DNA of 40,861 bases from Chloroflexota bacterium (lineage in GTDB: Bacteria; Chloroflexota; Dehalococcoidia; JACPQF01): NCBI GenBank assembly GCA_016190625.1, contig JACPQF010000033.1, positions 1 through 40,861 on the forward strand. The letters run 5' to 3'. Below are positions 1 to 40,861 of this stretch, piece by piece; the stretch's first letter is position 1; the number at the start of each line of letters is the position of its first letter. A program made the translations under genes and the position numbers. The notes beneath the pieces were generated by a model that saw only the letters and a list, made by a program, of their open reading frames with translations, made no database searches and was not told the origin of the DNA.

Positions 1-96
1 CGTTCTTGTCAGGGCTTCGAGCTTCTGACGTTCCTCGACCGTCAAGGTCACACGGTAGCGTGGCTTCACGGCAAACCCTCCCTTCGGATTTGCCAT
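1..96 (-). mobile_element. N-terminal fragment of a transposase-like protein (IS630-type N-terminus), truncated by window edge
   Basis: Minus-strand reading from ATG at 96: MANPKGGFAVKPRYRVTLTVEERQKLEALTRT..., resembling the 'RYRVTLTxEERxxLexL' N-terminus of IS630-family transposases; continues out of the window. Confidence 0.45.
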
Positions 97-137
97 GATT
101 ATACCACATTATACGAATTATACCATGTTACATGGTA

Positions 138-1469
138 CTAGCCTCTGCTGGCCACGCCGAGGCTGGCGACGTAGATGGCGGGCACGAACATGCTGCCCCC
201 CAGCCATTCGGCCTCCGAACCCAGCGCCACCACGTCCTTGAGGACGTCGTAGACATTTCCGGCCACCATAGTATCCTTCACCCGACCGACGACCTGCCCG
301 TTCTCGATCTTGTAACCGAGGAGGACGTTGCCGCTGAAATCACCGCCGAGCACGTTCCCCTGGCCCGCGCCCATGAGGTGCCAGACCAGCAGACCCTCCT
401 TCACGTCGGCGATCATCTCGTCCTGAGACATGTTTCCGGTGCCGACGACCAGCAGGCTGGTGGACGGCGACGGAAGGCTTTCGAGGGACCGGCCAGCGCT
501 GCCCGTGCTCTTGGTGCCCGCCAGGCCAGCGGTTTGCAGATCGTAGAGAAACTCCCCGACCACGCCCTCGTTTACTAGAGTAACTTTCCGGGTGGGAATG
601 CCCTCGTCGTCGCACATCGCCGACCCGGGGCGTAGGTCGATGGTGGGGTCGTCCCAAATCGATATCTTGCTGTCGAATACTCGCTGCCCCCGCTTGTCAC
701 CCAGAGGCGAGGCGCCGAGGAGCACGGTCTTGCCGTTGAAGGCGGAGGCCAGAGGCGAGATCAGGGCGCTCAGCACTCCCTGGGGGACGAAGATCACCGG
801 CATCGCCTTGCTGGCGATGCCGGCGTTGCGCTTGGCCATCTCCAGTTGCTTGAGCGTCGTGTTCACCGCCTGAGTAACGTCGAGAATCGGCTGACACGAG
901 CTCTGGCTGTCGCCGACGAACAGCATGTCGGTGCCCCGTATGAGCGTGGCCTCCATGCTGATGCCCATAACCGCCTTGCGGTACGATGCCTTGCCGCCCT
1001 TCGAGTTGAGAAGCTGCACCGAGGCCGCGCTCTTGCTGATGCTCGCCTCGCAGAGTAGCTCGGAATTGACGGCGAGCAGTCGCTCAATGGTCTCGTTGCC
1101 AAGGTCGACCATTTTCTCTACCGTGACCTGCTCCACCGACGGATCGTAGACGTTTACCGCCGGATAGTGGCCGGGACCGGGAAGATCGAACTTCGCCTCG
1201 GCGCCAAACTGGGCCACCTCGACGGCGGCATCGACCAGTTGCCGGACCTCGTCCAGGCGAGTGGTGGCGGCGAGACCTACTCTACCATTCTTGATGATGC
1301 GGAGAGCGACGCCCCGGCTCTCCCTGGTCGTCACCTGCTTGAGCCGGTTGGCCTCGAAGCTTATGGGGGTCGATTCGCTTTGAACGTAGTAGACCTCGGC
1401 CTGCTCGGCGACCTTGCTCGCCATCTCCAGAATCTGCTCGGGTTGCATCATTCGCCTCCGATCACGCAT
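138..1469 (-). CDS. pmbA: TldE/PmbA family metalloprotease-like protein
   Basis: 443-aa ORF; adjacent to and overlapping tldD; C-terminal TldD/PmbA features (GDFSGNVLLGYKIENGQVVGRVKDTMVAGNVYDVL). Confidence 0.85.
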   Translation of the reverse strand: MRDRRRMMQPEQILEMASKVAEQAEVYYVQSESTPISFEANRLKQVTTRESRGVALRIIKNGRVGLAATTRLDEVRQLVDAAVEVAQFGAEAKFDLPGPGHYPAVNVYDPSVEQVTVEKMVDLGNETIERLLAVNSELLCEASISKSAASVQLLNSKGGKASYRKAVMGISMEATLIRGTDMLFVGDSQSSCQPILDVTQAVNTTLKQLEMAKRNAGIASKAMPVIFVPQGVLSALISPLASAFNGKTVLLGASPLGDKRGQRVFDSKISIWDDPTIDLRPGSAMCDDEGIPTRKVTLVNEGVVGEFLYDLQTAGLAGTKSTGSAGRSLESLPSPSTSLLVVGTGNMSQDEMIADVKEGLLVWHLMGAGQGNVLGGDFSGNVLLGYKIENGQVVGRVKDTMVAGNVYDVLKDVVALGSEAEWLGGSMFVPAIYVASLGVASRG

Positions 1470-2806
1470 TTTCTGATGCGTATGTGTGGTCCGCCGTTGG
1501 ACACGGGCAAAGGCACCTGCCCGCCCTTGCCGCAGCCGCCTCCCTGGGTCATGCCCATGTCGTCGCCGATGGCGTCGATGTTCTCCAATGTGGTGAAGAG
1601 GTTGCCGGTGAGCACGACGCCCTGAAGGGGCTCGGCGATCTGGCCGTTCCGGATCATGAAGGCTTCGCCTGCCGAGAACGTGAACATCTCCATGCTGGTG
1701 GTGCCGCCGTACCAGCTCTTGGCGTAGATCCCCTCCTTCACGTCGGCGATCATTTCGGCGAAGGTCGTCTTGCCGGGCTCGATGAGCGTGTTGGTCATGC
1801 GCACGATGGGAGGAAAACGGAAACTGATGGCTCGGGCGTTGCCCGTCGCCGGCTCTCCCATTTTGCCGGCGGTTTCCCGTGAATGGAGCCTGCCGGTGAG
1901 GACGCCCTCGGTGACGAGGTAGGTCTTGGTGGCCGGGACACCCTCGTCGTCGTACTTATAGCTGCCGCGCAGGCCGGGGATGGCCGCGCCGTCCACAATG
2001 TTCAGAATAGGATTGCCGAACCGCCGGCCCAGCACCATGATCTCCTTCATCCGCTGGTTTTCGTAGACGAAGTCGGACTCCGATAGATGGCCGAAGGCCT
2101 CGTGGACGAACACGCCGGAGAGGACGGGATCGCAGATCACGGTGTATTCCCCGCCTTTGGGCCGTTTGGCCGAAAGGAGCGCTATCGCCCGGTCCCTGGT
2201 CTCCTCCACCTGGGAGTGGATTCCCTCGACGAAGCCGAAATCCTCGGCACTGCCAAGGCTCAGCGTAGCCTGCTGGACATTGCCGTCTTTTCGGGCGATC
2301 ACGGTGAGGCCAGCGCTCATATCCACCTTCTCCTGCTCGATGTAGGACCCTTCCGAGCTGGCGAAGATCAGCTTCCGCCGCGAATCGCCGTAGCGAATCA
2401 TCGAGGTCTGAATGCCGGGCACCGCCCACATGACTTCCACGTACTCGTCCAGTAGCTTCTTTTTCTCGACGAGGGGGACCGAGAAGGGGTCCTTCTTGAG
2501 GACCGGCTTCACGCTGTCCACCACCGGCGCCACCGGAGCGAGTAGGCTCTCCTCCTTGCCCACCAGCCGGGCCTCGCGGGCGGCCAGCGCGACCCTGTCT
2601 TTCAAGTTCGACAGGTCGTTGAAAGTGACGAAGCCCCAGCCTCCCTTGTACAGGGCCCTCACGCTCCCGCCGACGCCGCTGGCGCGCACGATATCCTCCA
2701 GTTCTTTGCCGCGGTAGGCTATGCGGCTTCCCTCGCTCTCCTCCACGTGGATCTCCACGTAATCTACGCCGTGCCCCTTCAGGGCATCGGTGATCAAATC
2801 GCGCAT
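1448..2806 (-). CDS. tldD: TldD family metalloprotease
   Basis: ORF 1448-2902; likely start MRDLITDALKGHGVDYVEIHVEE at 2806. Contains HEAFGHLSESD (HExxxH metal-binding motif) and a typical TldD C-terminus. Confidence 0.88.
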   Translation of the reverse strand: MRDLITDALKGHGVDYVEIHVEESEGSRIAYRGKELEDIVRASGVGGSVRALYKGGWGFVTFNDLSNLKDRVALAAREARLVGKEESLLAPVAPVVDSVKPVLKKDPFSVPLVEKKKLLDEYVEVMWAVPGIQTSMIRYGDSRRKLIFASSEGSYIEQEKVDMSAGLTVIARKDGNVQQATLSLGSAEDFGFVEGIHSQVEETRDRAIALLSAKRPKGGEYTVICDPVLSGVFVHEAFGHLSESDFVYENQRMKEIMVLGRRFGNPILNIVDGAAIPGLRGSYKYDDEGVPATKTYLVTEGVLTGRLHSRETAGKMGEPATGNARAISFRFPPIVRMTNTLIEPGKTTFAEMIADVKEGIYAKSWYGGTTSMEMFTFSAGEAFMIRNGQIAEPLQGVVLTGNLFTTLENIDAIGDDMGMTQGGGCGKGGQVPLPVSNGGPHIRIRKCVIGGE

Positions 2807-2857
2807 GTCTCTGCTCTTCCTCTCGTGACCGTGAAATGAGTGTTGGTCGATGATTCC

Positions 2858-2866
2858 ATTATAACA
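2858..2866 (-). promoter_or_regulatory. Extended -10 promoter element upstream of tldD
   Basis: Minus strand reads TGT-TATAAT about 50 nt upstream of the tldD start; no convincing -35. Confidence 0.4.
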
Positions 2867-3065
2867 TGTGTCCAACCTGCCACGGCTGTTGTGGCTTGCC
2901 AACGGAAGCTTTCTTGGTGTGAAACGGCCTGCAAGGCAACAATGTTTAGCGTCGGTCAGGCTAGCAATCGCGGCCAGAGGTGGCTTATAATAACAGTTAT
3001 GAGACTCCAGGGAACGCAGGTTGTGGACCTTCGCGGGAAGAACCTGCCGTCAGGGTGTTTGGCTC

Positions 3066-3469
3066 ATGAAACGGGGATTGAACGTCACATTTCGGGACGC
3101 TGCTGAAGAATTCGCGCAGAGGCTCGCTTCAGTGCCCAGCCATCAGATTGACTTCGTTGTTCTGTTCGGTTCGGTTCGGTTGCTCGAAAGCAAGCCAAGA
3201 GGGATAGCGATGTCGACGTACTGGTCGTGGGAGCCGCGCCCCGCGTCCCTGATGCTGTGCTTGACATCGCTTATGCGATCATGGAAAGCTCGCATTTCGA
3301 GACCTTCATCAACATCGTGTACTTCGGTAGCAGCGAGTTTCTCAAACTTCTTCGATTGCGCAGTTCTTTCATCGCGGCCGTGTTACGAGAGGGACAAGTT
3401 CTATATGACAATGGGACCTTCTCAAGAATCCGTCAAAAATCAGCTACAGTTGGCCGACGAAGCCCTTAG
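3066..3469 (+). pseudogene. MNT-type minimal nucleotidyltransferase, frameshifted by an extra GTTCG pentanucleotide
   Basis: Frame 1 gives MKRGLNVTFRDAAEEFAQRLASVPSHQIDFVVLFGSV; removing 5 nt from the GTTCG x3 run (3164-3178) gives FGSVARKQAKRDSDVDVLVVGAAPRV..., the canonical GSxxR...SDxDVLV motif. Confidence 0.7.
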
Positions 3470-3800
3470 CGATGCCAAATACCTGCTACACGACAATCGC
3501 CTGAAGGGCGCTGCCAACAGAGCCCACTACGCGATGTTTCACGGTGCCTCGGCCGCGCTGTCTCAAGCAAGCATACCGGCGCCGAAGAAGCACAAGACCC
3601 TCATCAGCCTCTTCTACCATCAGTTTGTCGAAACAGGGAGGATGCCCCGCCAGCTTCATCGCGACCTCGTGAAAGCATTTCGGCTACGACAACAAGGCGA
3701 CTATGAGATCCTTTCGCGTTTCGGAACGGACGAGGTTAGGGAGGTGGTGGAAATGGCGGAGGCCTTTGTGGCTGAGGTGCGGAGGCTGGTCGGTGTCTAA
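3405..3800 (+). CDS. HEPN domain protein (partner of MNT nucleotidyltransferase)
   Basis: C-terminal part of ORF 3021-3800, probable start ATG 3405 (MTMGPSQESVKNQLQLADEALSDAK...); AANRAHYAMFHGASAAL matches the HEPN signature. Confidence 0.75.
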   Translation: MTMGPSQESVKNQLQLADEALSDAKYLLHDNRLKGAANRAHYAMFHGASAALSQASIPAPKKHKTLISLFYHQFVETGRMPRQLHRDLVKAFRLRQQGDYEILSRFGTDEVREVVEMAEAFVAEVRRLVGV

Positions 3801-3806
3801 AGGGTC

Positions 3807-5924
3807 TCACTTGCTCTTCGACGTCTGGTCGCCAGTGAGGTGAGGGGAGTAGCCGCGCTTGCGGAGCTCGTTGGCCAGCTTGCGCAGGTCGACGTCGGGG
3901 TTGACGATGGCGGCGGTGGGCGAAAGGCGGCGGGCGAAAAAGGAAGAGAAACGGGGAGCGGCCAGCAGCTCGGAGAGGACGTGCTCGGCCTCGACTTCCA
4001 CTACCGTGGCGGTGGAGAACGTCAACGGCGCGTACTGGCGCACCCAGTCGGCAATGCTGTAGGCTACGTTCTGGGGAATCTCCTTCTGCGAATGGTTATT
4101 GAGGAAATCGACGATCCCTTCGGCGGAAAGGCCGTCGTCTATCCCCCGCAGGACCGAAGCCTTGGTCAGGGTGTACAGGCGGGCCTGGTCCGACCGGCTG
4201 AGGTCGGCGAAGCGGGATAGCTCCCGAAGGACCTGCCCTCCTGCCAGTATGGAGACGATCTCGAAGTTCGGCTGCACGATCAGTGGCTTGTTGCTGGCCT
4301 CCGGTGGCGGAGCGCCGCCTGGCACGTCCAGCGCCCAGGCGCCGACCGGCGTCAGGCTGAAACAGAGGACGGGGCTGGCGTTGCCAGGTCCGCCCGTCGA
4401 TGCCCTTGCCAGCGCCGTTAGGCCGAGCCAGTGGAGGGGAAACGCTATCACGTTCGTCACAAAGCCGGTCATGGTCTTATCGACGTCCATCCGGCTCAAC
4501 AGGCTGTACCGCCGGATCTCGCTGGTGATGAGGCTACTGCCGAGGAGCTCCTGGTCGGTCGCAACGGTGAACTCGGCGAAGGTCTGAAGGTTGTAGAACT
4601 GGCCCACTTTGCAGCCGGCGGCCAGATGCTTGAGAACGCGCGAGCGGGCGTTTGGCCAACTGATGCGCGGGCTATAATACTCGAGACCGGCAGGAACCTC
4701 GAAGCGAGACGCCCCCAGCCAATTGTTCAAGGACTGCTTGAGCTGCTCCGCTGTGGCAAGGCTCGCCCAGGCATCCACACCGTCTCCCGGCTCGAGCCTG
4801 TCGCCGGCCCCCTTGAGCAGGCGGAGCTTGCTGGCGACCTCGACGATGAAGCTTGTCCTCGCTCCGCCAGATCCATCTTCCTCCTTCGCCCGGAACAGGG
4901 CGGTGATCTTGGCCAGAGTTCGCTGGGGAATGTAGCCCGCCGTCGTCAGCTCGACGCGATTGTTGCTGATGAAGTTCATCAGGGTATTGAGGTCTTCCAC
5001 GAAGGCCATGTGGGTGTCCACGGGCTCGCCCAGAGGCTGGACCGGAGCCGGCGATTCCCTCACCACGCCTTTTTGGCCGCCAAGAGCTTGCCGGATCTCC
5101 CGAGGAATGAACAGGTGCCGGCGGCCGTCTATGTAGGCTTCATCCAAAAGCATGGCAGTGCCCAGATCGCCCCAGGCCTCATGGAGAAGCTCCTCCCCGA
5201 ACTCCTTCCTCAGCTCGGCCACGGTAGCCTTGCCGCCCTTCTCCCGGACCCATTCCAGAACTTTAGCCGTTCGCGGCCGGTACCAGGGGCAAGATGTCCA
5301 TGCGGACGGGCTATCAGTCAGCGCCTTGAGCAAGACGGTGATTAGCTTCGGTTTGGAAAGCGAGTACGGGCGGGGAATGCCCCAGTGTTCGGCGACCATC
5401 TGCAGATCCCGGACGTTGGTTGCAGAGAGAAACGCGCCCATAGGTATGTGAGTGACGTCTCCCTGATCCACGGCTTCGCGAACCGCCGTGACCTCGGGAA
5501 CCAGTTCCGTTGGCAGGGCTACGGCGGTCTCGCCCCGGGCCGGTTGGGGATAACGGGTCAGACGCCGCAAGGGGGAGACGCTCTTCTGGATTTCCTGCCA
5601 GTCGTCCACGATCACCAGCCCCTGGCTGGCCAGCTTGTCGATAGCGGGTTTAGCATCATACCCCTTGATGCGGCAATAGGCGGTAAGCTCGCCCGCAGTC
5701 AGCCAGTTCTTGAAGCTGTCGACGAGGTGGAAGAGGATCTGTCTTTCAGGGTCGCCAAGCTCCTCCAATCCTCCTCTCAGGTACCAGCGGTCCATCATCT
5801 TGGCCATGATCTCTCGAATCAGGGAAAGGTTGTCGGTCCCCCTGGGTTCTAGCCCCCAGGCGGTGGCGAGAGACTGGAGGCGCCCGAGGCCTGCTTTGTT
5901 GAGATGGCCTATTAGGCTCGCCAT
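3807..5924 (-). CDS. XPB/Ssl2-like helicase N-terminal domain (Helicase_C_3-like) protein
   Basis: 705-aa ORF; C-terminal block PLIVQPNFEIVSILAGG...LSRFADLSRSDQARLYTLTKASVLRGIDDGLSAEGIVDFLNNHS typical of the family; no Walker A helicase motor seen. Confidence 0.65.
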   Translation of the reverse strand: MASLIGHLNKAGLGRLQSLATAWGLEPRGTDNLSLIREIMAKMMDRWYLRGGLEELGDPERQILFHLVDSFKNWLTAGELTAYCRIKGYDAKPAIDKLASQGLVIVDDWQEIQKSVSPLRRLTRYPQPARGETAVALPTELVPEVTAVREAVDQGDVTHIPMGAFLSATNVRDLQMVAEHWGIPRPYSLSKPKLITVLLKALTDSPSAWTSCPWYRPRTAKVLEWVREKGGKATVAELRKEFGEELLHEAWGDLGTAMLLDEAYIDGRRHLFIPREIRQALGGQKGVVRESPAPVQPLGEPVDTHMAFVEDLNTLMNFISNNRVELTTAGYIPQRTLAKITALFRAKEEDGSGGARTSFIVEVASKLRLLKGAGDRLEPGDGVDAWASLATAEQLKQSLNNWLGASRFEVPAGLEYYSPRISWPNARSRVLKHLAAGCKVGQFYNLQTFAEFTVATDQELLGSSLITSEIRRYSLLSRMDVDKTMTGFVTNVIAFPLHWLGLTALARASTGGPGNASPVLCFSLTPVGAWALDVPGGAPPPEASNKPLIVQPNFEIVSILAGGQVLRELSRFADLSRSDQARLYTLTKASVLRGIDDGLSAEGIVDFLNNHSQKEIPQNVAYSIADWVRQYAPLTFSTATVVEVEAEHVLSELLAAPRFSSFFARRLSPTAAIVNPDVDLRKLANELRKRGYSPHLTGDQTSKSK

Positions 5925-8900
5925 CGCCCCATCGCCTCCCTAAGTCGCTTGAGAGTGAGACGACGCGACCTCACCAGACGGAAGGAAAGACGTAAGCCCA
6001 CCGTCAGCACGACGGCCCCGAGCGCGATGGCGCTCACGGCCAGGGCGACCACGCTCACAAAAAGCCCGGTCCGCAAGGATTCGGGTTGGTAGGAGAACTC
6101 CACGAGGTGCTCCCCTTCGGTCAGAGCTAGGGCCCTGAACATGTAGTTGGCCCGCAGAATAGGCGATGGCTCGCCATCCACCGTCGCCTGCCAGCCCGGG
6201 TAATAGGCATCGGTGAGAACGAGCAGGCCGGGAGCGTCCAGCTTGGCCTTGACCTGCACTTGTTCCGGCTGGTAGGACTGGACAGTCACCTCATCCCTCC
6301 CCGGCCGTGAGCGGGCCGCGGTCATCGAGGAAAGAGCCTGTTGGCTGAGCGGCGGCGCCGACTCCAAAACCACCTTGTCTCGCACGTCTCTCCGCGACGC
6401 CTCGAGCGCCCTATCGCCTTTGGCCACTTCGTAGCGTCGCACCACGTAGGCGCGAGGCAGCCAATCCAAATTCTCGTAGATCTTGATATCCCCGCTGTGA
6501 ACGAGCTTGAGGCGCGGGTTTAGCACCACCGACTCACCGGTGTAGGTGCGATCGTCGATCAGGCTAAGACCACGCAGATTCAGCTCGACCCCGTTGGTCA
6601 TGAGCGAGGTGAAGCGGATCTCTTTTGGATACATAATGCCCTTCAGGTCGATCTTGGTGTAGTAATTATAGGCTTGAGGATTGCCTTTCCACAAGGAAGA
6701 GATCTTCGCCATCTTGTGGCTGACCTTCGTCGAGGGGCGATTGTAATCGCCCTCGGCTGTATCGACGCCGGCTTGCAGGGTGGAGGTGACGACCCGGCCG
6801 GCGGTGTCCGTAATGACTACCGCGGCGACCGCCGTGGTGGTCGTCAGGCTTTGGGAGCCGGATAGATACGATACCAGCCCAATGGCGGTGGTGGCGAAGG
6901 ACGGCAGATCAGCCAAACGCTGAGGTCTGCCCCTCTCCACTGTCAGCATCGTGCCCAGGTCGTAGTAGACGTTGTCGACCCAGGGGTCGTGAGCCTTGTC
7001 GGCAATCACGTACTTGACGTTCAGCATGCCGAGAAGCTGGGTGTCCGGTATTCCGTCAAGCTGCTCACGCAGCAGGCCATCGGCCTGGTCGAAATTGCTT
7101 CCCGGCGCCGTGCCATGGGGGGTCTGCTCGCTTTCGATGATCAAGCGCTTGAAATCGGCGTAAGCTTTGAGCGGAAGAATGCCGCCGTCGTAGCCGTCGA
7201 TGCTTGGGATCTTGTAGAGGAGGGGTAAGTTTGGCGTCAGGATCTCTTTGTACTTGGTCGCCACGATGAAGTCGCTGATCCGCTCGGGGGGCAACTGGTC
7301 TCTCAATATGCGCTTGAGTTCGGGCATGTCTCCTGGGTCGAAGGAACCGATGGAGACGCTGAGGATCCGATAGACGCTGTCGTCCAGCTTGAGATGGAGG
7401 ATGCTGGGCCTGAGGGACGAAAAGGCCTGCGGTGGGATAGGATGGTTCAGGTCCAGATCGCTTTGAGCGAAAAACAGCTCGACGGCGACGAGGGCCACGA
7501 CGCCCAGAGTAAGCTTGGGATCCGGCGCCCAGAGGGGAGCGACGAGAACCAGAGCCATGCTGAGCCCGACAAGGGGAATCCAGATGGCCAGGACCTCCCC
7601 CCGGGGGAACTTCAACAGGGGATGGGCCAGCCATACGAGTCCGAAGACCAGGAGGAGACTGAGAACGATCCAGAGCTGCTTGTTGCGTATGGCGTTCAAA
7701 GCATCTCTGACGGCGCTCCGCAGCAGGGGCGGTCGCGTGAGACAGCTCATGCCGATTCCCGCCAGTGTGGCCGCGGCGAAGGTGTAGACGAGAAGCCAGC
7801 GGGCGGGCACGCGGAAGAGGCTTAGTCCGGGCACCAATTTGAAGGCGATGTGGTAAAGCGGATTGAAGCCGCCGAGAGCCAGGAAGATTGCCACTATCCC
7901 CAGCGCCAGAGAAAACAAGGTGTAGGGGTTCCTCTTGCGGACGGCGAGAGCGAGAACGGCTAGGGCGATGGGGACGAATCCCACGTAACCGACGAACTCG
8001 CTAAAGGGATTCTCGAGAAAGCCGGGGAGCAGAGAGCGAAGGATCTCCCAGGGCGGCAGGGAGAAGGAGGCCGCGTCACGGAACGATAGTCCACCGCCTC
8101 TAATGGATTGGGCCGACAACTCGAAGGTCGGCAGCAGTTGGACGGTTGCCAGCCCGATGCCTAGGATCACCACCACGCCGAAGATCGCCGTGATGAAGAC
8201 CACCTCCCGCGTGCCGCGGATGAGCATCCGGCCTGTGACGACGAGGTGAGGGCGCAAGCCCCTGATCTGCTTTTCGCCGAGGTCGAAGGCTCGCCCGAGC
8301 CCCATAACCAGCTGGAACAAGCAGTACATTCCCAGCGTGAACAGGGTAAGGTATGATTCCTGAGAATGCCCGGCGAGGAACTGCACGCCGACCGCGAAAG
8401 AGGCCAGACAGGCAAATAGCACGCTCTTTCGACGGCAGGCCAGGTCGAAGAAGAGCAGGATGGTAGGAATCCAGGCGGCGGCGTTTTGCTGGTTGATATG
8501 TCCCACCTGCTGCGAGAGGAAACCGCTGAACATGTAAACGATGGCGGCCACCAGCGCGCTGGAGTGGTCGAGACGGATGGAGACCTTGGCGAAGGCATAC
8601 ATGCCGAGGCCGGCCAGGAAGACGTGAAAGAGAATCGATAGGTTGACGCCGTGGGGCGCGTCGAGTCCGAGGAGGTACACGGCCAGGTTAACCGGGTAGA
8701 AGACGGCGGTCTGGATATTGGCCATGAAGGGGACCCCAGCGAAGATATAAGGATTCCACAAGGGGACGTGGCCGCTCTGCAGGATTTCGGCGGCGTAGGT
8801 CCGGTAAGGATAGAAGTAAGTGAACAGATCGTAGTTGACGAGAATGGAATTGCCAAAGGCGAGCCGGTTGTAGAAGATGAGGGTGAGCGCGGCCAGGATA

Positions 8901-9049
8901 GCCATAGCCGCAATACTAGCCAGAACTGCACGTATCCTGGACAGACGTGGATGTAGCCCGTTGGTCGGTGCCTTGGCCGACGTCGGACGGCCATCTGTCG
9001 GCTCCCCTTCCCCGTCTACGGTATTTTCTTCTAGCAGATGTTCTACCAA
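5912..9049 (-). CDS. YfhO-family large integral membrane protein
   Basis: 1045-aa ORF, many TM segments, C-terminal GWQATVDGEPSPILRANYMFRALALTEGEHLVEFSYQP characteristic of YfhO proteins. Confidence 0.8.
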   Translation of the reverse strand: MVEHLLEENTVDGEGEPTDGRPTSAKAPTNGLHPRLSRIRAVLASIAAMAILAALTLIFYNRLAFGNSILVNYDLFTYFYPYRTYAAEILQSGHVPLWNPYIFAGVPFMANIQTAVFYPVNLAVYLLGLDAPHGVNLSILFHVFLAGLGMYAFAKVSIRLDHSSALVAAIVYMFSGFLSQQVGHINQQNAAAWIPTILLFFDLACRRKSVLFACLASFAVGVQFLAGHSQESYLTLFTLGMYCLFQLVMGLGRAFDLGEKQIRGLRPHLVVTGRMLIRGTREVVFITAIFGVVVILGIGLATVQLLPTFELSAQSIRGGGLSFRDAASFSLPPWEILRSLLPGFLENPFSEFVGYVGFVPIALAVLALAVRKRNPYTLFSLALGIVAIFLALGGFNPLYHIAFKLVPGLSLFRVPARWLLVYTFAAATLAGIGMSCLTRPPLLRSAVRDALNAIRNKQLWIVLSLLLVFGLVWLAHPLLKFPRGEVLAIWIPLVGLSMALVLVAPLWAPDPKLTLGVVALVAVELFFAQSDLDLNHPIPPQAFSSLRPSILHLKLDDSVYRILSVSIGSFDPGDMPELKRILRDQLPPERISDFIVATKYKEILTPNLPLLYKIPSIDGYDGGILPLKAYADFKRLIIESEQTPHGTAPGSNFDQADGLLREQLDGIPDTQLLGMLNVKYVIADKAHDPWVDNVYYDLGTMLTVERGRPQRLADLPSFATTAIGLVSYLSGSQSLTTTTAVAAVVITDTAGRVVTSTLQAGVDTAEGDYNRPSTKVSHKMAKISSLWKGNPQAYNYYTKIDLKGIMYPKEIRFTSLMTNGVELNLRGLSLIDDRTYTGESVVLNPRLKLVHSGDIKIYENLDWLPRAYVVRRYEVAKGDRALEASRRDVRDKVVLESAPPLSQQALSSMTAARSRPGRDEVTVQSYQPEQVQVKAKLDAPGLLVLTDAYYPGWQATVDGEPSPILRANYMFRALALTEGEHLVEFSYQPESLRTGLFVSVVALAVSAIALGAVVLTVGLRLSFRLVRSRRLTLKRLREAMGRWRA

Positions 9050-9098
9050 GACGGTTCCTCGCTCATCCGCTCAATCCGTTCCCAGAATCCGTAGACAG

Positions 9099-9890
9099 CT
9101 AGTCGAACAGTCGGCATTTGATGAGAGTGGAGAGGACGGTAAAGCCGTCCTTCCAACTGATCTTTTTGCCTGCGAGGAACCCCCGGGCGTCATAGGAAAT
9201 CGGCACCTCGTGAATATGGTAGCCCATCTTGAGGATTCTGGCTGTTATCTCCGGGTCGAAGCCCCAGCGGGGTGACTTGAGCTTGATCCTCCTGGCGACG
9301 TCGATAGAGAAGGTCTTGTAACAGGTTTCCATATCCGACAACGACGTGCCGTACAAGAGATTCGCCGCGAGGGTGAGGAGCTTGTTGCCGAGGGAATGGC
9401 CGAAGGACTTGAACTGAGGCTGTCCGAGAAACCGGGAGCCGTAAACCACCTGGCGCTCGCCAGAGATGATGGGTGCGATGAGAGCGGAGTAATCCTGCGG
9501 ATCGTACTCCAGGTCGGCATCTTGAATGATAACTACATTGCCCGACACCTCGGACAGCCCCGTTCTGACGGCGGCTCCCTTCCCCAGGTTGTAGGGATGG
9601 AGCAGCACCTTCACGTTTGGATAGCGGCTCGCTACTTTGGCTAGTATATCGCGACTGCCATCGATGGAAAAGTCGTCTACGCATATGAGCTCGATATCCA
9701 GGTCGACGGCCTGCACGCGATCGATGATCTCGGCAAGTGTAGTCTTCTCGTTGTATACCGGCATTATTACCGAGAGCTTTACCCCGCCTCTCGCCGCGCG
9801 CTCAGTATCCCTCATGGCGCCGTAGCCTGCATGCTGCCCCCAATTCAGGTTAGTTTTCTGCCTCGTGCGCCAGGAGGATAGCTTCGGCAA
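9099..9890 (-). CDS. Glycosyltransferase family 2 (dolichol-phosphate-mannose-synthase-like)
   Basis: LSVIMPVYNEKTTLAEIIDRV...LICVDDFSIDGSRDIL...NLGKGAAVRTGL...VVIIQDADLEYDP...; likely start near MRDTERAARGG. Confidence 0.88.
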   Translation of the reverse strand: MPKLSSWRTRQKTNLNWGQHAGYGAMRDTERAARGGVKLSVIMPVYNEKTTLAEIIDRVQAVDLDIELICVDDFSIDGSRDILAKVASRYPNVKVLLHPYNLGKGAAVRTGLSEVSGNVVIIQDADLEYDPQDYSALIAPIISGERQVVYGSRFLGQPQFKSFGHSLGNKLLTLAANLLYGTSLSDMETCYKTFSIDVARRIKLKSPRWGFDPEITARILKMGYHIHEVPISYDARGFLAGKKISWKDGFTVLSTLIKCRLFD

Positions 9891-10431
9891 TCTCTCGCAT
9901 CGACTTGCGGGTATTCATCGACAGCTTCTGGATCTTGCGAAAAGCCTCCGTCTCCTTCAGCCCCTGTGTGTCCATCAGGACGCCCTTGGCCCGTTCCACG
10001 AGCTTACGGGTCTCCAGGGTTTCCCTCAGGTCGCCGACCTCCTTCTCTAGCGTCTTGAACTCCCTAAACCTGGCGAGGGCCACCTCGATGGCCGGCACCA
10101 GCTCGGATTCCCTGAACGGCTTGACGATGTAGCCAACCACTCCGGCCTCTTTGGCGCCCTCGATGAGCTCTTGCTGGCTGAAAGCGGTAAGCAGGAGGAC
10201 AGGGGCGATCCTTTCCTCAGTCAAGATTCTGGCAGCGGCGATCCCATCCAGATCGGGCATCTTGATATCCATGATGACCAGATCGGGCTTCAGCTCTCTC
10301 GCCAGATCTACGGCGGTCAGCCCGTCGCCGGCCTCGGCGATGACTTCATAGCCCTGGGCGGCCAGCATCTCCTTCATGTCCATGCGGATGATGGATTCGT
10401 CGTCCGCGATGATCAGTCGTGTCGGTGCCAA
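9850..10431 (-). CDS. pdtaR: Response regulator with C-terminal ANTAR RNA-binding domain (PdtaR-like)
   Basis: Receiver (LIIADDESIIRMDMKEML...PDLVIMDIKMPDLDG...LLTAFSQ...VGYIVKPF) plus ANTAR helix (LVERAKGVLMDTQGLKETEAFRKIQKLSMNTRKSMREIAEAIL). Confidence 0.87.
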   Translation of the reverse strand: MAPTRLIIADDESIIRMDMKEMLAAQGYEVIAEAGDGLTAVDLARELKPDLVIMDIKMPDLDGIAAARILTEERIAPVLLLTAFSQQELIEGAKEAGVVGYIVKPFRESELVPAIEVALARFREFKTLEKEVGDLRETLETRKLVERAKGVLMDTQGLKETEAFRKIQKLSMNTRKSMREIAEAILLAHEAEN

Positions 10432-10456
10432 ACTGATTCCTCCTCTAGTTTGCCGT

Positions 10457-11950
10457 CTATGCCTGCGACCTTCTCGGTGGAGCGACGACCTTAGGGAATG
10501 TAACGCGCGCAGTCACGCCCTGGCCGTTGGCGAACTCAAATCGGCCTTTCAAGTCCTCTTTTACCAGTGTGTTGATGATCTGCAATCCCAGATGGCTGCT
10601 GTCGCCCCGATCAAAGGGTCCGGGAAAGCCTGTTCCATCGTCGGCTATCTCGATGCACAATTGGTCGCCATGCTCCAATAATCTCACGACCACAGTACCT
10701 GCCGACCGCTCCGCGTAGCCGTGTTTCACGGCGTTCTGCAGCAACTCGTTCACGATCAGCGCGCAGGAGGTAGCTTGCTGGGCCGGAAGGTAGAGATTGG
10801 CGCCCTCGAGCTTAAGGCAAATGTTCTTGGACGGATCGATGATGCCGTGCGTGACCTCGTTGAGGATTCGCTGGCACACCTCCGTGATGTTGATGACGCT
10901 TTCCTGGTCGTGGCTCAGGAACTCGTGAACCACAGCTATGCTGAGGATCCTATTGATACTGCTGTCGAGCATTACCTCCACTTCGGGGATGCTGGCCCGG
11001 CGGGCTTGCAGCCGGAGTAAGGCGGCAATGGTCTGGAGGTTGTTCTTTACCCGATGGTGAATCTCCTGAATCATCGCCGATTTGATCTTTAGCGCCTGCT
11101 CTTGCTGCCTCTCCTCAGTAACGTCGTCTATGACGATGAACGCACCGCCATAGCGGGGGTTCGCCTTGAAACGCAGGGACAGCCAGGACGTCTCTTCGTC
11201 GGCCACGAGGGGAATGGCCTTCGTGACCAAGATCAGGTTGTTCATGGCGTTTTCTCGCTCGCTGCAGTTTCCGGATTCGAGAGCCTCGAAGAAGGTGCCT
11301 TCCTCCCGATCGGTGCCCGGCAAGGGAACTCCCAGCAGAGACCCGGAATAGCCGATCCGGCGAAACAGGGCTTCCGCCATCCTACTCGCGTATTGTATTT
11401 GCCCGGCTCCGTCGACGACAATAAGCCCGTCGTGTTCTCTCACTGCCGTGAGGGCGCCGGCCCCATCGATCTGGCCGGCAATGGCCATTTGCAGAATCAC
11501 GGCCAGCGCTTCCCTGAGCACGTGGCTCTTTCTCTTGAGACGCTCGTGCTCGGCCAAGTCAGCCTCGATGGCTAGAACCGCCATAACCTTTCCGTCCTGG
11601 GCCCGCAGAGGATGAACCTCGTGGGCGGTGCGGGCGGCCGTAGGTGAGCAGCGCGATCCCCGAGTTGCCCGGCCCCGTCTAAAGGTTTGAAAGACCAGCG
11701 GCTCGTTTTTCTTCCCGACCTGTTTCCCAACCAGTGGTGACGAGAAGACCGGCGGTGTCGTGTGAGGGCTGGCCTGAGCGATTACTATGGCGGTGTTTGG
11801 CTGCGTCCCCGGTGCGTATAGCAACAGGTCGGAATGCCAGAGATCCGCGAGTATGGGCAAGGTCTCCTCCACCTTGTGCAGGTAGACCGCATCGCACCGG
11901 GAAAGGCCGCTCAGTTCGTTGAGATATCTGTTCATAATGCACCGATGCAT
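10457..11950 (-). CDS. pdtaS: Sensor histidine kinase, HisKA_2/HWE-type (PdtaS-like)
   Basis: H-box IQEIHHRVKNNLQTIAALLRLQ, ATPase EIADDGTGFPGPFD; preceded by PAS/GAF-like region; adjacent to ANTAR regulator. Confidence 0.83.
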   Translation of the reverse strand: MHRCIMNRYLNELSGLSRCDAVYLHKVEETLPILADLWHSDLLLYAPGTQPNTAIVIAQASPHTTPPVFSSPLVGKQVGKKNEPLVFQTFRRGRATRGSRCSPTAARTAHEVHPLRAQDGKVMAVLAIEADLAEHERLKRKSHVLREALAVILQMAIAGQIDGAGALTAVREHDGLIVVDGAGQIQYASRMAEALFRRIGYSGSLLGVPLPGTDREEGTFFEALESGNCSERENAMNNLILVTKAIPLVADEETSWLSLRFKANPRYGGAFIVIDDVTEERQQEQALKIKSAMIQEIHHRVKNNLQTIAALLRLQARRASIPEVEVMLDSSINRILSIAVVHEFLSHDQESVINITEVCQRILNEVTHGIIDPSKNICLKLEGANLYLPAQQATSCALIVNELLQNAVKHGYAERSAGTVVVRLLEHGDQLCIEIADDGTGFPGPFDRGDSSHLGLQIINTLVKEDLKGRFEFANGQGVTARVTFPKVVAPPRRSQA

Positions 11951-12116
11951 TTCGACGAGGACGCTCTCGTCTTTGGTGGCGACAGCACCAACCGCAACCC
12001 ACTAACGTAACGATCGGCCACGGGAACTGATATCGTATGACACGACTAGATTACCGTTGAAATACGACAAGGCCGATTATAGCAAAGGCGATATGGTTTG
12101 ACAAGGGCTTCGGCGC

Positions 12117-12172
12117 GGTGCCCTCACCCTCTCCCATCCTTCTGCGGAAGGACGGGAGAGGGTGAGGGCACC
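12117..12172. repeat. Long inverted repeat (19-bp perfect outer arms) between divergent genes
   Basis: GGTGCCCTCACCCTCTCCC (12117-12135) and its exact reverse complement GGGAGAGGGTGAGGGCACC (12154-12172); inner TCCTTC-TGCG-GAAGGA extends the stem after one A/C mismatch. Confidence 0.85.
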
Positions 12173-12308
12173 CCGAACGACTTTCAGGGTAGGACACCGT
12201 CCAGGCGCGCTGTGGATCGCTTGCGGCGCGAGAATCCGAACCGCGTTCTTCCCGTCCCTTGACTCCTGGACGATTCATCTGTTAACCTCTCCCTGAGGAG
12301 GAATCACG

Positions 12309-13244
12309 TTGGCGACAAACACCAATCTGTTGGACGCCATTGGCCGAACGCCACTGGTGGAGCTCACCCGGTTGAGCCCCAAGCCGGAGGTTCGCCTGTT
12401 CGCCAAGCTGGAGGGGAATAACCCCACCGGCAGCTTGAAGGACCGGATCGCCAAGTACATGATCGAGGAGGCGGAGGCCAGCGGACGCCTGACGCGCGAC
12501 AAGATCATCGTCGAGGCGACGACGGGGAACACCGGCATCGCCCTGGCCATGGTAGGGCGCCAGAAGGGCTACCGGGTGCAGGTGGTCATGCCCGAGAACG
12601 TCATCCCCGAGATCAGGCTGCTCCTCGAGGCCTACGGGGCGGAGGTGGTCTGGGTGGGCAGCACCCTTGGCACAAAGGGGGCGATCGAGCGCGTCGAGCA
12701 GATGGCGGCTGACGAACGGTATTACGCTCCGCGCCAGTTCGCCAACCAAATCAATGCGCTGGCCCATTACGAGACCACCGGCGTGGAGATACTGGAGGAT
12801 CTAGCGGAGATAGACGCATTCCTCGCCGGCCTGGGCACGGGGGGAACGGTCATGGGCGTCGGGCGGAGGCTGAAGGAGCGGAATCCTCACACGCGAATCA
12901 TCGCCGTGGAGCCCCATCCGGAGAGCCTGGTCCACGGGCTGCGTAGTCTGGAGGAGGGCTTCATTCCCCCCATCCTCGACCTAAAGAAGCTAGACGGTAA
13001 GTTTGTGGTCACCAGCCGTGATGCCTTCGTGGCCACTCGCGCTCTCACCGAGATGGAGGGCATCTTTGCCGGCATCTCGTCCGGCGCCGTTCTCCACTGT
13101 GCCCTGCGGGTGGCCAGGCGGATGAAGCGGGGGAACATTGTCATGCTCTTTGCCGATGGCGGTTGGAAATACCTCAGCACCGGCCTCTGGACCAAGGACA
13201 TCGCCACCCTCGAGCAGGAGATCGAAGACAAGATCTGGTGGTAG
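12309..13244 (+). CDS. cysM: Cysteine synthase (PLP-dependent, CysM/CysK family)
   Basis: 311 aa; TPLVELTRLSP, EGNNPTGSLKDRIA (PLP Lys), EATTGNTGIALA, GLGTGGTVMGVGR; TTG start with GAGGAGG RBS. Confidence 0.9.
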   Translation: MATNTNLLDAIGRTPLVELTRLSPKPEVRLFAKLEGNNPTGSLKDRIAKYMIEEAEASGRLTRDKIIVEATTGNTGIALAMVGRQKGYRVQVVMPENVIPEIRLLLEAYGAEVVWVGSTLGTKGAIERVEQMAADERYYAPRQFANQINALAHYETTGVEILEDLAEIDAFLAGLGTGGTVMGVGRRLKERNPHTRIIAVEPHPESLVHGLRSLEEGFIPPILDLKKLDGKFVVTSRDAFVATRALTEMEGIFAGISSGAVLHCALRVARRMKRGNIVMLFADGGWKYLSTGLWTKDIATLEQEIEDKIWW

Positions 13245-13282
13245 GCTGAATGCCAGTGGCTCATGCTGGTAGAGCGAAGAGG

Positions 13283-13700
13283 TCAGCCAGTTGCAGCAAA
13301 GGCTTCGTGAAACGTCACGGTACCGCTGGCCTTGCTTTCCCCGAATGGCAACGCAAGGAAGTACTCTTGCGGAACGCCGTCAACAGCCAAGTCTGGGGGA
13401 CTCTGAAGCCGAAGCGTTCGTAGTAGCCAGGATCTCCAACGAGCACACAGCCTTTTGCGCCCAATGCTCTTAGCGAAGATAGACCTTCATAGATGAGGGA
13501 TTTTCCAATAGCTTGCCCCTGTAATTCCGGCAACACAGAGACGGGACCGGCACCGTACCAGCCCACGCTACCATCGGAAATGATCACAGGTGAGAAAGCT
13601 ATGTGGCCTACCACGTTGCTCCCGGATTCTGCAACCGAAAACTATCGCCTGGTCCTTTTCTTGCGGTGCGAGAAGTACCCGATGAAGATGGCAATACTTC
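13283..13700 (-). pseudogene. Degraded GNAT N-acetyltransferase
   Basis: VVGHIAFSPVIISDGSVGWYGAGPVSVLPELQGQAIGKSLI...GDPGYYERFGFR in one frame, then SPPDLAVDGVPQEYFLALPFGESKASGTVTFHEAFAATG* in another; upstream part (DQAIVF / VAESGSN) also out of frame. 5' boundary approximate. Confidence 0.65.
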
Positions 13701-13798
13701 ACAAATGACGGCGATTGGCGCACGGGATGCTTGGCGGGAACGTGCAAATACAGGCCGTTATGTGGTATATATGAGGCACCGCTCGATGGGGGTTGATA

Positions 13799-14440
13799 GT
13801 GAGTAGACGCAATACATGGGAATCGATATTGGGCCGGTTGCCCCGACTTAGAGTCGTTGGCATTCTTCTGGTCTTGGCCAGTGTAGTCTTTTCCTCGTTG
13901 GGCTGTGGCCCGTCCCAGACCGCGGCCCCTGGCGCGGTAGAGCACGTTAAAGGCAACCCGAACGCCCGCGTGGTCATTGAGGAGTGGACCGACTTGCAGT
14001 GACCGGCATGCGCAGCGGTCGCGCCGACGGTCCGTCGGTACATAGCCGAGCATGGCAATGATGTCAAGTTCGTCTTTCGTCACTTCCCCTTGAAGAACCA
14101 CGAGTTCGCCTTTGTCGCCGCCGAGGCGGTCGAGGCAGCCAACGAACAGGGCAAGTTCTGGGAGATGCAGGACAAGCTGCTGGCCGACCCGTCTCTGCTG
14201 AATCTTGTTTACATCGCGCGGACGGCGACGGAGCTCGGCCTGGACATGAAGCGATTCAACGCCGCTCTCGACGATCATAGATTCGCGCCCCGCATACAGA
14301 CCGACGTGGACGAGGGCAATCGCCTGGGTATCAACGCTACCCCAACCTTCATAGTCAACGGTCGCCAGTACCGCGGCGCTCCCTCCTACGAGCAACTGGA
14401 CGCGGCGGTGAAGGAGGCTCTCCAGCAAATCGGAAAGTGA
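13799..14440 (+). CDS. DsbA-like thiol oxidoreductase lipoprotein with in-frame TGA at the nucleophilic Cys position (probable selenoprotein, UPAC motif)
   Basis: ORFs 13793-14002 and 14090-14440 are in the same frame; read-through of TGA 14000-14002 gives ...VKGNPNARVVIEEWTDLQ[U]PACAAVAPTVRRYIAEHGNDVKFVFRHFPLKNHEFAF...GINATPTFIVNGRQYRG.... N-terminus is a signal peptide with lipobox-like SSLGC. Start GTG 13799 or TTG 13793. Confidence 0.8.
14024..14038 (+). promoter_or_regulatory. Candidate bacterial SECIS hairpin
   Basis: CCGACG-GUC-CGUCGG perfect 6-bp stem, loop GUC (GGUCC if the top pair opens), stem starting 21 nt after the TGA. Confidence 0.6.
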
Positions 14441-14590
14441 TCCTCCCCTGTCGGTTTCGTTTGTCACAAGAATCCCGCTCTCGCCAGCCAATCTGCCTCA
14501 ACTTGCGTCCGAGGGGCATTCCGTAGATAATACAACCTGGCAGCAGATACTGTAGGCGCCGGGGCGTCAGGCTTTCTCAGGCATCTGGCC

Positions 14591-14608
14591 GTCCTTCACG
14601 AGAAGGAC
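14591..14608 (+). other. Hairpin immediately upstream of the activase gene
   Basis: GTCCTTC-ACGA-GAAGGAC, 7-bp perfect stem, about 25 nt before the likely TTG start. Confidence 0.4.
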
Positions 14609-14633
14609 AGAAGGATTCTTGGAGGGTGTTGCA

Positions 14634-17600
14634 TTGCGTGACAACAGCGTAAGGCCGGCGGCGAATTGTGACGGCCAGCTCTATCTGGGCCTGGACATCG
14701 GCGCGGTTAACGCCAGGATCGCCGTGGCAGATGATGCAGGCAAGGTGGTGTATCTCGATTCCGAGCGCTCGATGAAGGGACCGGCTTCGGCGGTCTCGGT
14801 TTTGATCGATCGCCTCGGGAAAGCCTTGCCCGTGGCGAAGATCGCCGCCGCTGGCGTAACCGGCTCGGGCCGGCACATCTATGAGGGTCAAGACGGCTGG
14901 CAGGTGTTCACCTCGCCCTACGCGGCCATTGCGGGGCTGCTTTGGGATAGACCCGAAGCCAAGACGATCATCGCCATCGGCGGCCAGAGCTCTCTCGTGA
15001 TCGGTCTGGAGGACGGCATGGAGAAGCCCTGGCGGGTAGCGCGTTCTCCGCTGTGCGCCGCGGGCACCGGCCGGTTCCTCGAACAGCAGGCTTCTCGCCT
15101 GGGTATTCCCATCGACAAGTGCGGATCGCACGCTCTGGAATGGACCAAGGCGCCTCCCCGAGTTGCCGCCCGCTGCAGCGTGTTTGCCAAATCCGATCTA
15201 ATCCATCTCCAGCAGAAGGGATGGCCGGTTCCCGCCATGCTGGCCGGGCTGTCGGATAGTGTCGCCCGTATGATTCAGGCCCAGTGGAAGGATGAGTTCG
15301 TCTCCCCCATCTACTTTATCGGCGGCGTGGCGGCCAACGAAGGCGTCGTCCGGGCTATCGCTTCCGTTCTGGATAAGGAGGTTAGCGTTCCCCCAGACCC
15401 CGCCATGCGCGAGGCCATGGGCGCTGCCCTTCTCGCCAGGCAATCCCCTACCAAACCTGCTAGCCTCTGTCCTGCCGGCAATGGCGAGGCGGAGGCATAC
15501 ACCATCTCCCGCCGGCTGGCGCCCACCATCTCATCGAACGGCTGGAAACCCTGGCAAGCCGGGGACCGCGTCGTGGACGTCTACCTCGGCGTGGACGTGG
15601 GTTCGACCAGCACGAAGGCGGCGATCATCGATGCCAAAGGCTATGTTCTGGTCAAGAGCTATTTAATGACCGCCGGACAGCCGCTGGAAGCAATAAAACA
15701 AGTTATGGCGAACCTCGTTCCTCTGGTCGAGGGCAAGGTCCGGGTGAAGGCCGTGGGCGTTACGGGGTCGGGGCGCTACCTCGTGGGCAATTTCATTGGC
15801 GCAGACCTGATCAAAAACGAGATCACGGCGCAAACGCGGGCGGCCCTCCAGATAGACCCGCAGGTGAATACTGTCTTCGAGCTCGGCGGCCAGGATTCGA
15901 AGTTCGTCTATCTGGAAAACGGCACCGTCCTCGACTACCAGATGAACAAGGCCTGCGCTGCCGGAACGGGAAGCTTCATCGACGAGCTATCGGAGCAACT
16001 GTCCATTTCGACCCGCACGGGCGAGTTCGCCGAGTTGGCCTTCGCCGCGGAGAACCAGCTCGACCTGGGCGAGAGATGCGCCGCTTTCATGAGCCAGGCC
16101 GTCACCTCTGCTCAGCACGCCGGCGTCTCCTCGGAGGTCATCGTTTCCAGCCTCGCCACCTCGCTGGCCAAGAACTACCTCTCCAAGGTGGTTAGCGGCC
16201 GCCGGCTGGGCGATCGCATCTTCCTGACCGGCGCCGTCTTCTACAACGAGGCGGTGGTGTCGGCCTTCAAGTCGGAGTATCCCGGAAAGGTTTTTGTGGT
16301 GCCGGAGCATAAGGAGGTCACGGGCGCCATAGGAGCAGCGCTTCTGGCGATGGAAAGCGCTGCCGCCGGGAGTCAGTCGAAGTTTAAGGGCTTCTCGACG
16401 GTGGTGGCGGAGACCTACAAGCTCACTAACTTCAACTGCCATCGCTGCGAGCACAGTTGCTCTATCAGCATCATGACCACCGGCGGGGGCCAGCGCCTGT
16501 TCTATGGTTCCCGCTGCGACCTCTACGATGCCGCCTCCGGGCCCATCAAGAAGGGGAAGGTCTCGCCGCCTCCGACGCCCTTCACCACCAGAGAGGAGAT
16601 GCTCTTCGAGGACTACGATCCTGACAAGGGAACGGGTCCACTCGTCGGCGTCCCCCGTGCCCTGTTGACGCACGATCTGGCGCCGCTGTTTACCGGCTTC
16701 CTCAACGCCCTCGGCGTGCGGGTCCGTTACTCCTCGCCGACCAACAAGGGCCTCATCGAGAAATCGCTGGAGCAGGCCTACTCCGACAGTTGCTTTCCCG
16801 TTAAGCTGGTTCACGGCCACGTGGCCGAGCTGCTCGAGGAGGGAGCGGAATACATCCTGATTCCTAACGCCATCCGCATGGACAGGAAGGAAGGCGAGCA
16901 GGACCAGCGCTACTCCTGTCCCCTCATTCAGGGCGCTCCCTACATCGTTCGCTCGGTCTTCGGTCTGGGCGACCGGCTTCTGGATCCGATCATCGATCTG
17001 TCCCGTGACGACGAGATTGTAATCCGGAGCTTCGTCGACATAGCCCAGCGGCTGGGATTCGGCAAGGGTCAGGGGGAAAGCGCGGCCAGAGTGGGTCTGG
17101 CCAGGCAGCGACAGTTCGAGGCGAGGCTGCGGGAAGAGGGAAGACGAGTCATAGATGGCTTGAAGGGGAATCCCGATTCACTCGGTGTGGTTCTGCTCTC
17201 GCGGGCCTACAATGCTCAAGACGCGGGCGCCAATTTGGGGATGGCTTCAGAGCTACACAGACTGGGAGTGGTGCCTATCCCTCTGGATTTCCTCCCCCTG
17301 GAGACCGTGGACGTAAGGGAGATCTCCGACCGGCCCTATTGGAACTACGAGCGCAAGATCCTTGCTGCCGCCAAGATCATCGCCGGAAATCCGCAGCTCT
17401 TCGGACTCTTCCTCTCTAACTTCGGCTGTGGACCAAACTCCTTCATCGAGAACATCGTCGAGGACGTAATGGGGGGCAAGCCGCTGGGTCACATCGAGAT
17501 CGACGAGCACGCCGCCGAGGCCGGCTACATCACCCGCATCGAGGCGCTGGTTGATACCCTCAGGGGCTATCGTCGGGCCGGGTTGCAGTCGGCGGGAGAT

Positions 17601-18812
17601 CCGGAGAAGTATGGGCGGCGGGTGCCGACCTCAGTGCGGTCCGGCCAAAACATCCTGGTGGTCCGCATGTCTGACCACGCCGAAATAGCGGCGGCCGCCA
17701 TGCGCGCCTATGGCGTCAACGCCCAAGTGCTGCTCGAATCAGACGAGCGCAGCATGGCCCTGAGCAGGGACGTGACCAGCGGCAAGGAGTGCCTGCCTTT
17801 CCGCGATACTCTGGGAGTGTATCTGCGGCTTGCGGAGGACGGCCTCCTGCCGAAGAACGCCAGGGCTATCATGGCTGGCTCCTATGGACCCTGCCGGCTG
17901 GGGAAATACGCTCAGGAGCAGCAGAAGATCCTCGACGAGCGGGGAATACCGCTGGAGGTCATGACTACCGTCTCTAACAATGGCTATTCCGACATCGGCC
18001 TCGGCACCAAGTTCGAGCTTCTCGCCTGGCGGGGCATAGTGGCCAACGACCTGCTCCAGAAGATGCTCTGGCGAACCCGCCCTTACGAGCGTACGGTCGG
18101 CCAGGCTAACGAGATCTACGAGGAATACCTTGGCAGGTTGGTCAAGTCAACTGAGGGGCAGCAGTCCCCCGAGGGAATTCTCCAGGAGGCTATGGGGAGT
18201 TTCCAGGAGGTCCGCGACTCGTCACTGCCCCAGCGCCCTCTCGTAGGCATAAACGGCGAGATCTATTTACGAGCCAACCGTTTCTGCAATAAGGGCCTGG
18301 CCATGCTCTGTGAGTCCCACGGGCTGGAAGTGGAGATCTCCCCCATGTCCGAGTGGATCAACTATATCACCCTGCGGAATATCGAGGATGCGCTGGTGAA
18401 CAAGGACCTGCGCAAGCTGGCGAAGGGCTACCTGCGCAAGCTGGTCACCGGCTATCACGAGCGGCGCTCCTACGCCTGGGTCAAGGCGATGATCGAGGAG
18501 TCAGAGCCCGGTCCCTCCGTGCTGATGGCCACGTCCTCTCCCTATCTGCCCAGCCGCTGCGGCTCGGAGGCGGTCCTGTCGCTCGGAAGCGGCATCCGCC
18601 AACTGGCCGACCCCCACTTCGCTGCTGTCATCTCCGTGATGCCCCACGGCTGCATGCCCGGGGGCATCGTCGCCGCCGTCTCCGAGGCGATATCGAAGAA
18701 GCACGGCAACAAGCCCTGGATCAGCCTCACCTATGATGGCTTTGCCGATAAGGTCAATCCCGAGCGCATCGCCGACCTCGCCGAGCAGTTGAGGTACCGG
18801 CAAGCGAAATAG
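14634..18812 (+). CDS. Large BadF/BadG/BcrA/BcrD-type ATPase (acyl-CoA dehydratase activase) fused to DUF2229/HgdB-like domains
   Basis: Two ASKHA ATPase repeats (YLGLDIGAVNARIAV...LCAAGTGRFLEQQ; YLGVDVGSTSTKAAI...ACAAGTGSFIDELSEQL), Cys-rich NFNCHRCEHSCSI, dehydratase-like C-terminus. TTG 14634 preceded by GGAGGG; ORF opens at 14619. Confidence 0.88.
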   Translation: MRDNSVRPAANCDGQLYLGLDIGAVNARIAVADDAGKVVYLDSERSMKGPASAVSVLIDRLGKALPVAKIAAAGVTGSGRHIYEGQDGWQVFTSPYAAIAGLLWDRPEAKTIIAIGGQSSLVIGLEDGMEKPWRVARSPLCAAGTGRFLEQQASRLGIPIDKCGSHALEWTKAPPRVAARCSVFAKSDLIHLQQKGWPVPAMLAGLSDSVARMIQAQWKDEFVSPIYFIGGVAANEGVVRAIASVLDKEVSVPPDPAMREAMGAALLARQSPTKPASLCPAGNGEAEAYTISRRLAPTISSNGWKPWQAGDRVVDVYLGVDVGSTSTKAAIIDAKGYVLVKSYLMTAGQPLEAIKQVMANLVPLVEGKVRVKAVGVTGSGRYLVGNFIGADLIKNEITAQTRAALQIDPQVNTVFELGGQDSKFVYLENGTVLDYQMNKACAAGTGSFIDELSEQLSISTRTGEFAELAFAAENQLDLGERCAAFMSQAVTSAQHAGVSSEVIVSSLATSLAKNYLSKVVSGRRLGDRIFLTGAVFYNEAVVSAFKSEYPGKVFVVPEHKEVTGAIGAALLAMESAAAGSQSKFKGFSTVVAETYKLTNFNCHRCEHSCSISIMTTGGGQRLFYGSRCDLYDAASGPIKKGKVSPPPTPFTTREEMLFEDYDPDKGTGPLVGVPRALLTHDLAPLFTGFLNALGVRVRYSSPTNKGLIEKSLEQAYSDSCFPVKLVHGHVAELLEEGAEYILIPNAIRMDRKEGEQDQRYSCPLIQGAPYIVRSVFGLGDRLLDPIIDLSRDDEIVIRSFVDIAQRLGFGKGQGESAARVGLARQRQFEARLREEGRRVIDGLKGNPDSLGVVLLSRAYNAQDAGANLGMASELHRLGVVPIPLDFLPLETVDVREISDRPYWNYERKILAAAKIIAGNPQLFGLFLSNFGCGPNSFIENIVEDVMGGKPLGHIEIDEHAAEAGYITRIEALVDTLRGYRRAGLQSAGDPEKYGRRVPTSVRSGQNILVVRMSDHAEIAAAAMRAYGVNAQVLLESDERSMALSRDVTSGKECLPFRDTLGVYLRLAEDGLLPKNARAIMAGSYGPCRLGKYAQEQQKILDERGIPLEVMTTVSNNGYSDIGLGTKFELLAWRGIVANDLLQKMLWRTRPYERTVGQANEIYEEYLGRLVKSTEGQQSPEGILQEAMGSFQEVRDSSLPQRPLVGINGEIYLRANRFCNKGLAMLCESHGLEVEISPMSEWINYITLRNIEDALVNKDLRKLAKGYLRKLVTGYHERRSYAWVKAMIEESEPGPSVLMATSSPYLPSRCGSEAVLSLGSGIRQLADPHFAAVISVMPHGCMPGGIVAAVSEAISKKHGNKPWISLTYDGFADKVNPERIADLAEQLRYRQAK

Positions 18813-18879
18813 GTCTGCATGGTAGAGACGCGGCGTCCGCCGACGACGCAATTCGCGTGGGGGCGTATCCTTCCCCCGA

Positions 18880-18909
18880 GGGAGAATCCTTCCGCCGAAG
18901 GATTCTCCC
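18880..18909. repeat. Palindromic (REP-like) element
   Basis: GGGAGAATCCTT (18880-18891) / AAGGATTCTCCC (18898-18909), perfect 12-bp arms, followed by CTACG. Confidence 0.7.
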
Positions 18910-19100
18910 CTACGGCGATGGTGCTGCTGCCTACACCTTTCCTGAACCATCCGCAGCCACCTTGCAACTGGCCCGGTTCTTGCTGCGTTGGTGGCTGTGG
19001 GGTGGAGGGAGAACATTGCGGACCTCGCCTGGCGAGATTCCGCCGTTTCCAGGCAACAGTTTTGAGGTTCCCGGAATGAGTTTCAAGAAGGAGGAGTCTA

Positions 19101-19562
19101 TTGGTAAATAGCGCTTCAAATCGAATGCTCATCTTGGTGGCGCTGGTTGGCGTCATGACCTTGTTTGCATGGCTGGCCCGGCCCAACGCCGCTGCAGCGT
19201 TGCCGGACTACGCCGCCAAGACTGGCCAGCCGTGCTCGACTTGCCACGTGAACCCGGCGGGTGGCGGCCCCTTGACGGCCACCGGCTCGGCGTTCCAGGC
19301 TATTCCCACTCATACTTCTGATCCGGCGGGCGCGTTTGCTCAGGTCACGGCGGCGACCAGGCCAGCGCCAGCCCCGAGTCCGAGCACCACGACTCCCAGT
19401 ACTACGACTCCCAGCACGACCGCTCCGACGACGCCGGCCGCACCGAGCGCCGCTGCCCTGCCCAAAGCAGGAGACACGCCGCTAGTGGGAACCTTTGTCG
19501 CTGTGGGCGTAATGCTGGTGATGCTCGGCCTGATAATCAGGAAAGCGATAGCATCCCGCTAG
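19101..19562 (+). CDS. Secreted monoheme c-type cytochrome-like protein with Pro/Thr/Ser-rich linker and LPxxG-type C-terminal anchor
   Basis: Signal/TM N-terminus, single CSTCH heme motif, linker PAPAPSPSTTTPSTTTPSTTAPTTPAAP, C-terminus LPKAGDTPLVGTFVAVGVMLVMLGLIIRKAIASR; TTG start with AAGGAGGAG RBS. Confidence 0.7.
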   Translation: MVNSASNRMLILVALVGVMTLFAWLARPNAAAALPDYAAKTGQPCSTCHVNPAGGGPLTATGSAFQAIPTHTSDPAGAFAQVTAATRPAPAPSPSTTTPSTTTPSTTAPTTPAAPSAAALPKAGDTPLVGTFVAVGVMLVMLGLIIRKAIASR

Positions 19563-19715
19563 CCAAAACAGCTTACGATCGGTAGCTCGATAGTCGGGTG
19601 ACGTCGAGCTGCTCTCCCAACTGGCGGAACCCCGGCGAGGCGAGACGATAAACCCCACCCCCGCTGCTCAAGACGCTAGAAAATACGAGATTATTCGTAG
19701 CCCAGTCACAGTACA

Positions 19716-19743
19716 GAGAGGTCTGGAACGCTCCAGACCTCTC
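19716..19743. terminator. Bidirectional hairpin terminator between convergent genes
   Basis: GAGAGGTCTGGA-ACGC-TCCAGACCTCTC, 12-bp perfect stem between the + cytochrome and - acyl-CoA dehydrogenase stop codons. Confidence 0.65.
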
Positions 19744-19758
19744 GAATCCCAAGTCGGA

Positions 19759-20877
19759 CTATAGCTCCAGGAGGTCGGCAAGCTTCTGCCGATGGAGCTT
19801 TGGCTCGCCAAGGTACCAGTAAAGGGTGCGCGACATCGTGGTGTAGTGGTGGATGGGATGGTCCTTGACTGAACCCAAGCCTGCCAGCACCTCGTGCGAG
19901 TGGTGGGTCGCTGTGGTGAACGCTTCACTGGCCATGGCCTTGGCCAGCGATGCGCCAATGCGCCAGTCGGGCTTGTTGTTGTCTATCTTCCACAGCGCCT
20001 CATTCGTGGTCCAGCGCGCGGCGTCCATGGCGTTGACGATCTCGATGATGTGGTCCTGCACCCGCTGGAAGGTGCCGATGGGGGCGCCAAACGCCACGCG
20101 GGTTCCGGCGTAATCCCGAGTGATCTCGAAGGCCATTTCCGAGCCTCCCACCATATAGGCGGCGAGAACCGGCGCGGAGCGGGCCAGCACCAGGTCGAGC
20201 ACCGGCGCGGCGCCACCCACGACGCCAACCACCGCTGACGCCGGGACCTTGACGGAATCGAGGGTGATCTCGTTCAGGCGGCCGCCGATGAAGCCCGTGA
20301 CGTTGCGGACGGATAATCCCGGCGATCCGGCATCCACCAGGAACAGGCTGACGCCACCCGGTGTTCGCGCTGCTACGATCAGCTTATGAGCGACCTGGGC
20401 GTCGGGCACAAACACTTTTGTGCCCTGGAGAACGTAGGAGTCGCCCTGTTTGGTCGCCGTAAGGGCTACCTGATCGGCCTCCCAGCCGAAGTCCTGCTCC
20501 GTCAGGGCGAGGGCGAGAATGAGGTCGCCGGAAGCGATACGCGGCAGCAGCTCCGCTTTTTGAGCAGGCGATCCCGCCTCGACAAGAATCTGGGCGCAGA
20601 GTACGCCAGAGGAGAAGTGAGGCGTGGGCGCACAGGCCCGGCCCAACTCGTAGTACAGCACGCCGAGATCCTCGTAGGAGCCCCCACCTCCGCCGAATTC
20701 CTCGGGGATGCTAAGCCCGACCAGCCCAATCTTGGCTAGGCTCTCCCAGATGTCCGCTGGAAACCCGGTGTCACTCGCCTCGATCTCCTTCAGCCTCGTG
20801 GCAGTGCATTCCCGCTCCATCAGGCGCCGAATGGTGTCCTTGAGCATCTGCTGCGATTCGGTGAGGGATAGATCCAT
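19759..20877 (-). CDS. Acyl-CoA dehydrogenase, small/partner subunit type
   Basis: Start MDLSLTESQQMLKDTIRRLMERE at 20877; ACAD fold motifs (GLVGLSIPEEFGGGGGSYEDLGVLYYELGRA); lacks the canonical TEPxxGTD motif; adjacent to a large-subunit type ACAD. Confidence 0.85.
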   Translation of the reverse strand: MDLSLTESQQMLKDTIRRLMERECTATRLKEIEASDTGFPADIWESLAKIGLVGLSIPEEFGGGGGSYEDLGVLYYELGRACAPTPHFSSGVLCAQILVEAGSPAQKAELLPRIASGDLILALALTEQDFGWEADQVALTATKQGDSYVLQGTKVFVPDAQVAHKLIVAARTPGGVSLFLVDAGSPGLSVRNVTGFIGGRLNEITLDSVKVPASAVVGVVGGAAPVLDLVLARSAPVLAAYMVGGSEMAFEITRDYAGTRVAFGAPIGTFQRVQDHIIEIVNAMDAARWTTNEALWKIDNNKPDWRIGASLAKAMASEAFTTATHHSHEVLAGLGSVKDHPIHHYTTMSRTLYWYLGEPKLHRQKLADLLEL

Positions 20878-20911
20878 CCGTTGTTTCTCCTTTCTAAAGT
20901 ACAGTGACGGC

Positions 20912-22108
20912 CTACACGATAGCCGATGCCTTCTGCCTGGTCTTGGCAATGCCGATCCGGCGGGCCATGACGATCTTCTGCGCCTCCGGCGTGCCACCCG
21001 GATGGCTCATGATGCTCATGCGTTGCTGATTTTCTATCTCGCCCCGCAAGGCTTGCAGCTTGGGATCTGTTGTCAAGGCGTAGGGACCAAGTATGTCCAA
21101 GACTCGGTGTGCGACGCGGGGTTCGCTCTGCTTACGAAACAGCGCGGTTTGACAGCCCTCCCAGGACCAGGGAATCTTGGAGGTACGCATCCAGTAATTG
21201 CGCCAGTTAAACAGCCGCTCAACCTGTGCGCCCATCCAGATTTCGACGAGGGCATCGCGAACGGCTGGGTCCTTGCTCAAAGGCTGACCATTCCGGGTGG
21301 CCCGGCGGCAGTAGGCTAAGAGCAAGTCGACGAAATGCCCCTCTACCATTCTGCTCGCGCCGCCGTGTTCGAGCTCGAGCGTCGAGTTCGCTACCTTCCA
21401 ACCATCGAACTCGCCGCCGATGAGCTGGTCCCGAGAGACCCGTACGTTATCGTAATAGATGTTGTTCTTATTCTGTCCGGCGATCAATTCCATCGGGCTG
21501 ATGGTTACGCCGGGCGAATTGGCCGGAACGATAAATGCGCCGATATTCGAGTGCCGCGGCCTGTTCTGGTCAGTTACGGCCAGGGTATAAAGCCAATCTG
21601 CCCTATAGTCAGACCCGATGAAGGTCTTCTGACCATTCAAGACGTAGTGGTCTCCTTCCTTGTCGGCCCGCAGCTTCAGGGATGCGAGGTCGGTTCCCGC
21701 CTCCGGTTCGGTAAAGACCTGCCAGGTGAGAATCTCACCGCTGAGAATGGGGGGAAGGAAGCGCCGCTTTTGGTCGTCCGTGCCCCAGACCATGATCGCC
21801 GGGGCGATGAGTATAACCCCCAAGTCGTAGGGCAGAAACGCATGGCGCCCGTCCAACTCTTCGCCGATAATGACCGCCTGCTCCACCGGCAGGTCGCCAC
21901 CACCATACTCCTTCGGCCAAAGCGGACATAGCCAGCCTTTGGCGCCAAGCCTGCGGCGCAACGACATCGCGGCGTCGCTTAGGCCCGGTGGCTTCCGTCC
22001 CTCGTCGACGGGACGAACAGCCTCCGGCGGCATGTTAACGTCCAGCCAGGCGCTCACCTCGGCCCGGAACTTCTCCTGCTCCTCGGTATAATGCATTTCG
22101 AAGTCCAT
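20912..22108 (-). CDS. Acyl-CoA dehydrogenase, large subunit type
   Basis: 398 aa; WQVFTEPEAGTDLASLKLRADKEGDHYVLNGQKTFI; C-term SHPGGTPEAQKIVMARRIGIAK. Confidence 0.9.
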   Translation of the reverse strand: MDFEMHYTEEQEKFRAEVSAWLDVNMPPEAVRPVDEGRKPPGLSDAAMSLRRRLGAKGWLCPLWPKEYGGGDLPVEQAVIIGEELDGRHAFLPYDLGVILIAPAIMVWGTDDQKRRFLPPILSGEILTWQVFTEPEAGTDLASLKLRADKEGDHYVLNGQKTFIGSDYRADWLYTLAVTDQNRPRHSNIGAFIVPANSPGVTISPMELIAGQNKNNIYYDNVRVSRDQLIGGEFDGWKVANSTLELEHGGASRMVEGHFVDLLLAYCRRATRNGQPLSKDPAVRDALVEIWMGAQVERLFNWRNYWMRTSKIPWSWEGCQTALFRKQSEPRVAHRVLDILGPYALTTDPKLQALRGEIENQQRMSIMSHPGGTPEAQKIVMARRIGIAKTRQKASAIV

Positions 22109-22140
22109 GTCAATAACCTCCGTCCAGTTATTCAGTCGCC

Positions 22141-22842
22141 CTACCAGCGCTCTCGCCGTATTTGAGCGGCGGAAACGCTCTGCTTCTCAAGCAAGGCCGT
22201 GATGGCCTCCGCCATTCCCGAAGGACCACAAACGTAGAATAGGGCGTGGCTGTCCTTGATGATCTCTGCCAGGAGCTGTTCGTCGATCCTGCCTACACGG
22301 CCTTCCCAGGATTCATCGATTGGCCGGGTGACGGTAAAGACGCAGCTTATGCGGGGATTGCGGGCCGAAATGGCCCGGAGCTCGTCGAGGAACACGAGTT
22401 CGTCGGGGGTCTTGGCGCTGTAGAGCAGAACCACCCGAGTGTCGAGCTTTGCCTCGTCCACGAAGCGGATCATGCTCGTGAAGGGAGTGATGCCGATGCC
22501 GCCGGCGATAAGCACTAACGAGCTTCCCATGTCGGGGCGATAGTAGAACTCGCCGGATGAACCCAACACGAGGACCGGGTCGCCGACCTGAGCCTTCTCG
22601 TGGAGATGGGCCGCCGGGCGCCTATCCGATCTGTACTTGACGGCCAACTCGATGCTAGCCTTTCGCAGCGGGGAGGAGGCGATGGAGAACCCTCCGACGA
22701 GGGACTCAAAGTCGGTCTCGACGACGAGGTCGACATACTGTCCCGGCAGAAAAGGCAGGTTCTGCCCTTCCAGATCGAGCACGAAGGATTTCACCGAGGG
22801 CGTCTCTTGTCGGATGGCGGCAATGTGAGCCTCGAGCTCCAC
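22141..22842 (-). CDS. FAD/NAD(P)-binding ferredoxin-reductase-like oxidoreductase (no 2Fe-2S domain)
   Basis: FLPGQYVDLVV...GGFSIASSP...LVLIAGGIGITPFTSMIR...FYVCGPSGMAEAIT; ORF ends without a plant-type ferredoxin domain. Confidence 0.85.
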   Translation of the reverse strand: MELEAHIAAIRQETPSVKSFVLDLEGQNLPFLPGQYVDLVVETDFESLVGGFSIASSPLRKASIELAVKYRSDRRPAAHLHEKAQVGDPVLVLGSSGEFYYRPDMGSSLVLIAGGIGITPFTSMIRFVDEAKLDTRVVLLYSAKTPDELVFLDELRAISARNPRISCVFTVTRPIDESWEGRVGRIDEQLLAEIIKDSHALFYVCGPSGMAEAITALLEKQSVSAAQIRRERW

Positions 22843-22875
22843 GCTGTTGCCTGCTCCTTGGGCTTGGTCAACCGT

Positions 22876-22904
22876 ATAATACAGCCTTGGCGATCTATTG
22901 GCAA
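22876..22904 (-). promoter_or_regulatory. Sigma70-like promoter for reductase/ACAD operon
   Basis: Minus strand TTGCCA - 17 nt - TATTAT, just upstream of the reductase start (22842). Confidence 0.45.
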
Positions 22905-22964
22905 GACCTATCTCAAACAGAACTGGAGGTAGGCTGGGTCGGCAAATCCCGCAGGAGGAAAAGA

Positions 22965-23009
22965 CAGATCGGCAGGACCGTCTGACGCCACCTTGGTAGC
23001 TAAGGCGCC
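22965..23009 (-). other. Two adjacent stem-loops in the CaiB-reductase intergenic region
   Basis: Minus strand GGCGCCUU..AAGG.UGGCGUC (22984-23009) followed by CAGACGG-UCCUG-CCGAUCUG (22965-22984). Confidence 0.4.
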
Positions 23010-23102
23010 AGCCTTTTGCTCCGTCTAACTCGTTGGCAAAACAGCCTGCATTAGGAGTAACATTTCATGCATGTGCAGGTGGTGTGAACACCCGCTCCCC
23101 AG

Positions 23103-24371
23103 CTAGCTGTTAGGTTTTCGAATCTCTGGAGCATCATATTCCGTGTCGATGACCTCTTCGGCGTACAGGTCCCCGATGTCGTCGTCGGTTAAGCCCAGTA
23201 TCTCCCTGTAGACGAACTCGTTGTCCTCACCGATGATCGGGCCAGCCTTCAGGAGGTGGTGGGGTGTCTTCGACAGCCGGTAGGCCGGAGTATTGTGGAG
23301 GGCGAGGCCAATCTCCTTGTGCTCCAGCCACTCGAAAGCGCGGCGGTGCCGTACTTGCGGGTCATGGTCGACGAGGTCCTGCGTGGTCTGCACCATCCCT
23401 GCCGGCACCCCGGCGCTTTGCAGCAGGCGCATGACGTCCTCGGCCACCCGGTTTGCCGTCCATCGGCCGACGAGCGCCTCCAGCTCATCCTCGTTCTCCT
23501 TGCGGCTGGCGAAGGTGGCGAACCTGGCGTCCCCGGTCCATTCCTCTGCCACAACGCGACAAAAGGCCTGCCACTGTTCGTCGTCCTTTACGGCGATGGC
23601 TACCCAGCGGTCCTCCCCCCGGGAGCGGAAAACCCCTTGCGGGCAGTTTTGAGGGTCGCGATTGGCCAGCGGCGTGGCGATCCTCCCGTTGACGACGTAG
23701 TCGAGCAGGGCGGGTCCGAGGAAATTCGCCCCAGCTTGCCACTGGGACTGGTCCAGGAGCATCCCCTTGCCGGTGCGGCGCTTGTAGGCCAGGGCGCCCA
23801 GCAAGGCGGTTAAGCCGAACCAGGGACAGATGAAGTCGGTATAGGCCGAAGGCACGAAGTCAGGGTACAGATCGGGGTAGCCGGCCACCGATTCGAAACC
23901 GGCGCAGGCCGCGCCGTGGTTGCCGTAGCCGCCGAAGTTGCGGTAGGGGCCAGTGAGGCCCGGCTGGTTGGTGCTGTAGTAGATGATATCGGGCTTGAAC
24001 TGCCTCACCTTTTCGTAGTCTAACCCCCAACCAGCCATGACGTCCGAGGTCATGCTCTGGGTGAGCACATCGGCCCAGATTATCAGTTTCTTGGCGAGCT
24101 CCCGCCCCTTGGGCTTGTCGAGGCGCAAGCAGACGCTGTACTTTCCCGTGTTGAAGCACATACCGAAGGCGCCGCGGTTTATCCCCGGCACGTTGTCCTT
24201 GAACGGCGGACCGAGACGTAGAATACATGGGTACTTGTGGCTCTCGACGCGGACCACCAATGCCCCGTGCGCCGCCAGCTCCCGGCCCAGCTGCGGGCCC
24301 GCCCCCACCCAGGAGAAGTCTATGACCTTGAGGCCGGTTAGGATGCCTTTTCTCTGGTATGGCTCGTTCAT
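23103..24371 (-). CDS. CaiB/BaiF family (type III) CoA-transferase
   Basis: 422 aa; GLKVIDFSWVGAGPQLGRELAAHGALVVRVES, GYGNHGAACAGFESVAGYPD, DLVDHDPQVRHRRAFEWLEH. Confidence 0.9.
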   Translation of the reverse strand: MNEPYQRKGILTGLKVIDFSWVGAGPQLGRELAAHGALVVRVESHKYPCILRLGPPFKDNVPGINRGAFGMCFNTGKYSVCLRLDKPKGRELAKKLIIWADVLTQSMTSDVMAGWGLDYEKVRQFKPDIIYYSTNQPGLTGPYRNFGGYGNHGAACAGFESVAGYPDLYPDFVPSAYTDFICPWFGLTALLGALAYKRRTGKGMLLDQSQWQAGANFLGPALLDYVVNGRIATPLANRDPQNCPQGVFRSRGEDRWVAIAVKDDEQWQAFCRVVAEEWTGDARFATFASRKENEDELEALVGRWTANRVAEDVMRLLQSAGVPAGMVQTTQDLVDHDPQVRHRRAFEWLEHKEIGLALHNTPAYRLSKTPHHLLKAGPIIGEDNEFVYREILGLTDDDIGDLYAEEVIDTEYDAPEIRKPNS

Positions 24372-24464
24372 CTTCCTCCTCCGCGGATTGGACTTACCCT
24401 GCGCTCGACCTGACCCCAGAGGTCGCTAAGGGCGCAGAGGAAACCATAGTGATCCAAACATGAA

Positions 24465-26231
24465 CTACGACCACAGGTCCTCAGCTACGTCATCGAGACC
24501 CAGTTCCATGAGCTTATCTCTAGTCGGCTTGAAGGTGGCCGGGTCCCATCCTTTTTGGGCCACATAGGCAGCCAGCATGCCCTCAATATCCACACTCATT
24601 CCGGCAAGAGGGCCCGCAGTAGGGGGCGGGTTCCCCACGACCCGGCCTGGCACAACGCGGTCTTTCGGATTGATGCCCTCTCGGAGATTAAAAGCGTGCC
24701 GCAGGTTGTGAATGCGCTCGCCAATCTTTTGTAGCTCCTCGGGCGACCGGTCCCAGCCAGTGACTACGGAGAGATAGTTGGCCACGAACGCCTCATTGCC
24801 CGTAAGGTAGCCGAACACACACAGGCCAGAAGCATTCCAGACGTGCCTGTTGTCATCCAACTGCATATGGCGAGCTGGAGTAGCATCGACCTGATAAACC
24901 GGGTAGGTATTCGGGCGGGTTCTTGGATCGTGCATCGGTACTTCTTGGCCACCAATGTGGATAGCGTAGTCGCCAGCGTTCTTGCCGATCTTTTCGGCCG
25001 CTTTCTTGACCCCATCCGCCAGGACGTCGCCGAGCCCCTCGCGCTTAGCCAGTTTCTCCAGCATAGCGATCATGGCTCTGTGATTGCCCCATCTCAGTTC
25101 AATGCCATCTGTATCACGCTTGTCGATCAAACCATTCTCATAGCATTCCATGGCGAAGGCGATGGCAACGCCGGCGGAAATGGTGTCCAGCCCATAGCGG
25201 TTGCAAATGTCGTTGGCGATGATGATCGCGTCAAGGTTGTCATTCATGCAGATGCTGCCAAAAGCGGCCATGGTCTCATACTCCGGCTTGTGAGCCCCCG
25301 CTTCGAGTTGGTAGTCTCCATCGACGGCCTTCATGATACCGCCACAGGCTATCGGGCATCTCCAGCAGGCATATTTCTTTGCCTCTCGACTGCGCAGATT
25401 GTCTCCCTGGAAGTTTTCTGCCGCCGAAGCCGAATCGATTGGGCCAATACCACCCCAGTTCTTGGTCGGCGAATCGCCGCTCATTATTAACCCGGAAGCG
25501 AATCCTCCCGTACCATAGCGCTTCAACGCATCATACATGGGTCCACCCAACGCCTTGAGAGCCTCTCGCCTCACCTGCGTGAGACCAACGCTATCAGCTA
25601 CGGGCACGCTCATACTACCTTTAGCCACGATGGCCTTCAGCCTCTTCGACCCCATGACTGCGCCAAGGCCAGAACGTGCCGCCGCTCGTCCCTTGTTGTT
25701 CATCACACAGGAAATCAACTGCAGCTTCTCCCCGGAGGGGCCGATGCAGGCCACCTGAACCTTCTTGCCCAATTCCTCCATCAAGATGTCCTCGGTCTCG
25801 TTGCTGTCCTTGCCCCATAGATGGCTGGCATCTCTAAGAGACGCCCTACCCGATTCCAAAAGCAGGTAGACCGGCTTGGAGGATACTCCACTCAAGAGGA
25901 CGGCGTCGAAGCCGGAAAACTTCATGGCTGGGCCGAACTCGCCACCGGAGTTGGAATCACCCCAGCCACCGGTAAGGGGCGACTTGGCAAAAACAGTGTA
26001 GCGGGAACCAAACAGAGCTGAAGTGCCGGTCAACGGGCCGGTCGCGAAGCCAAGGATGTTGTCCGGACCAAGCGGGTCCGCGCCCGGCTTCATCTCGCTG
26101 TACAGAATGCGGCCGCCGATGCCGTAGCCGCCGATGTAGTCCTGATACAGCTTCTCCTCTGGTTGCTCGATCTTCGTTTCGCCGGTGGAAAGATTCACAC
26201 GCAGGATTCTTCCCATGTAGCCGCCAGACAT
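24465..26231 (-). CDS. Aldehyde ferredoxin oxidoreductase family (tungsten-pterin enzyme), copy 1
   Basis: 588 aa; MSGGYMGRILRVNLSTGETKIE, IGGYGIGGRILY, CWRCPIACGG Fe-S motif, GPSGEKLQLISCVMNNKGRAAARSGLGAVMGSKRLKAI. Confidence 0.92.
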   Translation of the reverse strand: MSGGYMGRILRVNLSTGETKIEQPEEKLYQDYIGGYGIGGRILYSEMKPGADPLGPDNILGFATGPLTGTSALFGSRYTVFAKSPLTGGWGDSNSGGEFGPAMKFSGFDAVLLSGVSSKPVYLLLESGRASLRDASHLWGKDSNETEDILMEELGKKVQVACIGPSGEKLQLISCVMNNKGRAAARSGLGAVMGSKRLKAIVAKGSMSVPVADSVGLTQVRREALKALGGPMYDALKRYGTGGFASGLIMSGDSPTKNWGGIGPIDSASAAENFQGDNLRSREAKKYACWRCPIACGGIMKAVDGDYQLEAGAHKPEYETMAAFGSICMNDNLDAIIIANDICNRYGLDTISAGVAIAFAMECYENGLIDKRDTDGIELRWGNHRAMIAMLEKLAKREGLGDVLADGVKKAAEKIGKNAGDYAIHIGGQEVPMHDPRTRPNTYPVYQVDATPARHMQLDDNRHVWNASGLCVFGYLTGNEAFVANYLSVVTGWDRSPEELQKIGERIHNLRHAFNLREGINPKDRVVPGRVVGNPPPTAGPLAGMSVDIEGMLAAYVAQKGWDPATFKPTRDKLMELGLDDVAEDLWS

Positions 26232-26330
26232 TTTTCTCCTCCTAATTAGTTTAGAAAACCTCTGCGATCTCCGCGCCCTCTGCGTTAAGAATACCCTACT
26301 CTTCGTAAGTCCCCCGGTTGATTAGCAGGA

Positions 26331-27611
26331 TCAGATTATCCCGTTTGCCTTGAGTGCGGTGAACTGTTCCCGGCCGAGGCCAAGCTCTCCGACGTAGATC
26401 TCGTCGTTGTGTTCCCCGATGAGGGGCGCTCGCCGCCGGACCAGCCAGGCGCCCTCGCTGGTATCGATCGGCGCTCCCGGATAGGGGAAGGCGTCGCCAA
26501 GCTCGGGATGATCCACCACCTGGTCCCAAAAGCCTCTCGCCCGGAAGTGGGCGGAGTTGAACAAGTCCTCGACCGTATTGCAGGGGGCGAACTGCAGTTC
26601 CTCGGCGGCGGCGCGGTCCATCAGCTCCTGCTTGGTCTTGGTCAGGACGAATGCCGCCAGGGCGTTGTCCAGCACGTCTCGCTCCGCCTGAGAGATGGTA
26701 GACTGATTTAACTGGCGGAAGTCGTAATCTTTGATCTCCTGCATGTAGCCTTCGGACAGACCCCAGGCCCTGATGGCCTCACATATGGCTATGTGTCCCG
26801 CGGTGCCGCCGCGAAAGCCCAAACTGACGATGTAGCCATCCTTGCAGGGATAGACCCCGCGCGTGGTCAGCGGGCCATAGGGGGCCGCCCGCGGCGTGAC
26901 GTACTGGCGGCCCGTGCGCCTTTGTACAACTTTCAACACATCCCAGTACTCGGCATAGACCATCAGCGTCAGGATGACCGCCTGCTGAATGGAGACGTCG
27001 ACATGTTGCCCTTGGCCCGATAAGTCACGATGGGTGAGGGCCATCATGGTCCCCAAGGCGCCGTGCAGGCCACCGGCAAAGTCGGCCTGATGTAGATAGC
27101 GCTGGATTGGTTGTCTAGCCGGCTCACCGCTGATGTAGGTTTGGCCGCCCATGGACCAGGTCGTCAGATTGGAATGCTTGAAATGGGCGTAGGGGCCCGT
27201 CTGGCCGAAGGGGCTAACCGAGGTCATGACGACATCCGGCTTGATCTTGCAGAGGTCGTCGTAGCCCAGCCCCAGGCTGGCCATGTAGCCAGGCTCGAAG
27301 GATTCGATGATCGCATCGGCCGTTTTTACCAGACGCTTGAACAGCTCCCGGCCGCCAGGCTTGGCAATATCGAGAGTGATACCTCGCTTGCTGGTATTGC
27401 AGTAGAACCAGTACAGGCTCTTCTCGGGGTGAGCCTGATCCTTGTAGAAAGGGCTGATATCGCGGGCCGGATCTCCACCCGGTCGCTCGATCTTGATGAC
27501 ATCGGCGCCAAAGTTCCCCAGCACCTTCCCGGCCAGGAGGGCCTTTCGATCGGCCAGGTCGAGAATCCGGTAGGGGGACAACATACCTTCTTCTGGTTGC
27601 TGCATCTCCAT
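26331..27611 (-). CDS. CaiB/BaiF family (type III) CoA-transferase
   Basis: 426 aa; PYRILDLADRKALLAGKVLGNFGADVIKIERPGGDPARD; FKRLVKTADAIIESFEPGYMASLGLGYDDL; TSVSPFGQTGPYA. Confidence 0.92.
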   Translation of the reverse strand: MEMQQPEEGMLSPYRILDLADRKALLAGKVLGNFGADVIKIERPGGDPARDISPFYKDQAHPEKSLYWFYCNTSKRGITLDIAKPGGRELFKRLVKTADAIIESFEPGYMASLGLGYDDLCKIKPDVVMTSVSPFGQTGPYAHFKHSNLTTWSMGGQTYISGEPARQPIQRYLHQADFAGGLHGALGTMMALTHRDLSGQGQHVDVSIQQAVILTLMVYAEYWDVLKVVQRRTGRQYVTPRAAPYGPLTTRGVYPCKDGYIVSLGFRGGTAGHIAICEAIRAWGLSEGYMQEIKDYDFRQLNQSTISQAERDVLDNALAAFVLTKTKQELMDRAAAEELQFAPCNTVEDLFNSAHFRARGFWDQVVDHPELGDAFPYPGAPIDTSEGAWLVRRRAPLIGEHNDEIYVGELGLGREQFTALKANGII

Positions 27612-27680
27612 ATCTTTTCCTTCTCCGCTACCTAAGGGCGCCGTTCCCTAAGTCAGACTCCGATAATCACATGCGCTTCG

Positions 27681-27713
27681 AGACCGACTCGGTTTTAGAA
27701 CCTGAGTCGGTCT
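27681..27713. terminator. Hairpin in AOR2-CaiB intergenic region
   Basis: AGACCGACTC-GGTT-TTAG-AACC-T-GAGTCGGTCT; 14 bp with one bulged T. Confidence 0.55.
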
Positions 27714-27840
27714 ATGCATCGTCGTTCACTCTCTCTGTCATGGAGCAAATGCCCAGTTTCAGGGACTGCTACTTGAGGCTCGCAAGGCCTGGGCCGAGAA
27801 GCGAGCCCCCGTGCTCAAGGGACGCCAGCCGTGGACCCGC

Positions 27841-29604
27841 CTACGGCCAGAGGTCCTCTGCCACATCGTCGAGCCCCAGCTCGAGCAACTTCTCCTTGGT
27901 GGGCTTGAAGGTGGCCGGGTCCCATCCCTTCTCGGCAAGATAGGCGGCGGTCATGGCCTCCATATCCACGCTCTTGCCCGCCAGCGGACCCACGGTCTGG
28001 GCGGGATGGCCGGTTAAGCGGCCGTGGACGGCCCGGTCCCGGGGGTTGAGGCCCTCCCGCAGGTTGAAGGCGTGGCGCAGGTTGTGGATGCGGAGGTTTA
28101 TCTTGCTCAGCTCTTCCGGCGAATAGCTCCAGCCGGTGACGAGGTTCAGGTACTTGACAATATGCTGGGCGTTGCCGATGAAGTCTCCCATCAGGCAGAG
28201 TCCCGCGGCGTTGGTGATATGCATCTCGCCGAAAGCCTGAGTATGGCGGGCGGGCGTCGCGTCGTAGGCGTAGGTAGGATAGAAGTAATTCGCCAGTCGG
28301 GCGTCGTGCATGGCCACTTCTTGGCCGCCGATGTGCGTGGCGAATTCGGCGGCGTTCTTGCCGATCTTCTCCACCGCCACCTTGACGCCGTCGGCGAGGA
28401 CGTTGCCGAACCCCTCGCGTTTGGCCAGCTTTTCCAGCATGGCGATGATGGACCGGTGGTTGCCCCAGGTCAACTCGATGCCGCCCGTATCCCGCTTGTC
28501 GATGAGGCCGTTCTCGTAGCACTCGATGGCGAAAGCGATGGTGGCCCCGGCGGAGATAGTGTCGAGGCCGTTGCGGTTGCAGATATCGTTGGCGACGAGG
28601 ACGGATTCGAGGTTGCCGTTGCCGCAGATGGAGCCAAAGGCGGCCAGGGTCTCGTACTCCGGTTTATGGGATCCTGCCTCCAAGTGGTAGTCTTTCTCCA
28701 CAGCCTTCATGAGGCCACCGCAGGCGACGGGGCAGCGCCAGCAGCCGTACTTCTTCGCCTCATAGCCGATGACCCGGTCGCCGCTAAGGTTCTCGGCGGT
28801 CGGGAAATCGACCACCCCCACGCCACCCCAGTTTCGCACTGGGGAGTCGCCGCTATGGGCCGACTCAGCCGTGCCGCCGCAGGTGCCATAGTTCCGGAAC
28901 ATGTCAAGGTACGGCCCCCCTAATCCCTTCTGCGCTTGTCGTCTCGCCAGGTTCAGTCCGGCGCTGTCGGCCAATGGCACGGCCAAACTGCCCTTGGCTA
29001 CGACCGCCTTCAGTTTCTTCGACCCCATCACCGCGCCAAGGCCCGAGCGTCCGGCGGCGCGGCCCTTGTCGTTCATCACACAGGCGATGAGCGACAGCTT
29101 CTCGCCGGAAGGGCCAATGCAAGCGGTCTGAGCCTTCTTCCCAGCCTCCTCCCGCAGGATATCCTCCGTTTCGTGACTGTCACGGCCCCAGAGGTGGCTG
29201 GCATCTTTGAGCTGCGCCTTGCCGGAGTCGAGAAGGAGATACACCGGCCTGGGGGAAACGCCGCCGATGAGGACGGCGTCGAAACCGGCGAACTTGAGGG
29301 CGGGGCCGAAATTGCCGCCGCAGTTGGCATCGCCCCAGCCGCCCGTGAGCGGCGACTTGGCAAAAACGGTGAAGCGATTGCCGAATGGAGCCGCCGTGCC
29401 GGTGAGCGGGCCCGTAGCAAAGCCGAGGATATTGCCCGGTCCCAGTGGGTCGGCGCCAGGACCCATCTCGCTGTAGAGCAGGCGGGCGCCAATGCCATAG
29501 CCGCCGATGTAGTCCCGGTAAAGCCTCTCGTCTGGCTCCTCTATCCGGAGCTCACCCGTCCCGAGATTGGCGCGCAGGATCTTTCCCATGTAGCCGTTTG
29601 GCAC
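27841..29604 (-). CDS. Aldehyde ferredoxin oxidoreductase family (tungsten-pterin enzyme), copy 2
   Basis: Paralogue of 24465-26231; likely GTG start 29604 (MPNGYMGKILRANLGTGELRIEEPDERLYRDYIGGYGIG); CWRCPVACGG motif; RBS AGGAGG just upstream. Confidence 0.92.
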   Translation of the reverse strand: MPNGYMGKILRANLGTGELRIEEPDERLYRDYIGGYGIGARLLYSEMGPGADPLGPGNILGFATGPLTGTAAPFGNRFTVFAKSPLTGGWGDANCGGNFGPALKFAGFDAVLIGGVSPRPVYLLLDSGKAQLKDASHLWGRDSHETEDILREEAGKKAQTACIGPSGEKLSLIACVMNDKGRAAGRSGLGAVMGSKKLKAVVAKGSLAVPLADSAGLNLARRQAQKGLGGPYLDMFRNYGTCGGTAESAHSGDSPVRNWGGVGVVDFPTAENLSGDRVIGYEAKKYGCWRCPVACGGLMKAVEKDYHLEAGSHKPEYETLAAFGSICGNGNLESVLVANDICNRNGLDTISAGATIAFAIECYENGLIDKRDTGGIELTWGNHRSIIAMLEKLAKREGFGNVLADGVKVAVEKIGKNAAEFATHIGGQEVAMHDARLANYFYPTYAYDATPARHTQAFGEMHITNAAGLCLMGDFIGNAQHIVKYLNLVTGWSYSPEELSKINLRIHNLRHAFNLREGLNPRDRAVHGRLTGHPAQTVGPLAGKSVDMEAMTAAYLAEKGWDPATFKPTKEKLLELGLDDVAEDLWP

Positions 29605-29644
29605 TTTCTTCCTCCTCAATTGCAGATTGCCGCTCCTCGCTCTA

Positions 29645-30067
29645 TCAGGACGCCCTCTTCCATTGTGGGAGAGTTGTTCCCTCGTCCATATCATCGAAGG
29701 TGACCTCCACCGGCATCCCCACATAGAGATCTTCGAACGGAGTATCGACCAAGTTACCTACTATGCGAACGTTCCCGGCTTCCGGCAACTCAACTAGAAC
29801 CACGTTGAAGGGTACCCTATCTTTTAAGGCTGGATGAACCGGATGGACGACGTTGGTATAGCTGAAGATCACGCCGTTCCCCTTTATCTTCACCCATTCG
29901 TAGTTGAAGGACTGGCAGTTATAGCAACACGGCTGTGGGGAATGGCGAAAGGTGCCGCACTCGGTACAACGCTGGACGACGAGTTCATGCCGTCGAGCGG
30001 CCTCCCAGAACGGGGCGTCGGCGTCGGTGGGTTGGGGCAATGGTAATCCCGCAGGCAAATATGGCAT
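29645..30067 (-). CDS. DUF35/OB-fold zinc-ribbon protein (ChsH2 C-terminal-like)
   Basis: 140 aa; CTECGTFRHSPQPCCYNCQSFNYEWVKIKGNGVIFSYTNVVHPVHPALKDRVPFNVVLVELPEAGNVRIVGNL. Confidence 0.87.
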   Translation of the reverse strand: MPYLPAGLPLPQPTDADAPFWEAARRHELVVQRCTECGTFRHSPQPCCYNCQSFNYEWVKIKGNGVIFSYTNVVHPVHPALKDRVPFNVVLVELPEAGNVRIVGNLVDTPFEDLYVGMPVEVTFDDMDEGTTLPQWKRAS

Positions 30068-30075
30068 TTCTCCGC

Positions 30076-31257
30076 TTACCTCCTAACTATCATATCACTG
30101 ACCGGCGCTACGCCCGGGCCGCTTGCCACCAGACAGATCTCGGCATCCTTGACTTGACAGGTCGACGTACCTCGCATTTGCCGCACCGCCTCGGTGACCA
30201 GTTCGAACCCGTGAATGTAAGCCTCGGATAGGTTGCCGCCACTGGTGTTGATGGGCAACTCGCCGTCTGGCCACTCGATGCGGCCGCCCTCCACGAACGG
30301 CCCACCTTCGCCTCTCTTGCAGAATCCATGGTTCTCAATGGACATGATGACCATTCCCGTGAAGTTCTCGTAGATCTGGGCCACGTCGATGTCTTTTGGC
30401 GTCACGCCTGCCCTCTCGTAGAGGTCCTTGGCTACTTCTTCAAAGTTGGCGGTGTCATAGTTCGGCTTGCTCATGTTGCCCGACCCCTGCCGAGGGCCAT
30501 TTCCCTGGGAGGCCGCCATGATATAGACCGGTCGGTGCTTCAGAGATTTCGCACGCTCCGCCGACGTGAGAACGATGGCGGCGGCCCCGTCGCTTTCGAG
30601 GCAGCAGTCGAGTAAACGGAATGGGTCGGCGATCATGCGGGAGTTCTGATGGTCCTCGATGGTGATCGGCCGTCCATACATCACCGCACGAGGATTCCTC
30701 TGGGCGTGCTTTCGGCAAGCCACCGCCACAGCGCCAAGCTGTCGGCTGGTAGTCCCGTACAGGTGCATATGCCGACGAGTCTGCATGGCAAACCTTTGGC
30801 CGGCAGTCATCAAACCGTATGGCACACTGTGGGCCCATTCACCCTGTGGGCGCGGCCCCCCGGCAACTGGCCCACCCAAACGTCCAAACTGACCCTGACA
30901 AAGGGCGCGGAAAACCACCACATAATTGGCCGTGCCAGAGTAAACAGCCATGGCCGCGTTGTGCACAGCTCCACATCCAGCGCCACCGCCACCCCCCCAG
31001 AACATGTTGGAAAAGCGAATCTGGGGTACGCCCAAGGCCGTGGCAATGGCGACTGGCTCGTTACGATCCATGGAATAGGAAGCAAAGCCATCGATGTCCT
31101 TAACCGATAGCCCGGCATCCTCGATAGCCTTCAGAATGGCCTCTAACCCCAACTGGAACTCACTGCGCTTGATTTGACCCCACTTGGTGAACTCCGTTTC
31201 CCCGATGCCTACGATCGCGACCTTGTCCTTCATTGGCCAATCGCTCAACGACAACAC
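30076..31257 (-). CDS. Lipid-transfer/thiolase-like protein (Ltp2-type putative aldolase), intact copy
   Basis: 393 aa thiolase fold; canonical nucleophilic-Cys region reads FWGGGGGAGCGAVHNAAMAVYSG rather than a normal CASG-type motif; adjacent DUF35 gene. Confidence 0.82.
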   Translation of the reverse strand: MLSLSDWPMKDKVAIVGIGETEFTKWGQIKRSEFQLGLEAILKAIEDAGLSVKDIDGFASYSMDRNEPVAIATALGVPQIRFSNMFWGGGGGAGCGAVHNAAMAVYSGTANYVVVFRALCQGQFGRLGGPVAGGPRPQGEWAHSVPYGLMTAGQRFAMQTRRHMHLYGTTSRQLGAVAVACRKHAQRNPRAVMYGRPITIEDHQNSRMIADPFRLLDCCLESDGAAAIVLTSAERAKSLKHRPVYIMAASQGNGPRQGSGNMSKPNYDTANFEEVAKDLYERAGVTPKDIDVAQIYENFTGMVIMSIENHGFCKRGEGGPFVEGGRIEWPDGELPINTSGGNLSEAYIHGFELVTEAVRQMRGTSTCQVKDAEICLVASGPGVAPVSDMIVRR

Positions 31258-31282
31258 CTCCCTTTGGGTATATCACTACGAC

Positions 31283-31310
31283 GTAGGGGCGAACAGCCGT
31301 TCGCCCCTAC
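31283..31310. repeat. Palindromic REP-like element
   Basis: GTAGGGGCGAAC-AGCC-GTTCGCCCCTAC, perfect 12-bp arms, intergenic. Confidence 0.75.
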
Positions 31311-31410
31311 AGGTCAGCAGCGCGAACAAGCTCGGTTGCTCAGTGCCAGTGCAAACTGCCATAATCCGTGCATGCCCTTGATTGCACTGCTTAAGGATGC
31401 GATGTGACTC

Positions 31411-32217
31411 TCACCTCTTGTCCTCGCTGCCCACGGATTTGCGACCTTCCGTGAAAGCGCGGGCGCCCTCCGTGCCGTCGATAACCACGCCCGGCTTGGG
31501 CGGATACCAGTAGAAAAGATCCCGGCTATAGTTGGTCAGATCAGAGGGGCTCATGCGGTACCTCTGGTATAGACCCTGCTTGTGAGCTCTCACCGACGGC
31601 TGCCCCAGTTTGCACATGTACTCGGCCCACTCGAGAGCCTCCTCGAGCTGCTTTCCCTTGGGAACCACCTTGTTCACGAAGCCGATCTCGTAGGCGCGCT
31701 GGGCGGTTATGCTCCGGCCCCACAGCAGCATCTCGGCGGCGACGCCAATAGAGATTACGTATTCGTGCTGGGCGCCAAACATGGCTGGCAAGTTCCAGTT
31801 GACTTCCGGCATGCCGAACGTGGCGTGCTCGGCAGCAATGCGAATGTCACAATGTTGGGCGAGCCACCAGCCGCCAGCCAGACAATAGCCATTGATGGCG
31901 GCGATGGTGGGCTTCCAGGTCATCATGTCCGGATGAGCCCTTCGACGGGCAGCGGCCTTATGGCTTCCCCGTTTGCCACCACGGACATCGCCCTCGACGT
32001 CCTCTTTCATGTCGTGCCCGGCGCTGAAAGCGATATCGCCAGCGCCGGTGAAGATGGCGACCCAGAGGTCATCATCTTCATTGAAATACTCCCATTCTTC
32101 GGGGATGCGCTCCAGCAGCTCCTCGCTTATGGCGTTCCGCCGCTCCTCCCGATTAATGGTCATGATGTAGATGTGGCCCCTCTTTTCAGTCAGTAGGATG
32201 TCCCGTCCTTTGAGCAT
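31411..32217 (-). CDS. Enoyl-CoA hydratase/isomerase family protein
   Basis: IYIMTINREERRNAISEELLERI...GDIAFSAGHDMKED...TIAAINGYCLAGGWWLAQHCDIRIAAEHATFGMPEV. Confidence 0.9.
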   Translation of the reverse strand: MLKGRDILLTEKRGHIYIMTINREERRNAISEELLERIPEEWEYFNEDDDLWVAIFTGAGDIAFSAGHDMKEDVEGDVRGGKRGSHKAAARRRAHPDMMTWKPTIAAINGYCLAGGWWLAQHCDIRIAAEHATFGMPEVNWNLPAMFGAQHEYVISIGVAAEMLLWGRSITAQRAYEIGFVNKVVPKGKQLEEALEWAEYMCKLGQPSVRAHKQGLYQRYRMSPSDLTNYSRDLFYWYPPKPGVVIDGTEGARAFTEGRKSVGSEDKR

Positions 32218-32273
32218 GTTCTTCCCTCCTTATAAAAGTTCTGGAACGGTTTCCAGAGTTACTCCATTGAGGC

Positions 32274-33086
32274 TTAGGCGCGAGCACCGCCGTCCACCAT
32301 GATTAGGTCGCCATTCACGAAGTCGGAAAGGGGCGAAGCCAGATAGAAAATGCCCGAGGCCGCCTCACGAGGCGTGGCCATGCGACGAGCGTTTGGATTC
32401 GTCTCCTTCCTTGCATCGATGAGCGCCTGAGGAACGCCAATCGCGTGTCCCTTCACCGTGAATCCTGCTTCCTTGGGGCCTGTCAAGCGGGTATCTACAC
32501 CGCCGAAGGCGACACAATTGCAGTGGATGTTGAACGGAGCCCACTCCTTCGCCACCGCTTTCGTCAGGCCGATCAGCCCGGCCTTGGCAGAAGAATAATT
32601 GGCCTGCCCCGGAGCGCCAAATGCAACGATTGACGAAACATTGACGATCTTGCGGCGCACCACGATGCCTTCCTCGAGCTCTTTTTTTGCCTGATCCCGC
32701 ATCAGGGGACAGGAGGCTCGAATCAGCCGGAAGGGCGCGATGAGGTGGATGTCGAGCATGGCCTGAAACTGTTCATCGGTCATCCGGTGGATGACGGCAT
32801 CCGCCGAGTAGCCAGCATTGTTGACGAGGATGTCGAGACGGCCGAACTTGTTGGCGGCAGCCGTCATTATCTCCTGCGGCATTTTCGGATCGCAGATGTC
32901 ACCGGCGACAACCAGCGCTCGGCGGCCGTTCTTCCCAACGATCGCGGCCGTCTCCTCGGCGGGCCCGACATCCAAATCACAGATGACTACGTCGGCGCCC
33001 TGCTCGGCGAACATCTCGGCGGCAGCGCGACCGATACCCCGACCCGCTCCAGTGATGATGGCGACCTTGCCCTCTAGCATGCCCAT
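32274..33086 (-). CDS. Short-chain dehydrogenase/reductase
   Basis: GKVAIITGAGRGIGRAAAEMFAEQGADVVICDLD, LVNNAGYSADA, YSSAKAGLIGLTKAVAKEWA. Confidence 0.92.
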   Translation of the reverse strand: MGMLEGKVAIITGAGRGIGRAAAEMFAEQGADVVICDLDVGPAEETAAIVGKNGRRALVVAGDICDPKMPQEIMTAAANKFGRLDILVNNAGYSADAVIHRMTDEQFQAMLDIHLIAPFRLIRASCPLMRDQAKKELEEGIVVRRKIVNVSSIVAFGAPGQANYSSAKAGLIGLTKAVAKEWAPFNIHCNCVAFGGVDTRLTGPKEAGFTVKGHAIGVPQALIDARKETNPNARRMATPREAASGIFYLASPLSDFVNGDLIMVDGGARA

Positions 33087-33136
33087 GTTCTACCTCCAAG
33101 TTTGTGTTAGTTATTTGCTTCGACTGGACCTACGGC

Positions 33137-34342
33137 TTATGCGCCGTAAGAGCCGACGATGGCGATACCACACACGTTCTCCGATGGCCCGCCGCCCAGA
33201 TTGTGAGTGAGGCCAAGGTGGGGATTGGGTAATTGGCGCTCGCCGGCTCGTCCCTGCAGTTGCAGGTACATCTCGTAGAGCATGCGCAGTCCCGATGCAC
33301 CCACGGGATGTCCGAAGCACTTGAGGCCACCGTCTATCTGGCAGGGTACCTTGCCGTCCCGATCATAGAATCCCTCCAGGATGTCCTTTACGGCACCACC
33401 TCGTTCTGACATATAGAGATCTTCCATGGTCACCAGCTCGGTGATGGAGAAGCAATCGTGAACCTCTATCATGCTCACTTCTTGGCGAGGGTTGGTGATG
33501 CCAGCCTCTTCATATGCCCTCTTGCTAGCCTTGGCAGTGGTGACAAAGTGGTCGCCGTCCCAATCGTTGTGACCCGCCTCTCTGCCGTTGCTGACGGAGA
33601 TCTGCAGGGACTTGACGCTAATTAGGTCCTTCTTGCCCAGAGCCTTGGCGATCTCCGGAGTGGTGACGATGGCGCAAGCTGACCCATCGCTTACACCGCA
33701 GCAGTCATAAAGGCCCAGTGGGTAGGAGATGATGGGTGCGGCAAGGACCTGCTCGATGGATACAGCCCTCCGCAGGTGAGCCTTCGGGTTAATGGAGCCG
33801 TTGGCGTGGCTCTTGACAGAAACCTGCGCCATGGCCCGCTTGAGGTCCTCCATGGGAATCCTGTACTTGGCGGCGTAGGCGCTGGCCAACTGGGCAAAGA
33901 TACCCGGCGCCGTCTGGCCAGGCGCCCACTGTGACTTTTGGGTTGGACCCCCGCTCCGACCTGGGAGCCCGCCATAGCCGGTGTCTTTCAACTTCTCGCA
34001 GCCGAGGGCTAGAGTGATATCGTAGACGCCGGCCGCCACGGCGTAGCAGGCGCCCCGAAAGGCCTCCGTGCCGGTCGCGCATAAGTTCTCCACGCGAGTA
34101 ACGGGAATCTCAGACAAGCGCAGGGCCAAGGACAATGGGAGGGCGCTCTTCCCCACGCTCACCTCATCCGCGTACGAGCCAAACCAGGCCGCCTGTATCT
34201 GATTCTTTTCGATGCCGGCGTCCGCCAAGGCCTCTCGAAAGGCCTCGAGCATAAGCTGGTTGGCGCCAACATCCCAACGTTCGCCAAACTTGGTGCACCC
34301 CATGCCAAGAATCACGACCTTGTCGCGAATACCTGTGGCCAT
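33137..34342 (-). CDS. Thiolase (acetyl-CoA acetyltransferase-like)
   Basis: 401 aa; nucleophile region VENLCATGTEAFRGACYAVAAGVYDITLALGCEKL; EVHDCFSITEL; C-terminal GLTHNLGGGPSENVCGIAIVG. Confidence 0.88.
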   Translation of the reverse strand: MATGIRDKVVILGMGCTKFGERWDVGANQLMLEAFREALADAGIEKNQIQAAWFGSYADEVSVGKSALPLSLALRLSEIPVTRVENLCATGTEAFRGACYAVAAGVYDITLALGCEKLKDTGYGGLPGRSGGPTQKSQWAPGQTAPGIFAQLASAYAAKYRIPMEDLKRAMAQVSVKSHANGSINPKAHLRRAVSIEQVLAAPIISYPLGLYDCCGVSDGSACAIVTTPEIAKALGKKDLISVKSLQISVSNGREAGHNDWDGDHFVTTAKASKRAYEEAGITNPRQEVSMIEVHDCFSITELVTMEDLYMSERGGAVKDILEGFYDRDGKVPCQIDGGLKCFGHPVGASGLRMLYEMYLQLQGRAGERQLPNPHLGLTHNLGGGPSENVCGIAIVGSYGA

Positions 34343-34367
34343 GTTTCATTTTCTCCTTATTATGACT

Positions 34368-34403
34368 GATCGGACGGACCTGACCGATAGGACGGACCCT
34401 ACC
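34368..34403. repeat. Two-copy 18-bp direct repeat
   Basis: GATCGGACGGACCTGACC / GATAGGACGGACCCTACC, between the thiolase start and the end of the upstream HMGS-like gene. Confidence 0.55.
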
Positions 34404-35865
34404 TCCCGGGCATGGCCTTCCAGAAGTAACCAGTAAAACCGCGGCCTCTATCGTCCAGATGTTTGCGGAAGGTCATCCTCATGGGCATCCCTACCTTGAC
34501 GTCCTCAAGGCGGCAGTCTACGAAATCGGCCATGAACCGGCCGCCAGCCTCAAACTGGACCATCCCATAGACGTTGGGCGGGTCTATCGAGGCCGCCAGC
34601 ATGTCGCCGGTGAAGGTCTTGACCACTCCCGGCTCGTCGGCAAACTCATAATCCACCTGAGTATCTATCGCACCGCACTCGGGATTGACACAGACCTCCG
34701 CCTTAGGAAATTGCGGGGTCCCGCACTTCTCGCATTTGCCCCCCACCAAGCCCAGGATCATCTTCCGGTCCCGCCAGAGAATCGATAGAGCCGTGGGCAT
34801 GGCCACCTCGGCGCGCGCTCCCAGTTCAACGGGAAGGAGATTTCGGAAGGCGACGTACTTCATATAGCTGTCGGTGGCTTCTCTGTTCGCCAGTGAGCCC
34901 CGGATGCCGGTGCGAGAAGGAAGGTCGTCGACCTTGTCGGTGACCTGGAAGTAGAGGGCGTCGCAGCCCTGGCCGTAACCCGCCACGAGGATTCGCTCTC
35001 CCGGTTTCGCCGCCTCGAGGGTCGCCACGAGCATCACGAGCGGATGAGCAGTACCCGTCTCGCCGCAGACTTCGTGCAGGTTGTCCACGACTTTGTCTCC
35101 TTCCGAAGGAAGGACCCCTACCGCCTTGGCAATGGCAGGATATTCCCGCTTGAATAAGCAGGGAAACACCAGCTTATCGACCTCGGCCATGGAGATGCCC
35201 AGCTTGGCCAGAAGACCGTTTATGGCTTGCGGCACGATCTTCACGTAGCCCTCGTCCCGCGTCCAGCGCTCTTCCCAGGTGTGGTCGAATCGCTCGTTCT
35301 GCCCCCGATAATGGTCGACGAAGTCGTAGGACACCGAGAAGGAGCCTTTAAACTCGGCGACGACATCCTCATCGCCCAGAAGCACGGAGGCAGCCCCGTC
35401 GCCAAACAGCATCTCGTAGTTCGAGCCACACTGGGCATCGCGCTTGTCCGCGGCGGCGACGAGCACCTTCTTCACACCGCCCTGTACGGTTCTCAGGCCA
35501 GCGATGAGAGCGGAGATCCCTGCCCGCTGCGACGAGCTGATGTCGGCGGTGTGAATATCGTCGCGAAGGTTGAGCGCGGTGGCGACAATTCCGGCATTGA
35601 GCCTATCGGCAAACGGTAGGGTGGTCGAGGCGAGGTAGAGGCTATCGACCTCTCGCTTGTCCTGGCCAACCAGACAATCTCTAGCGGCAGCGACGGCCAT
35701 AGTCACGCTGTCCTCGTCCCAATTGCACATGGACTTTTCGCCCTGCGAGACCGCGCCGGTGCCCGGGTTCAGCCAACCCATATGCTGGAAAACACTCTTG
35801 CGGCTGAGCCGTAGCCGCGGGATATGGCCACCAAACGAAGTAATACCGATCACCTTGTCCTCCAC
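34399..35865 (-). CDS. HMG-CoA-synthase-like condensing enzyme fused to C-terminal DUF35/OB-fold zinc ribbon
   Basis: 488 aa; N-terminal IGITSFGGHIPRLRLSR and thiolase-fold; C-terminal CEKCGTPQFPKAEVCVNPECGAIDTQVDYEFADEPGVVKTFTGDMLA. Confidence 0.85.
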   Translation of the reverse strand: MEDKVIGITSFGGHIPRLRLSRKSVFQHMGWLNPGTGAVSQGEKSMCNWDEDSVTMAVAAARDCLVGQDKREVDSLYLASTTLPFADRLNAGIVATALNLRDDIHTADISSSQRAGISALIAGLRTVQGGVKKVLVAAADKRDAQCGSNYEMLFGDGAASVLLGDEDVVAEFKGSFSVSYDFVDHYRGQNERFDHTWEERWTRDEGYVKIVPQAINGLLAKLGISMAEVDKLVFPCLFKREYPAIAKAVGVLPSEGDKVVDNLHEVCGETGTAHPLVMLVATLEAAKPGERILVAGYGQGCDALYFQVTDKVDDLPSRTGIRGSLANREATDSYMKYVAFRNLLPVELGARAEVAMPTALSILWRDRKMILGLVGGKCEKCGTPQFPKAEVCVNPECGAIDTQVDYEFADEPGVVKTFTGDMLAASIDPPNVYGMVQFEAGGRFMADFVDCRLEDVKVGMPMRMTFRKHLDDRGRGFTGYFWKAMPGR

Positions 35866-35960
35866 AAGAGTCAGTCTCTCCTATTACAAGCCAAGGTGAA
35901 ACCCGCAGACTGCCGGGATCGGGACCACGTAGATTCCACCCTGGCTTTAGTTTAGTTGCG

Positions 35961-36401
35961 CTAGCTTCTCGACGGCAGGGTAACAGTTCCCTCGCAAACG
36001 GTGGTTTGGCCCTCTCGCTGGTTCTCCGCCCAGACGTCCAAATCCAACTTGTGTTTGCCCTTCTCGTCGATGTACTTGCGCTTGATTACGCCTTTAAGCG
36101 CCATCTCGTCGCCCGGACGATTCATCCGCCGCATCTGCATGGAAAACCTGTCCAGCCAACCCTCATCTCCGACGAAGTCCGTCATCAGGCGACTGAAACA
36201 TGCCCTCATGAATCCGGTGTTGACGAAGATATCTGGATGGCCACCCGACCGCGCAAAGGCGCGGTCGTGATGTACCGGGTAGAAGTCCTGAGAGCCGCTC
36301 ACCTGCAGCGCTATCTGAGTCTCCGTAATCGGTAGTACAAAGCCCGGAATCTCCTCTCCCTCCTTGACGTCTTCCCAATAAACCTGCTCCCTTACTGCCA
36401 A
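35961..36401 (-). CDS. MaoC-like dehydratase with catalytic D-x4-H motif
   Basis: 146 aa; GSQDFYPVHHDRAFARSGGHPDIFVNTGF matches the hydratase-2 motif. Confidence 0.82.
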   Translation of the reverse strand: MAVREQVYWEDVKEGEEIPGFVLPITETQIALQVSGSQDFYPVHHDRAFARSGGHPDIFVNTGFMRACFSRLMTDFVGDEGWLDRFSMQMRRMNRPGDEMALKGVIKRKYIDEKGKHKLDLDVWAENQREGQTTVCEGTVTLPSRS

Positions 36402-36447
36402 TGTTCACTCCTTTCTCGCCCGTCGAGCGAAAGAACATGTTCTTGTG

Positions 36448-36969
36448 CTATCCGCCGGCCTCCGCGATCTGCTCGGGTGTGCGGTGCCGCAGACTGGTGT
36501 TTCGCTCGATGCAAACCACTTCGCCATCCTGATTACTGATGATGCGTTCTTGGACAACCCAAAAGGCCTTGGGATCCAGCCGAATCGCCTTTATGTAGAC
36601 GTCGGCGAGGCGATGCTTCTCGGAGAGCCAGTCTCCAACTTTCACCGGCTTGAACCATTCCGTTTCCACGGTCAGATTGATAGCCCGGTCCCCCGCCGTA
36701 GGCACGGATATCATAGATTCCATCATGGAATGCGGCCATGCCCCTCGACCAGAAAAGTAGTTTACCATCGCCGGCGGAGATATGACGGCGCCGTACTTCG
36801 TCTTCTTGGCGTATTCCGGGTCGAGAAACAGTGGATTCCTGTCACTCACCATGTGGCAGGTTCGCCGAATAGGGTCGTATTCTACCGGATAAGGAGCCCT
36901 TCTCAACGGTGTTTCCGTCCCAACTAGCTTGCGCGCTTCTTCCAGAATCTCTTCCGGAGTTCTTGCCAT
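36448..36969 (-). CDS. MaoC-like domain protein with degenerate active site
   Basis: 173 aa FAS1/MaoC N-terminal-like; SDRNPLFLDPEYAKKTKYGAVISPP lacks the catalytic His. Confidence 0.75.
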   Translation of the reverse strand: MARTPEEILEEARKLVGTETPLRRAPYPVEYDPIRRTCHMVSDRNPLFLDPEYAKKTKYGAVISPPAMVNYFSGRGAWPHSMMESMISVPTAGDRAINLTVETEWFKPVKVGDWLSEKHRLADVYIKAIRLDPKAFWVVQERIISNQDGEVVCIERNTSLRHRTPEQIAEAGG

Positions 36970-36981
36970 CTCCTACCTCCT

Positions 36982-37403
36982 CTATTGTAGCCTCTTCCAC
37001 TGAGGGAGAGTTGTTTCCGCGTCAATATCCTCGAAGGTGACCTCCACCGGCATGCCCATATACAGTTCTTCAAAGGGAGTATCGACAACATTGCCTACCA
37101 TGCGAATGTTGCCGGCCGCCGGTAGCTCGACCACAACCACGTTGAAGGGTACCCTATCTTTTAAGGCTGGATGGATCGGATGGACGACGTTGATATAGCT
37201 GAAGATCACGCCCTTCCCCTCTATCTTCACCCATTCGTGCTCGAAAGACTGGCAGTTATGGCAGACTGGCATTGGGGAATGGCGAAAGGTGCCGCATTCG
37301 GTACCCGCTGGACGACGAGTTCATGTCGCCGAGCAGCTTCCCAGAACGGGGCGTCGTCGACGCTGGCTTCGGGCAGGGGCAATCCCGCAGGCAAGTATGG
37401 CAT
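36982..37403 (-). pseudogene. DUF35/OB-fold zinc-ribbon protein, second copy, frameshifted in the zinc ribbon
   Basis: MPYLPAGLPLPEASVDDAPFWEAARRHELVVQR then 1-nt deletion around 37301-37306 relative to copy 1; remaining ORF 36982-37272 is full-length OB fold. Confidence 0.75.
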
Positions 37404-37410
37404 CTCTCCG

Positions 37411-38592
37411 TTACCTCCTAACTATCATATCGCTGACTGGCGCTACGCCAGGGCCGCTTGCTACCAGACAGATCTCGGCATCCTTTACCTGGCAGGTCGA
37501 CGTCCCGCGCATCTGTCGCACGGCTTCCGTTATCAGCTCAAAGCCGTGAATGTAGGCTTACGAAAGGTTGCCTCCGCTGGTGTTGATGGGCAACTCGCCG
37601 TTCGGCCATTCGATTCGACCACCTTCAACCCAAGGGCCACCCTCTCCTTTCTTGCAAAAGCGGTGGTTCTCGATGGACATTATGACCATGCCCGTGAAGT
37701 TCTCGTAGATCTGGGCCACGTCGATATCTCCCGGCGTTACCCCAGCCCTTTCGTAAAGGTCATTGGCTACCTCTTCAAAGTTGCCCGTGTCAAAGTTCGG
37801 CTTGTTCATGGCGCCCACTGCCTGCCGAGGGCCACTTCCCTGAGATAGCCCCATGATATAGACCGGTCGCTGTTTCAGAGTTCGCGCCCGCTCCGCCGAG
37901 GTGAGAACGATGGCGGCCGCCCCGTCGCTCTCGAGGCAGCAGTCATAGAGACGGAAAGGGTCGGCGATCACGCGAGAGTTCTGATGGTCCTCTAGAGTCA
38001 GCGGCCGGCCGTACATTGCCGCTCGCGGATTTCTTTGAGCATGCTTGCGACTGGCTACCGCCACCGCACCTAGCTGCCGACTGGTGGTCCCGTAGAGGTC
38101 CATGTGGCGACGAGTCTGTAAAGCAAACATCTGAGCAGCAGTCATTAGTCCGTAGGGAATTTGGTAGGCCATGTTACCCCGTAGGCGCGACCCCCCGGCA
38201 ACCGGCCCTCCATATCGTCCAAACTGACCCTGACAAAGGGCGCGGAAAGCCACTACACAATTGGCCGCACCGGAGAACACGGCCATCGCCGCGTTCATGA
38301 CCGCTCCACTCCCGCCGCCGCCCCCACCTCCCCAGAACATGTTGGAAAAGCGAAGCTGCGGTATGCCAATCGCCGAAGCAATGGCGATCGGCTGATTGCG
38401 ATCGTCGGAATAGGAGGCGATGCCATCGATGTCCTTGACCGTCAGGCCGGCATCGGCGATGGCCTTGAGAACGACCTCACAGGCCAACTGGAACTCGCTC
38501 CGCTTGATTTGACCCCACTTGGTGTACTCGGTCTCCCCGATGCCGACAATAGCGACCTTATCCTTCATCGGCCACTCGCTCAGCTGCAACAC
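37411..38592 (-). pseudogene. Ltp2-type thiolase-like putative aldolase, second copy, interrupted by in-frame TAA
   Basis: Paralogue of 30076-31257; ORF stops at TAA 37558-37560 (GGNLS*AYIHGFEL), where copy 1 has GGNLSEAYIHGFEL; the same frame then continues to ...SDMIVRR*. Confidence 0.78.
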
Positions 38593-38674
38593 CCCCCTAT
38601 TTCAAATTCTGAAGCGACCTTATCCCTCATCGGCCACTCGCTCAACTGCAACACCTCCCTAATTCAAATTCTGA
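38551..38674. repeat. Tandem direct duplication, 2 x 62 bp, at the 5' end of the second Ltp2-like gene
   Basis: AGCGACCTTATCC[T/C]TCATCGGCCACTCGCTCA[G/A]CTGCAACACC[C/T]CCCTA[T/A]TTCAAATTCTGA repeated back to back (38551-38612, 38613-38674). Confidence 0.85.
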
Positions 38675-39787
38675 GTTTTCCAAACTGGTTGCGACACGTT
38701 CGAGATGCTCGTCTGGCGTGCCGAGCAGCATCTCGCCGGGCTTGGCGCTTCGGAAGTAGAACTGCAGATCGTACTCTTTCATGTAGCCCAAGCCGCCGTG
38801 AATCTGGGCAGCGCTCGATACCACTTTGACGTAGGCGCTGCCGGTAAACACCTTGGCCATGCTGACCTCCCGCGCTGCCGGCTGACCCTTCGCCAGTCGG
38901 CTGAGCGCCTGATAAGTAATCAACCTGGCGCCTTTGGCGAGGATAGCCATGTCAGCGCAATAGTGCTGAACTGCTTGAAAGCTGCCAATCGGCCTGCCAA
39001 ATTGAACCCTCATTGTTGCGTAGTCGGTGGTCATCGACAATACCTGATCGATGCCACCCACCATTTCCGCGCACTTGAGGGCCGCTAAACGGTCCCAGAC
39101 CCAGGTTAGCAAGGGTTGCCCCTGGACGGTGTTCGGCAGCGTGGCGTCAGCGCTCACCGGGACGCCGGGAAAATCGAGGTCGGCCAGGTGGTCGCCGCCA
39201 GTTACCTGCAACGACCGCTTCGTCAACTCGCTAGCGCTCCCGTCTACGGAGATTGGTATCAACTGCCCGTTCGGTAGACGTGCAGGGCAGATGATCGAGC
39301 TTGCGCTGTCTCCATAGGGAACAAAAGAAGCTCGACCATACAGACGATAGCCCTTGCCATTGGCTTTGGCCTCGAGTTGGGGCGAGGCCAAAGCCGACCG
39401 GCCATCACTGCCGAGAAACGCCCAGGTGGCGATGCTGTGGCCACCGACCATCGACCGGACCCGATCCAACAGGTCCTCTCGCCCGGTTTCGGCCAAAGCC
39501 AGAGCGGCTAGGGTGGTGTAAAGAAAAGGGGTGGGCACCGCGGCCCGGCCCAACTCTTCGGCCAGAATGGCGATGTCTAGCAGGTCACCTCCACTACCGC
39601 CAAGGCTTTCGGGAAGAGGTAGCGCCAGCCAGCCTAAGTGGGCAATTTGCCGCCAAAGTCGCTCGGAGACCCCCGCCGGGTCCGATTCGATCTCGCGGAC
39701 GACGGCTTTGGGCGCCTCGCCGGTCAAGAAATCGCGGGCCGCCTGCCGGAGTAATTGTTGGGCCTCGTTCAAGGCTAGATCGACCAT
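38642..39787 (-). CDS. Acyl-CoA dehydrogenase, small/partner subunit type
   Basis: 381 aa; AQQLLRQAARDFLTGEAPKAVVREIE...LGWLALPLPESLGGSGGDLLD; lacks TEPxxGTD; C-term QIHGGLGYMKEYDLQFYFRSAK. Confidence 0.85.
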   Translation of the reverse strand: MVDLALNEAQQLLRQAARDFLTGEAPKAVVREIESDPAGVSERLWRQIAHLGWLALPLPESLGGSGGDLLDIAILAEELGRAAVPTPFLYTTLAALALAETGREDLLDRVRSMVGGHSIATWAFLGSDGRSALASPQLEAKANGKGYRLYGRASFVPYGDSASSIICPARLPNGQLIPISVDGSASELTKRSLQVTGGDHLADLDFPGVPVSADATLPNTVQGQPLLTWVWDRLAALKCAEMVGGIDQVLSMTTDYATMRVQFGRPIGSFQAVQHYCADMAILAKGARLITYQALSRLAKGQPAAREVSMAKVFTGSAYVKVVSSAAQIHGGLGYMKEYDLQFYFRSAKPGEMLLGTPDEHLERVATSLENSEFELGRCCS

Positions 39788-39877
39788 CTAATGAACCTCC
39801 TTATTGCATAGTCGGAGCCCCTAAGCGGTCCTTCCCATGAAAGGGGTGCTCCTGCCGCCCCACCCCGGGGAAGTCTT

Positions 39878-39913
39878 TCGGGGGACACCCCCGAACCCCC
39901 GCCCTGACAGGGC
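39878..39913. terminator. Two consecutive GC-rich hairpins between acyl-CoA dehydrogenase genes
   Basis: TTCGGGGG-ACA-CCCCCGAA (39878-39896) and GCCCT-GAC-AGGGC (39901-39913). Confidence 0.55.
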
Positions 39914-39914
39914 G

Positions 39915-40861
39915 CTAACCCCGCGGCAGGCCTAGGCCACGCTGGGCTATTATGTTGCGCTGGACATCGTTGGTGCCGGCAGCGAACTTTAGCGCCGGGA
40001 AACCTCGGTACAGTCTGTCGAAAACCCCGTGGGCAATGGAATTCTCATCGTTGGGTCGGAGCAAACCGCTCGGGCCGAGAACCTCAATCCCCGCATTGGC
40101 CAGCCGCTCTTTCAACTCCGATATCCACACCTTGCTCATGGAAAACCCGGTCGACGGCACAACCCCCTGGTCGACCTGCCAGGCCACATCTAGCGCAAGA
40201 AGCCGACAGACTTCAAGGTCTACCGCCAGCTGCGCTAGGGTTCGGCGAACCTGAGGGTTGCGAATCAGCGGCTGATCATCAACTTGCGTCGTCTTGGCGT
40301 GTTCGACAAGACGGTCAAAAGCGTGGCGCAAGTCGGCGGCCGACATGGCTCTTTCGAAGTCGAGGGCCATCATGATTACCTTCCAGCCCTCGTTCTCTTT
40401 GCCAACAAGACTTGACACCGGCACGCGCACGTTATCGTAGTAGACCATATTGGTTCGGGAATCCGCCTGGGTCCACAAGGGCTGAACGGTGATACCGGGG
40501 GAATCTATGGGCACGATCAGAACAGATATTCCCCGATGCTTGGGCGCGTTAGGTTCGGTGCGACAGGCCAGCCAAACGTGGGTGGCGACGTGGGCAGCCG
40601 TCGTGAATATCTTCTGGCCGTTGATCACATAGTAATCCCCGTCCCGAACGGCCCGGGTTTGGAGAGACGCGAGGTCCGTTCCGGCGCCGGGCTCCGTGTA
40701 GCCGATGCCAAAGGTGATGTCGCTGTTCAGGATGCCGGGCAGGTACCGCTTTTACTTCTCGACACTTCCTACGCGCTCTATGGTCGGGCCGACCGAGCCA
40801 ACACATGTCTCTTAAACACATCACCTATCCCACCAGACTAAGGCGAATCACGAATTAACTA
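39915..40861 (-). pseudogene. Acyl-CoA dehydrogenase, large subunit type; interrupted by in-frame TAA codons and truncated by window edge
   Basis: ORF 39915-40628 (INGQKIFTTAAHVATHVWLACR...AAGTNDVQRNIIAQRGLGLPRG). The same frame upstream encodes CVGSVGPTIERVGSVEK*KRYLPGILNSDITFGIGYTEPGAGTDLASLQTRAVRDGDYYV with TAA at 40752-40754 and another at 40812-40814. Confidence 0.7.

Follow-up and report, generated by a model that had tools for sequence, protein, structure and literature searches.

DsbA- and DsbG-type selenoproteins with a UxxC motif have been on record since the Sargasso Sea and GOS surveys (PMC1088965, PMC2398784), and the NF041057 (Rcas_1661) family is named as a ‘DsbG-like protein’ of the UxxC type in a 2026 review (PMC13188914). 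The locus described here lies in a window of 40,861 nucleotides, which is the whole stretch of DNA that was analysed. Positions 13799-14440 of the window almost certainly encode a membrane-anchored, extracytoplasmic thioredoxin-fold selenoprotein, in which UGA would be read as selenocysteine (Sec) via a SECIS hairpin. Judged from its sequence, the gene would be a genuine member of the already known bacterial UxxC thioredoxin-fold selenoproteins. With the NF041057 thioredoxin-like (seleno)lipoprotein it shares the fold, the UxxC position, and the lipoprotein character (predicted here), and the read-through protein matched this family over residues 51-207 (E = 2.5e-24). However, its score was 86.2 bits against a curated cut-off of 190; because this is far under the cut-off, the protein is considered a relative and not a curated member of NF041057. 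Nine other Sec relatives, mostly tested as partial sequences, also stayed under this cut-off (89.5 to 148.6 bits). With the Sargasso Sea/GOS DsbA-like selenoproteins (PF01323) it has in common the DsbA-type thioredoxin fold, the UxxC motif, and a SECIS just downstream, but its best Pfam match is PF13462, with PF01323 second; the two are likened here by family and not by alignment.

The forward-strand frame 13793-14440 contained one internal stop only, TGA 14000-14002. The residues around it read EEWTDLQ-U-PACAAVAPTVRRY, with the active site UPAC within DLQ-U-PAC. The first-pass annotation had described two same-frame ORFs split by this TGA alone, an unbroken cis-Pro loop (ATPTFIVNG), and a frame free of further damage. 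The sequence and its translation agree on each of these points, and no other lesion was observed across the 213 codons. GTG 13799 is the likelier start codon over TTG 13793, as GGGGG (13788-13792) stands 6 nt ahead of the GTG. The SSLGC stretch of the read-through protein is one that we take to fit the general PROSITE-type lipobox pattern, which would make the product a putative lipoprotein. Coordinates of all features are collected in Table 1.

Table 1. Features of the selenoprotein locus in the window.
Feature	Position	Strand	Basis
Candidate ribosome-binding site GGGGG	13788..13792	+	Sequence, inference; 6 nt before GTG 13799
Probable selenoprotein coding sequence, 213 codons and TGA stop 14438-14440	13799..14440	+	Pfam PF13462, E = 1.5e-29
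Hydrophobic signal segment with SSLGC lipobox-like end; predicted lipidated Cys codon 13904-13906	13853..13906	+	Translation; lipobox pattern from general knowledge
TGA, probable selenocysteine, first UPAC residue	14000..14002	+	65 TGA and 47 TGC/TGT homologous sites
TGC, putative resolving cysteine of UPAC	14009..14011	+	C71 column invariant in the 41-protein alignment
Predicted SECIS core, 7-bp stem, GUC loop	14023..14039	+	Loop start 27 nt past UGA, −9.3 kcal/mol
cis-Pro loop ATPTFIVNG	14336..14362	+	41-protein alignment: P182 invariant, T181 nearly invariant
307-aa antisense ORF, no gene on present evidence	13568..14491	−	Without Pfam match

The read-through protein (213 residues) matched Pfam PF13462 Thioredoxin_4 (E = 1.5e-29, 103.7 bits vs. 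a cut-off of 23.2) and, as second match, PF01323 DSBA (E = 2.2e-18, 67.2 bits vs. a cut-off of 25.6). The AlphaFold2 model, built from a 41-row alignment, gave a mean pLDDT of 87.5 (about 97 over the domain) and showed a thioredoxin fold with a helical insertion, forming a single domain across the TGA. In the PDB comparison, the nearest solved folds were DsbA-like oxidoreductases, namely 3GYK, Corynebacterium DsbA/TsdA, Wolbachia DsbA, BdbD, and ScsC; the earlier label ‘DsbA-like’ is therefore right as to the fold. The closest of these, the Silicibacter pomeroyi thioredoxin-like oxidoreductase 3GYK and the Corynebacterium DsbA/TsdA structures 4PWO and 7UNN, showed 27-28% identity. These three proteins have Cys where the window protein would have Sec. 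The active-site residues Sec/Cys 68 and Cys 71, together with Trp121 and Pro182, were invariant in the 41-protein alignment. Each piece on either side of the TGA is an open reading frame, and the two might be taken as separate functional products, a lipoprotein of 69 aa and a protein of 116 aa starting at 14090. Each piece alone, however, would be a cut thioredoxin fold, the modelled domain spans the TGA, and the Cys relatives are single polypeptides, so that this option can practically be set aside. The 307-aa antisense ORF was also tried as a gene and rejected, as it matched no Pfam family.

Long frames split by a TGA are common in the window, where 12 TGAs were preceded by 60 or more open codons and followed by 100 or more; therefore, the case was built on homology and RNA structure rather than on the open frames themselves. 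Three results exceed chance, namely the Pfam homology spanning the TGA (E = 1.5e-29), the rule of TGA or Cys at 112 sites, and the SECIS statistics. For the second of these, homologues were sought in 393 genomes from the class and 400 from the phylum, and the codon was read along the tblastn alignments. At the 112 homologous sites, including the window’s own, there were 65 TGA codons (many in genes from one genus with tandem copies, hence non-independent), 47 TGC/TGT codons, and no other codon; neither TAA nor TAG occurred at any of the 112. The successive batches gave 56 TGA (window included) and 29 Cys, 4 and 15, and 5 and 3 sites, the first batch also holding three sites of the distant L087. 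The TGA thus occupies the place of the first Cys of CPxC in thioredoxin-fold relatives, as the first-pass annotation had claimed, the homologous codons being TGA or Cys only. A genome-contig search with one protein gave a sole match, a distant Myxococcales relative with Cys. Closer kin of the window’s genome or of genome G026 were searched for and none was found.

A 73-row tree, computed with the trait column masked, placed the window gene with L015, L098, and L099, all of which carry TGA, with moderate support (92/70). The Sec/Cys label needed at least 8 changes on this tree, 4 of them forced by well-supported branches; across the family as sampled, Sec and Cys have interchanged four times or more. 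It is an evenly balanced question whether the clade of the window gene and these three relatives is a separate unnamed family of Sec-containing Thioredoxin_4 lipoproteins, representing one of several independent Cys/Sec switches, in a phylum for which this protein family is a main selenium outlet (tandem Sec arrays, a UxxU form, and cyclophilin fusions). The wider family, with its at least four Sec/Cys switches and its Cys forms beside Sec forms, is a natural set for studying the benefit of selenium in extracytoplasmic disulfide exchange.

The hairpin with a GU-containing loop, noted earlier just downstream of the TGA, is present with an exact span of 14023-14039 (GCCGACG-GUC-CGUCGGU, 7 bp), its loop beginning 27 nt past the UGA, with an energy of −9.3 kcal/mol. 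The bacterial SECIS model comprises a loop of 3-9 nt, a stem of 4-16 bp, a G in the first two loop positions, a distance of 16-37 nt from the UGA, and an energy of −7.5 kcal/mol or lower (PMC13188914). The hairpin falls within all of these limits and it also covaries. The three nearest Sec relatives showed hairpins at the same offset (UCCGAUC-GUG-GAUCGGC, GCCGGUG-GUC-CACCGGC, and GCCGAUA-GUU-CAUCGGC). Over the four-member clade 93% of the cells were paired and three pairs were changed on both sides; when the partner was slid by one to three columns, pairing went down to 18-50%. The shuffle control was modest with four sequences, 7-10 of 500 shuffles reaching the observed values.

Under synonymous recoding with the window codon usage, such a stem arose at this place with a frequency of 0.08% (0.0008) in the window gene and of about 3% in each of the other three. 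Of the 60 Sec genes, 45 had a stem of 7 bp or longer (4.2 expected), compared with 6 of the 44 Cys genes (2.0 expected). A stem of 6 bp or longer at +25 to +27 was seen in 31 of the 60 and 0 of the 44, respectively. The mean best-hairpin energy was −9.9 kcal/mol for Sec genes and −4.8 kcal/mol for Cys genes. The pairing probability of the window hairpin was 0.62-0.97 in eight fold windows and 0.38 in one short fold window, and the minimum-energy structure of the tightest fold window (14000-14052) was without the hairpin. Minimum-energy folding alone was uninformative (z = −0.05 and −1.36); the comparison with Cys relatives and the synonymous recoding were informative. The Rfam scan of the window gave no match over the cut-off, which does not count against a SECIS.

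These results also bear on whether the TGA arose by mutation or misreading of a Cys codon (TGC/TGT), leaving two fragments of a pseudogene or of a gene with a sequencing or assembly error. Such an origin would fit a draft genome, a TGA that is one base away from TGC/TGT, and the two fragments that gene callers would give. It is rendered very improbable by the TGA that the three nearest relatives, which are from independent genomes, carry at this residue and that occurs at 65 sites overall, by the lack of TAA and TAG at the homologous sites, by a frame of 213 otherwise lesion-free codons, and by the conserved, covarying SECIS after the TGA.

The source genome is a 3.18 Mb draft of 160 contigs and is 64.9% complete. 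All four genes of the selenocysteine machinery named in the first-pass annotation were present in it, namely selA (563 bits vs. a cut-off of 268), selB (348 bits vs. 242), selD (410 bits vs. 125), and selC with a UCA anticodon (69.8 bits vs. an Rfam cut-off of 47), the last also called by ARAGORN as tRNA-SeC tca. The selD gene itself (L045; G000 contig 129, 7030-7956) showed an in-frame TGA at LSHGAG-U-ACK. Sec is common at this site in SelD proteins, where it is tabulated as UxxK (PMC13188914); therefore, the genome would hold at least one further selenoprotein gene. Among 12 related genomes carrying Sec forms or close Cys forms, 11 had SelB above the cut-off; it was not found in G419 (88% complete), the genome of one Sec-type relative.

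selC-like tRNAs that insert Cys are known, and other relatives of the window protein have Cys at this position, which would be in line with decoding of the UGA as cysteine and not selenocysteine by the UCA-anticodon tRNA. Against this, selA, selB, and selD are full-length, the tRNA-Sec is above the Rfam cut-off, and a SECIS, which is required only by SelB-dependent insertion, was found selectively in TGA genes. We consider cysteine decoding to be highly unlikely. The selenocysteine reading recovers a gene that is split or left out in standard annotation, and the TGA-or-Cys test together with a covarying SECIS shows the reach of sequence alone in settling such calls.

For the selenoprotein, the following mechanism is proposed. 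The ribosome would reach UGA 14000-14002, and SelB with Sec-tRNA(UCA) would bind the GUC-loop hairpin, by which selenocysteine would be inserted. Selenocysteine insertion directed by SelB would thus allow the 213-residue protein to be completed. The protein would then be exported and a lipid probably attached at the SSLGC cysteine. The Sec residue (U of UPAC) would make the nucleophilic attack, the second Cys would then resolve the mixed selenenyl-sulfide, and disulfides would thereby be exchanged with substrate proteins. The protein most likely works by exchanging disulfides on the outer side of the cytoplasmic membrane, Sec serving as the nucleophile.

The direction of this exchange may be that of an oxidase (DsbA role with quinone-linked recycling) and not of a reductase or isomerase. 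This is compatible with the selenoprotein reading, and we hold it tentatively, at slightly short of an even chance. DsbA, BdbD, and TsdA were among the best structural neighbours, and cyclophilin-fused relatives of the Sec form hint at a protein-folding role. ScsC and FrnE types, however, were also among the structural neighbours. VKOR was searched for in the source genome (64.9% complete) and not found, whereas CcdA/DsbD-type transporters were found there; because of this, in a genome that is about 65% complete, a reductase or isomerase role is mildly favoured. Contig 80 of the same genome carries a frame (L128:1924-4200, − strand) for a possible redox partner, a 758-aa protein in which a long N-terminal part is joined to a DsbD-type transmembrane domain. 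This frame adjoins that of a c-type-cytochrome-like lipoprotein.

Several other arrangements were observed among the relatives. In L043, L054, and L082 (genus g21, family f21), two to four Sec DsbA-like genes lay in tandem. Some of the g21 array genes had UGGC and not UPxC, and most were followed by a GU-containing hairpin of their own at a position of about +26. L066:498-1031 (− strand) had two active-site TGAs giving UPVU, a possible double-Sec protein, and its near kin had UPVC. In L113:976-2016 (− strand), L115:1495-2535 (+ strand), and L119:3-977 (− strand), a Sec thioredoxin domain was followed in frame by a cyclophilin-type peptidyl-prolyl isomerase domain.

In the window, a gene for a PALP enzyme precedes the selenoprotein gene and one for a BadF/BcrA-type CoA activase follows it. 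No shared operon was seen in the neighbourhoods compared, and the G026 neighbours differed from those of the window. Only in G500 and G419 was a common element observed, an MFS transporter gene lying near the relative in both. A short GNAT acetyltransferase-like frame, below the Pfam cut-off and possibly a remnant, was present at 13315-13614 on the reverse strand of the window.
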